Shown: positions 1 through 64,000 of the stretch, in pieces | Position numbering within the stretch: the stretch's first letter is position 1 | Layout of the letters: every line of letters starts with the position of its first letter | From: an uncultured Bacilli bacterium | GTDB lineage: Bacteria; Bacillota_I; Bacilli_A; RFN20; CAG-826 | DNA length: 64,000 nucleotides | NCBI GenBank assembly: GCA_944327845.1 | Contig: CALVHN010000006.1 | Location: forward strand, 1-64,000 | Direction: 5' to 3' | Notes under the pieces: model-generated | The model's database searches: none | What the model was told of the DNA's origin: nothing | Seen by the model: only the letters and a program-made list of their open reading frames with translations | Program-made: the position numbers and the translations under genes

Positions 1-1033
1 ATAAGTTTGATAAATGATTTTGTCTTAAGTTTTGAAGCTGGACAAATTTAGAAGCATATCGGCCAGTGCGCGTGGCACCAACAAACTGAAACATACCTCT
101 TACTCTACTATCTGAACATTTGCAGTTTTTAATAGCCTCATATTTTTTAATTGAAGATTTGGATGTCTGAAGCCTTAAAGCAAGAACTAAATTGATAAGC
201 TCACTTGGAGCATTCTTTATAATGTTTTGAACATTTTTCTTACCTAAGTCTTCTACTTCTAATCCTTGTTCTTTTAACCAATTTTTAAGTTGCATCACTG
301 AATTTGGATTTTCTAAATTAGTTAACTTTTGCAGGGTATTTTTAAGAATTAATGTAGTTTTATCGGAAATATCAATGGCATTATTTACTAGTTTTTCGTC
401 TATTAAGACTCCTCTATCATTAATGGATTCACTTTCGCTATATTCCATCCAAATTGTGCTTACTAGAGAGTGTGACTCTAACCTTTTAATAATCTCACAT
501 TCAGTTTCAACATCACGCTTGTTATAAGCCTTAAAGGTCTCCCATCTTATTAGATCATCGCTAGGCAAGTTCCTAGTCCTATAGTTATTGGATTTTGTTG
601 GTTTACAAGGAACGCTAAAATACTTAATTAGCTCTTTCCCTTCTTCTAGCTTTTGCTTATCGAGTTTTAGAATATACCCTAAGTCTTTAAGTGACTTTGG
701 AAGAGATAAACAAGAGGCATATACCATCGAACAGCGCCATGAAAAAGGATCTAAATAAGTGTGAATAGGTAAGCCTAGATATATCGAAAGACAGACCCTT
801 TCAAACGACGCATTATGAGCCCACTTAAAAACATCATCATTTTTAATTGCTTCTATTATTTCTAGAGGTATTACCTCGCCTCTAGCTAAATCAACTGCTC
901 TAACTTCACCGAAATCTACACTATATCCAAATAAAAGAATTTCAAAGTCATTGGCTTCAACATACTTATAAACACCACATTTCGAGATATCTTCACTAGA
1001 ATAAGTTTCTATATCAATAATTAAATTCTTCAT
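1..1033 (-). CDS. Phage/ICE-type family A DNA polymerase, C-terminus cut by window edge
   Basis: The frame opens with ATG at 1033 and runs off the left end of the window, so only about 344 N-terminal residues are present. It starts MKNLIIDIETYS, a DEDD-type 3'-5' exonuclease ExoI motif (D-x-E). An ExoII-like WAHNASFE segment and an ExoIII-like YNKRDVE segment (Y-x3-D) follow. The last visible residues include GRYASKFVQLQNL, which matches the template-binding start of the polymerase domain in phage family A enzymes. The catalytic palm motifs would lie outside the window. It is the last visible gene of a minus-strand module with DUF2815 and DUF2800 genes upstream, the usual neighbours of this polymerase in Firmicutes prophages and integrative elements. 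Replication of the element is the inferred role. Confidence 0.85.
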   Translation of the reverse strand, partial: MKNLIIDIETYSSEDISKCGVYKYVEANDFEILLFGYSVDFGEVRAVDLARGEVIPLEIIEAIKNDDVFKWAHNASFERVCLSIYLGLPIHTYLDPFSWRCSMVYASCLSLPKSLKDLGYILKLDKQKLEEGKELIKYFSVPCKPTKSNNYRTRNLPSDDLIRWETFKAYNKRDVETECEIIKRLESHSLVSTIWMEYSESESINDRGVLIDEKLVNNAIDISDKTTLILKNTLQKLTNLENPNSVMQLKNWLKEQGLEVEDLGKKNVQNIIKNAPSELINLVLALRLQTSKSSIKKYEAIKNCKCSDSRVRGMFQFVGATRTGRYASKFVQLQNLRQNHLSNL

Positions 1034-1107
1034 TTGCTATGCACTCCTTTCATAAGGAAATAAGGGCGATAAGAGTCAGCCTCCTACCACCCTTATAATT
1101 TGATGAA

Positions 1108-1686
1108 TTAGAAGAGTATATCTTCGTCATCAAAGACATCAGTTTCAAAGCCTTTAAAGTCTGATCTAGCACTTGCTCTACCAGATAGTCTTTCGCCATC
1201 TTTAATTTTCTGAAGGTTATTTAAAGAACATGCGATGCCTTTGTTTCCATTGGAGTTATAGGCATAAAATGTAATTGATGCTCTACCATAGCAACCACTA
1301 TAGACCTCTTCTTCATTAGAGATTTCTCTTAGATATTTATCAACAATGCCAGGTTTCTTATTTGTTTTAGCATTAATGTAAAAAGCATTTTGATAGATTT
1401 CTTCACCTTGCTTTTCAAGGTCGCCATCATGAAGAGGAATTCTTAAAGATTCAAGAGTAGGGAGTTTTCCATTATTTCCTTTGAGTCTTGCTTCACCTTC
1501 TTTATAAGCAAGTTTGATAGCTTCTTTAATAGCATTAATAGTTTGTTCATCATCTTTTGGAATGATTAAACACAAACTATATTTAGCATTAGCCTCATTT
1601 CCGTTTGGATCATAAGGCTTAAAAACATGAACGAATGACCATCTTGTATTAGGTCCAGTTACTACTTTTGTTGATTGATTATTCAT
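1108..1686 (-). CDS. DUF2815 family phage protein (likely ssDNA-binding)
   Basis: This 192-aa protein has the sequence pattern of the DUF2815 phage family. It contains an N-terminal TRWSFVHVFKP-like segment, a central run on polymerised small residues and an acidic C-terminal tail (DVFDDEDILF) resembling the acidic tip of single-stranded-DNA-binding proteins. Family members sit between the phage family A polymerase and DUF2800 genes, which is the order here. An ssDNA-binding role in element replication is inferred from context and the acidic tail, not from a recognised catalytic motif. The gene ends 74 bp before the polymerase start and begins 3 bp after the DUF2800 stop, so it is co-transcribed with both. 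Confidence 0.75.
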   Translation of the reverse strand: MNNQSTKVVTGPNTRWSFVHVFKPYDPNGNEANAKYSLCLIIPKDDEQTINAIKEAIKLAYKEGEARLKGNNGKLPTLESLRIPLHDGDLEKQGEEIYQNAFYINAKTNKKPGIVDKYLREISNEEEVYSGCYGRASITFYAYNSNGNKGIACSLNNLQKIKDGERLSGRASARSDFKGFETDVFDDEDILF

Positions 1687-1689
1687 AAA

Positions 1690-2832
1690 TTATTTTTCCT
1701 CCTTGAATACATCAAAATCAGTATTTGCTAGGTTTAGTTCTTCTCTTTTATCACTTCTTAAAACAAGCGTTGGTTTTCCTTGTGGCTTGTTTACAAAGTT
1801 ATCTAGTAAAGTTTTAAATTTGGCTTTGCCTAGCTCTTTTTCAATATCGGTTATCGAACGAAGCTTAGTGTCATATGGATTAATGTTATTTTCTTTTAAG
1901 ACATTTATGACGCTTCCCTCATCCGTAAATTTTCTAGTGCTCCTGCCTTCGACTAGCTTGAAGTTAATCCACTTCTTGCCATCGAGTGCTTTTGCAACAG
2001 CAAAGTCCTTGATGTCATTTAGATATGAAGAAATGTCGTCTGCTTTAAGAAGGATCTCTTCAATCTCGTTATCGCTAAGTAAAGCAGGATTCCTGAACTC
2101 TTGATTTAAGATTTCAAGTGCAACTTTGCTTCTTTCTTTGCATATTGCCTTAGCCTTACAGAACTTGCACCATGGTCCACTTCTGAATATGCCTTCGCCT
2201 TTATCAGCTAAATCAGCTGCTGGTTTAAGTACATCTTCTGCCCATTTAAGTAGCTCGTTTTTGGTCGTTTCCCAAGTAGATACATTTCCTATTCTTGGTT
2301 GATAGATTGTTAGAATTATCTTTTCAAAATCATATAAGCAATCAAGTTCTTGAATAGCACCTAAAGCATAGATTTTAAGCTGTGAGTTTTCAGTAGCATC
2401 TACTTTCACACCGAGTCCGTATTTCAGGTCAATAATATGAAGTGTTTTGTTGTTAGCTGCCAAGAAATCTATCGTGCCATAACTATCTCTTACCCATTTG
2501 TCATATGAAACTTGGTGTTCAACCATGACATAAGGAGCATTACCGCTATCTTCTTCTTTTAAAGCTTCAATTTGCTCTAAAACAAATGAAACATAAGAGT
2601 CGGTATATTCATCCATTTCTTTGTTAAAGATTGTAAGTTTTGGATATTCGATATTATTTCCTAGTGCTTTATTAAGTTTATATTCGGCAAGTGAATGGGC
2701 ATTTGATCCTTCTTCAGCAAAGATAGAAGTCACATCTTCCATATCTTCTGTAAGCCTTGCACTAGGTGGACAATTAATCCATCTTTCAGCTGAAGAACCG
2801 CCTAAAAGACAATGTTGCTTTTTATCTTCCAT
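1690..2832 (-). CDS. DUF2800 protein, RecB-like (PD-(D/E)xK) nuclease
   Basis: The 380-aa product opens with a GGSSAERWINCPPSARL-type segment that is diagnostic of DUF2800, a phage family related to Cas4/RecB nucleases. Visible nuclease elements are an EEGSNAH segment near residue 40, a YGTIDFLA segment (motif II aspartate) near residue 120 and LHIIDLKYG (D-x-K, motif III) near residue 135. A cysteine group CKFCKAKAIC near residue 220 could hold part of an iron-sulphur cluster, as in Cas4-like enzymes. I chose ATG at 2832, preceded by GAGGGA about 8 nt upstream, over the TTG six bases earlier. It overlaps the upstream gene by 11 bp, so translation is probably coupled. The inferred role is DNA end processing during element replication or recombination. 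Confidence 0.8.
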   Translation of the reverse strand: MEDKKQHCLLGGSSAERWINCPPSARLTEDMEDVTSIFAEEGSNAHSLAEYKLNKALGNNIEYPKLTIFNKEMDEYTDSYVSFVLEQIEALKEEDSGNAPYVMVEHQVSYDKWVRDSYGTIDFLAANNKTLHIIDLKYGLGVKVDATENSQLKIYALGAIQELDCLYDFEKIILTIYQPRIGNVSTWETTKNELLKWAEDVLKPAADLADKGEGIFRSGPWCKFCKAKAICKERSKVALEILNQEFRNPALLSDNEIEEILLKADDISSYLNDIKDFAVAKALDGKKWINFKLVEGRSTRKFTDEGSVINVLKENNINPYDTKLRSITDIEKELGKAKFKTLLDNFVNKPQGKPTLVLRSDKREELNLANTDFDVFKEEK

Positions 2833-3094
2833 TAGCAATGTCCCTCATTCGATTTAAGACTTCTTCATAGTGTTCTGGTTTAAGCTCAGATAGTTTATTA
2901 GCACCAAAACCTACGATTATGTCTCTTATTTCTTTAGTGAACCCTTTTCTTGCAAAAGTCGTGAGTTCTGCACGGATTTCATCTAAAGTAATCGGCTTCT
3001 TTTCTTCTTTTTGCTTATTATTATTAAAAAGATTTAAAGCCTCATCAATTTTGTTTTTAGCCTCTAAAAGAAGCTCGCTAATCTTTTGATTCAT
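2822..3094 (-). CDS. Small phage/ICE replication-module protein, function unknown
   Basis: This 90-aa charged protein has a helical N-terminus (about residues 1-25), a lysine/glutamate-rich linker and a compact C-terminal domain containing RAELTTFARKGFTKEIRDII. Short proteins of this pattern are common just upstream of DUF2800 in Firmicutes phages, where some databases carry an unconvincing rRNA-biogenesis (rrp5-like) label. I assign no function. It overlaps its downstream neighbour by 11 bp and its upstream neighbour by 17 bp, so the cluster is translationally coupled. Confidence 0.65.
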   Translation of the reverse strand: MNQKISELLLEAKNKIDEALNLFNNNKQKEEKKPITLDEIRAELTTFARKGFTKEIRDIIVGFGANKLSELKPEHYEEVLNRMRDIANGR

Positions 3095-3212
3095 CTTTTA
3101 TTACCTCTTTTTCTTCTTCATATGCATCGCGGATAAGTTCTTCATCACGCCAAGCGTTCCAATCCTCTTCCTCGTTTGCATAGGAAGGTTTGCATTTAAA
3201 ATAGTTCATCAT
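3078..3212 (-). CDS. 44-aa acidic small protein of the phage module
   Basis: ATG at 3212 opens a 44-codon frame ending in TAG at 3078-3080. The protein begins MMNYFKCKPSY and is then strongly acidic (EEEDWNAW, a run of three E, DESKD). Its ATG overlaps the TGA of the upstream 63-aa gene in an ATGA arrangement, and its 3' end overlaps the next gene by 17 bp. This spacing is typical of a real, translationally coupled phage gene rather than a chance frame. I recognise no domain. Similar tiny acidic proteins are frequent in phage early operons. Confidence 0.55.
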   Translation of the reverse strand: MMNYFKCKPSYANEEEDWNAWRDEELIRDAYEEEKEVIKDESKD

Positions 3213-3400
3213 TTTCTTCCTCCGCATTTGCAGCCACCTAAGCAAGAACTTTGACAACCTTTGACTTCATTCTTTTTGTTTTTCTTGATGGCGACATCAA
3301 CAACGACGTCTTCAAGATTCAATGAGAAACGAATCGATTTAGGTTTAGGTTCAGTCCCGAAAATGGCATTGAGTAGTTTTTCTTGTTTGCTTTCTTCCAT
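3209..3400 (-). CDS. 63-aa protein with Cys-rich C-terminal tail
   Basis: The start at 3400 is preceded by AGGAGGAACCAT (Shine-Dalgarno AGGAGG, 6 nt spacer). The N-terminal half is charged. The C-terminus reads CQSSCLGGCKCGGRK, four cysteines in ten residues, which suggests metal binding or a disulphide knot. Its TGA overlaps the next ATG by four bases (ATGA). I recognise no family. It belongs to the phage/ICE replication module by position. Confidence 0.55.
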   Translation of the reverse strand: MEESKQEKLLNAIFGTEPKPKSIRFSLNLEDVVVDVAIKKNKKNEVKGCQSSCLGGCKCGGRK

Positions 3401-3524
3401 ATGGTTCCTCCTATTGATTAGTGAAGGTTCTAGATGCCCACCGGTTGTTGAATTCGAGCATCTACCGCCTTCATAACCTAAGGAGGTTTTGGATAGTGGT
3501 CGTCAACCAAGATACGTGTTGTAT

Positions 3525-4055
3525 CTATGAATTGATTGAATCCCAGTACCCCTGCAGTTTCGCTCTAAGCAGTTCTTTAGCTTTTTCCCATTTCTTATGA
3601 GCGGCTTGCTTTGATATTCCTAAAGCGCGACCAATCTCACTAAAAGAACAAGAATCAGCAAACATACGAGCTACGACTTTCAAATCTTCTGATGGTAAGG
3701 AGTCTATGGCTTCATTGACCTTCTCTTCCTTTTCCATTCGCTCGGCATAGGCACTTGGACCTTCATCGCTAGAAGCAAGTTCAATGCCAGTTTCTGCCAA
3801 TTGATCGATTGAGACCTTGTTTGGCTTCTTAGACCAAAAGTAGGAGCACTTGGAGCAATCCTTCTTGCACTTGATCTCAAAGCCACGTGAGCCGATGATA
3901 GTGCAGTGGTATTGCATCCTCTCGTAGTAATGAAGCCTCTCTTCGAATCGCTTCTCGTCGAGAGTCCACTCCTCGAGGGTTGTCGGTGTTCTTTCGTCTC
4001 TCCCACCAAAAGAGTTGTTATGGCTTGTGCCACGTTTGTTGAACTTAGTAAACAA
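3525..4055 (-). CDS. Sigma-70 region 4-like / HTH transcription factor of the element
   Basis: The C-terminal ~60 residues (EAIDSLPSEDLKVVARMFADSCSF continuing into SEIGRALGISKQAAHKKWEKAKELL) form a sigma-70 region 4-like helix-turn-helix with the usual 'SEIG..LGIS...' turn. The middle carries a zinc-type cluster, CKKDCSKC, near residues 63-70. No sigma region 2 is visible, so this is probably a regulator of element genes rather than a complete sigma factor. The start is uncertain. The frame opens at TTG (4055) without a clear ribosome site, and in-frame stops lie just upstream. The stretch has notably high GC compared with the chromosome and is the first gene of the minus-strand module. Confidence 0.6.
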   Translation of the reverse strand: MFTKFNKRGTSHNNSFGGRDERTPTTLEEWTLDEKRFEERLHYYERMQYHCTIIGSRGFEIKCKKDCSKCSYFWSKKPNKVSIDQLAETGIELASSDEGPSAYAERMEKEEKVNEAIDSLPSEDLKVVARMFADSCSFSEIGRALGISKQAAHKKWEKAKELLRAKLQGYWDSINS

Positions 4056-4153
4056 TTTGTTGTTCCAAGTATCGGAGCAACATCACCGTTAAGTTTTCTC
4101 GTCTACATACCCTTCTCCACCCGAACGGTTATCTAGAATCAAGGCGGAATTGT

Positions 4154-4245
4154 TAAGCTACGTCTAGCTTATGGTTAAAGTATAAATCGGGATTTTTTTA
4201 TATTCTTTGGTCCAACTTGGGTCATTCTTGGGTATCTTTTTGGGT
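4154..4245 (-). promoter_or_regulatory. Promoter-operator region of the phage module: palindrome, -10 and three TTGGGT repeats
   Basis: Reading toward the module, a -10 box TATACT lies at 4179-4184. A perfect 7-bp palindrome TAAGCTA-CGTC-TAGCTTA lies just downstream at 4154-4171, where transcription would start, and could bind a repressor. Upstream, TTGGGT occurs three times on the plus strand (4217-4222, 4228-4233, 4240-4245) at 11-12 bp intervals, about one helical turn. That layout suggests activator sites on one DNA face. No good -35 box is visible, which fits activator-dependent transcription. Function is inferred from arrangement only. Confidence 0.4.
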
Positions 4246-4318
4246 ATAAAAAAATAAGTCCAAAAATGCGCTGTTTATCGAATAAATACAGGCATTTAAA
4301 GACTTAAAAAAACACTTA

Positions 4319-4363
4319 TGTTATAATTAGAAATAGGAATTTATTAAAACTTGCTTGACAAGT
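4319..4363 (+). promoter_or_regulatory. Extended -10 promoter and inverted repeat upstream of the Hachiman-like operon
   Basis: TGTTATAAT at 4319-4327 is an extended -10 promoter (TG-n-TATAAT). No convincing -35 box was found. In the transcribed leader an inverted repeat ACTTG-CTTGA-CAAGT (4349-4363) precedes the ribosome site AGAAGGA and the ATG at 4390. The repeat could be an operator or an RNA stem. The 334-bp gap between 4055 and 4390 holds this promoter and the divergent operator region, and no further gene. Confidence 0.5.
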
Positions 4364-4389
4364 AAATTTGAATTGAAAGAAGGAATACA

Positions 4390-5865
4390 ATGTACAGATT
4401 CCGATTCGGTAATCTCTTTGCGTTATTAGACGAAATCAAACTGAAAAAATCTGGAAGGCTTGGTAGCCAAGTCAAACTTTATGCTGCGCTCGTTAACCCT
4501 AATGACGAGAGTGGCGTTTCAATAGACTCTGGGGATGTTGGCAAACTTGCTAAAGGTCAATTCACTCCAAGCGGATATGTTCAAGAAATAATAAACAAAC
4601 TATCAGTAAATGAATTGACTCAAAATTACTTATCTAATCTAATTCCTGCTCTAAGCCAAACAATGCTAAAGCCTCTTATTTTGGCTATTAAAAGCATTTT
4701 GGAATCCGATACGACTATTTCGCCTACAAAAACATTTGCTGTGGATGATTGCAGAAAAGAATCGATAATAAACGACAATGTTATATTTCTAGCTAGATTG
4801 CTTGCATGTCTAGTTAAAGAAACAATAGGTCAACCTAACGACAAATTCGAAGGCGAGGAACTTCTACCCAAGAAATATGTTGAAACATTTATCAAGGATG
4901 ACAAGATAGGCAAAATAAAAATAGTAAATAAAGAAGAGGATGTTTCCACTCCACTCGAAAAAACATTATTTACGAAAACTTTTAACAGAATTTTTGAGGA
5001 AGTAAATCCAAATGCCTATTCTTTGAATATCAGTAATACAAATAGATTCAAAGTTTATGTTTTGGATATATACAAAAAAGAAGGATTCGAAACTCAAAGT
5101 CTTAGCGATTTCATAATAGAAAATATCGGTGCCTATGTTCGCTCACGAAACTACGTCGCTGAGTCGAAAGCAGAGGGAAATCCTTTTACTTTAGGTCATT
5201 ATGCAATAAGAGAAATAAGGGCTAGGATAAAAGACAAAAACGAAGCCTTTTCACAAGTAATGACATATACATTCATGGAGTCGGTGCTTCATGCTCCTAA
5301 GATATTCTCGGCGTATGAATTAGAACATAAATTATCAGGTGATAAAATATCAAAAGTATCCGGCATTTATTTGTTGCCCTACGGAAGCGTGGAAGGTTAT
5401 GCCAACCAGCTTGTTTTCGGATCTTCAAACGTTAATAACTCCATAACTACTGCTATTGATAATGTTTTGGAAATAGCTTCATATATTGATAAAAACGAAT
5501 CAGAAATGAGAAGGCATATCCATAACAATATCTTTCATTATGGCAATAGCTTTAACGAAGATACCAAAGCTTATCTAAAAAGTGTTTTAATTCCTGATAG
5601 AAATACATCAATCCCTAAAATTAATTCGTTTGGCATATTTTTTTCCTATTCTGTAGATCTTTCCTCGATAGAAACGAACAATAAATATCAAATCAAAAAA
5701 GAAGTATGCGAATTGATAAACAAGGAAATTGAGCAGGCTATTCCTTACATCGAAGATAAAATCAAATCAATGGGACTTGATACTTATCCTTTCTATTTCT
5801 TCGCTCTTCCACTTGCTGACGCCGAAAGGGCCTCCTCTGAAATAATGGACGAAGTATTAAGGTGA
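4390..5865 (+). CDS. HamA-like (DUF1837) protein of a Hachiman-type defence operon, with extra N-terminal half
   Basis: The 491-aa product is followed by a HamB-like helicase. Its C-terminal part (about residues 260-485) resembles DUF1837: TYTFMESVLHAPKIFS, then SGIYLL, then NQLVFGSSN and an alpha-helical SITTAIDNVLE segment, ending in ADAERASSEIMDEVL. Known HamA proteins carry a PD-(D/E)xK-type nuclease. At the positions where I expect D and E-x-K (near residues 325 and 344-347) this protein shows G and S-S-N, so it may not cut DNA. The first ~200 residues are a helical region I cannot assign; HamA proteins are usually shorter. The ATG has AGAAGGA about 8 nt upstream. The TGA overlaps the start region of hamB. 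Defence against phage is inferred from family and partner. Confidence 0.65.
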   Translation: MYRFRFGNLFALLDEIKLKKSGRLGSQVKLYAALVNPNDESGVSIDSGDVGKLAKGQFTPSGYVQEIINKLSVNELTQNYLSNLIPALSQTMLKPLILAIKSILESDTTISPTKTFAVDDCRKESIINDNVIFLARLLACLVKETIGQPNDKFEGEELLPKKYVETFIKDDKIGKIKIVNKEEDVSTPLEKTLFTKTFNRIFEEVNPNAYSLNISNTNRFKVYVLDIYKKEGFETQSLSDFIIENIGAYVRSRNYVAESKAEGNPFTLGHYAIREIRARIKDKNEAFSQVMTYTFMESVLHAPKIFSAYELEHKLSGDKISKVSGIYLLPYGSVEGYANQLVFGSSNVNNSITTAIDNVLEIASYIDKNESEMRRHIHNNIFHYGNSFNEDTKAYLKSVLIPDRNTSIPKINSFGIFFSYSVDLSSIETNNKYQIKKEVCELINKEIEQAIPYIEDKIKSMGLDTYPFYFFALPLADAERASSEIMDEVLR

Positions 5866-5870
5866 TCGAA

Positions 5871-8462
5871 ATGGCGACAACAAGACAAAAGAGCTTCTTT
5901 GAGGATTTATTCGACGACCTTTCAAAGAATGATTATTTATTAGAACTATATGATGAGTTGTTACGAAATTACACTCGTTATATTTTCGGCCGTAACATTG
6001 AGAAATTAGAAGTCAAAAAAATCAAAGATTTATTGAGATCTGCAGAGATTTTATCCAATTCAATGGATGGAAACCATAAAATTTGGGCTCAGCAGATAGT
6101 GGCATTATTAGATAAATTAAATCCCAAAAACAAAGAGATAGAAGATACCAAACGATATGTCTTACTTTCATGCACGAATTTTAAAGGACTAGGTAATGAA
6201 TTAACTCCTACCGGAGATTTTTTAGATGACGTCACCAACGAAGTAATCATGGATTCGCTAAAAATTCCTAATACCGAAAATGATCACTTCTTTTCAGAGC
6301 AAAAGGAAATCTACGATTCATTTCAAAAAGAAAGCTGCTCTTATTCAGCTCCTACTTCCATGGGCAAGTCTTTTGTCATGCGCATCTTCATCAAAGACCA
6401 AATCAAAAAAGGCTCTAATAAAAACTATGCGATTATAGTTCCTACTAAAGCCTTAATTAGTGAGGTTAAAAAATCGATTATTGAAGATATGGCGAGCGAT
6501 CTTACTGCAAATGATTATCGAATAATAACCGCAGTTGGCGATTTGGCATTGACCATTCCCCATAAATTCATATACGTAATGACGCCTGAGAGAATGCTAT
6601 ATCTAATAAATACCAAACCGGATCTTAAAATCGATTATCTTTTCATTGATGAAGCACACAAACTCTCATCCAAAGATACCAGAAGCCCGCTTTATTATGA
6701 TTTATTGGATAAAATATCATCTCGTGAGCAACTTCCCTACATTTTCTTTTCCTCACCAAACATTCCAAATCCAGAGATTTATTTGAAGCTTATCAAAAAT
6801 GCTAATTTAGAAAACAAGATCCACGTCTCTTTCTCTCCGGTTAGTCAGATTAAATATCTTATTGATTTGAAAAATGGCGGCTTAATAAGAGTTTTCAATG
6901 ATTTTTCCAAAGAATTTATTCAAATCGGAAATCGAAGCTCAGCCATTAACCTGAACTCCATTATCGATGAAGTCGGCAAAAACAAACAAAACTTGATCTA
7001 TTGTTCTTCAATCGACAAGACGATGAAAGCTGCCAAAAACTATGCCCAAAACCTACCCGATAAAAACAATCCTGAACTTGATAAATTATCTAAAGATATA
7101 GCTTCTGAAATACATAAGGACTATTTCCTTGTGAAGATGATTAAAAAAGGCGTTGCATTTCACGTAGGATACTTGCCTGCTAACATCCGCTCACAAATAG
7201 AAAAACTATATAAAGACGGCGTTATCAACCATTTGTTCTGCACTTCTACCTTGATCGAAGGCGTCAATCTTCCTGCCGATAATCTATTTATAACTAGTTA
7301 TAAAGCCGGTACTTCTAGCTTTGATGAAGTTTCATTCAGAAATCTGATAGGTCGTGTTGGAAGAATCAAATTCAACTTATTTGGAAATGTGTTTTTGATA
7401 ACTCTTCAAGATGAAGCGGATAAGGATAAATCGCCTGAAAAATATTCCGAATTGCTAAAAACCGATATACCCGAACAACAACTATCAGCCGATGAAGTTC
7501 TTAGACCAATAGATAAGCAAAGAATAGTAAAAGCGTTGGTTCATGAAGATTACGAAATCATGTCTAAACCTGATGACACAACAGCTAATAAATTCGAGAT
7601 AATGAGAAAATTCCAACTTATTCTCAAAAACGACATTCAAAGCGGAAATTCGTCTGCTGTAAGTGAATCTTTTAAAAACGAACTCTCGTCTGAGGAATTA
7701 AATGCAATTAAGTCAATGGATAAACCTGATAACAAAAGCATAGATATATCCCCGGATCAGTATAGAAATCTAAGAGATTATATCAACGATGGAAATTCAT
7801 ACCCTACCACTCATTTTAGCTATAACGAAATAGTCAATTTCCTAGAAAAACTTTCTGATATCTTCAAGTGGCGAGTTTACGAGAAGAAAACGTTAGGAAA
7901 TTGGGATAAATATAATTATCGACTAACTCATATCAGATATTATGCAACCTTATTACTTCATTGGATGCAAGGTGATAATCTAGCTTATATCATCAGGAGC
8001 GCTATTGAGTATAAAGAAAAACACCCTGATACTGGAGTTTGGTTAAATAGTCATAAAATCGAGGAATACTATAATCAATACGATGTACAGCATAAAAACT
8101 ACGTCATAGCCGATACTTTGAATTCATTAGATAAGGTTATTCTTTTTAAGATTTCAAATTACTTCAGAGAATTCTCAACAGAATATAAAAAAGTTAATAA
8201 CATCGACGGAAGATTTCCAAATGACTGGTACGAATATGTTGAGTATGGAACTACTGACGATATTATCATCACGCTCCAACAATGTGGTTTTGAAAGAGAA
8301 CAAGCCCAATATATAAAATCACATGGGTATCTTGATCTAAACACCCCTTCTTCTGTTGCTACTTTCACAATCAAAAAGGAAGAAATATTGAAGTTAAAAG
8401 ATGAAGATGTTGTTAATCAAGCTAAAGAAGCACTTATCAATGTGCCTGAGTTATTTAAATAG
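5871..8462 (+). CDS. HamB-like DEAD/DEAH superfamily 2 helicase of a Hachiman-type system
   Basis: The protein is about 863 aa. Motif I is APTSMGKSFV near residue 160, close to the APTSxGKS form typical of HamB. The DEAH box is FIDEAHKLS near 260. Motif III-like FFSSPN follows, then a C-terminal RecA lobe with FCTSTLIEGVNLPADN and motif VI NLIGRVGRI near 500-510. The C-terminal ~350 residues are helical. HamB helicases partner HamA nucleases in Hachiman, where DNA sensing by the helicase unleashes the nuclease. ATG at 5871 is preferred because AAGGTG lies about 7 nt upstream; a GTG at 5862 overlapping the hamA stop is the alternative. It is followed after 11 bp by the GIY-YIG gene, implying a three-gene operon. 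Confidence 0.8.
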   Translation: MATTRQKSFFEDLFDDLSKNDYLLELYDELLRNYTRYIFGRNIEKLEVKKIKDLLRSAEILSNSMDGNHKIWAQQIVALLDKLNPKNKEIEDTKRYVLLSCTNFKGLGNELTPTGDFLDDVTNEVIMDSLKIPNTENDHFFSEQKEIYDSFQKESCSYSAPTSMGKSFVMRIFIKDQIKKGSNKNYAIIVPTKALISEVKKSIIEDMASDLTANDYRIITAVGDLALTIPHKFIYVMTPERMLYLINTKPDLKIDYLFIDEAHKLSSKDTRSPLYYDLLDKISSREQLPYIFFSSPNIPNPEIYLKLIKNANLENKIHVSFSPVSQIKYLIDLKNGGLIRVFNDFSKEFIQIGNRSSAINLNSIIDEVGKNKQNLIYCSSIDKTMKAAKNYAQNLPDKNNPELDKLSKDIASEIHKDYFLVKMIKKGVAFHVGYLPANIRSQIEKLYKDGVINHLFCTSTLIEGVNLPADNLFITSYKAGTSSFDEVSFRNLIGRVGRIKFNLFGNVFLITLQDEADKDKSPEKYSELLKTDIPEQQLSADEVLRPIDKQRIVKALVHEDYEIMSKPDDTTANKFEIMRKFQLILKNDIQSGNSSAVSESFKNELSSEELNAIKSMDKPDNKSIDISPDQYRNLRDYINDGNSYPTTHFSYNEIVNFLEKLSDIFKWRVYEKKTLGNWDKYNYRLTHIRYYATLLLHWMQGDNLAYIIRSAIEYKEKHPDTGVWLNSHKIEEYYNQYDVQHKNYVIADTLNSLDKVILFKISNYFREFSTEYKKVNNIDGRFPNDWYEYVEYGTTDDIIITLQQCGFEREQAQYIKSHGYLDLNTPSSVATFTIKKEEILKLKDEDVVNQAKEALINVPELFK

Positions 8463-8473
8463 GAGGTAATTTT

Positions 8474-9334
8474 ATGGCAATTAAACTGAATGAAATAATT
8501 AATTTAACAAATGATGAATATGCAGATTGGACTATATGTTTGAATAACGCTAATCCTGAAGGGATTTATTCATTTGAGCAAAATAGAACTCGCTTAATGG
8601 AACATATCTCTTGGCACAAAACTGCTGGTTCAAAAACTTCTTTTAGATCGATATGGACTAAATATTGTCTTCAATTCATTAGATTAGATAAAGACTCAAA
8701 ATATGATCAATGGCTATTTTTAGGAGCTTTTGAAGTTGATGGGATTATTACTTACGATAACGGACATCAAATTTATAACCTTAAACCAATTGATAGATTC
8801 CAGAATTTTGCCGAAAGGTTGATTATCCAATATCAAAAAATTCAAGGACCAAAACAAGCTAAGATATCCACTTCTCTTATTGAAACAATAGATGTTGTGA
8901 GAATACTAGAAAAGAAATACATAAGAGTCGATAGAAAATTTGAAGGATACGACCATGTTTCTATCCCTTTCAAAGAACTCAAAGACATCATAAATTCTAA
9001 AGTTGACAATTGGCGTGAACTCTTGTGGAACGTTAACTGCGTTTATTTAATAACCGATACTTCTAATGGCAAACTTTATGTTGGAAGCACCTACGGAAAG
9101 GAAGGCATTTGGCAAAGATGGCGCACTTATGTTGATACAAACGGAACTGGTGGTAACAAAGAATTAACTAAGTTAATAAAAGATGATCCTGATTATGCTG
9201 TTAAATATTTCCAATTCAGCATTTTAGAAACTTTTCTCAACCAAGACAGCAACAATGAACAAATCCGTGAAAGAGAAATTTACTGGAAGAATGTACTAGA
9301 TAGCAAAAATCACGGTTATAACGATAATTTATAA
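8474..9334 (+). CDS. GIY-YIG nuclease-domain protein, third gene of the Hachiman-like operon
   Basis: AGGAGGT lies 6 nt before the ATG, and the gene begins 11 bp after hamB, so it is in the same transcript. The 286-aa product has an N-terminal ~180-residue region I do not recognise, containing FLGAF and IPFKEL segments. A C-terminal GIY-YIG domain follows at about residues 188-285. It reads CVYLITDTSNGKLYVGSTYG, with CVY and YVG standing for GIY and YIG. RWRTY supplies the arginine of the second motif and REREIYWKNVL supplies the glutamate. The domain therefore looks catalytically intact. It could cut DNA as the effector of the operon or be an accessory protein. A third nuclease gene is not part of the standard two-gene Hachiman system as I know it. 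Confidence 0.75.
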   Translation: MAIKLNEIINLTNDEYADWTICLNNANPEGIYSFEQNRTRLMEHISWHKTAGSKTSFRSIWTKYCLQFIRLDKDSKYDQWLFLGAFEVDGIITYDNGHQIYNLKPIDRFQNFAERLIIQYQKIQGPKQAKISTSLIETIDVVRILEKKYIRVDRKFEGYDHVSIPFKELKDIINSKVDNWRELLWNVNCVYLITDTSNGKLYVGSTYGKEGIWQRWRTYVDTNGTGGNKELTKLIKDDPDYAVKYFQFSILETFLNQDSNNEQIREREIYWKNVLDSKNHGYNDNL

Positions 9335-9368
9335 AAAAAGACCTGCCATCTAAGACAAGTCTCGTATT

Positions 9369-10163
9369 CTATAATTCGCAACTTTTCATTTTATTTTCAT
9401 CGTAGTCGATATATTGCATCATAGTGCTATTTTTTAGATTTTTCACATCATATATAACAAGATGAGGCAGCGGTTCATGGCTTTCTATCGTTTCAAAATA
9501 GTTGTATGGCATAAGCCAAATCAAATAGTCTATATCTTTACCTATAAACTCAGATACAAATCGGTTATCGAAGAAAACTAAATGCGGTTTACCACACATT
9601 TCCTTCTGAATTTCAAAATAAATGCCACTAGTTTCATCCATTACTAAGAATATCAACTCTTTATTAGGATAATTCCTTCTATACGTTTCTATTTTTGAAG
9701 CGTGTTTTCGTATTGTTCTTTGAAAACTCTTGTAATAATTCTTGTAGTTGTGATCTTCATCGGTTGGCAAATCAGTGACCGGATTGCATATAACTTTTTG
9801 AGCATTAGGAAACATTCTTAATATTCCTAACTGCTCCAATTCTTTATGCATTTCCTTCTCTCTTCTAAGCACGGGGTTCTTTTTGCCATCAGGTGAATGG
9901 TCATCTACCCTCATCACTTCTAACATTAAAGAGTCTTTTTCATTGATAAAATCTGGAGGCAAATTAGATGAGGAATTGTTTTTCCACTTTTCAAGATAGT
10001 CATTAGACAATAAAGTGTTCAAAACAGCAACAGTTTTTAAATAATTATTGCTTCCATCACTGTCTGACAAAATAAAACATTCGCTAGGCTCTAATTCATG
10101 AACTTCGTTTATTATGTCTATTTCATCATCATAATTTGTTTTTGGTTTATTACTATTTGTCAT
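9369..10163 (-). CDS. Unknown protein linked to the restriction-modification genes
   Basis: This 264-aa soluble protein has no family I can name. Visible features are an acidic N-terminus, a LMLEVMRVDDHSP segment near residue 75, a KELIFLVMDETSGIYFEIQ segment near 175 and a hydrophobic LPHLVIYDVKNL segment near 235. The alternating beta/alpha pattern with charged residues at strand ends could fit a nuclease fold, but I see no clear D-(E/D)xK triad. AAGGAG lies upstream of the ATG. It follows the methyltransferase by 66 bp on the same strand and converges on the GIY-YIG gene. It may be an accessory part of the R-M locus or a separate defence gene. Confidence 0.5.
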   Translation of the reverse strand: MTNSNKPKTNYDDEIDIINEVHELEPSECFILSDSDGSNNYLKTVAVLNTLLSNDYLEKWKNNSSSNLPPDFINEKDSLMLEVMRVDDHSPDGKKNPVLRREKEMHKELEQLGILRMFPNAQKVICNPVTDLPTDEDHNYKNYYKSFQRTIRKHASKIETYRRNYPNKELIFLVMDETSGIYFEIQKEMCGKPHLVFFDNRFVSEFIGKDIDYLIWLMPYNYFETIESHEPLPHLVIYDVKNLKNSTMMQYIDYDENKMKSCEL

Positions 10164-10229
10164 CTAATAGGACACTCCTTAAACCAAAAAGAGATGAAGA
10201 AAATTTACTAAAATTATATTCCACTTGTA

Positions 10230-11327
10230 CTACACCTCTTTTTCAAGGGTAGACATACAATGTCTTCTATAATCTTCTCTAACATCGTTGATTGAAACAC
10301 GACACCCGTCTCTCTCAACCATCAAAAAGTCAAAAGCATTGACTCGTCTTGATTGCCCCATCATTAATGCCGCAACTTCATGCATTGATTTTGTTTCACC
10401 ATTATATGTAAGCTTTCCGGAATCATCAGCTAATACAGCTGATTCGCCTTGCTTATTAAAAAACTTTTCACCGATTCTAAAATATCCTGCTTTTACCATT
10501 TCTTTCATCGATACTTTTAAAGGCTTAATATCAAAAGTCGCTAATTCTACATCGCTTATTTCAGGAATAACGCCATCAAGTCTTTTTTGTCCATATTTAA
10601 TGTAGGTTTCATCGCGTTCAATCATGGTGTAGTTCCTACCCATTTTCTTAGCAACAGCACCAGTCGTCATCGTACCGCCAAATGGATCTAAAACTAAGTC
10701 ATCCTTGGCTGTAAACAAGGCAATAATTCTATACAGTAAGGCCTCAGGTTTTTGCGTATTATGAAGTTTATTGTCATTTTCATCCTTTAATCTTTCGTTG
10801 CCCGAACAAACAGGAAATTCCCAGATTGAGCCCATTTGTTTTCCGCCATTTAAATATTTTCCTGTCTTGTAATTAAAGGTAAATTTTGACTTTTTGCTTT
10901 TCGCTGCCCAAATTAGTGTTTCGTGGCTATTATTCAATCTTGTACCGCCAAAATTAGGTGTCGGATTACTCTTCTTCCAAATAATGTCATTAATTACCCA
11001 GTAGCCTAACTCTCTAAGAATGGATCCAATTTCATATATAGATTGCATTCCGGAAATAACACAAATTGCACCGTTATCTTTAAGCAAACGTCTTACTTCA
11101 AATAACCATTTTCTAGTGAATTCTTTATAAGCATCCATCGAAGCAAACTTATCCCAGTCATCATCACATCCATCAAACTCAGTACCTTCTACTCTAAATA
11201 GTTTTTTGCCTTCTTCGATTTGCATGAAATAAGGTGGATCAGCAAAACAAAAATCGAAACTCTTTTCAGGAAGTTCCTGCATTTTTTGTATAGTATCTCC
11301 TTGTAAAATTTTATTAATATAATCCAT
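10230..11327 (-). CDS. HinfI/CcrM-type adenine-N6 DNA methyltransferase (GANTC) with RAMA domain
   Basis: The 365-aa enzyme has the beta-class N6-adenine/N4-cytosine order: catalytic FADPPYF near residue 30, then the AdoMet motif LDPFGGTMTTGAVAKKMGR near residues 215-235. The catalytic region is followed by a C-terminal RAMA-type domain (about residues 270-355; MKEMVKAGYFRIGEKFF). This architecture and the HNTQKPE and NFGGTRLNNSHE segments are those of CcrM and M.HinfI, which methylate GANTC. The true start is ATG 11327 with GAGGTG 6 nt upstream; the longer frame would need a GTG inside that ribosome site. It sits 49 bp downstream of a HinfI-like endonuclease, so it is the protective half of a type II R-M system rather than a solitary cell-cycle enzyme. 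Confidence 0.85.
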   Translation of the reverse strand: MDYINKILQGDTIQKMQELPEKSFDFCFADPPYFMQIEEGKKLFRVEGTEFDGCDDDWDKFASMDAYKEFTRKWLFEVRRLLKDNGAICVISGMQSIYEIGSILRELGYWVINDIIWKKSNPTPNFGGTRLNNSHETLIWAAKSKKSKFTFNYKTGKYLNGGKQMGSIWEFPVCSGNERLKDENDNKLHNTQKPEALLYRIIALFTAKDDLVLDPFGGTMTTGAVAKKMGRNYTMIERDETYIKYGQKRLDGVIPEISDVELATFDIKPLKVSMKEMVKAGYFRIGEKFFNKQGESAVLADDSGKLTYNGETKSMHEVAALMMGQSRRVNAFDFLMVERDGCRVSINDVREDYRRHCMSTLEKEV

Positions 11328-11376
11328 TAATATCACCTCTATAAATTAATCACTCTAAATCGAATTTTAAGCAACC

Positions 11377-12195
11377 TTATAAAGGCCTTTTCTTCAATGC
11401 TTTTTCTAAATTATCACCATTAGAAAATAACTCAGCTCTAAGTTGAACAATTTCTTCTAGCTCAGAATTTAGTTTTTTCCAATGCTTGCTAGATATATGA
11501 AGTAGAGCATTATATATTTCCTCACTTGTCCCGAAATCAGGTATCTCAACGTTAGTATCAGCATTATCTAAACGATACTCTTTTAAAAGGCTTATAAGTT
11601 CATTCCATACAGTCATTCCATTATTCAATGATGCAAAAAACTCACTTCCGTAATATAAATGTAAAGAGACATTAGAAAAGTTTTCCTTGCTCATTTCATC
11701 TCTATAATAGTTTTTATTTTTAATAAGGCCTGGATCAACGAACCACATTGAAGCATCAATATGAGCGTTTGGATGCTGTTTTCTAACTAAAGATATTTTC
11801 TTTCTAAAATTATCATATTGGCCGCGTTTCTTTGTGCTATCGTGATCATCACGTATTTTCATTTCGGTCAAAAATACATTAGTACCATCAGTAAAATATT
11901 GATCTACATTTAGATCATCGCCATTTTCATTTTTCCCTAAGTGTTTATTGAAGTTTTTATAACCCAGCTTATCAATGTATAAAGTGCAGATTTCCTCAAT
12001 AATATCGCCAAATTTGATTTCCCTACTTTGCGTTACATTCTGAATAAGTTTAGTTCTAGCATTGGATAATCTAAACAGCCCACAATACCTAGTAGGGTTA
12101 TCAATAACTTTTTCAAGCAAAGACACATAGAAGTCCTCGCCATCTTGAATTTTCTTACTTAATATTGAGCAAAACTCATCATAAGATATAATCAT
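11377..12195 (-). CDS. HinfI/TdeIII-like type II restriction endonuclease
   Basis: The 272-aa product carries a compact PD-(D/E)xK core near residues 95-125. It reads NVDQYFTDGTNVFLTEMKIRDD followed by HDSTKKRGQYDNF, giving D, then E-x-K. The RDDHDSTKKRGQ stretch is characteristic of the HinfI/TdeIII restriction family. Length is close to R.HinfI. AAAGGTG lies 7 nt before ATG 12195. The partner methyltransferase is immediately downstream on the same strand, with the endonuclease first. Predicted cleavage is at GANTC, by analogy with the methyltransferase type. The gene is the island member nearest to ssrA. Confidence 0.8.
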   Translation of the reverse strand: MIISYDEFCSILSKKIQDGEDFYVSLLEKVIDNPTRYCGLFRLSNARTKLIQNVTQSREIKFGDIIEEICTLYIDKLGYKNFNKHLGKNENGDDLNVDQYFTDGTNVFLTEMKIRDDHDSTKKRGQYDNFRKKISLVRKQHPNAHIDASMWFVDPGLIKNKNYYRDEMSKENFSNVSLHLYYGSEFFASLNNGMTVWNELISLLKEYRLDNADTNVEIPDFGTSEEIYNALLHISSKHWKKLNSELEEIVQLRAELFSNGDNLEKALKKRPL

Positions 12196-12491
12196 TAAGC
12201 ATCACCTTTTTTCTAAAATTTGACTTGGAAATTATATCACATTTACTTGACTTTCACAATGTAAAGAGGTAATGAAACCAACATAAGTTTTTTATTTACG
12301 CCTTGTTACAACGCCCCTTTTGACTCTCAAAAAGAATGAAGCAAAAACATAAGGGTGTCATTTATCTAGTAGGGTTTCGTTTTTCTAGTAGTCTAACGTT
12401 TTTCTAGTAGGGGTATCGTTTATCTAGTAGAACTAAAATTAGAAAATTTATAGGTTCGAATCAATTTATATCTACTAGCAAAACGCCAAAA
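12196..12491. other. Non-coding end of the island between the endonuclease gene and ssrA terminator
   Basis: No open frame with a ribosome site is visible. The first ~60 bp hold the endonuclease promoter region. The stretch 12361-12430 holds four direct repeats (annotated separately), with an inverted CTACTAG copy at 12472-12478. No integrase gene lies here; if the island integrated at ssrA, its integrase must be left of the window or lost. Confidence 0.6.
12361..12430 (+). repeat. Four iteron-like direct repeats TTTWTCTAGTAG
   Basis: CTAGTAG begins at 12366, 12385, 12404 and 12424, giving periods of 19, 19 and 20 bp. Each copy is preceded by TTTAT or TTTTT, and copies 2-4 also by CG (CGTTTWTCTAGTAG). 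One inverted copy, CTACTAG, lies at 12472-12478. The array is 70 bp long and ends about 140 bp from the 3' end of ssrA. Spacing near two helical turns fits protein-binding sites such as integrase arm sites, replication iterons or repressor sites. Confidence 0.8.
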
Positions 12492-12517
12492 ATAAAAAAA
12501 TGCCCGATTTCTCGAGC
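12492..12517 (-). terminator. Terminator downstream of ssrA
   Basis: On the minus strand GCTCGA-GAAA-TCGGGC forms a 6-bp stem with a GNRA-type loop (12502-12517), followed by A and seven T (12494-12501 region). It lies 54 bp after the tmRNA CCA end. Confidence 0.7.
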
Positions 12518-12570
12518 AAATATCGCTAATTTTGACACCCTTTAATTGTATCAAAATGTTAGTTATAAGA

Positions 12571-12939
12571 TGGTGGAGATGCGGAGAATCGAACTCCGTT
12601 CCATAAACAGCCCCACAAAGATATCTACAGTTTAGTAAAATTTTTAAGTTTAGTGATTCTATAAATATTTACTAAATTTAAATCACGAGATTATAAGTTT
12701 CGATAAAGTCTATAATCATTAACTTTATTATATCTTCTTAATATTAACAGGAAGTTCAATTAAGAGAAGATGCTTAATAACTTCCCGCCTCGCTTAAAGT
12801 TTAATAATCCTGCTAATAATTAAGCAGCAAATGCAAGGTTGTTATAATTTCTGTTGCCAGATATTTTTGTTTGATCTTTAACGAGATCAATCGACTGCAA
12901 TCTAAGCCAAACTATAAATGTCGAGACCTTTACATCCCC
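12571..12939 (-). ncRNA. ssrA: Transfer-messenger RNA (tmRNA)
   Basis: The 5' end GGGGATGTAAAGGTCTCGACA (from 12939) can pair with the 3' end CATCTCC-ACCA (to 12571). The 3' T-arm reads GGAGTTCGATTCTCC. The internal tag frame is GGC AAC AGA AAT TAT AAC AAC CTT GCA TTT GCT GCT TAA, giving a tag GNRNYNNLAFAA. It contains the typical YN..LA.AA signal for proteolysis of tagged proteins. With SmpB (not in the window), tmRNA rescues stalled ribosomes. The 3' end faces the accessory island, the usual orientation for elements that integrate in ssrA. Confidence 0.95.
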
Positions 12940-12948
12940 ATTAACTTT

Positions 12949-12954
12949 ATTATA
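12949..12954 (-). promoter_or_regulatory. -10 box of the ssrA promoter
   Basis: TATAAT on the minus strand lies 9 nt before the mature tmRNA 5' end. It overlaps the U-tract of the terminator of the lipoprotein gene upstream, so termination and ssrA initiation share about 15 bp. Confidence 0.65.
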
Positions 12955-12989
12955 TAAAAAAAGTAAGGTTTTTCAATAAAAACCTTACT
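12953..12989 (-). terminator. Terminator after the 13.0-14.8 kb lipoprotein gene
   Basis: A perfect 12-bp stem AGTAAGGTTTTT / AAAAACCTTACT with CAAT loop at 12962-12989 is followed in the minus direction by a T-rich tract. It closes the surface-fibre operon. Confidence 0.85.
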
Positions 12990-13012
12990 ATTTGAATATT
13001 TTTTTATATTTA

Positions 13013-14806
13013 TTAAGCATCTTTATATAAAGAAACTTGTCCTCCATCAGTTACATTAAATAAATATACTTCATCATATTCTCCCTGCCACTGACTAAAT
13101 GTTGCTGTATAGTTAGTTTCACCAACATAAAAATCAAGAACATGTTGATTAGAACTATTCACATCTGTAGTAAGATTAGTTATTTGTTCTCCATTTAAGG
13201 TAATATCATTACTAGAATTAATAACAAGTATTGTATCATTCGTTGCAGAAGACCAAGTTCCAATAACATCATTTAACCAAGCAAAATCACCTGTTTCTTC
13301 AGATTCTATTAAAAACTCATAAGGAATTGAAGTTGTGCCAATATCAGAAATTTTAACTTCATAAGTATAGGTTTCTCCATCAATTAATAGATTAAACATA
13401 AATCCTGTTAAGTGATTATCTGGAACATAGAATGTAACCCCTTTTCCGTCATAACATTCCATAACTGTTTGATAATCATCCCCAGGAACAATATAAGCCG
13501 AAACATACATTCCAAAATAATCTGGTTGTTGTATTTGATAAACTCCTTCTTCTTCAGAATAAAATATCTCTTCATTAAAGATATTAAACATTGGAAGATA
13601 AGTAATTTCTTCACTTGTTCCATCACTACTTCCAGTTCTAACAGGAACATTATTTTCTATTTCAAATGGATACCAATTATTGTCATCATAAACTGCATAA
13701 CCGTGGCTCTTATTTTCATTACGTGGATCATTTTCAATTAATAAAACTCCATCATTCATTTTAAATACATTTTCAAGAACTAAATCCACCCCTTCAGCAT
13801 CTTTAATTGTTCTAGTAAAAGTAAAGTTATTATTAGCATTTTTTACCTCGTTTAAAGCAGCTTCAAGATTATCATGATAATCTTCTCGAGTATAAGGTGT
13901 AATAACTTCATCAACCCTATCAGTAATTGTTATTGTACCTTCATATTCTGTTTGATAAGAATAAATATCTTGAAAAGAAACAACTTCATCAAGACAAGTA
14001 AAAGATAAAGAATTATCTTCATTAGGAATAAATTTAAACTCTAAAGGTTCTTCTTCACTTCCAGAATTAGTCAATAAAGATCTAATTAAAATGCAATTAT
14101 CGCTAACTAAATCATATGAATTCCCATTTAAAACAAAATTATCAGTTGTTAAAGCATTAAAAGGATTAGAAAAATTTCCATCAAACTCAATATCATATCC
14201 ATCAAGAATTGGAGTCTCTAATAATTCATTATTTAAGCCTATTTCTTGATAAACAGCATATCCCTCAGTGTTTTTAAAAACTGTAACAGGTTCGTTTACT
14301 TGATTATATTCTGGAATTGTAGATTGAACAGAATAAGAAGTTTCACCAAAGAAAATATTAATTTCTTCATCTAAAGTATAGCCTTCATACCCTTCTCCGC
14401 TATAAGTTGTATGAGCTTCAAGATTAACTTCAATCTTTTTATTTTTTAAATTATTTAAAGCATTAGAGATATCTAAAACCTCATCTTTTGTCGTAACAGC
14501 GATTGTTACATTGCTACTTGGCATAACAAAGGAATAATAATTATTTTCACTTTTATTAAGAGTAACTTCAGGAGTAATTGTAACTGTATCAACATCTCTT
14601 CCTTCAGGAACTACAACATTAAAAGAAACGATATCACCAGCGTTTTTATGATTTCCTCCAGTTATTAAAACACTTACTCCGTCTTCTACATCTAAACTAA
14701 TTTCATAATCACCAATTGTTTCAGAATTACAACTAGATAAAGCTATAGTTGTTCCACTAAAAGTAAGTAAAGATATTAATAGAAAGGTACTTATTTTCTT
14801 TTTCAT
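13013..14806 (-). CDS. Surface lipoprotein with InlB B-repeat-like N-terminal domain
   Basis: The translated start is ATG 14806, with GGAGGAAG about 7 nt upstream; the longer frame lacks a ribosome site. The 597-aa protein begins MKKKISTFLLISLLTFSG and has a lipobox-like ALSSC near residue 25, so it is probably a lipoprotein anchored on the outer face of the membrane. Residues ~35-110 (a GDIVSFNVVVPEGRDVDTVTI segment and YYSFVMPSSNVTIAV) match divergent InlB B-repeat domains. The remaining ~480 residues are a repetitive beta-rich region with many Tyr, Asn and Glu and no family I recognise. It is the last gene of the SipW-like locus, followed by a strong terminator. Confidence 0.65.
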   Translation of the reverse strand: MKKKISTFLLISLLTFSGTTIALSSCNSETIGDYEISLDVEDGVSVLITGGNHKNAGDIVSFNVVVPEGRDVDTVTITPEVTLNKSENNYYSFVMPSSNVTIAVTTKDEVLDISNALNNLKNKKIEVNLEAHTTYSGEGYEGYTLDEEINIFFGETSYSVQSTIPEYNQVNEPVTVFKNTEGYAVYQEIGLNNELLETPILDGYDIEFDGNFSNPFNALTTDNFVLNGNSYDLVSDNCILIRSLLTNSGSEEEPLEFKFIPNEDNSLSFTCLDEVVSFQDIYSYQTEYEGTITITDRVDEVITPYTREDYHDNLEAALNEVKNANNNFTFTRTIKDAEGVDLVLENVFKMNDGVLLIENDPRNENKSHGYAVYDDNNWYPFEIENNVPVRTGSSDGTSEEITYLPMFNIFNEEIFYSEEEGVYQIQQPDYFGMYVSAYIVPGDDYQTVMECYDGKGVTFYVPDNHLTGFMFNLLIDGETYTYEVKISDIGTTSIPYEFLIESEETGDFAWLNDVIGTWSSATNDTILVINSSNDITLNGEQITNLTTDVNSSNQHVLDFYVGETNYTATFSQWQGEYDEVYLFNVTDGGQVSLYKDA

Positions 14807-14925
14807 ATGAATCTTCCTCCGCGCGATAAAAAAAATAAATAACAAATAATATATTGACTATATTTGTATATTTAATTTTAAGATTATTTTAATATTTATA
14901 AGAGTTACTTTTTAAAGGAATAAAC

Positions 14926-15912
14926 TTAATTATTAAATTTATAAGTATGAATAATTTCTTTTAATTTCCAATCAAAGCTATATGTTCTATTTTCTTCAAA
15001 AGTATATGAAGCAGTAAATCTATTATAATTTTCGTTATTAATTCTTAAGCTAGATTCTTTTAGCTCTAAATTAACTTTTTCATTAGAATCAATTGTTAAA
15101 GTTAATTCTCCATCTAATTCATAATTCTTATCAATATATAAATCAATATTTTGAGTTCCAGCAATAATTTCTCCATCTTCATTCATATTAGAAATTTCAA
15201 TAAAAGAATAGATTTTAGCAAGGTTATCGCTTGGAATTAAAGAAACATTACCAGTTAAAGGGTCACTAGGAAGGGTAGAAGTATTTCCAGCAAGAAAATA
15301 AATTTTAAAACCAACTCCGTCTATTGCATCTAATAAATTATTAAAATTAGTTTGATATTCAGTTTCGTTTAAATCTTGCCAAGCAATTTCTGGATTTAAT
15401 CCATTTAAATTTTCTTTTGACCAACTTAAAGTAATATCAACATTATAACCATTATCTTTATTATTAATATTTAACCATTCATTTACACTAATGCTTTCAA
15501 ATGTAGGTAAATCAATATAATTAAAGAATGGATTATCTTCTAATAATTCAACATTATTTTTAATAGCTTTTATATCAATTGTTAAATTAGGAACATACTC
15601 ACTTGCAACATTTTTCCAATTAAAATTATAAGGATCAAATCCTTCAAGATTAGAAATAGCTTTTATATTATAAGTAACTGTTAAATTTTCTTTACCACCT
15701 TTTGAAGCAGGAGAATCAAAAACAAAGTTTGTATTATTAACTCTTGTTGCTTCAACTTTAAAATTACGGTCAGCTGAATCAGTAACAATTATTGGAGAAA
15801 TATTATCGCTTGTTGCTTGATAAGTTCCAACTACTTGCCAAGCACCATATCCAACTCCAGCAAGTAAAAAAGTGCTAACAAGACCTAAGATTATTTTATT
15901 AGTTTTCTTCAC
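14926..15912 (-). CDS. TasA/camelysin-like exported protein (substrate of SipW-like peptidase)
   Basis: I place the start at GTG 15912, with GGAGG about 8 nt upstream; the longer frame would start inside that ribosome site. The ~328-aa product has a single N-terminal membrane segment (TNKIILGLVSTFLLAGVGYGAW) and then a beta-rich body. It shares the same order of segments with the larger 19.7 kb protein: GAWxVxGTY, a SDNISP-like turn, F.FD.P...GG.E.L, a W.K.A..Y.P segment and a final TF.WKL. The two are paralogues. The pattern (short signal, GxxxW after the hydrophobic stretch, signal peptidase of ER type next door) fits the TasA/camelysin group of fibre proteins. Fibre formation is inferred, not shown. 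Confidence 0.65.
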   Translation of the reverse strand: MKKTNKIILGLVSTFLLAGVGYGAWQVVGTYQATSDNISPIIVTDSADRNFKVEATRVNNTNFVFDSPASKGGKENLTVTYNIKAISNLEGFDPYNFNWKNVASEYVPNLTIDIKAIKNNVELLEDNPFFNYIDLPTFESISVNEWLNINNKDNGYNVDITLSWSKENLNGLNPEIAWQDLNETEYQTNFNNLLDAIDGVGFKIYFLAGNTSTLPSDPLTGNVSLIPSDNLAKIYSFIEISNMNEDGEIIAGTQNIDLYIDKNYELDGELTLTIDSNEKVNLELKESSLRINNENYNRFTASYTFEENRTYSFDWKLKEIIHTYKFNN

Positions 15913-15949
15913 TTTTCTATCCTCCAACAATAATTAACTATTCATTCCA

Positions 15950-16927
15950 TTAATCTTGATAAATCTTAATTACTCGATATCCATATTCAATTGAGTAATC
16001 TTTAATTTCATTCATCTCATTAATTCTAGATAAGGTATATTCTTTTAAATATTTTTCTTTTTTCGAATCATAATAATCTAAAAGAAGGAATGAAATAAAA
16101 ATATAAAGAATAGTAATACACCCTATTATTGAAGAAACAAAACTTACTACATATCCTAATGGCAAATTAGAATATCCGCTATATGTATATAAAACATCAT
16201 CACTAGATACTAAAAAGTAATCACTATCACTATTAGCATCTCCTCTAAATTCATAATAAGTTGTTCCATTTACTTCTCTAATATCAATAATACGATGAAC
16301 TATTAAATTATTTTGTTCATTTCGATATGCGCAAATATCATAAAGTTCTAAATTATCTTTATTAGCTTCATCAATTACATCTAATTTAATAAAAGTAAAT
16401 AAAGGTAATTGATCATCTAAATTATTTTCTTCTAAATATGTATTATCTTCATTTTTTGTTGCCATAGATCCACTTCTTATTGTGACATAGCTTGATCCAT
16501 TAACAATTAATATATTGTTATTTACTTGAAGATAAATACTAAATGTAACCATACCTAAAAGTAAGATTGAAAGAATGATATTTATTGTTAAATATATTCC
16601 TTGTTTAATCTTACTTTTAGGTTTTTCTTGGTAAAAATAAGTAACTTCGATATCACTATCTTTTATCTTTTCATCATTTTGATATAAAGATTTATTAGAA
16701 TATTGAACAAGAACTAGTTTATCTCTTTTATAAAACTCATATTTCTTTGGAAGAGGATTAAAATTTTCTTTTGATAAGATATTAGAATTAATCTCTTTTT
16801 CTCTTTTTCCTAAAGAAAGACCTTTCTTATAGAAAGAAGCTTCTTCAGAAATAATAATCCATAAAAGAATTAAAATAAGAGTTAAGGAAATAATAGTTAA
16901 AATAATAGATAAAACATAGTTATTCAT
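15950..16927 (-). CDS. SipW-like (ER-type, S26B) signal peptidase I
   Basis: The 325-aa membrane protein has hydrophobic segments at about residues 5-27, 112-135 and 258-285. The catalytic serine is in RSGSMA (Ser154), the ER-type histidine replacing lysine is in VHRII (His211), and RGDANSDSD (Asp230-236) supplies the acid. Ser-His-Asp signal peptidases of this type process TasA and TapA in Bacillus. The first ~100 residues add a cytoplasmic, charged domain that ordinary SipW lacks. It lies between two TasA-like genes, 19 bp before one of them, so it most likely processes them. The ribosome site is weak (GAGAA). Confidence 0.85.
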   Translation of the reverse strand: MNNYVLSIILTIISLTLILILLWIIISEEASFYKKGLSLGKREKEINSNILSKENFNPLPKKYEFYKRDKLVLVQYSNKSLYQNDEKIKDSDIEVTYFYQEKPKSKIKQGIYLTINIILSILLLGMVTFSIYLQVNNNILIVNGSSYVTIRSGSMATKNEDNTYLEENNLDDQLPLFTFIKLDVIDEANKDNLELYDICAYRNEQNNLIVHRIIDIREVNGTTYYEFRGDANSDSDYFLVSSDDVLYTYSGYSNLPLGYVVSFVSSIIGCITILYIFISFLLLDYYDSKKEKYLKEYTLSRINEMNEIKDYSIEYGYRVIKIYQD

Positions 16928-16959
16928 AAAATATTCTCGTTAAATTAATATATTTTTTA

Positions 16960-17103
16960 TTAAATGTTATTCCAGTTATCACCCTTTTCAGGTTGAAGAA
17001 TCTCTACATCTCCTTCATAACTAGATGTGCTTAAATGCCAAATAGAATAACCTATTCCAACAAGTGAGCACGAAATGAGTAAAGCTAAAAGTAGTTTTTT
17101 CAT
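16960..17103 (-). CDS. 47-aa mini exported protein in the SipW/TasA-like locus
   Basis: ATG 17103 to TAA 16960-16962 encodes 47 residues: a hydrophobic N-terminus (MKKLLLALLISCSLVGIGYS), then IWHLSTSSYEG and an acidic tail ending DNWNNI. The GIGYSIW segment parallels GVGYGAW and GLGAW at the same position of the two TasA-like proteins, so it looks like a signal segment with a very short mature part. It sits between the large TasA-like gene and the peptidase gene, in the same direction. It could be a released peptide, a remnant of a third paralogue, or a fibre-nucleating subunit. Confidence 0.55.
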   Translation of the reverse strand: MKKLLLALLISCSLVGIGYSIWHLSTSSYEGDVEILQPEKGDNWNNI

Positions 17104-17122
17104 AAGATGAATATATAAGAAA

Positions 17123-17871
17123 TTATTCTGCTGTATAAGTGAAAGTTAAACCATAAAAAGCAAATCTACATTCACTAGCATTGGCTGCTTCAATTGTTAT
17201 AGTGCTTGTTGGCTCAGTAAATTTAAATGTTTCAGTTTTCATTCCTGTAGAATCAAATGTATATGTTCCAGCAATTTTTGAATTAGCATCTAAGACATTA
17301 TAAGATGCAGGATCTTGATCCCACTTCATTGCTTCAATAGTAATTTCTGTTACATCAACGGTTGTTTCAAATGTAAGAACACCAGCTTCTGATTTAGAAG
17401 AAAATTTAATACCTGACTTTTCAAAACTTGAGGAGTAGTAAACCTTTGTAGCGGTTGTGACACCACTAATTACTATATCTTCTTTACTTTGAGCGCCTTT
17501 ATTCAAAATTTCTGCAGCGTTCTCTGTAGTTAAAGTTTGACTTTTTGTCCATGAATCATTAGTTAAAGTTTCCATTTTGTCAAAACTATATACAGCTTTT
17601 TTTACATCAGTAGGAGCTGGATTTATTGTAATTGTAACTTCATTGCTTGTAATATCGCCAACTTTAGCAACTACTTTAACCGTTCCTTCAGCTTTTCCGG
17701 TTAAAACATTTTCTTCAAGAGTAGCAAATTCATTTCCTTCAGTAATTTCATAAACAACATCACCTGTTGCACCGACTGGTAAAAGATCAGCATTTAACTT
17801 TGTTGTATCACCAACATTAATTTCGGTTGCAGTAGCTGTTAAGTCAATTGATTCTAATGTAATCTCAATTT
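17123..17871 (-). pseudogene. Frameshifted C-terminal part of the large TasA-like/Big2 protein
   Basis: In the frame one base off from the gene upstream, an uninterrupted reading frame runs from the A5 run (17869-17873) to the stop at 17123. Its first ~80 residues are a clear second Big2-type Ig domain (LESIDLTATATEINVGD, then KLNADLLPVGATGD, ending VTITINPAP). A ~160-residue beta-rich domain follows, containing ETLTNDSWTKSQTL and TFTYTAE. There is no start codon or ribosome site at the junction. The fragment therefore makes sense only as a continuation of the 17854-19686 gene through a -1 shift or one added base. An internal ATG at 17575 lies inside the last domain and is unlikely to be a true start. 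Confidence 0.7.
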
Positions 17872-19686
17872 TTCGAGTTTACTTCCATCACCAAGGAAAG
17901 CAAATTGAGCGCCTTTAAACCAGCTTAAAGGTGTTGTTACTTTATATAAAGCACCTTTTTCTAATTCAGTGGTAATTTCGTTTTCATCATTTTTGTCTGT
18001 TCTTAAAGTAACTTCTGTATCTCCGATTTTCCATGTCGTATTTACAGCATCTCCTTGGGAAGGTGTTCCACTAACATATTCAGCTGTAAATGTATACATT
18101 TTACCAGCGTCGCTGTCTTTTAAAGCTTTGAATCCTTCTTCATCAATTTCAATTGGTGTCATAGGAGTAATTGTATCATCGTCAAGTTCTGTAATAGAAA
18201 TTTCATCACTGCCAGTAGTCTTGAAACCAGAAACTTGGAATAAACCATTATATACATCAACTTGTCCATGAATAAGATATTCTTTACCAATTGTCCAGTT
18301 AGGTTTTAAATCTAAAAAGTTATAAATATATAAACCATTAGTATTATCAGCAATGTAAGCACTATTTCCAATTGTTGCTACTACTTCACCTTTAACAGTA
18401 ACCCATTCACCATCTTCTGCTGTTTCTTTAACTTGATCAATTGTTAAATATTCTACAGTAGCTGGCTCATTAACAGTAACAACACATGTTGCGGTTTGAT
18501 CTCCAGCTTTAGCTGTAATTGCAGCTTGTCCAGTTCCAACAGCAGTAACTACTCCATCTTCAACAGTAGTAACTTCTTTATTTGAGCTTTCCCAAGTAAC
18601 AGTTTTATCAGTAGCTGTATCTGGTAAAACAGTAGCATTTAAAGTTTCACTTCCTCCAATTTCAAGAGTAAGTTCTGTTTTATTTAATGTAATAGATTCA
18701 ACTTCAACTACAGATGGAACATCTTCAACAACTTTCCAATCAAATGTATATGTTTTGTTAGCTTCAAATTCATAAGTTCCAGTATAAACATTTGAATATG
18801 TTAATTCAGGATTTTTAGCTTGAGAAGGTTCAGCTTTTGTTAATTTGATAGTATCAGTAGAATTTCCATCAATAGTAACATTTAAATCTCCACTTAAAAC
18901 GTAGCCATCTGCAACACTTAAAGTAATATCTTGTTCTCCAGCCAAGATTTTTCCATCTTCATTAGTATTAGCAACTTCTAAATATGAATTAGCTATAGCA
19001 ACTTCATCAGTTGGTTCTAATTTAACATCACCTGTAACTTCTTCAACAGGAGTAGTTTCTTCATTACTTGCTGAGAAAATAGCTTTAAATGTAACACCAT
19101 TTAATGCTTCTTCTAATGCAGCAAAGTTAGTTTCTTGTTCTTCTCTTGTTAATTTATCCCAAACGACTTGTGGATTAGCTCCAAGTTTATCACTCCAACC
19201 AACTGATACAGTAACTGGTTTACCTGTTTCTTTATATTCTTCTGTTAACCAATCAGTATAAGTAAATGTTTGAGCTTTTGGTAATTTAACATAATCAAAG
19301 AATGGATCAGTTGAAGAAAGTTCTGTTTCTCCTTCATAAGCTTTTAATTCAACTTTTAATGTAGGTTGATATTGTGTAGCAACTTTACCCCAATCAAAAC
19401 CATAAGGTTCAAATCCATCAACGCCTTCTGCTTTAACAGTATAATCGATTGATAAATGTTCATTGCCGCCCATTTCAACTGGTGCATCAAAAACAAATGT
19501 TTCAGAAGAATCTTTTCTTGTTGCAACAATATTAAATGAACGATAAGAAGTTTCAGTAACGACTTCTGGTGTAATATCATCTGTTGTAGGGGTATATGTA
19601 CCATTAATTACCCAAGCACCAAGACCTGTAGCAACGAGTGCTCCAACGCTTAAAACACCTAATAAAAATTTTGCAGTTTTAGCCAT
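17854..19686 (-). CDS. Large TasA-like protein with Big2 and OB-fold-like domains, prematurely stopped by a frameshift
   Basis: ATG 19686 has GGAAG about 10 nt upstream. The 610-aa product has an N-terminal membrane segment (MAKTAKFLLGVLSVGALVATG), then GAWVINGTY and a TasA/camelysin-like body up to about residue 320. A Big2 Ig domain follows (about 330-415: ITLNKTELTLEIGGSETL), then a nucleic-acid/OB-fold-like segment (about 420-600: WVTVKGEVVATIGNSAYIAD). It ends abruptly at TAG 17854-17856 right after KLEKLRLH, just where the next Big2 domain should begin (K-I-E-I-T-L-E-S-I). With the downstream fragment the protein would be about 854 aa. It is the first gene of the SipW-like operon. Confidence 0.7.
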   Translation of the reverse strand: MAKTAKFLLGVLSVGALVATGLGAWVINGTYTPTTDDITPEVVTETSYRSFNIVATRKDSSETFVFDAPVEMGGNEHLSIDYTVKAEGVDGFEPYGFDWGKVATQYQPTLKVELKAYEGETELSSTDPFFDYVKLPKAQTFTYTDWLTEEYKETGKPVTVSVGWSDKLGANPQVVWDKLTREEQETNFAALEEALNGVTFKAIFSASNEETTPVEEVTGDVKLEPTDEVAIANSYLEVANTNEDGKILAGEQDITLSVADGYVLSGDLNVTIDGNSTDTIKLTKAEPSQAKNPELTYSNVYTGTYEFEANKTYTFDWKVVEDVPSVVEVESITLNKTELTLEIGGSETLNATVLPDTATDKTVTWESSNKEVTTVEDGVVTAVGTGQAAITAKAGDQTATCVVTVNEPATVEYLTIDQVKETAEDGEWVTVKGEVVATIGNSAYIADNTNGLYIYNFLDLKPNWTIGKEYLIHGQVDVYNGLFQVSGFKTTGSDEISITELDDDTITPMTPIEIDEEGFKALKDSDAGKMYTFTAEYVSGTPSQGDAVNTTWKIGDTEVTLRTDKNDENEITTELEKGALYKVTTPLSWFKGAQFAFLGDGSKLEKLRLH

Positions 19687-19984
19687 TTTAAATATTTCTT
19701 CCAATTTTAGACTATGCAAAAACAACCAAATACAATAAAAGATAATAATACTCTATTATAAATCATATTATTTAATAAATAGCCCTTCCATGTATTCATA
19801 GCATTTATATTTTACTAAAAATAAACTTTTAAGTAAAAAAAGAGATGTAAAAATATTGTAAAATAAAAATAATTTTAAAAAATAATTGAGTTTAGCAAAC
19901 TTTTTTTAATTTTTAATCTTAATAATAATTATTATTGAATGTTAAATTAATACAAACTTAACTTTGATAAAAATATCAAAAGAA
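19687..19984. other. Intergenic region upstream of the surface-fibre operon
   Basis: A TATAAT box on the minus strand at 19755-19760 is the likely operon promoter, giving a leader of about 60 nt. No good -35 box is visible. The rest is AT-rich with no gene and no clear structure. Confidence 0.45.
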
Positions 19985-20016
19985 AAATCCTTATATTTTC
20001 AAAAATATAAGGATTT
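19985..20016 (-). terminator. Terminator after groEL
   Basis: A perfect 15-bp inverted repeat AAATCCTTATATTTT / AAAATATAAGGATTT with a 2-nt loop is followed on the minus strand by TTTTCTTTT. Confidence 0.85.
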
Positions 20017-20049
20017 AAAAGGTTTTTATTAGAAAATTAAACGATTTTA

Positions 20050-21958
<1,909 letters not shown>

Positions 21959-21996
21959 AAAATTTCCTCCTATTGATACTAATTATAAACCTTATT

Positions 21997-22023
21997 TTAG
22001 CAGGTGCAAGTAAAGAGTGCTAA
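21997..22023 (-). promoter_or_regulatory. Variant CIRCE (HrcA operator) of groES-groEL
   Basis: In gene sense it reads TTAGCACTC, spacer TTTACTTGC, ACCTGCTAA. The left arm is the exact CIRCE arm. The right arm keeps only TGCTAA of GAGTGCTAA. Total length is 27 bp as in classical CIRCE. The same variant precedes htpG. Confidence 0.85.
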
Positions 22024-22090
22024 AAATAAATAAATATTCTTTTCATTATAAAAAGAGGCGAGAAAACAATAGGAAAATTAAAATTTTATC

Positions 22091-23068
22091 TTATTTTTTA
22101 CGATTAATATTTTTATTAAATACTAAAATAAGTATTATTGCACCAATTATTGTTAATCCTAAAGATAAGCCAATTACAATCCAAAAGCCATATTTATGTT
22201 CTGCTAATGGCATATCAAGAACATTCATACCAAAAATAGAAGATATAAGTGTTGGAATTGAAATAATAATTGTAACTAATGATAATGTTTTCATTGTTAC
22301 GTTCATATTGTTATTGATAACTGAAGCAAATGCATCCATTAAATTAGCTAAAATATCACGATAAATCGAACACATTTCAATAGCTTGATCCATTTCAACA
22401 ACTGTATCTTCCATTAAGTCGAAATCATCTTCAAATTTTTTATATGTTTGAGATTTTAATAGTCTTGATAATACTCCTTTATTAGAATTTAAAGCGGTTG
22501 AGAAATAAACAAGGGTTTTATTTAAATCCATTAATTCTAATAATTCTTTATTTTTTTGTGCACTTCTTAATTTAACTTCAATTACCTCGGTATGAGCATT
22601 AATTTTTCTTAAATAAACAATAAAAGTAGAAGCTAAACGATAAATAAAATTAAGTGTTAAACGAACATGTTTATGAGGTTCGACAAGTTTTACTCTTTTA
22701 AATAATTCATCAATTAATGCTGTATCTTTTTTACATATTGTTACATAAAAAGAACGATTATAAGCGATAATAAAAGGAATAGTTGAATAACTAGGATCCC
22801 TTAAATCCTCGTTTTCTTCAATATAAGGGGTATCTAAAACAATTAATGTATCGCCATCATCAACATCAATTCTTGCGCTTTCTTCATCATCTAATGAACA
22901 CAAAAGCATACTAGGAGCAATCCCAGTTAATTTTGCTATTTTTTGAATGTTTTCTTGAGTCGGGTTAGAAATATGAATCCAGCTTCCGCTTTCTAATTCA
23001 AATTCATCTGTGTCTTGATAAACATTCTTAATTAATGTTTTTCCTTCTTCCTTATATACGCTAAACAT
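22091..23068 (-). CDS. corA: CorA-family magnesium/divalent cation transporter
   Basis: The 325-aa protein has a large soluble N-terminal domain and two C-terminal membrane segments. The signature GMN lies at the end of the first (SSIFGMNVLDMP, about residue 280) and a basic tail NKNINRKK closes the protein. CorA pentamers conduct Mg2+ (and Co2+/Ni2+) across the membrane. There is no Shine-Dalgarno sequence. A TATAAT box at 23075-23080 lies only 6 nt before the ATG with TTTACA 18 bp upstream of it, so the transcript is probably leaderless. Confidence 0.9.
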   Translation of the reverse strand: MFSVYKEEGKTLIKNVYQDTDEFELESGSWIHISNPTQENIQKIAKLTGIAPSMLLCSLDDEESARIDVDDGDTLIVLDTPYIEENEDLRDPSYSTIPFIIAYNRSFYVTICKKDTALIDELFKRVKLVEPHKHVRLTLNFIYRLASTFIVYLRKINAHTEVIEVKLRSAQKNKELLELMDLNKTLVYFSTALNSNKGVLSRLLKSQTYKKFEDDFDLMEDTVVEMDQAIEMCSIYRDILANLMDAFASVINNNMNVTMKTLSLVTIIISIPTLISSIFGMNVLDMPLAEHKYGFWIVIGLSLGLTIIGAIILILVFNKNINRKK

Positions 23069-23176
23069 ATAATAATTATAAACTTATAAATAATTGCTTG
23101 TAAAATAGCAAATAAACAAAGAAATATAAAATATTTTTGTTAAAAATAAGTGAAAATAGAAGGGTTTTTAATAAAA

Positions 23177-23206
23177 AAAGCATAGTTGAGAGACAAACTA
23201 TGCTTT
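23177..23206 (-). terminator. Terminator after htpG
   Basis: Inverted repeat AAGCATAGTT / AACTATGCTT with an 8-nt loop, followed on the minus strand by a T tract. It lies 30 bp after the htpG stop. Confidence 0.85.
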
Positions 23207-23237
23207 ATATACTTATTTATTTAAAAATAAGTAATGA

Positions 23238-25175
23238 TTATTTATTTAAAGCTTTAATCATTAATTCATTTAATTTATTAACAAATTCTTTCTTATCTTT
23301 AATTTCGAATCCTTCAAGCATCATAGCTTCATCATATAATAATGATCCATATTTCTTAATTTCTTCATCATTATCTTTTAAAGTTTGTAATGCTTTAAAT
23401 AATTCGTGATTTGGATTAATCTCTAAAACTTTACTAGCTTTAGGTGCGTTTTCATCTGTATATCCGCCTTGAAGTTTACTTTCTTCATCTAAAACATTTT
23501 CCATATTTAAGCTAAGACCATTTTTAGTGGTAATACAAACTGGCGAATCTACTAATTTTGTTGAAAAAGTAACAGAGTCAACTTTTCCTTTTAAAGATTC
23601 TTCTAAATTATCAATAATTCGTTTATTTTCTGCAATTAATGTATCTAATGAAGTTTTTTCTTCTTCTGTTAAATCAGTTGAATTTTCACTTGAGATATTT
23701 TTAAATTCAGTTTTATCATAATCTCTCATCATCTCTAAAGCGAATTCGTCAATATTTTTATCAAGTAATAAAACATCTATTCCGTTTTGTTTGAATTTTT
23801 CAATTTGAGGAAGCATTTTAATAGAATCTAAAGTTCTACCACTTGCAAAATAAATGAATTTTTGATTTTCTTTCATTGCTTCTTTATATTGTTTTAAAGT
23901 AATTGGCTTATCATTGTTTAAAGAATGGAAAACGAGTAAATCTTGAAGCATATCTTTTTTCATTCCATATGTTGAATAGATACCAAATTTAAGATGGTCT
24001 CCAAAAACATTAAAGAATTCAAGATATTTATTAAAATCTTTTTCTTTAATTTCTTTTAATTTTTCGATTACTTTCTTTTCAATATTATCGTTAATTCTTC
24101 TTAAAACTGGTGAATTTTGCAAAATTTCACGAGATATATTTAAAGAAAAATCATCACTATCAACAACACCTTTAATAAACTTCAAATAATCAGGGACTAA
24201 TTCCTTACATTTTTCTTTAATAAAGATTCCTTTTGAATATAAATCTAATCCTTTTTCGTAGTTGTCAGAATATAGATTATATGGAGCATGTTTTGGAATA
24301 TAAATTAATGCATTATATGAAACTACACCATCAACATTAATAAATAAAGATGTAAATGGATCTTCATAATCCATGAATTTTTGTTTATAAAAATTGTTAA
24401 GTTCTTCATCAGTTACATCTTTTTTATTTTTCTTCCATAAAGGAACCATCGAATTTAAAGTTTTATCTTCTTTTACTTCTTCACTTTCACCTTCAATTTC
24501 TTTTCCATCTTTATCAAGTTTAGGTTTAGAAGTTATTTCAAGCAGTTTAATAGGATAACGAATGTAATCGCTATACCTTTTTACTAAATCTTCGATTGTG
24601 TAATATTCTAAAAAGCGTGAATAATTTTCTTCACCGGTATCATCTTTTAAGAAAACTTTAACAGTTGTTCCGTGTTCTTTTAAATCTACATCTGAAATTG
24701 AGTATGTATTTACACCATCACTCTTAAATAAATAACCTTTTTCGCTATCGCATGATTTTGTTAAAACTTGGATTTCTTTTCCAACCATGAAAGCACTATA
24801 AAATCCAACACCAAATTGACCAATAATATTAATGCTTTCTTGGTCTTTTGCTTCTTTAAACTTTTTAACAAAATCTTTTGATCCGCTCTTAGCGATTGTT
24901 CCTAAATTAGCAACAACTTCATCATGTGTCATTCCTATGCCATTATCAGCAATAGAAATTGATCTCTCATTTTTATTAATGGTTATTCTTATTTCATAAT
25001 CTGTAGCTTTATACTTATCACCGTTAGTTAATTGTTTATATTTATATTTATCTATAGCATCACTACCATTAGAAATTAACTCTCTTAAGAAAATATCTTT
25101 ATTTGAATAGATGGAGTTAATCATTAAATTAAGTAGTTCTTTTGATTCAGTTTGAAACTCTTTAACTTCTTCCAT
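23238..25175 (-). CDS. htpG: Molecular chaperone HtpG (bacterial Hsp90)
   Basis: The 645-aa protein starts with FQTESKELLNLMINSIYSNK and LRELISNGSDAIDK. It has the GHKL ATPase motifs DNGIGM (about residue 80) and GQFGVGFYSAFMV (about 120), followed by middle and C-terminal dimerisation domains of usual length. HtpG is an ATP-dependent dimeric chaperone for late-folding clients. It is monocistronic, between a variant CIRCE operator and a terminator. HrcA control of htpG is not the Bacillus subtilis pattern but is indicated by the operator. Confidence 0.97.
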   Translation of the reverse strand: MEEVKEFQTESKELLNLMINSIYSNKDIFLRELISNGSDAIDKYKYKQLTNGDKYKATDYEIRITINKNERSISIADNGIGMTHDEVVANLGTIAKSGSKDFVKKFKEAKDQESINIIGQFGVGFYSAFMVGKEIQVLTKSCDSEKGYLFKSDGVNTYSISDVDLKEHGTTVKVFLKDDTGEENYSRFLEYYTIEDLVKRYSDYIRYPIKLLEITSKPKLDKDGKEIEGESEEVKEDKTLNSMVPLWKKNKKDVTDEELNNFYKQKFMDYEDPFTSLFINVDGVVSYNALIYIPKHAPYNLYSDNYEKGLDLYSKGIFIKEKCKELVPDYLKFIKGVVDSDDFSLNISREILQNSPVLRRINDNIEKKVIEKLKEIKEKDFNKYLEFFNVFGDHLKFGIYSTYGMKKDMLQDLLVFHSLNNDKPITLKQYKEAMKENQKFIYFASGRTLDSIKMLPQIEKFKQNGIDVLLLDKNIDEFALEMMRDYDKTEFKNISSENSTDLTEEEKTSLDTLIAENKRIIDNLEESLKGKVDSVTFSTKLVDSPVCITTKNGLSLNMENVLDEESKLQGGYTDENAPKASKVLEINPNHELFKALQTLKDNDEEIKKYGSLLYDEAMMLEGFEIKDKKEFVNKLNELMIKALNK

Positions 25176-25218
25176 ATCTTATTCTCCTTTGCACTTATAA
25201 TTATTTTAATACTATTTT

Positions 25219-25245
25219 TAGCAATTGCAAGTAGTGAGTGCTAAT
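25219..25245 (-). promoter_or_regulatory. Variant CIRCE (HrcA operator) of htpG
   Basis: In gene sense it reads TTAGCACTC, spacer ACTACTTGC, AATTGCTAA. The left arm is exact, the right arm is degenerate, and TACTTGC in the spacer matches the groES site. Confidence 0.85.
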
Positions 25246-25352
25246 TTTCTAAAATTTTAGTTTATCGTCTTATTTTTTTAAAAAATAGTGAGTTTTTGCA
25301 AGTTTTTTAAAATTTTTCTTGAAAAATAGTTCTATTTCTTTAATATATAAAT

Positions 25353-26093
25353 ATGGAAAAACTCAATTTCAAAGGTTTTAAAAGAGAGGTCGATAATAGT
25401 TTATATAGTGTCGTTTTTTGCCATGGAATACTAGGAAGCCCTACTTTTTTTGATTTTTTAACTCCTTTAATTAGTTATGATATTTCTTATTATTCAATCC
25501 TTTTAGATGGACATGGCGGTAAGGTCCAAGATTTTTCAAAAACAAGTATGAAAAAACGGAAACAAAACGTCTCAGATTTAATTGAATATTTAATTTCAAA
25601 AAGGCAAAAAATTATTTTTGTTGGTCACTCAATGGGAACCTTACTTGGAATAAAAGAAGCCGTAAAACATAAGGAAATTGAACATTTAATACTTCTAAAC
25701 CCTCCTCTTGTTGCTCATTATCCTCTTTCCACTATTCTTGATAATTTAAAAGCTATTTACACTGATTCAAACGATCCTAAAATTGTTGCAATTAAAGAAT
25801 CTAGCTCAGTTACATTATCAAAAAATCTATTTTTATATCTTGGCTGGATTCCTAGGTTTATTGAATTACTTAAGTTTATAAAAGAATCAAGAACTACACT
25901 TAAAAATTTAACTACTCCTACAATTGCGTTTCATTCTTTAAATGACGAATTAGTATCTAATAAATCAAAAGATTACCTTGATGAAAATAAAAATATTAAA
26001 GTTTTACTTTTAAATTCAGGTCATTATTATTATGAAGAATCTGATAAAAATCTAATAATAAAAGAATTCCAAAAGATTTTAGAAAACCTTTAA
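25353..26093 (+). CDS. Alpha/beta hydrolase (esterase/lipase-like)
   Basis: The 246-aa protein has the alpha/beta-hydrolase order. An oxyanion-hole segment CHGILGSP lies near residue 23, and DGHGG near 51 matches monoacylglycerol-lipase relatives. The nucleophile elbow is GHSMGT near 93-98, the acid is in SLNDELV near 198, and the catalytic histidine is in NSGHYYYEE near 230. It probably hydrolyses a small ester or lipid; the substrate cannot be told. No ribosome site is present. TTGAAA-16 bp-TAATAT ends 6 nt before the ATG, suggesting a leaderless transcript. The 3' end overlaps the convergent lipoprotein gene by 15 bp. Confidence 0.8.
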   Translation: MEKLNFKGFKREVDNSLYSVVFCHGILGSPTFFDFLTPLISYDISYYSILLDGHGGKVQDFSKTSMKKRKQNVSDLIEYLISKRQKIIFVGHSMGTLLGIKEAVKHKEIEHLILLNPPLVAHYPLSTILDNLKAIYTDSNDPKIVAIKESSSVTLSKNLFLYLGWIPRFIELLKFIKESRTTLKNLTTPTIAFHSLNDELVSNKSKDYLDENKNIKVLLLNSGHYYYEESDKNLIIKEFQKILENL

Positions 26094-28172
26094 ACGGACA
26101 AACATAATTAAAGTTTCATTGATTTCTTGTTCATTTAAAAGATAATTTAAATGTATTTTTATTCCAGAAAATAATCCACTTGATAAACTTAAATCTTTAG
26201 TTGTGATTATTCCTTTTTCATTAATTTCACAAAGATTTAAATTAGTAGATTCATAATTTATATTCATTAAATCTGCACCATCTGGTAACTTAATTAAAGA
26301 ACTAATATCAAATGTTTGATTAGCACTTAAAATTAATTCTCTAGTATCTAAATTAAAGGTTGAATTTTGGTTAAATGAAGACAAAGTAGTTGGGAAAACA
26401 CTATTTAATCCAAGATAAGTAACAGTTTTTTCATTATCATAATAATCAAAAACATCGCCGTTTTCATTTCTAACTTTAAATGATAATTTTATTTTTCCAG
26501 TATTAATTCTTTCTTTAACTAAATTATTAATGTTTCCCGTATAAACTGCACCATTAGAATAATATCTATCTCCATCAACTTTAATTAAATCAGAATTTAA
26601 TGTTTCTATCTTGATATCAAAAACTTCAAGTCCTTCTCTTAATGGAGTAATTGTTACGGTACCTTCATTATTTGTATCATTTAATGTTAAGCTTGAATAA
26701 GCAATATTAAATTCTTCAACAATATTAATATTTAAAAGTCTATCATTCATTAAACTTAATAAATAATATCGATAATCTTCACTTGTAAATGAATTATATA
26801 AATTCTTTAAATTATTAACTTGTTTAATAAACTCATCATCTAAAGGTAAGCTTTCTTCAATTAATCTATCGTATTCTTCTTTTAATAATTGTGCTTCATT
26901 TATTAAACTTGGAATATCTTTATCTTCATAAGTAAAAAGAGAAGCTTCATAAATTTTATTAAAATCATTTTTTAAAGAATTAAAATATGTATTTAATAAT
27001 TGAGTTGGTCTAGATAAAGTAACATTTAAAAAGTTATAAGGTGTTTCATTATGAATTCCATAAGCTTCTAATATAAAAGAATTAAAAGGATAATTGGTAT
27101 CAGAATATGAATTATCAATAATAAAAGATATTTCACTAAAAGAATCTGGTAAATATAAACCATTTAATAATGTTGCATATTGATTTGATGAATCAAATTC
27201 GATATCTCCTCCAACTCCTAAACTTTCATAATATTTATTGATTTCTGATAAAATAGTAGGTTTTAGTGAGATTTTTAGTGAATTTTCGGTATTTTCAAAA
27301 TCAAGCATAGTCTTAATTAATTCAATATATTTATAAATATTAAAACCATTTAATATACTTAATTTTTGTTTATTTAAATTATCAAAATTCAACTTTTCTT
27401 CAAGGTTATATCCTTGAAAAGCATATGTTTTCTTGACTGAATTATTAAAATTCTTTTTTAAACCAATATAATAATATGTTTCACCAAAGTAATATATATC
27501 AAGATCTGTTGTTTCATTTAACTCTTCTTCACTGATATAATCTAAAAATTCAGGGCAGACATAAGAAATAATTTTTCCTTTAACATAATTTAATAAAATT
27601 GAATCTACCATAGTGGATGTAATACTAATTTCATCTAAATTAAAATTAACATATAAAGAAAACTCTTCATTTAGATTATTAAAATTTAACGTAAAAGGAA
27701 TAATTGGTTCAACATTTACATTATCTAATAATGTTCCTAAATTAATATTTATTGTTCCATTTAAAGAAACTCCACTTTCTAAATCAAAAGATCTAAATGT
27801 ATCTACTAATCCTTTAATATGTTCATTTTTATTTTCTAAATAATCATAAACATCAAATGATAAATCTTGAAAAATATCTTCATTACTAAGAAGATAGACT
27901 CTTACTCTTGCTTTTCCTTCTTTTAAGGCTTTAACTCTTCCAGTTGAAGATACTTCTAATATTTCTTTTCCTTCTTCGCTTAATAAATATCCTACTGAAT
28001 TATTTTTAAAGTCTTTAACATCAGTCACAATATTAACTTCTTCTCCTACCATTAAAGTAGTTTTGCTTGCTGAAACATTAAAAGTTCCTTGTGTTTCTTC
28101 AACATTATTTTCACAAGAAAGTAAACCAAAAGTTAAAATAGAAATTAAAATAATAGGTAAATATTTTTTCAT
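26079..28172 (-). CDS. Large surface lipoprotein with N-terminal Big2-like domain
   Basis: The 697-aa protein starts MKKYLPIILISILTFGLLSC with a lipobox LLSC, so Cys20 is the predicted lipidated residue. Residues ~30-105 (SASKTTLMVGEEVNIVTDV, then GRVKALKEGKARVRVYL) are a divergent Big2 Ig domain. The rest is a long Asn/Leu/Tyr-rich region without a recognised family, with a short alpha-helical part near residues 400-470 and a beta-rich C-terminus. It resembles the exported Ig-type proteins elsewhere in the window. The ribosome site is weak (GAGAAAAG). Confidence 0.7.
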   Translation of the reverse strand: MKKYLPIILISILTFGLLSCENNVEETQGTFNVSASKTTLMVGEEVNIVTDVKDFKNNSVGYLLSEEGKEILEVSSTGRVKALKEGKARVRVYLLSNEDIFQDLSFDVYDYLENKNEHIKGLVDTFRSFDLESGVSLNGTININLGTLLDNVNVEPIIPFTLNFNNLNEEFSLYVNFNLDEISITSTMVDSILLNYVKGKIISYVCPEFLDYISEEELNETTDLDIYYFGETYYYIGLKKNFNNSVKKTYAFQGYNLEEKLNFDNLNKQKLSILNGFNIYKYIELIKTMLDFENTENSLKISLKPTILSEINKYYESLGVGGDIEFDSSNQYATLLNGLYLPDSFSEISFIIDNSYSDTNYPFNSFILEAYGIHNETPYNFLNVTLSRPTQLLNTYFNSLKNDFNKIYEASLFTYEDKDIPSLINEAQLLKEEYDRLIEESLPLDDEFIKQVNNLKNLYNSFTSEDYRYYLLSLMNDRLLNINIVEEFNIAYSSLTLNDTNNEGTVTITPLREGLEVFDIKIETLNSDLIKVDGDRYYSNGAVYTGNINNLVKERINTGKIKLSFKVRNENGDVFDYYDNEKTVTYLGLNSVFPTTLSSFNQNSTFNLDTRELILSANQTFDISSLIKLPDGADLMNINYESTNLNLCEINEKGIITTKDLSLSSGLFSGIKIHLNYLLNEQEINETLIMFVRLKVF

Positions 28173-28257
28173 AGTCTTTTCTCACATTTAATTTAAATCA
28201 TTTTTTATTCTTTAACAAGTTAAACGAAAATAATTTATAAGTGATCCTTTTTAATAA

Positions 28258-28286
28258 AAATGCATTTAATTATCTTAAATGCATTT
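28258..28286 (-). terminator. Terminator after the EF-G-like gene
   Basis: Inverted repeat AAATGCATTTAA / TTAAATGCATTT with a 5-nt loop, followed on the minus strand by TTTATTAA; 10 bp after the stop codon. Confidence 0.75.
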
Positions 28287-28296
28287 CTGTTTTTTA

Positions 28297-30360
28297 TTAT
28301 TTATTTAATAAAGAACAATCTCTTATGACTCTTTCCTTTAGTGATTCAGGAACTTCTTCATAAGATTCAAATTCTCGATTAAAGTATCCGCTTCCTTGAG
28401 TTAATGCTTTAAGTTTAGTTACATAATCTAAAGTTTCACTTTCTGGAACTGATGCAATAATGGTTGTTGTTTCATCGCCTTTATCAATAACATCTTGAAC
28501 TTTTGCTCTTCTTGAATTTAAATCGCTAAGAACATCGCCCATATATTGATTATCAATATTAATAGTTACTTTTAAAATTGGTTCTAAAATAGTTGGTTTA
28601 CATTTCATGTATGCTTCTTTAAAGGCTAAAATTGATGCCATTTTAAATGCTAATTCATTTGAATCAACTGGATGATCTTTTCCATCTAATAATGTAGCCT
28701 TAACATGAATTACAGGGAAACCAGCAAGTAAACCTTGAGATAAAGCTTCAAAGAAACCTTTTTCTACAGCAGGGAAATAATTTTTAGGAACACTACCTCC
28801 AAATATCTCTTCATGGAAACTACTTTCTTCAGTAGTTGGTTCAAATTTCATTTCAACAACACCATAGAATCCGCTTCCACCACTTTGTTTAATGTATCTT
28901 CCTTGAGCAGTTGCAGATGTTCTTATCGTTTCGCGATAACAAATTTTTGGCTCTTCAATTTTTAATTCTAAACCATAATTTAACTTAATTTTTTCAAAGA
29001 CAAATTGAAGATGCGATTCAGAAAGTCCGCCGATCAATAATTGTTTTGTCTCGTTATTACGTTTAATTTCTAAACTTGGATCTTCTTTTTTAATTTTAGC
29101 TAAAGCTGGATTTAATTTTTCTTCATCTTTCTTATCTTTTAATGAAATGGCTTTAAAGCAAACAGCGGTTGGGAATTTAACTTGATTATAAATTACTGGA
29201 TTATTTTTATCACAAATGGTAAAAGAAGTTTGTAAATCATTAATTTTTGAAACACAAACTATATCACCAGCAATTGCTTGATCGACGTTTATTTGAGTTT
29301 TTCCACACATTGTAAATAATGATGAAACTTTATAAGTTGATTTTAATTGTGGACAATAAATTTCATCACCTACTTTTAAAACACCACTATCAATTTTTAC
29401 AAAATTAATTGTACCTAAATATGGATCAACTAATGTTTTAAGAACATATCCTGAGAAAAATTCATTTACGTCAGTTTTTCTTTCAATTTCTTCACCTTTT
29501 TCATTATAGCCAACATATGCTTTTAAATCTGTTGGTGAAGGCATATAGTCAACAAACATCGATAATAGCGTATTAATACCGATACTCTTTGTAGCACTTC
29601 CAAAAATAACTGGAACTAATTCTCCGTTTAATACAGCAGTTCTTAATCCGGTATGAATTTCTTCTCTTGTTAATGGTTCTCCAGAGAAAAATTTATCTAA
29701 TAAAGAATCATCTGTTAAAGCAACAGCTTCACAAATTGTATTATGAAGTTCAAAAACTTTAAGTTTTTTATCTTCATGAATCTCATCATCAACACAAGTC
29801 ACACCATTAAATTTTCTTGCTTTTAAATCAACAACATTTACAAATCCATCAAATTGATCATTATGCCCAAGAGGCATAGTGAATGGAATAATTACTTTTC
29901 CAAATTTTGCTCTTAATGAATCCATAATTTCATCAAAATTTGGATTTCCTTTATCCATTTTATTTACATAAATTAAGGTTGGGATTCCTCTTTTTCTTAA
30001 CATTTTAAAATGTTTTATTGTACCAACTTGAATTCCACTTGAAGCATCAATTAATAAAACTGCTCCTTTAACAGAATGGGTTATAGATTGAACTTCCCAA
30101 ACAAAATCATCGTTTCCAGGAATGTCTAATAAATTTATTTTGTAATTATCATTATATGTTATTGGTATTAAAGATGTTGAAGTTGAAGATAAACGATTCT
30201 TTTCTTCTTTTAAATAATCAGAGATAGTATTTTTCTTATCAACACTTCCTTTTTCAGTTTTATAGACCATCGAGTATAAAGCTTCTGCAAGAGAAGTTTT
30301 ACCACTACCTTGATGGCCCAATAACGCAATATTTCTTATATTATTTGATTGTAGTTCCAT
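28297..30360 (-). CDS. EF-G-like translation GTPase paralogue (EF-G2 type)
   Basis: The 687-aa protein has the EF-G domain order. G1 is GHQGSGKTS (about residues 15-23), G4 is NKMD (about 132), and EF-G domains II-V follow, with FYGVVEMKFEP and HPVDSNELAFKMAS in domain IV/V. It belongs to the Firmicutes EF-G paralogue group marked by GHQGSGKTSLAEA rather than being the canonical fusA. The G3 motif reads DIPGNDDF where EF-G has DTPGH, so the histidine that activates hydrolysis is asparagine. GGAGGA lies before the ATG, and a perfect cre box lies just upstream. A role in ribosome rescue or tuning is possible but not shown. Confidence 0.85.
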   Translation of the reverse strand: MELQSNNIRNIALLGHQGSGKTSLAEALYSMVYKTEKGSVDKKNTISDYLKEEKNRLSSTSTSLIPITYNDNYKINLLDIPGNDDFVWEVQSITHSVKGAVLLIDASSGIQVGTIKHFKMLRKRGIPTLIYVNKMDKGNPNFDEIMDSLRAKFGKVIIPFTMPLGHNDQFDGFVNVVDLKARKFNGVTCVDDEIHEDKKLKVFELHNTICEAVALTDDSLLDKFFSGEPLTREEIHTGLRTAVLNGELVPVIFGSATKSIGINTLLSMFVDYMPSPTDLKAYVGYNEKGEEIERKTDVNEFFSGYVLKTLVDPYLGTINFVKIDSGVLKVGDEIYCPQLKSTYKVSSLFTMCGKTQINVDQAIAGDIVCVSKINDLQTSFTICDKNNPVIYNQVKFPTAVCFKAISLKDKKDEEKLNPALAKIKKEDPSLEIKRNNETKQLLIGGLSESHLQFVFEKIKLNYGLELKIEEPKICYRETIRTSATAQGRYIKQSGGSGFYGVVEMKFEPTTEESSFHEEIFGGSVPKNYFPAVEKGFFEALSQGLLAGFPVIHVKATLLDGKDHPVDSNELAFKMASILAFKEAYMKCKPTILEPILKVTINIDNQYMGDVLSDLNSRRAKVQDVIDKGDETTTIIASVPESETLDYVTKLKALTQGSGYFNREFESYEEVPESLKERVIRDCSLLNK

Positions 30361-30377
30361 CGATATTATTCCTCCTA

Positions 30378-30392
30378 TGAAAGCGCTTACAA
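30378..30392 (-). promoter_or_regulatory. cre box (CcpA operator) upstream of the EF-G-like gene
   Basis: TTGTAAGCGCTTTCA (minus strand) matches the catabolite-responsive element consensus TGWAANCGNTNWCA with no mismatch. It lies between the promoter region and the ribosome site, 18 bp before the ATG, a position typical for CcpA repression by blocking transcription. Confidence 0.75.
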
Positions 30393-30564
30393 TTATTAAT
30401 AGAATAAATCATTTTTTCTTAATTTAAAAATGTTTTTATTAAAAAACATAACTTTTTTTATAAATTTTGACACTGTTAAAATTAAAAAGTAAAAAAATAT
30501 AATAACTTCTCTCAATTTTTAAATATCTTGTTATAATTAAAATCAAATAGGAGATTTAAACAAA

Positions 30565-31506
30565 ATGGCTAAAAAAACAATTTATGTTTCGGGGCTTTTG
30601 AATTTTGAAACTATTTTGAATGTCGATTCTTTTCCAATAAAATATTTTCCAATCGACTATCCTTTTTTTGGGATTGATTCAACAGTTTCAGGAACAGCAT
30701 ATAATATTTCAAAAGCACTAGTTACTCTTGGTGACAAGATTTTATTATCTTCTCACATTGGTAACGATTTAATTGGAAAAACAATTATTCAAGAAGCAAA
30801 GGCTTCAAAAATTAATACTGAAAATATTAAAACTTCTTTAGAATCAACACCTAATACCGTTGTTTTAGTTGATTCTTATAAAAATGCACAAACTTATTGT
30901 GATTTAAAAAATGTTCAAGATATTGAATCAGATTTTGAAGAAGAAAAAGCATTAATTGAACAAAGTGATTTAGTAATTTTATGTAATTCTAACTTTAGTC
31001 GTCCATTATTAGAAAAAACTAAAAAACTTGGAAAGAAAATTGCTACCGACGTTCATATAATAGGAACAGTCGATGATCCTTTCAACAAAGATTTCCTTAA
31101 ATATAGCGATATCGTATTTTTAAGTGAAAGAGGTTTACATGGCAAAAATTATGAAGATTTCTTAATTGACTTATACCATACATACCATAATGAAATTATT
31201 GTTTTAGGTGAAGGTAGAGAAGGTGCAATGATACTTGATAGTAAAAAACGCATAGTTTACCACGTTGATGCTATTACAATAAGAAATATCGTTAATACTG
31301 TTGGAAGTAGAGATGCTTTATTTTCATCTTTCTTACACTTCTATTTAAAAGGTAAAGATTCTTTAGAAGCATTAAAACTTGCTGAAATTTTCACTTCTTA
31401 TAAAATTGGAGAAAGTGGTTCTGCAAAAGGTTTCTTAAAAGAAAAAGATGTAAAAACAATGCATTCAACTACCGATTTTGCTGTTTATAAAATTAAAGAG
31501 TTTTAA
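30565..31506 (+). CDS. PfkB-family carbohydrate kinase-like protein
   Basis: The 313-aa protein has the ribokinase/PfkB pattern: an N-terminal GG-like substrate region (SGTAYNISKALVTLGDKI, then HIGNDLIG near residues 50-72) and a C-terminal motif NTVGSRDALFSSFL near 244-257. The usual form is D-T-x-G-A-G-D. Here the aspartate base survives (SRD) but the A-G of the anion hole is S-R and the leading D is N. Activity may be altered or lost. ATAGGAG lies about 9 nt before the ATG. The gene stands alone with its own terminator, so no pathway can be read from context. Confidence 0.75.
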   Translation: MAKKTIYVSGLLNFETILNVDSFPIKYFPIDYPFFGIDSTVSGTAYNISKALVTLGDKILLSSHIGNDLIGKTIIQEAKASKINTENIKTSLESTPNTVVLVDSYKNAQTYCDLKNVQDIESDFEEEKALIEQSDLVILCNSNFSRPLLEKTKKLGKKIATDVHIIGTVDDPFNKDFLKYSDIVFLSERGLHGKNYEDFLIDLYHTYHNEIIVLGEGREGAMILDSKKRIVYHVDAITIRNIVNTVGSRDALFSSFLHFYLKGKDSLEALKLAEIFTSYKIGESGSAKGFLKEKDVKTMHSTTDFAVYKIKEF

Positions 31507-31531
31507 TAAGTTTACTTAATTTTTTAACACT

Positions 31532-31560
31532 AAAAGCATCACATTGTGATGCTTTTTTTA
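31532..31560 (+). terminator. Terminator after the PfkB-like gene
   Basis: Stem AAAAGCATCAC / GTGATGCTTTT with ATT loop followed by a T7 tract. Confidence 0.9.
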
Positions 31561-31601
31561 ATGAAAAAAGAAGATAAATATATTAAAATGATTAAAGTTA
31601 T

Positions 31602-34571
31602 ATGATTAAAAAACTAATAACTTCAAAAAAATTTTGGATAATTTTCTGGCTTGTTTTGTATGTTATAGCAGGTGGTGTTTTAATTAGCGAATCTTTAATG
31701 CCTGGAGATATTTCTGCACAACATTCTAATGTTGTTGGTGGTGGTTTAGGAGATATTATTAACACAGTTGGCGGAGATCAAAGTGAAATAATAAACCCTA
31801 CATCAATTGAACTTCAAAACGAAGATAAAACCGTCTATATTGGAGATACTGAAGAGCTAAAATATAGTGTTTTCCCAGATGAATCATCTTTTAAAACAGT
31901 AATTTTTGAATCTTCTAATAATGAAATTGCTTCTGTTAATAAAGATGGATTGGTAAATTTTTTAAAGGCTGGGGAAGTAACAATAACAGTTAAACTTGAA
32001 TATGATGCAACACTTCTTGATACAGTAACTTATATAGTTATAGAAAAAGCTCCTACCAGTTTTACTTCTTTTATTACAAAAGAAAATTCTAATAATGAAT
32101 TAGAGAAAACTGATGGTATTTATTCTCTTGTAGAAAATAATTCATATTTAATTAGAAATATATTTGAGCCAATTGATTCAACTTTAACCAACTTAACTTA
32201 TAATGTACTTGAACCAAATTATCAAAACTATTTTACTATCAAGGATAATTTAATTACGGTTATTGAATCATCAAATGATAAAGTTTTTACAATTGAAATA
32301 AAAACAGAAAACAATTTAGTTAATAGCATTAAAATTAAATGCGCTTCTAACGAAATAAACGTAATACCTTTAACTTCAATAAGTGTAAATCAAAAACAAT
32401 ACGTTTTCCCAGTTGGTTTTACTCTTAATCTTTCATCTAATCAATATGTTGGATTAGTATTTACCCCAAATAATGCAACATATAAAGACTTTACTTTAAC
32501 CAGTGAAAATAAAGATGTTGCTACTATTAATAACAAAACCATTAAAACCATTAGTTATGGAGAGAGTTTAATTACTATAAAATCAAGAAATTACCCTGAG
32601 ATTTCAACAACTTTTACAATTAAAGTTGAAGAGATACCAATTGAAGGCTTTGAAATTTATTCAAGTGGAGGAAATTCATTAATAGTTGGGAAAACATATA
32701 GTTTAAACGTTAGAAATATAACTCCTGAGTTAAATTCAGCAAGTTATGGAAATAAAAATGACTATTTCTTTTATTCTTCTTCTAATACTAATGTAATTGA
32801 ATTTACAAGAGATAATGGAAGCTTTACTTGTAAAAGTGCAGGGGAAGCAACTTTAACTTTATCAATCTTAAAATCTTTAAATGGCGATACTAAATTATAT
32901 GTTACAAAGAGTTTAACAGTAAGCGTCTCTAATTCCAAAGAAGTAAACGATTTTACATTTAATACAAATTTTGAAAATCTAAAAAACGTAAATATTTTAA
33001 AAGCTAATAAATCATATAATTTAAAAAATAATATAACTTTTGCAAGCCTTTTACATGAAAACGCTACAATTTACGATTTAACAAATTATAATACGACACT
33101 ACATTTTTATTATGAAAATGCTAAAACAAACACTTTAATACTTGAAGATAATAAAGATCATAATCTAGAAATTAGAATATATCCTTATTTAAATAGAAAC
33201 GATTTTTATCTTTCTAAAATAATTACTCTTCATGTTTTTTATGATATTAATTCAATTAATTTAAGTAATGGAAATAATTTAACAAACAAAAGTCAAACAA
33301 TAAATATAGATAATAAGAAATATTTTCTTTACGGTGAAGTTAACTTAGATGTTTACGAAAATCTCACTGGCATTATTAATTCTAAGTCAGAACAGATTTT
33401 TTCTGTTTCTATATTAAACTCTAGTAATTCAGACTTAATTTTTAATTACACAGATTCTACGAAGAGCTTCAATGTTAGAGGTGAAAAAGCAGGAACATAT
33501 TACCTTGTTATTTCCCCTTTTATTGATCTTACAGATTTTAAATATATTCTTAAGATAAATGTTAGTGATGTTATTCCTACTAAACTTAATATTAAATTTG
33601 AATTAAATGGAAGCAATCTTACATATGAAACAATAAAAGAAGGCGATAAAGAAATAATAATATTAGGTAGCAGAATGCAAAAAACTGATACTCCTGCTGT
33701 TCCTTTAAGTGTTAATAATATACTTGAATTTTCGCTCATTTATGACAAAAACCCTACTAAAACAGAATATTTTTATGAAATTGATAACCAAATAATTACT
33801 ATAAATCAACCAAATATCTACTTGAATAAGGAAGGTATAGTAAATATTACGATAAGAGAAAAATATAGTGAACTTTCATTAAATATAAGATTGTTTATCA
33901 CTAATATTATTAAATTAAATGAAACAAATCCTTATTCTATTACTAAAAGTGGACAACATAATGGAAAAATTGAATATATTCAAGAAATTAACACCTTTAA
34001 TATTACTAAAGGTTTTTCCTATTCAATTAAACTTAATTTTACAGAAGATTCAACTTACAAAAACGCTGTTTATTCTTCCTCTAATGAAGAAATAGTTTAT
34101 ATTGGCCAAAATGGTACATTTTCAGCTTTAAATAATGGCGAATCTGAAATATCTATTACTATCGATGATAAAATCTCACAAGGAGTAAGCATTAATTTTA
34201 AGATTAATATCGTTGATGCTTTAATAACTGATTCAATTAATAATTTCTTTTTACTTGTAAGAAAAGGTTTAGGACATTTTGGGGCGTTCTTGTGTTTTGG
34301 AATTTGTTCAACATTATTCTATATGCTTGTATCTGATAAGAAAGATTGGATATTTATGATTCCTATCAATTTCCTTCAAGGATTAACAATTGCTAGTTTC
34401 ACTGAATTATGTCAATCTTGGGTTCCTGGGCGTGGTCCAACGTTCAATGATGTATTAATAGATTTTTCTGGATTTATGACTTCAGCAGTCATAATTACTT
34501 TAATATTTATAGTAATTGAACTTGTTAAATATTTAAAAAGTAAGAGGAAAATAACTAAAGATGGCGAATAA
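31602..34571 (+). CDS. VanZ-family membrane protein with ~850-residue extracellular Ig-like insertion
   Basis: The 989-aa protein begins with one membrane segment (residues ~10-30) followed by SESLMPGDISAQHSN, the conserved loop after helix 1 of VanZ-like proteins. The rest of the VanZ domain is at the far C-terminus (from about 885): KGLGHFGAFLCFG, TELCQSWVPGRGPTFNDVLIDFSG and further hydrophobic segments. Between the two parts lies a serine/asparagine-rich, beta-rich insertion with Big2-type repeats, the clearest at ~65-145 (IELQNEDKTVYIGD, ASVNKDGLVNFL). VanZ proteins are linked to glycopeptide or lipoglycopeptide tolerance, mechanism unsettled. The stop overlaps the next gene by 11 bp. 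Confidence 0.75.
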   Translation: MIKKLITSKKFWIIFWLVLYVIAGGVLISESLMPGDISAQHSNVVGGGLGDIINTVGGDQSEIINPTSIELQNEDKTVYIGDTEELKYSVFPDESSFKTVIFESSNNEIASVNKDGLVNFLKAGEVTITVKLEYDATLLDTVTYIVIEKAPTSFTSFITKENSNNELEKTDGIYSLVENNSYLIRNIFEPIDSTLTNLTYNVLEPNYQNYFTIKDNLITVIESSNDKVFTIEIKTENNLVNSIKIKCASNEINVIPLTSISVNQKQYVFPVGFTLNLSSNQYVGLVFTPNNATYKDFTLTSENKDVATINNKTIKTISYGESLITIKSRNYPEISTTFTIKVEEIPIEGFEIYSSGGNSLIVGKTYSLNVRNITPELNSASYGNKNDYFFYSSSNTNVIEFTRDNGSFTCKSAGEATLTLSILKSLNGDTKLYVTKSLTVSVSNSKEVNDFTFNTNFENLKNVNILKANKSYNLKNNITFASLLHENATIYDLTNYNTTLHFYYENAKTNTLILEDNKDHNLEIRIYPYLNRNDFYLSKIITLHVFYDINSINLSNGNNLTNKSQTINIDNKKYFLYGEVNLDVYENLTGIINSKSEQIFSVSILNSSNSDLIFNYTDSTKSFNVRGEKAGTYYLVISPFIDLTDFKYILKINVSDVIPTKLNIKFELNGSNLTYETIKEGDKEIIILGSRMQKTDTPAVPLSVNNILEFSLIYDKNPTKTEYFYEIDNQIITINQPNIYLNKEGIVNITIREKYSELSLNIRLFITNIIKLNETNPYSITKSGQHNGKIEYIQEINTFNITKGFSYSIKLNFTEDSTYKNAVYSSSNEEIVYIGQNGTFSALNNGESEISITIDDKISQGVSINFKINIVDALITDSINNFFLLVRKGLGHFGAFLCFGICSTLFYMLVSDKKDWIFMIPINFLQGLTIASFTELCQSWVPGRGPTFNDVLIDFSGFMTSAVIITLIFIVIELVKYLKSKRKITKDGE

Positions 34572-35655
34572 ACAAAAAAGGGATTATTACTTCTTAACAA
34601 ATTATCTTGAAGATTATTTAGAACCTCTTAGTGAAAACAATCTTAATGAATTAGATTTTGCGATATTTTGTAAACTCTCTTATTACAATTTTGGAATATT
34701 TAAGGATTTAATTAAAAAGGGTAAAACAATAAAAATAAAAGATTATTATGATCTTAGATATATTAAGGATTTCTTAAAAGAAGACTATCTTATAGAAGAT
34801 GAATATAATTTTTTTATTACACTTGTTTCAAATCCACGATTTAAAAATATAAAAGTTAGTTATTATAAAGAAAAATTAAATACGAAAAAATCTGAAGAAT
34901 TCACAGCAATGACATTCGATGTTAAAAAATTTAAAATTATTGCTTTTCGTGGAACAACTTTAAATTATCATGGATGGAAAGAAAATTTTGAAATGACTTT
35001 TCAATATCCAATACCTTCTCAAGCAAGTGCGTTAAAATATTTGAATCACGAAATTAATTTATCAAGCAATATACCAATTTATTTATGTGGGCATTCAAAA
35101 GGTGGAAACTTAGCAATTTATTCATATTTAAATTTAGATGAGAAACATCAAGAAAAAGTTAGAAAGATCTATGCTTATGATTCACCTGGTTTAGAAAATT
35201 ATGATACTTCTATTGCTAAATTAAATGGGGTTTTAGAAAAATTTTGTCCTTATGCATCAGTAATTGGAATGCTTTTTGATGATAGAATTTACACTTCAAT
35301 TTGCAAATCTAATGCTGATTATTTTTCACAACACGATCTATTTAATTGGCAAATAGATAAGAAAACATATAGTTTTTGTAAATTATTGGACTTCAATCCA
35401 TTAACAAATTTATTTAATTTACGTTTAAATAATTATGTTCGAGCTAAAAATCTTGAAGATAGAAAATTTGCTGTTACTTTATTATTTAAATTAATAAAAA
35501 ATGTAAACTTTACTTCGGATAGCGATATAAAATTTGATGTCTTTAATATTTATAAGCAATTAAAAGATGAGTTTATAAAAGAACCTGTTGAGGTCAGAAA
35601 TAAAGCTAAAAAACTTATGTCAGAAATTTTAAATTATCTTATAAAAGGTAAATAA
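34561..35655 (+). CDS. DUF2974/Mbeg1-like alpha/beta-hydrolase (lipase-like)
   Basis: The 364-aa protein shows the DUF2974 (Mbeg1-like) pattern: IIAFRGTTLNYHGWKENFEM near residue 123 and the nucleophile elbow CGHSKGGNLA near 178-187, followed by AYDSPGLE. This family resembles class 3 lipases and is common in Firmicutes; the substrate is unknown. There is no signal peptide, so it acts in the cytoplasm or at the inner membrane face. It overlaps the VanZ-like gene by 11 bp, so the two are probably translated together. A weak AGAGGA lies about 14 nt before the ATG. Confidence 0.8.
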   Translation: MANKQKRDYYFLTNYLEDYLEPLSENNLNELDFAIFCKLSYYNFGIFKDLIKKGKTIKIKDYYDLRYIKDFLKEDYLIEDEYNFFITLVSNPRFKNIKVSYYKEKLNTKKSEEFTAMTFDVKKFKIIAFRGTTLNYHGWKENFEMTFQYPIPSQASALKYLNHEINLSSNIPIYLCGHSKGGNLAIYSYLNLDEKHQEKVRKIYAYDSPGLENYDTSIAKLNGVLEKFCPYASVIGMLFDDRIYTSICKSNADYFSQHDLFNWQIDKKTYSFCKLLDFNPLTNLFNLRLNNYVRAKNLEDRKFAVTLLFKLIKNVNFTSDSDIKFDVFNIYKQLKDEFIKEPVEVRNKAKKLMSEILNYLIKGK

Positions 35656-35688
35656 TTTTTATTAAATATATTAGAATAGAAGGCTTTT

Positions 35689-36030
35689 TTATAAATCTTC
35701 GAGGATTTTACCTTTTCCATCTTCTTTAACAAAACCTGTTAAAATTAAAATTCCATCAATAAATCCCCAAATTGATCCAAGCCCAAGAGTAAATATAGAT
35801 ACTAATAATTGAGCTACTCCTAATCCTATATAACCTAAATAAAATCTTCCGATTCCAAATCCACCAAGGAAAATTTGTAATAATCCTGCAGCTAATCTGC
35901 TTTTATCTGAATACAAAGTACTTTTTTGTTTGGTAGGAAAGGTTCCAGAATAACTTCCTACTTTTTCCCCACAGTAAGAGCAAAACTTTGCTCCTTCTTC
36001 TAATTCTTTTCCACAATGTGAACAATACAT
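35689..36030 (-). CDS. TM2-domain membrane protein with zinc-ribbon N-terminus
   Basis: The 113-aa protein starts with a zinc ribbon (CSHCGKELEEGAKFCSYCG, two CxxC pairs in the first 20 residues). A TM2 domain follows at about residues 45-105: RLAAGLLQIFLGGFGIGRFYLG, then a second hydrophobic segment GSIWGFIDGILIL. TM2 proteins are short two-helix membrane proteins of unknown biochemical role. The gene overlaps the stop of the upstream membrane-protein gene by one base, so the two form an operon and may form a complex. Confidence 0.9.
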   Translation of the reverse strand: MYCSHCGKELEEGAKFCSYCGEKVGSYSGTFPTKQKSTLYSDKSRLAAGLLQIFLGGFGIGRFYLGYIGLGVAQLLVSIFTLGLGSIWGFIDGILILTGFVKEDGKGKILEDL

Positions 36031-36377
36031 TATTTATTATCCTCTTCTTTTTTATCAACAACTTCACCTTCGACAATATTCTCTTCTTTTACATCTTCTT
36101 TAAACTCTTCTTTAACTTCATTTACGATATCATCAATTTTAATATCAAAGCAAATTGAGAATGAGTTTTTAGTTAACATAGTAACTAAATCTAATAAAGA
36201 AACTATAAAACCAATTACAGGAATAATGCATAATATTCCTACAATTAATGTTGGAACATCTTTTTCTTTTTCTACATAATAAAAAATACGATATAAAGCT
36301 GAAAACACCCATCCCCAAATTGGAATTAAAAGTATTACTTTAATTTCTTTTGATAAAGAATCAAACCATTTTGTCAT
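36030..36377 (-). CDS. Small membrane protein with acidic C-terminal tail
   Basis: The true start is ATG 36377 with GGAG 7 nt upstream; longer frames lack a ribosome site. The ~115-aa product has two membrane segments (IKVILLIPIWGWVFSALYRI and LIVGILCIIPVIGFIVSLL) and a highly charged C-terminus rich in Glu, Lys and Val. The N-terminal pattern resembles the membrane partner of TM2 proteins, but I name no family. It is transcribed from a TATAAT box about 20 nt upstream and overlaps the TM2 gene. Confidence 0.65.
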   Translation of the reverse strand: MTKWFDSLSKEIKVILLIPIWGWVFSALYRIFYYVEKEKDVPTLIVGILCIIPVIGFIVSLLDLVTMLTKNSFSICFDIKIDDIVNEVKEEFKEDVKEENIVEGEVVDKKEEDNK

Positions 36378-36522
36378 AAAAGTCTCCTTTTGCATAATTA
36401 TACCATCCACTTGCATAACTTTTAAGTTTATTAATTACTCTTATAAAAATATTATTAATATTTTTATTCAATTTTTATTAAAAAGCTTGTAAAATAAGTC
36501 GTAAAAAAAGAGGTTATAATAT

Positions 36523-37941
36523 ATGAAATTTGATGTCGCTATTGTTGGTGCAGGACCATGCGGTTATTTCTGCGCGTATGAATTGATAAAAAGCAATCCA
36601 AACTTAAAAATCGCACTTATTGATAAAGGACTAAATATAACTAAAAGAAATTGCCCTGTATTAAATCACAAGTTATCAAAATGTCCTATTAATAAATCTG
36701 GAATCCAAGAATGTTTTCCTGCTTGTTCAATGACTAATGGTTTTGGCGGAGCTGGAGCTTATAGTGATGGAAAGTTTAATATTACAACAGAATTTGGTGG
36801 ATGGTTAAACGAATATACTGGTGATAAAGAATTAATTAATTTAATTAACTATGTTGACTCAATAAACTTACTTTTTGGAGCGACAAAAGATATTACAGAT
36901 CCAACTACTCAAAAAGTTAGGGAAATTGAACATCGTGCAATGTCTTATGGTGTTAAACTTTTAAGAAGTAAAATTCGACACTTAGGAACAGAAGAGAATT
37001 TAAAAATTTTAACAAAGATTTCTGATTATTTAAGCACAAAAATCTCAATGTTTTTTCAAAAAGAAGTCCAAGACATTATTGTTAAAGATGGAAAAATTAC
37101 TGGTTTAGAGTTTAAAAATTCAGCAAATATTGAAGCCGATTATGTTGTTTTAGGTGTTGGAAGAGAAGGCTCAAAATGGTTAACAAATATTTTTGAGAAA
37201 AAAGGAATAAAAATGACTCAAAACCAAGTCGATATTGGTGTTAGAGTCGAAACTTCAAATCTTGTTATGGAAGAAATTAATAAGAATCTTTATGAAGGCA
37301 AATTTTTATATCGCACATCTTTAGGAACAACTGTAAGAACATTCTGTTCAAATCCAAGTGGACATGTTGTCGTTGAAAATTATGAAGGTGTTGTTAATGT
37401 AAATGGCCATTCTTATAACGATTCTTCTTTAGGAAGTGAAAATACGAACTTTGCACTTTTAGTTTCACATCATTTTGAAGAACCATTTAATAAACCTAAC
37501 GAATATGCTTTAAAGGTTTCTTCTTTAGCGAATCAACTTGCATGTGGTGGCGTTATTGTTCAAAGATTTGGTGACATCTTAATGGGTAGAAGATCTACCC
37601 CAAAAAGAATCAGTGAAGGTTTTATAAAACCAACATTAACTGAAGCTGTGCCCGGAGATTTAACTTTAGCTTTACCATTTAAAACAATGCAATCAATAAT
37701 TGAAATGATTAAAGTTTTAGATCACATAACTCCAGGCTTAGCAACTGAACATACTTTATTATATGGTGTTGAAGCAAAATACTATTCTGCACATCCTGAT
37801 ATTACTAACGAACTTGAAGTTAAAAAAATCAACAATCTATTTGTTGGTGGCGATGGAGCAGGAATTACAAGAGGCTTAGCTCAAGCTGGAGCAAGTGGAG
37901 TTTATATTGCGAGAAATATTTTAAAAAAGATAGGAGAATAG
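36523..37941 (+). CDS. FAD-dependent dehydrogenase (COG2509-type)
   Basis: The 472-aa protein opens with a Rossmann FAD-binding motif (VAIVGAGPCGYFCAYEL, residues ~4-20). A cysteine-rich segment follows at about residues 40-70 (CPVLNHKLSKCPINKSGIQEC, then FPACSMTNGFGGAGAYSDGK). A C-terminal FAD contact near 445-460 reads NNLFVGGDGAGITRGLAQA. This arrangement matches the uncharacterised COG2509 flavoprotein family, whose substrate is not known. AGAGG lies 9 nt before the ATG. The gene ends one base before purA (A of ATG directly after), which makes a transcriptional unit with purine synthesis. Confidence 0.8.
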   Translation: MKFDVAIVGAGPCGYFCAYELIKSNPNLKIALIDKGLNITKRNCPVLNHKLSKCPINKSGIQECFPACSMTNGFGGAGAYSDGKFNITTEFGGWLNEYTGDKELINLINYVDSINLLFGATKDITDPTTQKVREIEHRAMSYGVKLLRSKIRHLGTEENLKILTKISDYLSTKISMFFQKEVQDIIVKDGKITGLEFKNSANIEADYVVLGVGREGSKWLTNIFEKKGIKMTQNQVDIGVRVETSNLVMEEINKNLYEGKFLYRTSLGTTVRTFCSNPSGHVVVENYEGVVNVNGHSYNDSSLGSENTNFALLVSHHFEEPFNKPNEYALKVSSLANQLACGGVIVQRFGDILMGRRSTPKRISEGFIKPTLTEAVPGDLTLALPFKTMQSIIEMIKVLDHITPGLATEHTLLYGVEAKYYSAHPDITNELEVKKINNLFVGGDGAGITRGLAQAGASGVYIARNILKKIGE

Positions 37942-37942
37942 C

Positions 37943-39229
37943 ATGGTTTTTGTCATAGAAGGAATGCAATGGGGTGATGAAGGAAAAGGTAAAATAACTG
38001 ATTTCATTGCTCAAAAAATGGATATTGTTGTTAGACATCAAGGTGGAAATAACGCAGGACATACATTAGTGATCGATAATAAAAAATTTGCTTTATCTTG
38101 TTTACCAAGTGGGATTGTTTCAAAAAATATTACGAATGTTATTGCAAATGGTTGCGTTATAAATCTTGATAAATTAATTGAAGAAATCAATACTTTAAAA
38201 GAACAAGGATATACAAATTTAAAACTTCTAATATCAAATAAAGCACATATTATTATGCCTTATCATATTGATTTAGATGGAGCTTATGAAGCTTTATTAT
38301 CTAATAATAAAATTGGAACTACAAAAAAAGGAATTGGACCTTGTTATATTGATAAAGCAGCAAGAAGAGGCATAAGAATTGGTGATCTTTTAAATAAAGA
38401 TTATTTAAAGGAAAGATTAACTTCTGCTTTAACTATTAAAAATCTTGAACTTAAAATGCTTAATAAAAAACCATATGATTTCCAACCTCTTTTTGATAAA
38501 TTATGCTATTTTGGTGAAATTTTAAAGCCTTATATAACTGATACATCTTTATATTTAAATAACGCTATCAATAATAAAAAGAATATCTTATTTGAAGGAG
38601 CGCAAGGAAGTATGCTTTGTTTAGATCATGGTACATATCCTTATGTTACATCTTCTTCACCTTTAGCTAATTCTGTTCCATTAAATGCTGGTATTCCTTT
38701 AAAATCAATTGATAAAGTTGTTGGTATATTAAAAGCATATACTACTAGAGTTGGGGAAGGTCCTTTTGTGAGTGAATTGCATGATGAAACTGCAGATTTA
38801 ATTCGTGAAAAAGGTCATGAATACGGAACTGTCACTAAAAGACCAAGAAGAGTAGGTTATTTAGATTTAGTTGTTGCAAAGCATACTCACCGCTTATCAA
38901 ATGTAAATTATATTTCATTAATGCTTATAGATGTTTTAACTGGAGTAAACCCTTTAAAAATCTGTATAGGATACGAATTAGATGGGGAAACAATAGATTT
39001 TATTCCTTCAACAATTGAAGAAATATCAAGATGCAAACCAATTTATAAAGAATTTGAACCATGGAAGGAAGACATTTCAAAAATTCGAAACTATAATGAT
39101 TTACCTTTAAACTGTAAAAAATATATTTCATTTATTGAAGAATATTTAAACACTAAAGTTGCTTTTATTTCAGTTGGAGCAGATAGAAAAGACACAATTA
39201 TTAAAGAGGATATTTTTAAAAATGATTGA
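37943..39229 (+). CDS. purA: Adenylosuccinate synthetase
   Basis: The 428-aa protein begins MVFVIEGMQWGDEGKGKITD, with the GDEGKGK phosphate loop. NNAGHTL, GTTKKGIGPCYIDKAARRGIRIGDL and the C-terminal TTRVGEGPF segments of PurA follow. It makes adenylosuccinate from IMP and aspartate with GTP. ATAGGAG lies in front of the ATG, within the end of the FAD gene. It overlaps purB by 8 bp. Together they convert IMP to AMP; no de novo IMP genes are in the window. Confidence 0.97.
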   Translation: MVFVIEGMQWGDEGKGKITDFIAQKMDIVVRHQGGNNAGHTLVIDNKKFALSCLPSGIVSKNITNVIANGCVINLDKLIEEINTLKEQGYTNLKLLISNKAHIIMPYHIDLDGAYEALLSNNKIGTTKKGIGPCYIDKAARRGIRIGDLLNKDYLKERLTSALTIKNLELKMLNKKPYDFQPLFDKLCYFGEILKPYITDTSLYLNNAINNKKNILFEGAQGSMLCLDHGTYPYVTSSSPLANSVPLNAGIPLKSIDKVVGILKAYTTRVGEGPFVSELHDETADLIREKGHEYGTVTKRPRRVGYLDLVVAKHTHRLSNVNYISLMLIDVLTGVNPLKICIGYELDGETIDFIPSTIEEISRCKPIYKEFEPWKEDISKIRNYNDLPLNCKKYISFIEEYLNTKVAFISVGADRKDTIIKEDIFKND

Positions 39230-40514
39230 TCGTTATACTAGTGAAGAAATGAAAAATGTTTTTTCAGAGCAAAATATTTTTCAAAAATATTTGGATGTAG
39301 AATTATCATTAATTAAATATTTATATTCAATTAACAAAATTTCTAAAGAAGAATGTGAAACAATTTTAAAAAAAGCTACTTTTGATGTAAATGGTATTAA
39401 AGAAATTGAAAAAGAAACAAAACATGATGTTATTGCTTTTACTAGAAATGTATCACAATCTTTAAACGAAGAAAGAAAATGGATCCATTATGGTTTAACT
39501 TCAAATGATGTCGTTGATACAGCTCATTCCTTATTATATAAACAAGCAAATGAAATAATTTTAAAAGATTTAGAAAATTTAAAAGAATCATTAAAGAATT
39601 TAGCGATCAAATATAAATATACACCTTGCATAGGTAGAACTCATGGGATTCACGCTGATATTACTTCTTTTGGCTTAAAATGGGCTTTATATTATGAAGA
39701 ATTAAACCGCGATCTTCTTCGTTTTAACGAAGCAATAAAAGATATAGAAGTTGCAAAAATCTCCGGTGCTGTCGGAACTTTTTCTCTTTTGCCTCCTGAA
39801 TGTCAGGATTTTATTGCTAAAGATCTTTCACTTGAATCATCTAAAATTTCAACACAAGTTCTTCAAAGGGATCGACATGCATTCTATTCCTCTGTTATTA
39901 CAATAATTGGAACTTTAGTTGAAAAAATTGCATTAGAAATAAGAAATTTACAAAGAACTGAAGTTCATGAAGTAGAAGAATATTTTAGTCAAAATCAAAA
40001 AGGAAGCTCTGCTATGCCTCACAAACACAATCCTATTGGAAGTGAAAATTTATGTGGCTGTGCACGTATTTTAAGAGGATATAATGTTTCTATTTTAGAA
40101 GATAATGCTTTATTCCATGAAAGAGATATTTCTCATTCTTGTGTTGAAAGAGTATCTTTAACAGATTCTATAATTTTAATTGATTATATGCTTAAAAGAT
40201 TAAATAAAATATTATTAACATTAAACATCTATCCAAAAAGAATGTTAGCTAACATAAAATGTACACATAATGTTATTTATTCTCAATATATTTTAACTTC
40301 TCTTATTAATAAAGGGATGTCTCGAGAAGAAGCTTATGATTTAATTCAACCATTAGCTAATGAAGCTTATCAAAACGAAATAGATTTCTTTGAAATTTTG
40401 TCTAAAAATCATACTATTCTTAAATATTTTACAAAAAATGAGTTGGATGGTTTTAAAGATACAATATTTAAAAACTTAAAAATTGATCAAATTTATTTAA
40501 GAGTTGGTATTTAA
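39222..40514 (+). CDS. purB: Adenylosuccinate lyase
   Basis: The start is ATG 39222 (MIDRYTSEEMKNVFSE). The 430-aa enzyme has RTHGIHAD near residue 140 and the fumarase/aspartase signature GSSAMPHKHNP near 265-275. It splits adenylosuccinate to AMP and fumarate, and also SAICAR. Its start overlaps the last 8 bp of purA, which suggests translational coupling. The 3' end overlaps the convergent membrane-protein gene by 18 bp. Confidence 0.97.
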   Translation: MIDRYTSEEMKNVFSEQNIFQKYLDVELSLIKYLYSINKISKEECETILKKATFDVNGIKEIEKETKHDVIAFTRNVSQSLNEERKWIHYGLTSNDVVDTAHSLLYKQANEIILKDLENLKESLKNLAIKYKYTPCIGRTHGIHADITSFGLKWALYYEELNRDLLRFNEAIKDIEVAKISGAVGTFSLLPPECQDFIAKDLSLESSKISTQVLQRDRHAFYSSVITIIGTLVEKIALEIRNLQRTEVHEVEEYFSQNQKGSSAMPHKHNPIGSENLCGCARILRGYNVSILEDNALFHERDISHSCVERVSLTDSIILIDYMLKRLNKILLTLNIYPKRMLANIKCTHNVIYSQYILTSLINKGMSREEAYDLIQPLANEAYQNEIDFFEILSKNHTILKYFTKNELDGFKDTIFKNLKIDQIYLRVGI

Positions 40515-41261
40515 TTCCAACTCTTTTTTCTTAACTAGAGTTAAATCTTCGTTATATTTTTTATTAATAAATATAAATATTAAATAAATATAAGGCATAC
40601 CTAAATTTGTCTCAATTAAAGAATTAATTAAAATAGTCATAATAGAAGCTTCATTAAGTGGTCTTATTCCATTTATTAAAAGTGAAAATTCCCAAGCAAA
40701 TTGAACACTAATACCGATTAAATTTAAAAACAATAAATTAATCATTTTCTTTTTCGTTAAAATGTTATAAATAATTAAACCAAAATAACCAATTATAAGG
40801 ATAAATCCCATTATAAAATGATATGAATTGGTTGTTCTTGAAGTGGTTATAGGATAAAAATCCCCTCCAATTTGTGATAAAGTAGGACAAATTAGCCACC
40901 AACCAATAATTAGAAGTAACCATTCCTTTAAATATTTATCTTTTCTTAAGCAAAGCCAAATAAAAGCAAAATTAGTTATGCCATAACTTAAAGACATCCA
41001 AAGCAAAACAAGCGCTGTAATTGTTTCACTTGTTTCACCATTAAAAGTTACAACTCTTGTTCGCCCAAGTAAATGGAATAATCCATAATCGACAAGAAAA
41101 TAAATTATGCCTCCAAATATAGACCAAATTAATGTTTGATATCTTTTTTTATAAAATAAAAGTCCAAGAAAAATTATTAAAAATATACAATCTAAAATTA
41201 CATAAGCTAAATTTAAGCTTCTTGATGGAGTGATATTTTCCAAATTTGAAAGAATATTCAT
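40497..41261 (-). CDS. Polytopic membrane protein, function unknown
   Basis: The 254-aa protein has about seven hydrophobic segments (for example LAYVILDCIFLIIFLGLLF, LIWSIFGGIIYFLVDYGLF, YHFIMGFILIIGYFGLIIYNI and YIYLIFIFI) and a short charged C-terminus. No family is recognised, though the length and segment count fit a small multispanning sensor or transporter component. There is no Shine-Dalgarno sequence. A TATAAT box at 41268-41273 lies 6 nt before the ATG, so the transcript is probably leaderless. It is convergent with and overlaps purB by 18 bp. Confidence 0.65.
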   Translation of the reverse strand: MNILSNLENITPSRSLNLAYVILDCIFLIIFLGLLFYKKRYQTLIWSIFGGIIYFLVDYGLFHLLGRTRVVTFNGETSETITALVLLWMSLSYGITNFAFIWLCLRKDKYLKEWLLLIIGWWLICPTLSQIGGDFYPITTSRTTNSYHFIMGFILIIGYFGLIIYNILTKKKMINLLFLNLIGISVQFAWEFSLLINGIRPLNEASIMTILINSLIETNLGMPYIYLIFIFINKKYNEDLTLVKKKELELNTNS

Positions 41262-41366
41262 AAATTTATTATACTGCTATTTGCAGCTAATTTTCTATTA
41301 ATTTTGTTTTCAAAAATTTTAAAAAACCTTGCAAAACCACGATATTTTTAAAAATTTTGATATAGT

Positions 41367-41402
41367 TTGATAAAATCTCTTAAATAGTTTATACTATTTA
41401 AG
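41367..41402 (+). promoter_or_regulatory. Promoter with palindromic operator over the -10 box
   Basis: TTGATA (41367-41372), 17 bp, TATACT (41390-41395) is a good housekeeping promoter. A perfect 10-bp inverted repeat CTTAAATAGT-TTAT-ACTATTTAAG (41379-41402) covers the -10 box and start site, a typical repressor-site layout. An RNA hairpin is less likely, because the repeat lies mostly upstream of the transcription start. Confidence 0.65.
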
Positions 41403-41420
41403 CAATTTTTGAGGTGTGAA

Positions 41421-42470
41421 ATGGATAAGAATAAAGTTAAAAAAGCAAAAGTAATTAAAGAAAAAAAGAAATTCCCTTGGGCAAAAATTGGATATTATTT
41501 AAAAACATTAATTAGTAATGATCGTGTTGTTGAAGTTGGTTCTACTGTTAAATGGTATTGGACAGCTCTTCTATTTTTAGTATCAATCGGGTTAGCTATG
41601 ATTCCATTAACTGTACATACTTTTGAAACACGTGGATCAAGTTATATCACTAACTCTAGTTATTCAGATTCCTACTATTTAGGTTTACAAGCTTATGTTA
41701 ATGATGAAACAGCTCCTGACATAGTTTTTAATCTTCCAGAAGAAGGAGAAAATACTGCAACTATTGATGGGGCAATAGAAAGTGATCGCGTTTTTGTTTA
41801 TCGAAGAAATGTTAGCGATGGCACAGATGCAACTTCAAGATTAACTTTTACAATTTATTTTACTGATGATAACAATTTTGACAGTATTCGTGAAAATATA
41901 GTTGCTAACGATGTTGATGGTAATACCAGAAATTCTTCATTTATTCTTTTTGGAAGTTCAAGATTTTATTCTCAAGCATATTCAAGTGGAACAAATAAAC
42001 AACCTTATACAATGAGTGGCGATTATGCTCACTTTAAAAACTTAACAAAGAATAATGAAACATCGATTTCTTTTAAAAACTATTTATCTCAACCTTATGA
42101 AGGTTTTGAAGCTTTATCACAAGACGCAATATTTAATAACTATTCCATTATTGCAGATACTATTTATATAAATAACCGTAATATGATGACAGGTATTTAT
42201 TCTGGCATTAGTTTAGGAGTTAATGGTGGATTAATTCTTTTAATGGGAGTTATTTTATTCTTAATGACTCGTTCTAAAAATAATCCATATAAGCAAACCA
42301 AATGGTATAAATTTATTGGTATGTCAATATGGGCAGGATTTACCCCTGCAATATTAACCCTTGCATTAGGCTTTGCGCTTGCAGGTGGATATGAACTTAT
42401 GATCTTTATCTTTGCCTTTGGATTTAGAGGAATGTGGCTAAGCATGAGACAGCTTAGACCAAGTGTTTAA
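41421..42470 (+). CDS. DUF1189-like polytopic membrane protein
   Basis: Start ATG 41421 follows GAGGTG with a 4-nt spacer. The frame extends to a TTG at 41409, but that codon lies in the ribosome site. The 349-aa protein has a basic N-terminus, then a first membrane segment (WYWTALLFLVSIGLAMIPLTV). An extracellular domain of about 200 residues follows, and then three C-terminal membrane segments ending RGMWLSMRQLRPSV. The layout resembles DUF1189 proteins, which I assign with reservation. Its promoter carries a strong palindromic operator. The stop overlaps the convergent neighbour by 4 bp. Confidence 0.6.
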   Translation: MDKNKVKKAKVIKEKKKFPWAKIGYYLKTLISNDRVVEVGSTVKWYWTALLFLVSIGLAMIPLTVHTFETRGSSYITNSSYSDSYYLGLQAYVNDETAPDIVFNLPEEGENTATIDGAIESDRVFVYRRNVSDGTDATSRLTFTIYFTDDNNFDSIRENIVANDVDGNTRNSSFILFGSSRFYSQAYSSGTNKQPYTMSGDYAHFKNLTKNNETSISFKNYLSQPYEGFEALSQDAIFNNYSIIADTIYINNRNMMTGIYSGISLGVNGGLILLMGVILFLMTRSKNNPYKQTKWYKFIGMSIWAGFTPAILTLALGFALAGGYELMIFIFAFGFRGMWLSMRQLRPSV

Positions 42471-42808
42471 TCCTTCCAGTCACTATCTGGATTTGATTTA
42501 TTATCAAAACTTAATTTTAGTTCCGCTAAAATATCATTTATCTCTCGATAGATAAATCCGTCCTTATAAACAACAGGATTTTCAAAATCAGCAGTAAAAA
42601 TTACTTTCTTGTTTTTTAGAGCAATTTCAATAATTTTATTAAAAATTTTATCAAAATTATCTCGATAATAGTCCTTTAAAAATACTAATTGTGTATAAAA
42701 ATTTGGTTCAATAAACATTATTGAATCATTATTTTTATAGCATTTAATACGTGGATATTGTGGATCAATAATTTCTTCAAAATTATTAAATTCTTCATAA
42801 TTTTTCAT
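42467..42808 (-). CDS. Small protein of unknown function downstream of rlmH
   Basis: Start ATG 42808 has AGAGGAAA about 8 nt upstream. The 113-aa soluble protein has a charged beta/alpha pattern (EEIIDPQYPRIKCYKNND, VIFTADFENPVVYKDGFIYREIND) and a C-terminus ending DSDWKD. I recognise no family. It follows rlmH after 13 bp at the end of the gdpP-rplI-dnaB-rlmH operon. Confidence 0.6.
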   Translation of the reverse strand: MKNYEEFNNFEEIIDPQYPRIKCYKNNDSIMFIEPNFYTQLVFLKDYYRDNFDKIFNKIIEIALKNKKVIFTADFENPVVYKDGFIYREINDILAELKLSFDNKSNPDSDWKD

Positions 42809-42821
42809 AATATTTTCCTCT

Positions 42822-43292
42822 TTAATGATGATAACTTTCATTATTTATAATTTTAAAAGCTCGATATAATTGTTCCAGGATAATTACTCGACAAAATTGA
42901 TGAGTAAAAGTCATTTTTGAAATAGATATTCGGAAATTTGCTCTTTTTATTAATGATTCATGAAATCCTAAAGTTCCAGCAATGCAAATATTAATTGGAG
43001 AAATACCTTTCTCTTTTAAATTTTCAATATATTTACTAAATTCAATTGAGTCTAATTCTTTGCCATGTAAATCTAAAAGAATAAGGAAATCAGTAGGTTT
43101 TAGCTTTTTTAAGACATTATTTGCTTCATTAAATTTTACTTTTTCTTCACTAAAACCTTGTATCTTTTCTTCTTTTGTTTCAATAATTTTTACTTCAGCA
43201 AACTTGGACAATCTTTTTAAATATTCATTAATAATATCTTTAAAAGATTGCTCTTTAATCTCTCCAACAGCATATATATTAATCTTAAACAT
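42822..43292 (-). CDS. rlmH: 23S rRNA (pseudouridine1915-N3)-methyltransferase RlmH
   Basis: The 156-aa SPOUT-class enzyme has the features of RlmH: an N-terminal beta strand (INIYAVGEIKEQ), FLILLDLHGKELDS in the middle, an IAGTLGFHESLIK knot segment near residue 108, and the C-terminal TFTHQFCRVIILEQLYRAFKI ending in YHH. It methylates pseudouridine 1915 in helix 69 of 23S rRNA using AdoMet. It starts 5 bp after dnaB and belongs to that operon. Confidence 0.95.
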   Translation of the reverse strand: MFKINIYAVGEIKEQSFKDIINEYLKRLSKFAEVKIIETKEEKIQGFSEEKVKFNEANNVLKKLKPTDFLILLDLHGKELDSIEFSKYIENLKEKGISPINICIAGTLGFHESLIKRANFRISISKMTFTHQFCRVIILEQLYRAFKIINNESYHH

Positions 43293-43297
43293 ATAAA

Positions 43298-44737
43298 TTA
43301 TGAGTCTAATCTTTTCATTAATCTTTCTGTTTCTGGATCTGGTTCATCAAATCTAGCATATGCTCCAAAAAAGAGAAGATTAATATAACCGGTATTTCCG
43401 CTTCTATTTTTAGCAATAATAATTTGTGTTGGATCACCCATCTCACCTGATGTTTTTTGTATTGCTGTATCAAGTGGTTTAGCTTCTCCTTCAACTTTGT
43501 CTTTTTTATCTGTTTTAGAACCGATTCTCTTATAATATGAATCGCGATATATCATCATAACAATATCAGCATCAGCTTCAATTTGACCAGAAGATCTCAG
43601 GTTACTCATTTGTGGAATTTTATTGTCATTATTTTCTTCACCTGCACGATTTATTTGAGCAAGACATAAAACCGGAACATTTAATTCTCTAGCAAGTTCT
43701 TTTAAACGATTGGAAAAATAACCTACTTTTTCATGTTCACTTGAGAATTTTTTAGCTCCTTCTTTAATAATACCGATATAATCAACAACTACGAGACCAA
43801 TCTCGCCTTTTTCTTCTTTAAGTTTTCTACATTGTAAGAATATCTCATCGATAGTTGTAGCGCTGCTTTGATCAATAAATAATTGAACATGCTGCATTTC
43901 TTCAACTGCACCAGAAATTTTTAGTCTCTCTTCCTTAGTTAAAAATCCGTTGATTATATGATTTTGAGGAACACTTGCTCTATTAGCAATTAATCTATTT
44001 GTTAATTCTTTTCCATCCATTTCATAAGAAAAGACAGCAACAGGTTTTCCTGTTTTAAGTGCATTTAAATATGCAATATTCATTCCAAGAGCACTTTTAC
44101 CCATTGCAGGTCTTGCAGCTAAAATAATAAGTTGTCCAGGATTTAAGCCATTGATTTTCTTATCTAAATTAGAAAATCCAGTAGTTGTTCCAGTAATGGT
44201 ATCTTGAGAACCATAAGAAGTTTGAAGTTTATTTCCAATAACTCTTGAAAGATTGTTAAGTGAATCAAATCCACTTACTTTTCTTTGTGATGTAATGTCT
44301 CTAATTTTAGATTCACAAGTTCCTATAAAATCTGGAATACTTTTAACTCCATTTTTTTCATAATCATTAATCATATTATTAATGCTTAATAAAAAATTTC
44401 TTAATAAAGTTGTCTCTTGAAGAATATTAATATAATAATCAGCAGTTGAAATATCTCCAGCCATCTCAGTTAGTTCATATAAAAATTCAACTCCACCAAT
44501 TTGAGCAAGTTTTTTATTTTGTTGAAGAATTTGAACAACTCCAGCTACATTGATTTGCTTCTTTTGGTCAATTAAATCCAACATCGCTTTAAATATTTCT
44601 TTTTGGCGAAAATTATTTGCATAAAAATCGTTTTCATTTAAACGAGTTAATATTTCATAGGATTTATTTCCATAAAAAAGAGCTAAACCAATTATTGTTT
44701 TTTCAACTAATTCATTTTGAGGAACTTCTTTTAACAT
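43298..44737 (-). CDS. dnaB: Replicative DNA helicase DnaB
   Basis: The 479-aa protein has the N-terminal DnaB domain (NDFYANNFRQKEIFKAM and AGDISTADYYI). A RecA-type motor follows, with Walker A ARPAMGKSA (about residues 207-216), Walker B VVVDYIG near 318 and the arginine-finger region near the C-terminal DADIVMMIYRD. The hexamer unwinds DNA at the replication fork. Its TAATG start overlaps the stop of rplI by one base, so the two are coupled. Full length, with no intein. Confidence 0.97.
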   Translation of the reverse strand: MLKEVPQNELVEKTIIGLALFYGNKSYEILTRLNENDFYANNFRQKEIFKAMLDLIDQKKQINVAGVVQILQQNKKLAQIGGVEFLYELTEMAGDISTADYYINILQETTLLRNFLLSINNMINDYEKNGVKSIPDFIGTCESKIRDITSQRKVSGFDSLNNLSRVIGNKLQTSYGSQDTITGTTTGFSNLDKKINGLNPGQLIILAARPAMGKSALGMNIAYLNALKTGKPVAVFSYEMDGKELTNRLIANRASVPQNHIINGFLTKEERLKISGAVEEMQHVQLFIDQSSATTIDEIFLQCRKLKEEKGEIGLVVVDYIGIIKEGAKKFSSEHEKVGYFSNRLKELARELNVPVLCLAQINRAGEENNDNKIPQMSNLRSSGQIEADADIVMMIYRDSYYKRIGSKTDKKDKVEGEAKPLDTAIQKTSGEMGDPTQIIIAKNRSGNTGYINLLFFGAYARFDEPDPETERLMKRLDS

Positions 44738-45186
44738 TATTTTTCCTCACTAACATGAACTGTAATTACACCAATTACATTTTTATATAATTCAATATTT
44801 AATTTAGTGTATCCAAAAGCGTTTATTAAATATTTATCAATAATTTTTCTTTTATCAATAACAAGATTAAATTCATCTTTCAATTTCTTTTCAATTTCTT
44901 TATAAGAAATTGTTCCAGCCATTTGTCCATTTTTTTGTGGTTTTACTTTAAATTCTAAAACGATTTTCTCTAATTCTTCCTTTATTTTTAATGCATTATT
45001 TCTTAATTCTTCTTGTTTTTGTTCTTCAACTTCAATTTGATGATTAAGCATATTTAAAGAACCTTGAGTCTTTTTAACAGCCATTTTTTTAGGAATTAAA
45101 AAATTTGAAGCATAGCCATCATTAACTTTTACAGTTTCGCCCTTTTTTCCAAGTTTTTTAACATCAACTAATAAAATTACTTCCAT
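44737..45186 (-). CDS. rplI: Large ribosomal subunit protein L9
   Basis: The 149-aa protein starts MEVILLVDVKKLGKKGETVKV, with VNDGYASNFLIPKKMA as in L9 N-domains. A long central helix and a C-terminal domain follow (EKKLKDEFNLVIDKRKI). L9 binds 23S rRNA domain V and limits ribosome slippage. It lies 3 bp after gdpP and overlaps dnaB by one base. This rplI-dnaB pairing is conserved in Firmicutes. Confidence 0.97.
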   Translation of the reverse strand: MEVILLVDVKKLGKKGETVKVNDGYASNFLIPKKMAVKKTQGSLNMLNHQIEVEEQKQEELRNNALKIKEELEKIVLEFKVKPQKNGQMAGTISYKEIEKKLKDEFNLVIDKRKIIDKYLINAFGYTKLNIELYKNVIGVITVHVSEEK

Positions 45187-45189
45187 AAA

Positions 45190-47217
45190 TTAATCCCCCT
45201 TTGTTTTAACATTTGTTCTTGCTTCAGATAAATATAAATCTAAAACATTAAGCAATTCATTTTCAACATTTGCAACAGTAGTATTTTTAAACAATGTTGC
45301 AGCGCTTTGGAAATGTCCGCCACCTCCAAGTTTTTCACATAATATTTGTACATTAACTGTACCATCACTTCTTGCAGAAATTCTAACTTCATTACTTTCG
45401 GTTTTTCCAATTACAAATGCAGCATTGATTCCTTTTAATGCCATACATTGATTAGCAACTTTTGCTAAGACCGTTCTTTCAACAATTTCATCGTCTTCTA
45501 CAACACAATAAACTACACCATAATAAGGTGTTTTCATAGTTGATAAAATCTTATTAATAAAGATATATTCCTCATATTCATCCTTTAAGAAATCATCAGC
45601 AAGTCCATTATCAGCTCCATAATCTTTTAAAATCATTGAAGCTTCAAATGTTCTTAAACCCGTTGATTTATTCTTAAAGAATCCGGTATCTAGGAAAATA
45701 CCTGAAAGCATAATTGTAGCAACACTTGGATCAATTTTAACATCATTTGTTTTATAAGAATATCTAAGCATCTCTGCAATTAATTCACATGTACTTGAAC
45801 TTGCTGGTTCAATATAACTTAAAACTGGATTTTCAATTACATCATCTCCAGCCCTACGATGGTGGTCAATAACAATAACTTTTTTCGTTTTTTCTAAAAG
45901 TTCTGGGCACATCGTTAATTTAGGTCTTGAAACATCAACAACAATAACTAAAGTTGATGGTTTTGTTTTTTCCAGTGCTTCTTTTGATGAAATCACTATT
46001 TTTTGTAAATTATCTTTAGAAAAAGAAGTGGTTAAAGCAGATCTTGTTTTCTTTTCAGTTTGCTTTGGTTCATAAACAACATAAGCTTGTTTGCCTTTTG
46101 AAACACATATTGAATAAATTCCAAGCGCAGCGCCTAATGCATCCATGTCCATGTCGGTGTGTCCCATGATAAAAATATTTCCACTTTTTTCAATAACATC
46201 AATCATTGAATCAGCCATCATACGAACATGAACTCTATTTCTTTTTTGCATTGCATCACTTTTTCCACCATAAAATTCAAGTTCACTGCCGTATTTTGAG
46301 ACAACAGCTTGATCTCCACCACGCGACATTGCAATTTCAATAGCGTTTGATGCCATTTCATTTAATTTATTAACATCTGGAAAATCATGAGCAAAACCTA
46401 TAGAAAGAGTTGGTTGAATATGTTCGTTCTCATCGACATTTTTAGCTTTATCAAGAATAGAAAAACGATCAGCTTTCATTCTTTCTAGACTTTTAAAATT
46501 ACAAATTACAAGATAACTATCACTTTTAAAATATCTTAATAAAAGATTATATTCTTTACCATATTCTAATATCACATTTTTTACCTTAGCGATAACATCG
46601 TTTGTATCATCATTATTTCCAGCAATATCTTGGTAATTATCAATTGTAATTACCCCAATACATGTTGCTTGCTCACGTGAATATTTATCTAATGCTTCAT
46701 ATTCAGAAACATCTAAAAATATAAAAATCCCTGCGGTTCTTAAATATTTTATATTATATACATCATTATTTATATTAATTATAAGTTTATAATCATTTTC
46801 TTCTTTAATAAAAGCTTCAAATTTTTCATTCCATTCAAAGATATTTAAATTAACTATATCAATTCCTTTTTCATAAAGATAATCAGATTCCCATAGTACT
46901 AAACCTTCCTTATCGATAACAACTATACCCATTTTAGAAAAAAGATAAGCTTCTTCAATGTCGTTACCTAATAGTTTATCTACTTTTACATCACTATCTT
47001 TTCTAATTTTATAAACACTAAAAAGCATTTTAAAAATAAATAAGCAATCTAAAAAAATTATGATAAAAAATCCTAAAGCAATATATTCAACGCGAATATA
47101 TTCATCCATATTTCCAACATCTAATAAATAAAGTGTTAGAAAAATTCCTACAATAAACAATTCTAATAAAGTGATAATTAAAGTTTGGACTTTTAAACGA
47201 TTAATTTTTTTATTCAT
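45190..47217 (-). CDS. gdpP: Cyclic-di-AMP phosphodiesterase GdpP (DHH/DHHA1)
   Basis: The 675-aa protein has two N-terminal membrane segments (residues ~10-30, 42-65), a PAS-like and a degenerate GGDEF domain (~85-320), then the DHH domain. Visible motifs are GHTDMDMDA near residue 352, VIDHHRR near 452, and DHHA1 GGGGHFQSAA near 632. It degrades c-di-AMP to pApA, which affects potassium and cell-wall homeostasis. It heads the rplI-dnaB-rlmH operon. A TATAAT box at 47228-47233 lies 10 nt before the ATG with no ribosome site, so the transcript is close to leaderless. Confidence 0.95.
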   Translation of the reverse strand: MNKKINRLKVQTLIITLLELFIVGIFLTLYLLDVGNMDEYIRVEYIALGFFIIIFLDCLFIFKMLFSVYKIRKDSDVKVDKLLGNDIEEAYLFSKMGIVVIDKEGLVLWESDYLYEKGIDIVNLNIFEWNEKFEAFIKEENDYKLIININNDVYNIKYLRTAGIFIFLDVSEYEALDKYSREQATCIGVITIDNYQDIAGNNDDTNDVIAKVKNVILEYGKEYNLLLRYFKSDSYLVICNFKSLERMKADRFSILDKAKNVDENEHIQPTLSIGFAHDFPDVNKLNEMASNAIEIAMSRGGDQAVVSKYGSELEFYGGKSDAMQKRNRVHVRMMADSMIDVIEKSGNIFIMGHTDMDMDALGAALGIYSICVSKGKQAYVVYEPKQTEKKTRSALTTSFSKDNLQKIVISSKEALEKTKPSTLVIVVDVSRPKLTMCPELLEKTKKVIVIDHHRRAGDDVIENPVLSYIEPASSSTCELIAEMLRYSYKTNDVKIDPSVATIMLSGIFLDTGFFKNKSTGLRTFEASMILKDYGADNGLADDFLKDEYEEYIFINKILSTMKTPYYGVVYCVVEDDEIVERTVLAKVANQCMALKGINAAFVIGKTESNEVRISARSDGTVNVQILCEKLGGGGHFQSAATLFKNTTVANVENELLNVLDLYLSEARTNVKTKGD

Positions 47218-47283
47218 AAGCTAAATTATTATACTATAAACTAGTTTATTTTTGAAAAAATAGTTCTTTAATAAAACACTTTC

Positions 47284-47769
47284 TTATTCATCATATAAGT
47301 TAATAATCTTTTCTCCTTTTCTAATTGAGTTTTTAACAAATTCTCCCTTAACATCAAAGTCATCAATACAATAGAGTAAAACTCTTTTTTTAAATTCATT
47401 TTCTAAATTTTCTTTTAATTTAAATTGATATGCTAAAGTTATATTGCCATTAATTAAAAACTCTAAATTTTTCTCTTCGCTTTTTGTTCTTTTATAATCA
47501 CCTATCAAATAAGCAAATTTAATATTAAATTTCATAAATATTGGAATTGAAATAAATTTTATTTGTTTAACCGAGTAAATTCCTTCCGTCAAAGAATAGT
47601 TATTTATTGTATTTAATTTAAATAATATTAGTTTTAAAAGCCATTTTGGCATGGTAGTAGTTTCACTTTCATAATTTTGATAAGTGCGGTATGGCATCTC
47701 TAATAATGAGGCCATTTCTTTTTGGGTATAGCCGTTTCTTAAGCGATAAGTTCTTAATTCATTATTCAT
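47284..47769 (-). CDS. XRE-type HTH protein with degenerate nucleotidyltransferase-like C-terminus
   Basis: Start ATG 47769 gives 161 aa. Residues ~3-55 form an XRE helix-turn-helix (RTYRLRNGYTQKEMASLLEM, then PYRTYQNYE). Residues ~85-160 resemble a minimal nucleotidyltransferase (MNT). AYLIGDYKR stands where MNT has AYLFGSYAR, NLEFLINGN where MNT has the DIDLLV catalytic pair, and a closing FVKNSIRKGEKIINLY where MNT has I..EG..IY. The GS and both aspartates are missing, so catalysis is unlikely. TATAAT at 47777-47782 ends 7 nt before the ATG with no Shine-Dalgarno, so the mRNA is probably leaderless. An antitoxin-like or regulatory role is possible. Confidence 0.55.
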   Translation of the reverse strand: MNNELRTYRLRNGYTQKEMASLLEMPYRTYQNYESETTTMPKWLLKLILFKLNTINNYSLTEGIYSVKQIKFISIPIFMKFNIKFAYLIGDYKRTKSEEKNLEFLINGNITLAYQFKLKENLENEFKKRVLLYCIDDFDVKGEFVKNSIRKGEKIINLYDE

Positions 47770-48123
47770 AAATAGAATTATACACCTAATAGGTGCTTTT
47801 TGATTAAAATAAAAGTTTAACATAGTAAAAATAATTTAATTTTTTTTATATTTTTTAAGCTTGTTTTTGACACAATCAAAAAATAATTTCTCTCAAAAAA
47901 CCCTCAATTCTTTACTATTTTTCTACTAAAAGCCTGTTAATCTTAATATTTTTCGCAATTTATTTAATAGAAACAAAATATTTTAAAAAACAAGATTTTT
48001 TTTCTTTATTTTTTCTATATATTTTTCTTTGCAATCTTTTTTGGGACAAATTTTTACAAAATATATGTCATTAATTATTGCCACTATTTTAAAACCCCCA
48101 AAATTAGGGAAAAGGAGAAATTT
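47770..48123. other. Intergenic region upstream of nrdD
   Basis: The region is very AT-rich. It holds the divergent promoter of the XRE gene near 47777-47782 and the nrdD leader with AAGGAG about 6 nt before the ATG at 48124. ACAAAATATATGT at 48056-48068 vaguely resembles an NrdR box but has no well-spaced partner. No gene or stable structure is seen. Confidence 0.4.
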
Positions 48124-50511
48124 ATGATCAAAGTAAAGAAAAGAGAAGGAAACATTGTCGAATTTGATATTCATAAAATTGAATCTGCAATTACGAAAGC
48201 CTTTGTGGCTTGCGGAATAAACTATAATTCTCAAATTATTGAATTAATAGCTTTAAAAGCAAGCGCTGATTTTAATAAGAAAATTAAAAATGATGTAGTA
48301 TCTGTTGAAGATATTCAAGATTCAGTTGAAATATCTTTAATTCAAGCAGGGTACGTTGAAGTAGCTAAAGCCTATATCAAATATCGTCAACAACACGAAA
48401 CCTTAAGACAAATTAAAGCAACAGAATTAGATTACAAAAAAACTGTTGATAGTTATTTAAATGTTAGCGACTGGAGAGTTAAAGAAAATTCGACAGTTAC
48501 ATACTCTGTCGGTGGACTTATTTTATCTAATAGTGGTGCAATCACTGCTAATTACTGGTTAAGTGAAGTCTATGATAAAGAAATTGCTGATGCTCATAGA
48601 AACGCTGATATCCATATTCATGATTTAAGTATGCTTACTGGCTACTGTGCAGGTTGGTCATTAAAACAATTAATTAAAGAAGGTCTCGGAGGAGTTACTG
48701 GAAAAATCACTTCTTCTCCTGCATCCCATTTATCTACCCTTTGTAACCAAATGGTTAATTTCTTAGGAATTATGCAAAATGAATGGGCTGGAGCACAAGC
48801 TTTCTCTTCATTTGATACATATTTAGCTCCTTTTGTTAAAGTTGATAAATTATCTTATAAAGAAGTAAAACAATGCATTCAATCATTTATTTTCGGTGTT
48901 AATACTCCTAGCAGATGGGGTACTCAATCACCTTTTACCAATATTACTTTAGATTGGACAGTACCTAATGATTTAGCTGAATTAAATTGTATTGTTGGTG
49001 GAAAAGAACAAGACTTTAAATATAAAGATTGTAAAAAAGAAATGGATATGATTAATAAAGCTTTTATCGAAGTTATGATTGAAGGCGATGCAAATGGTCG
49101 TGGTTTCCAATATCCAATTCCAACTTATTCTATTACTAAAAACTTTGACTGGTCTGACACAGAAAATAATCGTTTATTATTTGAAATGACAGCAAAATAT
49201 GGAACACCTTATTTTTCAAATTATATTAATTCCGATATGGAACCAAGCGACGTTAGAAGTATGTGCTGCCGTTTAAGACTTGATTTAAGAGAATTAAGAA
49301 AAAAATCAGGTGGTTATTTCGGAAGTGGAGAATCTACTGGCTCAGTTGGTGTTGTTACAATAAATATGCCTCGTATCGCTTATTTATCCACTGATGAAAA
49401 AGATTTCTATACTCGTTTAGAAAAATTAATGGATATTTCCGCAAGATCTTTAAAAATTAAAAGACAATTCATTACTAAATTATTAGAAGCTGGATTATAT
49501 CCTTATACAAAGAGATATTTAGGTACATTTAATAATCACTTCTCAACCATCGGTTTAGTTGGTATGAATGAAGCTTGTTTAAATGCAAGATGGATTAAAG
49601 AAGATTTAACACATGAAAAAGCTGAAAAATTCACTAAAGATGTTTTAAATTTCATGAGAAATAAATTGTCAGATTACCAAGAACAATATGGTGATTTATA
49701 TAATCTTGAAGCAACTCCTGCTGAATCAACTTCTTATCGTTTAGCAAAACATGATAAAGAAAGGTATCCTGATATTATTACTGCTAGTGAAAATGGAAAA
49801 ACTCCATACTATACAAATTCTAGCCACCTTCCTGTTGGATATACCGAAGATTTATTCGAAGCTCTAGATAAAGAAGATCAATTCCAAACTTTATATACAT
49901 CTGGAACTGTCTTCCACTGTTTCTTAGGACAAAAATTACCAGATTGGAAATCTTGTATGAATTTAGTAAGAAAGATTGCTGAAAATTATCGCTTACCTTA
50001 CTATACAATGTCTCCAACATATTCTGTTTGTAAAAATCACGGTTATTTAGAAGGCGAACAATTTACTTGCCCACATTGCCACGAAGCAACTGAAGTTTAT
50101 TCTAGAATTACCGGATATTATCGTCCTATTCAAAACTGGAATGATGGTAAAACTGAAGAATATAATGAACGTAAAGAATATGTTTTAGGTTCTTCTCACT
50201 TAAAACATTCTCATGTTCTTGATGAAACTACTATCACAAAAGACATTGATTTAAAAACAAGCAATGTTTCTGAATTAATGTTATTTACAACATCTACTTG
50301 CCCAAATTGTAAAATAGCTAAAGCTATGTTAGATAAAGCAGGTATTAAATATCAACAAATTAACGTCGATGAAAATAAAGATATTGCTATCGCTTATGGA
50401 ATTAGCAAAGCTCCAACTTTACTTGTTCCAGATAATAACAATGGATATGTTTCATATGACAACGCATCTTTAATTAGAAAATATATTAACGATCAAAATT
50501 TATCAGTTTAA
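48124..50511 (+). CDS. nrdD: Anaerobic ribonucleoside-triphosphate reductase NrdD fused to a glutaredoxin-like domain
   Basis: The 795-aa protein has an ATP-cone (residues ~1-95, IKVKKREGNIVEFDIHKIE). The class III reductase barrel follows, with cysteines in MCCRLRLD near 380 and the glycyl-radical loop RITGYYRP near 660. A zinc site SVCKNHGY...CPHC at ~633-650 shows only three cysteines, with H in place of the fourth. Residues ~715-795 add a glutaredoxin/NrdH-like domain (LMLFTTSTCPNCKIAKAML, then SKAPTLLVP). It makes dNTPs without oxygen; electrons probably come through the fused redoxin from TrxB, whose gene follows after 2 bp. The activase gene nrdG is not adjacent. Confidence 0.9.
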   Translation: MIKVKKREGNIVEFDIHKIESAITKAFVACGINYNSQIIELIALKASADFNKKIKNDVVSVEDIQDSVEISLIQAGYVEVAKAYIKYRQQHETLRQIKATELDYKKTVDSYLNVSDWRVKENSTVTYSVGGLILSNSGAITANYWLSEVYDKEIADAHRNADIHIHDLSMLTGYCAGWSLKQLIKEGLGGVTGKITSSPASHLSTLCNQMVNFLGIMQNEWAGAQAFSSFDTYLAPFVKVDKLSYKEVKQCIQSFIFGVNTPSRWGTQSPFTNITLDWTVPNDLAELNCIVGGKEQDFKYKDCKKEMDMINKAFIEVMIEGDANGRGFQYPIPTYSITKNFDWSDTENNRLLFEMTAKYGTPYFSNYINSDMEPSDVRSMCCRLRLDLRELRKKSGGYFGSGESTGSVGVVTINMPRIAYLSTDEKDFYTRLEKLMDISARSLKIKRQFITKLLEAGLYPYTKRYLGTFNNHFSTIGLVGMNEACLNARWIKEDLTHEKAEKFTKDVLNFMRNKLSDYQEQYGDLYNLEATPAESTSYRLAKHDKERYPDIITASENGKTPYYTNSSHLPVGYTEDLFEALDKEDQFQTLYTSGTVFHCFLGQKLPDWKSCMNLVRKIAENYRLPYYTMSPTYSVCKNHGYLEGEQFTCPHCHEATEVYSRITGYYRPIQNWNDGKTEEYNERKEYVLGSSHLKHSHVLDETTITKDIDLKTSNVSELMLFTTSTCPNCKIAKAMLDKAGIKYQQINVDENKDIAIAYGISKAPTLLVPDNNNGYVSYDNASLIRKYINDQNLSV

Positions 50512-50513
50512 CT

Positions 50514-51431
50514 ATGACTTACGATATTGCAATTATAGGTGCTGGCCCAAGTGGGATGACAGCTGCTTTATATTCATTAAGAGCAGGTAAATCAGTATTA
50601 CTTTTAGAAAAAGAAACTATCGGAGGACAAATATCGTCCTCCCCTTTACTTGAAAACTATCCTTCAATTAATAAAATTAGTGGATTAGAATTTTCAAATA
50701 ATTTATTTCAACAAATAATCGATCTTGGAGTAGGTTTTGAACTTGATGAAGTTATTGATATAGAAAAAGACAAAGATGAATTTAATATTAAATGCCAATT
50801 TTCCTGTTATAAGTCAAAATCAATAATTCTTGCAACAGGTGTAAAACATCGACATATCAATGTTGAAAATGAAGAAAAATTAATTGGTCATGGCGTTTCT
50901 TATTGTGCAGTTTGTGACGGAGCTTTTTATAAAAACGAAGATGTTTGTATAATTGGTGACGCTAATACTGCATTACAATATGCAATCTTATTATCTAATT
51001 ATTGTAATAAAGTTTATTTAAATACACTTTTTGACAGATTTTTTGGAGATAACATTCTCATAGAAAGAGTTAAAGAAAGAAATAATATAATTATTGAACA
51101 TAACCTTTCTTTAACAAAATTTAAAGAAAATGAAGGAGAATTGCGGGGTTTAATATTTAAAAACACTAAAACCAATGAGTTAAAAGAATTTACTGTTAAA
51201 GGTTGCTTTATTGCTATTGGTCAAATTCCTGATAATAAAAAGTTTTCAAATTTAGTCTCCTTAAATAATGATGGATTTATTATTACAAATGAAAAAATGG
51301 AAACTTTAACTCCAGGAGTTTATGCTTGTGGAGACTGTAAAGAAAAACAAGTTAGACAAGTTGTTACAGCAATTAATGATGGTGCAATCGCTTCAATTTA
51401 TGCTTGTCAATATTTAGATTCATTAAAATAA
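50514..51431 (+). CDS. trxB: Thioredoxin reductase
   Basis: The 305-aa flavoprotein has an FAD motif (IAIIGAGPSGMTAALYSLRAG, residues ~4-24), the redox pair CAVCDGAFYK near 131-134, and a C-terminal FAD segment GVYACGDCKEKQVRQVVTA. The NADPH motif is divergent: CIIGDANTALQYAI instead of GGGxxA. The gene starts two bases after the nrdD stop. Because NrdD carries a fused glutaredoxin domain, TrxB is the likely reductant of that domain. It could still serve other thioredoxins. Confidence 0.9.
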   Translation: MTYDIAIIGAGPSGMTAALYSLRAGKSVLLLEKETIGGQISSSPLLENYPSINKISGLEFSNNLFQQIIDLGVGFELDEVIDIEKDKDEFNIKCQFSCYKSKSIILATGVKHRHINVENEEKLIGHGVSYCAVCDGAFYKNEDVCIIGDANTALQYAILLSNYCNKVYLNTLFDRFFGDNILIERVKERNNIIIEHNLSLTKFKENEGELRGLIFKNTKTNELKEFTVKGCFIAIGQIPDNKKFSNLVSLNNDGFIITNEKMETLTPGVYACGDCKEKQVRQVVTAINDGAIASIYACQYLDSLK

Positions 51432-51449
51432 TTTATAAATTAAAAAAAT

Positions 51450-51480
51450 AAAAGGGCAGAAATTATATTCTGCCTTTTCT
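51450..51480. terminator. Bidirectional terminator between trxB and the alcohol dehydrogenase gene
   Basis: Stem GGCAGAA / TTCTGCC flanked by AAAAG on the left and TTTTC-TTTTT on the right, so both strands give a hairpin followed by a T tract. It serves trxB (plus) and the convergent dehydrogenase (minus). Confidence 0.85.
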
Positions 51481-51499
51481 TTTTAATTATCAGTAATTA

Positions 51500-52666
51500 T
51501 TAAAAACAACTTTCAAGGATTTTTAAAATATCTTCATGAGTTAAAGTATAGTAACCCCCACCTAAATCACAAGAATCAGCAATATCTTTAAGCATATCTT
51601 TTGTTGTTCCTAATTCTTTAATAGATGTTACCATTCCACAATCTTTAATAAAGTTTTCTAAAGCATCTAAACCTTTAATAGCAAGCTCTTCTTTACTTAA
51701 TTTATCAGGATTAATCATCCAAACATTAGTTGCAAATTGGGCAAACTTATCTAAACCATATTTATAAACAAATTTATAATAAGGAATAGAAATAGCAGCA
51801 AGCCCCATGCCATGAGCACAATTTGTGTATGCTCCAAGTTGATGTTCTATAGAATGTACTTCCCAATCTTGAGTCTTTCCTAAACCAACTAAAGTATTTA
51901 AAGCAAGTGTTGCAATCCACATAATATTACTTCTTGCTTGATAGTTTTGAGGATCTTTACATGCGACTTTAGCATTAGAAATTAAACTTCTCATCAAACC
52001 TTCAATTAAATAATCTGAGACATTTTCATCATTTCCTGAAAAATATTGTTCCATTAAATGAGACAAAGTATCGAAAATTCCGGATTTCATTTGATATTCA
52101 GAGACAGTTAAAGTATAAGTTGGATCTAAAATTGAAAACTTAGGATAAAGGTTTGGCCCAAAAACTCTACCTTTCTTTAATTTTAAATCTTCATTAGTAA
52201 TAACGCTTCCGCCATTCATTTCACTACCTGTACCAGCCATAGTTAAAATTGAAGCTACAGGAACAACCTTTGTGTCAACAGGTTTTTGATTAATCCAATA
52301 TTTTTGATAAGGATCTTCATCTAAGCAATAGCTTGATGCGGAAATTCCTTTTGAACAATCAATAACACTTCCGCCACCAACAGCAAGAATTAAATCAATA
52401 GAATTATCTCTAACCATTCTTGCACCTTCAAGCACCTTGCTATATAAGGGATTTGGCAAAACATTAGATAATTCAAAAATATTTTTATCTACTTCTTTTA
52501 AAATAGAAATAACTTTATCATATATGCCAGTTCTTTTAATTGATCCACCACCATAAACTAGCAATATATTTTTTCCATAATTTAGTAATTCATTTTTTAG
52601 ATTTGAAATAGAATCCTTCCCAAAATAAATTTTAGTTGGATTATAAAATGTAAAATTTCCGTTCAT
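51500..52666 (-). CDS. Iron-containing alcohol dehydrogenase (butanol-dehydrogenase/YqhD-like)
   Basis: The 388-aa protein has the NAD(P) loop AVGGGSVIDCSKGI near residues 93-106. The group III metal-site residues follow: DTLSHLMEQYFSG near 205 and EHQLGAYTNCAHGMGLA near 273-290, with histidines for Fe or Zn. It most resembles BdhA/YqhD-type dehydrogenases acting on butanol or other aldehydes. GGAGG lies before the ATG. The gene is monocistronic and probably reoxidises NAD(P)H in fermentation; the exact substrate is unknown. Confidence 0.9.
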   Translation of the reverse strand: MNGNFTFYNPTKIYFGKDSISNLKNELLNYGKNILLVYGGGSIKRTGIYDKVISILKEVDKNIFELSNVLPNPLYSKVLEGARMVRDNSIDLILAVGGGSVIDCSKGISASSYCLDEDPYQKYWINQKPVDTKVVPVASILTMAGTGSEMNGGSVITNEDLKLKKGRVFGPNLYPKFSILDPTYTLTVSEYQMKSGIFDTLSHLMEQYFSGNDENVSDYLIEGLMRSLISNAKVACKDPQNYQARSNIMWIATLALNTLVGLGKTQDWEVHSIEHQLGAYTNCAHGMGLAAISIPYYKFVYKYGLDKFAQFATNVWMINPDKLSKEELAIKGLDALENFIKDCGMVTSIKELGTTKDMLKDIADSCDLGGGYYTLTHEDILKILESCF

Positions 52667-52866
52667 AAATTGCCTCCACTATTATTAATTATTATATTTC
52701 ATTTACAACGACTATTTTATTCTTTTTATTTATACAATAATATCTTTTAATTATAAAATGGTTGTTAAGTTTTACTTAAAAGAAAGAAATGTAAATTTAT
52801 TTTTCTATATTTTTAAAAAATCCTTAAGCAAAAATTTCATTTTATATCCAAAAACAGTATGTTTTC

Positions 52867-55800
52867 CTACTTATTTTGATTTAAAGAAATTAAATTACTA
52901 TTTTTCTTAAAGATATTATAACAATTTAAAATAAAGTTAATAATTAAAGAAAGTTTCTCATTTATTGAAGAAGTTACATTCACAACTCCAAATTCATAAG
53001 CAACATATTTAATTAAATCGTTTAATAATATTTCACCTTGAAGCTCAAGAATGTCAATCATTGCATTTTTTATTTCAACTGCTGGAATTGCTTCAATGGG
53101 TCTTTGGAACAAAGAAGAAGCACGATAATAAGATATATCATTTTCGCTTTTTCCGTATGGATAATAAAATACATCGTTTAATTCATATGATTTATAAACT
53201 TTTGCATTATTCATTTGTAATGCAAATAATCTTTTAACTTTAGTTCCAGCTTTATCAACATTAATTATTTTCTTAAATCTTTCAAGCAATAAATTTTCTG
53301 AAATTGGTCCTTCATTTAAAATAGTGTCTTCCAAATATTTAACAAGATTTGGATATACCTCTTCTTTTAAATCATCATAATTGATGGTAGTTGATATATC
53401 ATATGTTCGATACTCCATTTTTCTTTTTGAAGGAAGATTAGAGACTTTTTTAAAAATAATATCATCTTTATCGACTTCATTTATAACATTAGATTTTAAA
53501 TTTTCAATATTCTTTAAGGAATTAACTATGTCATTAATAACTGTTGATTTATCTTTAAAATAATCAAGAGTATATATCCTAATAATTTTCCAATTAAGAC
53601 GTTTTAAAACAGAAGTTTGGACATAATTTCGATCACGACAAGTTGGAGATTTTAAATAAGAATCACTATCACAAATCACACCTAAAATATATTGATTTTT
53701 CTTATCTTTAATACATAAATCAATTTTAAATTTAGAATCACCTACATTAATATCCGAATCAATTCCAAGTTCTTTTAAATCCTTTTGGATGTATTTTTCA
53801 ATACCATCTTTTTTATTAATTTCAAACTTATTGTCAATAATTAAAGTTGAAACGCCGTTTTCAGCATAATTTAAAAATCCCTTTAAAATCATTGCTCCGT
53901 TATTTTTTGCTTTTCGAGGATCAATATCATTAGCTTTAATTGAAGAATATACAATCATTCTTTTCTTAGCGCGAGTTATTGCAACATTTAATCTTCTTTC
54001 ACCTTTATCTAATGATAATGGCCCAAAATTTAAAAGAAATTTATTATATTTATTAAAGCCAAATCCAATGGAAAAAATAATAACATCTCTTTCATCGCCT
54101 TGAACATTTTCTAGATTTTTAACAAATAATTGTTCTTCATTTTCTTGATTAATTCGATTAAATTCAGGATTAGAATCAAATAAATTTTGAATAAGCTTTG
54201 ATATATATTCTTGTTGCTTAATATTAAATGTCACAATACCGATAGTTTCGTGGCATAAAGAAGGAGAAGAAAATCTTCTTTTTACTTCTTTTAAAATTTC
54301 GTTTGCTTCATCTTTATTTATTCCATTTTCATATAAGCCATCTGGTAAATATTTAAGCTCAACTCTCGATTTTTTATTATCAGGAGATGGGAAAGTATAT
54401 AAATTGTGATCATAAAAAGTGTTATTTGAAAAAGCAATTAATGATTCATGACTTGAACGATAATGCCATAAAAGTCTATTTCTTTTCATTTTTAAGGCAA
54501 TACAATCATCTAATAACGATTCTAAGTCTTCTAAATCTACTTGATCGCTATATGTTTCATTATTTGAAAGATTAGCTTTAAAGAAATTTGTTGGAGGCAT
54601 TTGTTGAGGATCCCCAGCAACAATTAATGATTTACCACGCGAAATTGCACCAATTGCTTCGCAAGTTGGAATTTGACTTGCCTCATCAAAAATAACTACA
54701 TCAAATTTCTTGGTATTTAAACTTAAATATTGTGCTGCAGAAAGAGGAGACATTAAAAAACATGGACAGAATGTTCGAATTAAATCTTCATACTCTAAAA
54801 GCATATTTCTAATCGTTGTGCCACGCCCACCATTTTTAATTAACTTTCTTAAAGCATAAAACTTTGAAGATGTTGCATATTTAACATTAAGAAGTGGAAA
54901 GTTTTCTGTTAAAACATTTGCTGTTTTTTCTATAACTAAAACTGAATATTCATTCAATAAATCATTATATTTTTTAATAGCTTGGTTAAATAATAAACCA
55001 TTAAATTCATTAAAATAAGGATCCTTAAAATATTCATTTATTATTACTTTATAAAAAGAAACTAAAAATCTATTTTTAATCTCTTTTGAAGTTATAACTC
55101 CAAGACGAAGGTCTTTTAAAATATTCACATTAAACTTTTCATTTAATAAATCATCTCTAAGTTTATTAAATAAAATCACATTATTTAAATAATTTCTATT
55201 ATTTAATCCTTTATCTACCATAGCAAAATATGTTGATAAATATGTGTTGTTATCAATATCGAAAAGATAATCTAAATTATAGGTATAATTTTCAACTAAT
55301 TCTTGTTCTAAGCTGTTAATTTTATCAAAAGAATTAACCATCTTTTCAATTAAAGAACTAATTAAAAACTCGTCTTTTTTATCAAAAACCTGCTCAAACA
55401 AGGATATATTTTTAAATTTTTCTTCATCGTTTAATTCTAAATTAAAGTTATTTACTTGATTTACAAATTCATAAGTTACCTTAAATATCTCAAGCATTTT
55501 TGAAAAGTCATTAGTTAATAAATTATCTTTAAAAGTGAAGCTTTTTTCTAAAATATATTTATTATTTTGAATATATTCAGACTTTTCCTTATATAAAACA
55601 AGTGTACCAAGATATTTTTCAACATCTTTTCTTTTAACTTTTACTATTTTTTTATTTTTGTTATATGAGTTCAATTCTTTTGCTATCTTAGATTTTAGTT
55701 TAAAACGTTTAAATAAAGCTTTCTTATTTTTATTTATTAAATCTAAATATAATGAAGCATCAACTTTTAATATTTTTAAATCAAAAATACTTGATATGAA

Positions 55801-58653
55801 ATCTATTGCTTTATTAAGTTCAACTCCTGCCTCTAAAACATTTAAATTAATTTGATAGTTATTTAAAAACTCGTTAGTAAAAATATGTCGGAAAACAATA
55901 GTTTTTTCATATATTTGTTTAATTATATTAATAAATTTTTTAAGATTTTCCCTGTTTTTTATAAAAGAAAAATTATAAATATTTAAAAAGCTAGTTAACG
56001 CACTATTTAAGTTACTTAATTCAAATTTTAAATTAGATAAACTAGCATATAAATTATCATTAAAAAGATGTTTTTCAATATTTTTATCAAACATCCTAAA
56101 TGGATTTTCTGATAATTCACCTCGAACTTTACTTATTGAAACTAAATTATCGATAAGGTCAATAATTGTATTAAAACTATCTTTATTAATTTTTAAAGCA
56201 TCCAAATAATTTTCGGAACCTTTAAAATCATAATCTTTTACTGCTTCAAAATGTAAAATTCCGTCATGTAAACTTTCAAAATATTTGATTTCTGTAGTCT
56301 TTTTGATTAAATTATTGAGTTCTTGTTTTTTCTTATCAAGTTCTAATGTTTGCTTTTCAAAATCAATTGGTGAAATAATCCTTTCAAGATTCATCGAATT
56401 TTCAATTTGATTTAAAAAGTCTTTTTTATTTGATTTATTTGAATGCAATTCAAGGCAAAAATTTCCTAGTTTAATCTCATCTATTCTTTTTTTAACTACT
56501 TCAAGAGCAACCATTTTTTCTGCAACAAATAAAACAGATTTTTTATTATAAAGGGCGTTGATTATCATATTTACGATAGTTTGAGATTTACCTGTACCTG
56601 GTGGACCATCCAAAACAAAACTATCACCTTTTGCACAGTCTATAATTGCTCGAACTTGACTTGAATCAGCATTTAAAGGTATAGCAATGTCATCAGAATG
56701 AATTTCATCATCAATTGCATTAAGAGAAGAATCATCTTTAGAATTTGAATATGTTCTTCTTTCAACTAAACACTTAATAATTTCATTTTCAAGCAATTGA
56801 TCTTTTCTTTTTTGAATATCATCCCAAATTATAAAATTAGCAAAATATAAAATAGAGATAAAAACTTTATTTTTTAAAATATTAATTTTACATTCATCAG
56901 AACTTTTACTATTAAATATATCTATAATTTTTTGATAAGTTTCAACAAAATCATCCTTACTTATATTTAATTCTTCATTAAATTCAAAATTAAAGTTAAG
57001 TTTTAAATATTCTATTAAAGTAGTGTTAATTGAAATGCCATCAAAATTAAGTTGTAATTCAAAGGAATGATTTATAAATTTACTTTTTGGAGTTAAAGGA
57101 ATTAAAAGTAAAGGACTATAAAAACTTTTTCTACTTTCTTTTGGAGTAAATTCAACTAATCCTATTGTTAAATATAAAGCATTTGATCCAGTCTCTTCAA
57201 TAATTGATTGAGCTTTTTTAATTAATGTTCGATAGTCTTCAATTGTTCCACTAATTCCAAATCTCCCATTTCTTTCTAATTCAACAATTTCTCTACTAGA
57301 AATTTCTTCTTCAGAAAAATCTAATTTATTTTCAATATTTTGAGGAGCGACATTTATTGCCTCTTTATTTTTAATAGAAGTTAAAAAATAACTTAAAGAA
57401 GATATAAAGACCGTAGGATTTTTCGTACCAATTTTAAAATTTATTAATTTATTTGATAAAGATAAATCTAATAATTTTTTACTCCAAAAATCAAATTTAT
57501 CGTTTTCATTAACTTTAAATTGATAAATATATTTATTAAAAATCGAAGTATCAATTTTAAATTCAGTGTTTGCAAAAGAATATTTATCAAATTCCTTTTG
57601 AGCATTTATAAATTGAAGTTCTGGTATTGGACGAAAAATAGAATGGTGTGATTTTAAAATATCAATTGCATCAATTTCTTTATTATATTTAGCTAAAATT
57701 CTCTTAGCGCTTTCAATCGAACTATTAAAACTATAATCTTTATAATTGGATGTAAAAAATATTGGATCAACAAATAACAATCTATTTTGAATAAAATCTT
57801 TTGTAATCTTTTTTAAATCTTTTTCAATATAGTTATCAAAGGAGAAAGGTTCTAAAAATAATCCTGGAAGAATGTAATTTTCTAAAACTAATAATATTGG
57901 ACGATAGCCTATTGCTTCAATAATTGATAAAAATAATAAGGATAGCTCTAATATTGTACCTTTTCTCTCTTTTAAAGTTTCATATGGTAATTTAATTTTT
58001 ATAAATAAATCTTTAAAATTTTTTTCGATTAAAGTAAAGTTTTTATCTTTTAATGTTAAATATATACTTTCAATTTCTTCCTTAATTGAAAGTATATCGT
58101 TACTTTGATAATTGGAATAAAGTGTAGGTTTATTCCTAATGTTCATTAAATCAATGTAAGAAACTTTAATTATTTCACCAATTTCACTATTATTTGGAGT
58201 AACAAATGATGGTAAAGTAGTTAAATCAAGTTCATTTTTATAAGAACAATTTAATGGAAGAAGATTTATTTCTTTATCTTCGCTAAATAATACCTCATTC
58301 TTATTATTTATTAATTCTATTGTTAGAACTAATTTTAAATCATAAGCTAAATTAAATAATTTTTCTTGATTAAAAATAATATTTATATTTTCAAAAATAG
58401 TTGATTTAGTTTTAGCAGTAATTGAATTTAAACAAATCTCATCAATTTTTAAAATATCATAATTAGCTTTAAATTTTATTTTTGCATCAATTAAGTCAAA
58501 ATCAGAATCATTAATAATTTCGATTTTATCAATTAAAGAATAAAAAGAAGCCTTGTTTGTCTTATTTTTTAATTGATAATTTAAAGCAGTTAAATAATTT
58601 AAAAAATCATAATTATTTTTAATAGAAACATTAAGCCTAAAATTATTGCTCAT
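52867..58653 (-). CDS. 1928-aa DUF4011/SF1 helicase/nuclease/DUF3320 protein (candidate defence protein)
   Basis: The domain order is as follows. A beta-rich start leads into DUF4011 near residues 385-700, containing FWSKKLLDLSLSNKLINF. An SF1 helicase follows, with Walker A DGPPGTGKS near 682, VVIFDEASQIP near 1322, GDPQQMPPT, and RRLNVAITRAKKR near 1561. A small Vsr/MTES_1575-like nuclease region comes near 1640-1700 (ICDSDSY, DRNYVQTSVLKRLNWKIIRI), and DUF3320 ends the protein (IPAVEIKNAMIDIL). Such giant helicase-nuclease proteins occur as single-gene defence candidates (Hhe-like architecture, recalled with limited certainty). The gene is alone and has no Shine-Dalgarno. TATAAT ends 7 nt before the ATG. 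Confidence 0.8.
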   Translation of the reverse strand: MSNNFRLNVSIKNNYDFLNYLTALNYQLKNKTNKASFYSLIDKIEIINDSDFDLIDAKIKFKANYDILKIDEICLNSITAKTKSTIFENINIIFNQEKLFNLAYDLKLVLTIELINNKNEVLFSEDKEINLLPLNCSYKNELDLTTLPSFVTPNNSEIGEIIKVSYIDLMNIRNKPTLYSNYQSNDILSIKEEIESIYLTLKDKNFTLIEKNFKDLFIKIKLPYETLKERKGTILELSLLFLSIIEAIGYRPILLVLENYILPGLFLEPFSFDNYIEKDLKKITKDFIQNRLLFVDPIFFTSNYKDYSFNSSIESAKRILAKYNKEIDAIDILKSHHSIFRPIPELQFINAQKEFDKYSFANTEFKIDTSIFNKYIYQFKVNENDKFDFWSKKLLDLSLSNKLINFKIGTKNPTVFISSLSYFLTSIKNKEAINVAPQNIENKLDFSEEEISSREIVELERNGRFGISGTIEDYRTLIKKAQSIIEETGSNALYLTIGLVEFTPKESRKSFYSPLLLIPLTPKSKFINHSFELQLNFDGISINTTLIEYLKLNFNFEFNEELNISKDDFVETYQKIIDIFNSKSSDECKINILKNKVFISILYFANFIIWDDIQKRKDQLLENEIIKCLVERRTYSNSKDDSSLNAIDDEIHSDDIAIPLNADSSQVRAIIDCAKGDSFVLDGPPGTGKSQTIVNMIINALYNKKSVLFVAEKMVALEVVKKRIDEIKLGNFCLELHSNKSNKKDFLNQIENSMNLERIISPIDFEKQTLELDKKKQELNNLIKKTTEIKYFESLHDGILHFEAVKDYDFKGSENYLDALKINKDSFNTIIDLIDNLVSISKVRGELSENPFRMFDKNIEKHLFNDNLYASLSNLKFELSNLNSALTSFLNIYNFSFIKNRENLKKFINIIKQIYEKTIVFRHIFTNEFLNNYQINLNVLEAGVELNKAIDFISSIFDLKILKVDASLYLDLINKNKKALFKRFKLKSKIAKELNSYNKNKKIVKVKRKDVEKYLGTLVLYKEKSEYIQNNKYILEKSFTFKDNLLTNDFSKMLEIFKVTYEFVNQVNNFNLELNDEEKFKNISLFEQVFDKKDEFLISSLIEKMVNSFDKINSLEQELVENYTYNLDYLFDIDNNTYLSTYFAMVDKGLNNRNYLNNVILFNKLRDDLLNEKFNVNILKDLRLGVITSKEIKNRFLVSFYKVIINEYFKDPYFNEFNGLLFNQAIKKYNDLLNEYSVLVIEKTANVLTENFPLLNVKYATSSKFYALRKLIKNGGRGTTIRNMLLEYEDLIRTFCPCFLMSPLSAAQYLSLNTKKFDVVIFDEASQIPTCEAIGAISRGKSLIVAGDPQQMPPTNFFKANLSNNETYSDQVDLEDLESLLDDCIALKMKRNRLLWHYRSSHESLIAFSNNTFYDHNLYTFPSPDNKKSRVELKYLPDGLYENGINKDEANEILKEVKRRFSSPSLCHETIGIVTFNIKQQEYISKLIQNLFDSNPEFNRINQENEEQLFVKNLENVQGDERDVIIFSIGFGFNKYNKFLLNFGPLSLDKGERRLNVAITRAKKRMIVYSSIKANDIDPRKAKNNGAMILKGFLNYAENGVSTLIIDNKFEINKKDGIEKYIQKDLKELGIDSDINVGDSKFKIDLCIKDKKNQYILGVICDSDSYLKSPTCRDRNYVQTSVLKRLNWKIIRIYTLDYFKDKSTVINDIVNSLKNIENLKSNVINEVDKDDIIFKKVSNLPSKRKMEYRTYDISTTINYDDLKEEVYPNLVKYLEDTILNEGPISENLLLERFKKIINVDKAGTKVKRLFALQMNNAKVYKSYELNDVFYYPYGKSENDISYYRASSLFQRPIEAIPAVEIKNAMIDILELQGEILLNDLIKYVAYEFGVVNVTSSINEKLSLIINFILNCYNIFKKNSNLISLNQNK

Positions 58654-58660
58654 ATGATAA

Positions 58661-58669
58661 ATTATAACA
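58661..58669 (-). promoter_or_regulatory. Extended -10 promoter giving a leaderless mRNA for the giant helicase
   Basis: TG-T-TATAAT on the minus strand, ending 7 nt before the ATG at 58653. With a start 6-7 nt downstream of the -10 box, transcription would begin at or next to the A of the ATG. Confidence 0.6.
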
Positions 58670-58734
58670 TAGTTAAAATAGAGAACATTATTTTTTTAAA
58701 AATAAATTTAATAAGAGATTTGCAAGGTTTTAAA

Positions 58735-58760
58735 AAATAAAAGGCCTTTTTCAGGCCTTT
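58735..58760 (-). terminator. Terminator after rpsR
   Basis: Stem AAAGGCC / GGCCTTT with a 7-nt loop, followed on the minus strand by TTTTATTTTTT. It closes rpsF-ssb-rpsR. Confidence 0.85.
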
Positions 58761-58767
58761 AATCTAA

Positions 58768-58995
58768 CTATTCTCCAATATATGGTAATAAAGCCATATA
58801 TCTTGCTCTTTTAACTGCTCTAGCAAGCTCTCTTTGATATTTAGCGCTTGTACCAGTTAATCTACGTGGTAATATTCTACCACTAGGAGCAATGAATTTC
58901 TTTAAAGTTTCGACATCTTTATAATCGATGTACTTAACTTTATTTTTTGTAAAATAACAAACTTTTTTTCTAGCTCTTTTCTTTAAATATGCCAT
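58768..58995 (-). CDS. rpsR: Small ribosomal subunit protein S18
   Basis: The 75-aa basic protein has the S18 pattern: [62 protein letters not shown]18 binds 16S rRNA with S6. It is the last gene of rpsF-ssb-rpsR. AGGAGATTAAAG lies before the ATG, 14 bp after the ssb stop, and the gene is followed by a strong terminator. Confidence 0.98.
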
Positions 58996-59009
58996 CTTTA
59001 ATCTCCTTT

Positions 59010-59453
59010 TTAAAATGGAAGATCATCATCAGCAATATCACTACCTAAAATATCATCATTTGCAGGTTCATCTACAAAAGTATTTGAATTTGTATTTGAA
59101 TATGTATCTTTGTTTTGAGCAGTGCTACTGCTATTATTACTTCCAAAACTATCAACGCTTTCTACATTGATTTGTACACGACTTGAAGTTGTTCCGTCTT
59201 GTCTTTGATATTTATTTTCTTGAAGTCTACCAGAGACAACAATTTGTGAACCTTTCTTGGTATAATTGCAAATAAATTCTGCAGTTTTACCCCAAGCAGT
59301 ACAATTTACAAAACTAGTTGTATAATTTCCCTGCTCATCTTTTGTTCTGTCATTAAATGCAATTGAAAATTGACAGAATGCTGTACCAGAAGCTCCTCTT
59401 TTAAGCTCTGGATTACGAGTTAAACGACCACAAATTACTACACAATTAACCAT
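59010..59453 (-). CDS. ssb: Single-stranded DNA-binding protein
   Basis: The 147-aa protein has an N-terminal OB fold ([40 protein letters not shown]), a Ser/Asn-rich linker and the acidic protein-interaction tip DIADDDLPF. It coats single-stranded DNA and recruits replication and repair partners. It lies between rpsF and rpsR as in most Firmicutes. Confidence 0.98.
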
Positions 59454-59474
59454 AGGTTACCTCCCAATAAATAA

Positions 59475-59765
59475 TTAATCTTGATCAACAGTAATTAAGA
59501 ATCTTAATACGTTGCTGTCGATCTTACTGAGACGGTCAAATTCTTTTGTTGCTTCAGCAGATTCGCATTCTACCTTGATTACTACATAGTATCCTTTTGT
59601 CATCTTTTTAATAGGATAAGCTAAATCTCTAAGTCCCATTTCATTAACTTTGGTGATTTTAGCACCTGATTTAGTTAAATGTCCGTGAAGCTTTTCGATT
59701 TGAGCTTTTCTAGTAGCGTCGTCAAGGTCAGCTTTTAAGATGTACATAATTTCGTACTTTTTCAT
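59475..59765 (-). CDS. rpsF: Small ribosomal subunit protein S6
   Basis: Start ATG 59765 follows GGGAGGTAAAAGT; the longer frame is not preceded by a ribosome site. The 96-aa product has the S6 features YEIMYILKADLDDATR and LAYPIKKMTKGYYVVI near residue 50. It binds S18 and 16S rRNA helix 23. It is the first gene of rpsF-ssb-rpsR. A hairpin lies in its leader. Confidence 0.97.
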   Translation of the reverse strand: MKKYEIMYILKADLDDATRKAQIEKLHGHLTKSGAKITKVNEMGLRDLAYPIKKMTKGYYVVIKVECESAEATKEFDRLSKIDSNVLRFLITVDQD

Positions 59766-59792
59766 TACTTTTACCTCCCTTTGGACTATCTG

Positions 59793-59813
59793 TCTCAATT
59801 TTTATAATTGAGA
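59793..59813 (-). promoter_or_regulatory. Hairpin in the rpsF leader
   Basis: TCTCAATT / AATTGAGA with a 5-nt AT-rich loop lies about 28 nt before the rpsF ATG. Many rpsF leaders bind S6-S18 for autoregulation, but I do not see the full known motif here, so this is only a candidate. Confidence 0.35.
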
Positions 59814-59929
59814 AGAGAAGATTGCACAAATGTGCTTATGTATTTTATAAAAATTTAACCTTCCTGTAAAGGAGAGAAATATTTTACTCCTTAATAACAA
59901 GATGCAATTAATTCAAGAAAATTCCCAAA

Positions 59930-61420
59930 TTATTTTTCATCTCTCATTGTTGGGAATAAAATAACCTCTCTAACATTAGAAACATTTAATAAAAGCATAA
60001 CTAATCGATCAATGCCAATACCGATACCACCAGCTGGAGGCATTCCATAATTTAAAGCATCTAAGAAGTTATAATCCATTTCATTTGCTTCATCATCACC
60101 TAATTCTTTTGCTCTTAATTGAGCTTCAAATCTCTCTTTTTGGTCGATTGGATCATTAAGTTCGCTATAAGCGTTTGCATATTCTGTTCCGTTAATAAAT
60201 AATTCAAATCTTTCAGTGAAACGAGGATCTTTTCCTTTTTTAGTTAAAGGAGAAACCTCGATTGGATGGCCATAAACAAAGGTTGGTTGAATAATATCTT
60301 GTTCACAGAATTCTTCAAATAAAGCATTTAAAATATATCCATTACTTGTCCAATGCTTTTCAATTTGAATACCTTTTGATTTAGCAAATTCAACAGCATC
60401 TTCAAATTTAATATCGCTAGTAAAATCAATTCCACATTTTTCTTTAACTAATTCAGCCATAGAAACCCATCTAAATTCAGGTTCAAAATCAATAGTTAAA
60501 TTATCTCCACATGGAATAGTTAAAGTTCCTAAAACTTCTTTAGCGGCATTTCTAATAACATCTTCTGCAAGCTTACGCATTGATTGTAAATCACCATATG
60601 CTTCATATAATTCGACAGTAGTGAATTCAGGATTATGTTTTGTATCCATACCTTCATTTCTAAATAATCTGCCAAATTCATAAACTTTTTCAAGACCACC
60701 AACTAAAAGCTTCTTTAAAGCTAATTCTGTTGCTATTCTTAAATAAAAATCTTTATTTAATGCGTTATGATGAGTAATAAATGGACGAGCATTAGCTCCA
60801 CCTAATATTGGTTGTAAAACAGAAGTTTCAACTTCAACAAAACCTAAACTATCAAAATATTTTTGCATTGAACGGACGATTTTAGGTCTAAGTAATGCGA
60901 TTCTTTTGCTTTCTTCATTCATGATTAAATCAACATAACGATGTCTAAATCTTTCTTCAACATCAGTTAAACCATGAAATTTTTCAGGTAATGGATTTAA
61001 TGATTTTGTTAAAAAAGTAAAGTGATCACATTTAACTGTAAGTTCACCAGTTCTAGTAAACATTAAATCACCTTCAATCCCAACAATATCACCAACATCA
61101 ACAAGTTTAAAAATGTTATAAGTTTCTTCACCTACACTATCAATTGAAATATAAGCTTGGATTTTTCCTTCTTTATCTTGAATACTAACAAAAGAGGCTT
61201 TTCCCATTTTTCTTAAAAACATCACACGTCCAGCAAGTTTAACGTGAATTGGTTTAGAATTTTCAAGATCTTCTTTTGTTTTACCTTGTACTTTTTCTCT
61301 TGCACTTTTTGAAGAATCTGTTCGATCAAATCTTTCACCCCAAGGGTTAACACCTAATTCCATTAATTTCTTTAATTTCTCTCTTCTTGCAAGTTGTTGA
61401 TCATTTAATTTTTCTTCCAT
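59930..61420 (-). CDS. lysS: Lysyl-tRNA synthetase (class II)
   Basis: ATG 61420 is chosen over ATG 61426 because AGGAA then has a normal spacer. The 496-aa protein has an OB-fold anticodon-binding domain (VKLAGRVMFLRKMGKASFV) and the class II motifs: YVDLIMNEESKRI (motif 1 region), RNEGMDTKHNPEFTTVE (motif 2, near 258-275) and GIGIGIDRLVMLL (motif 3, near residue 470). It charges tRNA-Lys in the cytoplasm. It lies downstream of ftsH and dusB on the same strand and may be in the same transcript. Confidence 0.97.
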   Translation of the reverse strand: MEEKLNDQQLARREKLKKLMELGVNPWGERFDRTDSSKSAREKVQGKTKEDLENSKPIHVKLAGRVMFLRKMGKASFVSIQDKEGKIQAYISIDSVGEETYNIFKLVDVGDIVGIEGDLMFTRTGELTVKCDHFTFLTKSLNPLPEKFHGLTDVEERFRHRYVDLIMNEESKRIALLRPKIVRSMQKYFDSLGFVEVETSVLQPILGGANARPFITHHNALNKDFYLRIATELALKKLLVGGLEKVYEFGRLFRNEGMDTKHNPEFTTVELYEAYGDLQSMRKLAEDVIRNAAKEVLGTLTIPCGDNLTIDFEPEFRWVSMAELVKEKCGIDFTSDIKFEDAVEFAKSKGIQIEKHWTSNGYILNALFEEFCEQDIIQPTFVYGHPIEVSPLTKKGKDPRFTERFELFINGTEYANAYSELNDPIDQKERFEAQLRAKELGDDEANEMDYNFLDALNYGMPPAGGIGIGIDRLVMLLLNVSNVREVILFPTMRDEK

Positions 61421-61479
61421 AAACATTTCCTTTCAAATTCATCTTATTATACATTTTTTCAGTATTTTTTTAATTAAAC

Positions 61480-62466
61480 TTAATTAAAATCATTCAAAAT
61501 ATTTATTAAATCTTCTTTAGAAGACATTTTTTGAGCTAATAAAGAACGATATTTTTTTGAATTTGGGAAAGATAAGAAAAACTTTGGAGCAATTCCTCTT
61601 AATATGCTAATTGCTCTTTTCTCTCCTAATTCTTCAATTAATAAACCAGAAAATCTTAATAAATATTCTTTTTGTTCACTTAAATTTAAAGTTTCATCAT
61701 AAGGTAAATTATTTAAAGCTAAATCAATATTTTTAAATAATTTAGGATTACCAACACCACCTCGCGCGACTAATATAGCATCAGCTTTTGTTAAATTTAA
61801 AGCATTAAGTGCATCACTAACTGTATAAATATCCCCGCTAATTCCAAATGGAATTGAAATAATTTTTTTGATGTCTTTTAAAACTTCAAAATTTGGTTTT
61901 CCATAATAAAGTTGATCGCGAGTTCGAGCATGAATTGAAATAAAACTAACTCCCGCTTTTTCAAGCGTTTTTACAGTTTCATTAATGTTTATTTCATCAT
62001 ATCCAATTCTTACTTTAGCAGTTACTGGTTTTTTTGAAGTTAAAACTACATCTTTCATTAAATCATATAGTTTTTCCTGGTCTTTTAGCCAAAAGCTTCC
62101 TGCTTTATTTTTAATAATTTTAGGCATAGGACAAGCAAGATTTAAGTCTAAAAAATCAAAATCTATATTTAAATTATTAATAACATTAATTGCTTTTATA
62201 ATTGTTTCTTTAGAACCACCAAAAAGTTGAATAGCTAAAGGTTTATCACTCCCATCACTTTTTAATAAATTTAAAGTTTTTTCATTATCATAAATTAATC
62301 CAAAATCACTAATCATCTCAGTAAAAGTTAATGCATTAGGATTAAATTCATGCATAAATTTTCTATAAGAAAAAGAAGTTATTCCCGCCATTGGAGCGAG
62401 AATAACTTTACTTTTTATTTTGTGATTTTTAATTAAAAGAGTGTTATTTGTCTTCTTGTTTTTCAC
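61480..62466 (-). CDS. dusB: tRNA-dihydrouridine synthase (DusB-like)
   Basis: The 328-aa flavoenzyme has [15 protein letters not shown] near residue 25, [11 protein letters not shown] near 113 with the catalytic cysteine, AKVRIGYDE near 155, and [14 protein letters not shown] near 235. It reduces uridines in tRNA with NADPH and FMN. The start is uncertain: the frame opens with GTG at 62466, 23 bp inside the end of ftsH, without a clear ribosome site. The ftsH-dusB-lysS order is common in Bacilli. It is named DusB by context; other Dus subtypes are not excluded. Confidence 0.9.
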
Positions 62467-64000
62467 TTGTTTCTTCTGCTTTATTTGAATCTTCTTTTAC
62501 TTCTTGAGATTTTTCTTCTTTTTCATTTACAGCTTCAGTATTAATTTCATTAACTTCTGTTTTGTTCTTATTTTCTTGAATATTATTAGCATTAATATCT
62601 TTATCAGTTGTAAACTTATTTTCATTTGCTTTAGAAGCAGAAAGAGCAGCCTCTTTTTGAGTTATTTTTTCTTTTGGCATTTCTCTATGTTCTAATAAAT
62701 AAGCAATTTCTTCTTCATTAATTGTTTCATATTCAAGAAGAGTTTTAGCAATTAATTCAACATCATCTTTTCTTTCTTTAATAATTCGAATTGCTTCTTG
62801 ATGAGCTTCGTCAATAATTTTTCTAATTTCTTTATCAATCTCATCAGCAACAGCATTAGAGAAGTTCTTTTGAGAATTAGTGTAGTCTCTTCCTAAGAAA
62901 ACTGAACCAGTGTTAGATTCATATTGGATTGGTCCTAAAGAGGACATTCCATATTCAACAACCATCGCTCTAGCAATTGCTGTTGCTTTTTCAATATCAT
63001 TACTTGCACCAGTTGAAACATCTTCAAAGAAAACTTCTTCAGAGCTTCTACCACCAAGTAACCCTATGATTTCCGCTTCCAATTCCTTTTTAGTTAATAA
63101 GAATCTATCATCATCTGGCCCCATTAAAACGTGACCGCCAGTTCTTCCACGAGGGATAATTGTAATTTTTCTAACTTTATCAGCATGTTCTAAAGTTAAG
63201 CCAATTATTGCGTGACCAGATTCATGGTAAGCAACTTGTTGTCTTTCTTTTTCCTTCATGCCTTTTGAAGATTTAGCAGGGCCTGCAATTCTTCTATCAA
63301 TAGCTTCATCGATATCAGCCATTGTAATTTCTGGACGATTAGCTCTAACAGTTAAAATTGCAGCTTCGTTTAAGATATTAGCAATATCAGCACCTGAGAA
63401 TCCGACAGTTCTTTTTGCAACTTGTCCAAAATCAACATCTGCTCCAATTTTTTTATTTCTAGCATGAACTCTAAATATAGCTTCACGACCATTTTTATCA
63501 GGTAAATCGACGGTGACTTGACGATCAAATCTTCCAGCTCTTAATAATGCTGGATCTAAGACGTCGTCTCTATTTGTAGCAGCAATGACTATAATTCCAG
63601 AGTTTTCTTCAAATCCATCTAATTCAACAAGTAATTGGTTTAAAGTTTGTTCTCTTTCATCGTTTCCTCCACCTAAACCTGCTCCTCTTTGTCTACCGAC
63701 AGCATCGATTTCATCGATGAAAACCAAACATGGAGCATTTGATTTAGCGGTTTTAAATAAATCTCTAACTCTTCCTGCACCAACACCAACAAACATTTCA
63801 ACAAAGTCAGATCCAGAAATTGAGAAGAATGGAACACCAGCTTCTCCTGCAACAGCCTTAGCCAATAATGTTTTACCTGTTCCTGGAGGGCCAACAAGCA
63901 AAATACCTTTTGGTAATTTAGCACCAACTTTTGAATATTTTTTAGGATCTTTTAAATAATCTACAACTTCAATAAGTTCGTTCTTTTCTTCATCACATCC
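62444..64000 (-). CDS. ftsH: Cell-division ATP-dependent zinc metalloprotease FtsH, N-terminus cut by window edge
   Basis: The frame stays open beyond the right edge, so about 518 C-terminal residues are present; the two membrane segments lie outside. Visible are [19 protein letters not shown], Walker A GPPGTGKT, Walker [40 protein letters not shown], and the zinc site HESGH. The C-terminal tail is long, Glu/Lys/Asn-rich and low complexity. FtsH degrades membrane and regulatory proteins. Its stop overlaps dusB by 23 bp. Confidence 0.97.

Follow-up and report, generated by a model that had tools for sequence, protein, structure and literature searches.

A VanZ membrane domain split by an array of immunoglobulin-like domains in uncultured Bacilli that appear to lack a cell wall

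Introduction

The VanZ family is very widespread and is usually associated with the lipids of the cell wall and with resistance to antibiotics. What VanZ does biochemically has so far only been proposed, with lipid II and undecaprenyl-linked polysaccharides at the center of the proposals. Burroughs, Nicastro, and Aravind placed VanZ in the lipocone superfamily, in which an outer-leaflet pocket would act on phosphate-linked lipid head groups, and proposed lipid II and carrier-linked polysaccharides as the VanZ substrates (PMC12419801). In their account, the linker between helices 1 and 2 (H1-H2) is a variable element that guards the aperture in some lipocone families, and extracellular ligand-binding domains fused to the ends of lipocone proteins are taken as a sign of ligand-regulated enzymes (PMC12419801). 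The published fusions of VanZ and Skillet-3 with Ig, lectin, and other ligand-binding domains are terminal (SP+X+TM+Lipocone or Lipocone+TM+X) (PMC12419801).

Here we describe a VanZ protein that shares with these fusions the combination of VanZ and extracellular Ig-type domains but carries the added domains within the lipocone domain. By analogy with the characterized lipocone enzymes TelC and PTDSS1/2, which are not VanZ proteins, its chemistry would be on phosphate-linked lipid head groups. The added domains resemble, in sequence and fold, the tandem Ig-like sandwiches of Big_2 arrays (intimin/invasin, the S-layer proteins Sap/SbsC, and LigB) and of NUP210; unlike the array in split VanZ, none of these runs as a loop from one transmembrane segment to another within a single enzyme domain. 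We found no description of a VanZ protein with an internal Ig insertion in open-licence PMC text.

Results

The window analyzed here is a stretch of 64,000 nucleotides from the genome of an uncultured Bacilli bacterium. Positions 31602 to 34571 of the forward strand, which carries all features listed below unless stated otherwise, form a single uninterrupted open frame of 989 residues. We identified it as a split VanZ gene from this frame, from profile matches, from a two-piece hidden Markov model (HMM) match, and from an architecture common to 60 distinct proteins. The Pfam profile for the VanZ core (PF04892) matched residues 884 to 968 with 29.9 bits, just below its cutoff of 30.1, and scored 32.2 bits in the genome search. 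The NCBIfam profile vanZ_1 (NF037970) scored 38 bits against a cutoff of 20, which places the protein in the VanZ family. None of the Pfam or NCBIfam profiles marks the N-terminal helix of the 989-residue protein. Hence, we checked helix 1 with an HMM (169 model positions) trained solely on ordinary VanZ proteins of ~160 to 190 residues from relatives. This model aligned in two pieces, with positions 6 to 57 at residues 8 to 59 and positions 51 to 161 at residues 868 to 974. The two-piece match and the helices of an AlphaFold2 model together recover all core helices in order. By sequence comparison, the N-terminal half is a true VanZ helix 1, and no part of VanZ is missing.

Transmembrane helix 1 (VanZ/lipocone H1; residues 9 to 31, positions 31626 to 31694) was placed by hydropathy, by AlphaFold2, and by HMM positions 6 to 57. 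It is followed by the H1-H2 "handle" helix of the AlphaFold2 model (residues 35 to 57, positions 31704 to 31772), which carries the conserved residues G35, S38, and S42 of a PGxxSxxxS motif. After ~815 residues (61 to 875) come the other three helices, assigned from AlphaFold2 and alignment: helix 2 (residues 879 to 910, positions 34236 to 34331; R887, K888, G891, and H892), helix 3 (residues 913 to 938, positions 34338 to 34415; E935 and Q938), and helix 4 (residues 948 to 987, positions 34443 to 34562; D950, D954, and G957, with R944 just N-terminal to it). The N terminus has four K/R and no D/E residues, and the C terminus has six K/R residues. By the positive-inside rule, both termini lie inside, and the insert loop therefore lies outside.

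The insert (residues 61 to 875, positions 31782 to 34226) is all beta, as judged from the secondary structure assigned to the AlphaFold2 model with DSSP, from Big_2 matches, and from Foldseek matches to Ig, cadherin, and S-layer arrays. Big_2 (PF02368) matched the protein with 69.2 bits (E value, 3e-19) and in three stretches at a loose cutoff; together with the Ig sandwich fold seen with AlphaFold2 and Foldseek, this match assigns the insert to the Big_2/Ig arrays. The AlphaFold2 model, built from an alignment of 15 long-class relatives (see below), consists of helices at residues 9 to 31 and 35 to 57, an all-beta region at 66 to 872, and helices at 879 to 910, 913 to 938, and 948 to 987; its pLDDT is 77, and with a pTM of 0.43 it does not fix the position of the eight-Ig array relative to the pocket. 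On our reading of the modeled strands, which sets the limits given here, the all-beta region is eight Ig-like sandwiches. Domain 1 (residues 66 to 150, positions 31797 to 32051) also contains the best Big_2 match. Domains 2 (151 to 250; 32052 to 32351), 3 (251 to 345; 32352 to 32636), and 4 (346 to 446; 32637 to 32939) follow from the strand pattern, as do domain 5 (447 to 548; 32940 to 33245), which has the lowest confidence (pLDDT down to ~52 to 60), and domains 6 (549 to 658; 33246 to 33575), 7 (659 to 772; 33576 to 33917), and 8 (773 to 875; 33918 to 34226). Foldseek and HMMER searches against solved structures returned NUP210, S-layer proteins, cell-adhesion molecules, intimin/invasin, and phage tail Big_2 domains. 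With the eight-Ig model, Foldseek found generic Ig arrays at TM-scores of ~0.1 to 0.2, which are informative on the domain fold alone.

The original prediction, made from the DNA letters, was that a single VanZ domain is split after its first helix, in the first extracellular loop, by a giant beta-rich insertion of ~850 residues with Big2 features. The two-piece match bears out the split, and the charge distribution and the modeled order of helix, Ig array, and three helices agree with the extracellular placement. The measured length is close to the predicted one, and both the Big_2 match and the modeled sandwiches fit the description of the insert. Structure prediction and a search for other VanZ proteins with an insertion in the same loop had been suggested as checks; the former recovered the expected order, and the latter found the 60 distinct proteins described next.

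Among 196 surveyed genomes from the family, VanZ frames fell into separate size classes of ~150 to 260, ~510 to 690, and ~930 to 1140 residues. The 60 split proteins come from many independent assemblies, and the break always lies between HMM positions ~57 and ~58. Model-normalized insert lengths were 343 to 441 residues in 40 proteins, 535 in one, and 727 to 938 in 19; Big_2 was detected in 13 of 15 long-class and 23 of 30 short-class proteins. AlphaFold modeled a short-class relative of 539 residues (L099; pLDDT, 90.9; pTM, 0.69) with four Ig sandwiches at the same site. Structure matches to this model included the four-Ig horseshoe proteins Dscam and Robo, but at TM-scores near 0.2, which are too low to support a horseshoe shape. 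Alignments of the two classes matched end to end in hhalign (E value, 2e-64), with the extra domains of the long class as an internal gap.

In a tree computed from the VanZ core without the insert, the split and ordinary forms clustered strongly: the two states required 10 changes, compared to a mean of 31 in shuffles, and none of 500 shuffles was as low. The 989-residue protein lies inside an all-split group, nearest to the protein of genome G007. Among 195 genomes sampled across the phylum, VanZ frames of >500 residues with a partial match were found solely in the source order; outside that order, full-profile matches occurred in short frames or in frames of ~360 to 480 residues, and a few partial matches occurred in short frames. 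Relatives with split VanZ include metagenome-assembled genomes labeled Bacilli, Erysipelotrichaceae, Clostridia, and Christensenellaceae. Two further observations concern copy number. G007, the genome with the closest intact relative, also has a second, decayed C-terminal stretch of split VanZ (G007:C36:5555-6223) that is 39% identical to the 989-residue protein and has six in-frame stops, and one genome has ordinary and split VanZ genes adjoining and convergent (L133:184-711 and 708-2510).

A fusion of two separate genes by assembly error would have undone the original prediction, and joining of two genes by assembly or gene prediction might be suspected from the broken frames of two relatives. 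In one of these (L111:5971-8741), however, the break is a run of N, and in the other (L154:4670-6363) it comes from overlapping frames before helix 2; the 60 intact proteins share one break point across independent assemblies. Such recurrence is neither chance nor assembly fusion, and we regard the probability of an artifact as negligible. The split architecture, which recurs in dozens of related and mostly wall-less genomes, is on these sequence comparisons real and old.

We compared the split proteins with 38 ordinary VanZ proteins. All 60 split and all 38 ordinary proteins have the same residues at R887, K888, H892, E935, Q938, R944, D950, and G957; the R, K, G, and H positions overlap the sequence pattern used to find some of the proteins, but there is no such overlap at the E, Q, R, and D positions, and loci from genome searches were fetched by Pfam profile rather than by residue pattern. 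Position 954 is D or N (N in 10 of the 60 split proteins). S38 is kept in 57/60 split proteins and S42 in 56/60, and both are kept in all 38 ordinary proteins. The polar active-site set of the lipocone is thus complete in every split protein, with H892 in H2, E935 in H3, and D950 in H4. The four-helix core with these H, E, and D positions, the DxxxD in H4 (D950 and D954), and the RK before the H2 histidine are shared with the VanZ family (PF04892/NF037970) and the VanZ-Skillet clade (PMC12419801). The RK and H are invariant and spaced RKxxxH in both the split and the short forms, compared to RKxxH in the published VanZ-2 motif, and H3 has ExxQ, which is given for the Skillet families and VanZ-1 (PMC12419801). 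The split proteins also differ from the VanZ family in the H1-H2 linker, where Ig-like domains add as many as ~940 residues.

The insert is far more variable: between the 989-residue protein and the G007 protein, the membrane parts are 54 to 60% identical and the inserts 34%, and insert identity across the long class is 16 to 26%. As far as sequences can tell, the membrane part behaves like a constrained enzyme, and the insert resembles an ectodomain that is diversifying. One reading of this pattern is surface display, in which a wall-less cell would use the Ig array as an adhesin or S-layer-like structural element and VanZ only as the bundle that anchors it in the membrane at two points. A fast-evolving Ig/Big_2-like insert fits such a role, as do the S-layer and cell-adhesion Ig arrays among the best Foldseek matches, and in a cell without a wall a wall-attached anchor would have nothing to hold. 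A mere anchor, however, would not require a pocket kept as strictly as in ordinary VanZ. Moreover, another Big_2 surface protein of 623 residues, encoded on the reverse strand of the window (positions 17854 to 19725), has a single N-terminal hydrophobic stretch and gets by with that simple anchor, so display alone needs no VanZ. We therefore consider this reading unlikely. Given the invariance of the pocket in both split and ordinary proteins, the VanZ membrane part probably works as an enzyme and does more than anchor the array.

We next consider the organism. The source genome (1.135 Mb; 96.9% complete) gave no match in profile searches for penicillin-binding protein (PBP) transpeptidase, FtsW/RodA, or MraY/WecA, nor for Bac_transf, undecaprenyl-diphosphate synthase (UppS), or trans-polyprenyl synthase. 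These absence calls rest on profiles in draft genomes, and control genomes matched as expected. Among 40 genomes tested, most of which have split VanZ, FtsW/RodA and MraY were above cutoffs only in G030, G046, G051, and G056, all four with split VanZ; transpeptidase was also found in G001, a genome of lower completeness with 4% contamination. UppS was absent from seven same-genus genomes with split VanZ (G000, G005, G006, G007, G018, G020, and G022). Trans-polyprenyl synthase (PF00348) was found in none of 16 genomes (the source genome and 15 relatives), some of which have UppS, FtsW, and PBPs. Peptidoglycan loss has been predicted for RFN20 families, and ispA has been noted as missing (PMC10868615; PMC7301438). 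The source bacterium appears from its gene content to be without a cell wall, and polyprenol may be taken up by scavenging.

These absences weigh against the suggestion in the original prediction that the protein senses wall precursors or glycopeptides. In S. aureus and S. pneumoniae, VanZ does lower the binding of teicoplanin (PMC7146870), and a wall-precursor sensor or glycopeptide resistance protein would be in keeping with that. However, peptidoglycan polymerase, transpeptidase, and MraY were not found in the source genome or in most split-VanZ genomes tested, and the gene sits in a two-gene unit without a sensor kinase or regulator. No van genes were recognized among the neighbors examined, and the locus differs from the VanA cluster type in having neither vanHAX/vanY linkage nor peptidoglycan markers in the genome. 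A sensor or resistance function is, in our judgment, very improbable.

A hairpin with a T-run between the PfkB gene and the VanZ gene (positions 31532 to 31559), read by eye and missed by a simple scan, is a probable terminator of the upstream gene; a promoter scan at the locus gave a signal no higher than shuffles. Downstream, a gene for an Mbeg1-like alpha/beta hydrolase (positions 34561 to 35655; PF11187; E value, 5.8e-55) overlaps the VanZ stop. The order PfkB-VanZ-Mbeg1 is kept only in the closest relative, G007, and Mbeg1 was not found beside split VanZ in the other genomes searched; the hydrolase is a probable coexpressed partner in this sublineage only. No gene neighbor conserved across the split-VanZ family was found at the loci examined. 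We rejected a general operon partner, since the neighbors range over ABC transporters, SmpB, PEPCK, pyrophosphatase, and polysaccharide genes. A lipase-like alpha/beta hydrolase directly adjoins split VanZ in the source genome, G007, L092, and L101. Elsewhere in the window, the reverse strand at positions 52867 to 58653 encodes a protein of 1928 residues with DUF4011, AAA_11/AAA_12 helicase, and MTES_1575 nuclease domains that looks defense related.

Some neighborhoods suggest a part in polysaccharide attachment or release, in which VanZ would act like a missing terminal enzyme of the WaaL type: with a polysaccharide of the cell surface held by the Ig loop, it would carry out transfer or cleavage at the lipid carrier. 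A frame at L068:4131-7382 (G072:C78) encodes a 1083-residue fusion of Bac_transf (PF02397), split VanZ with Big_2, and a GT4 glycosyltransferase. Several other split-VanZ loci adjoin genes for NDP-sugar epimerase, UDP-glucose dehydrogenase, or flippase, and a terminal-transfer role has been proposed for VanZ (PMC12419801). Against this, the source genome is without Bac_transf, MraY/WecA, UppS, and polyprenyl synthase, and most split-VanZ loci, including the source locus, lie outside polysaccharide clusters. We think this role decidedly unlikely. The gene upstream of the L068 fusion encodes an alpha/beta hydrolase fused to another GT4. At two same-genus loci with ordinary VanZ (L021 and L023), the neighbor is a multihelix frame of 436 to 471 residues that by eye resembles an O-antigen polymerase/ligase.

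Discussion

The reading we favor, to which we give about an even chance, is a lipocone enzyme with an Ig array in its H1-H2 loop; by binding a ligand at the surface, the array would gate the reaction or position it. The intact VanZ membrane enzyme would act on lipid head groups in the outer leaflet. The H1-H2 handle loop, beside the mouth of the active site, would be drawn out into an array of four or eight Ig-like domains outside the cell; since the array is tied at both ends to one membrane bundle, it must run out and back as a closed loop. The most likely ligand of the array is a glycan of the surface or something else outside the cell, and, with ligand bound, the array would either present the substrate to the pocket or gate it. 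The data show a single open frame, a fixed insertion point, an invariant pocket, a deeply conserved architecture, an Ig fold of the insert in the models, and no recognizable genes for peptidoglycan or polyprenol synthesis in the source organism; catalysis, ligand binding, gating, and the substrate we infer. The reading is favored by the pocket, the insertion point, the four-Ig model, the clustering in the core tree, the published head-group chemistry and view of terminal fusions (PMC12419801), the L068 fusion and the sugar or flippase neighbors, the adjoining hydrolases, and the plain anchor of the other Big_2 protein. Four points count against this reading of a ligand-controlled enzyme. VanZ itself has, to our knowledge, never been shown to be enzymatically active; the weak conservation of the insert, as far as sequence goes, also fits an adhesin or structural role; no neighbor conserved across the split family was found at the loci examined; and the eight-Ig model does not fix the array relative to the pocket.

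In the source genus, no gene for making lipid II was found, so lipid II is a less likely substrate than the head group of a glycerolipid or glycolipid. In relatives with a polyprenol synthase and adjoining polysaccharide genes, the substrate may be a carrier-linked polysaccharide. We advance tentatively, as a possible though doubtful specific case, that VanZ in cells without peptidoglycan or self-made polyprenol exchanges or cleaves the head groups of an ordinary glycerolipid or glycolipid of the membrane under the control of the extracellular Ig loop. If this is true, the ancestral or general VanZ substrate is not lipid II.

Both halves of the protein belong to known families; what is new is that the ectodomain sits within the lipocone and that VanZ is retained where wall and polyprenol synthesis appear to be lacking. 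It is also unusual for a small membrane enzyme domain to have a large Ig array threaded through it, held at both ends and occurring in discrete four- and eight-domain classes. The persistence of VanZ in wall-less relatives argues for a role other than acting on wall precursors. Since VanZ with an untouched pocket occurs in organisms that apparently make neither peptidoglycan nor polyprenol, the question of its substrate is directly testable. Split VanZ is also a candidate for coupling a ligand outside the cell to lipid chemistry in the membrane of gut bacteria that are abundant and uncultured.
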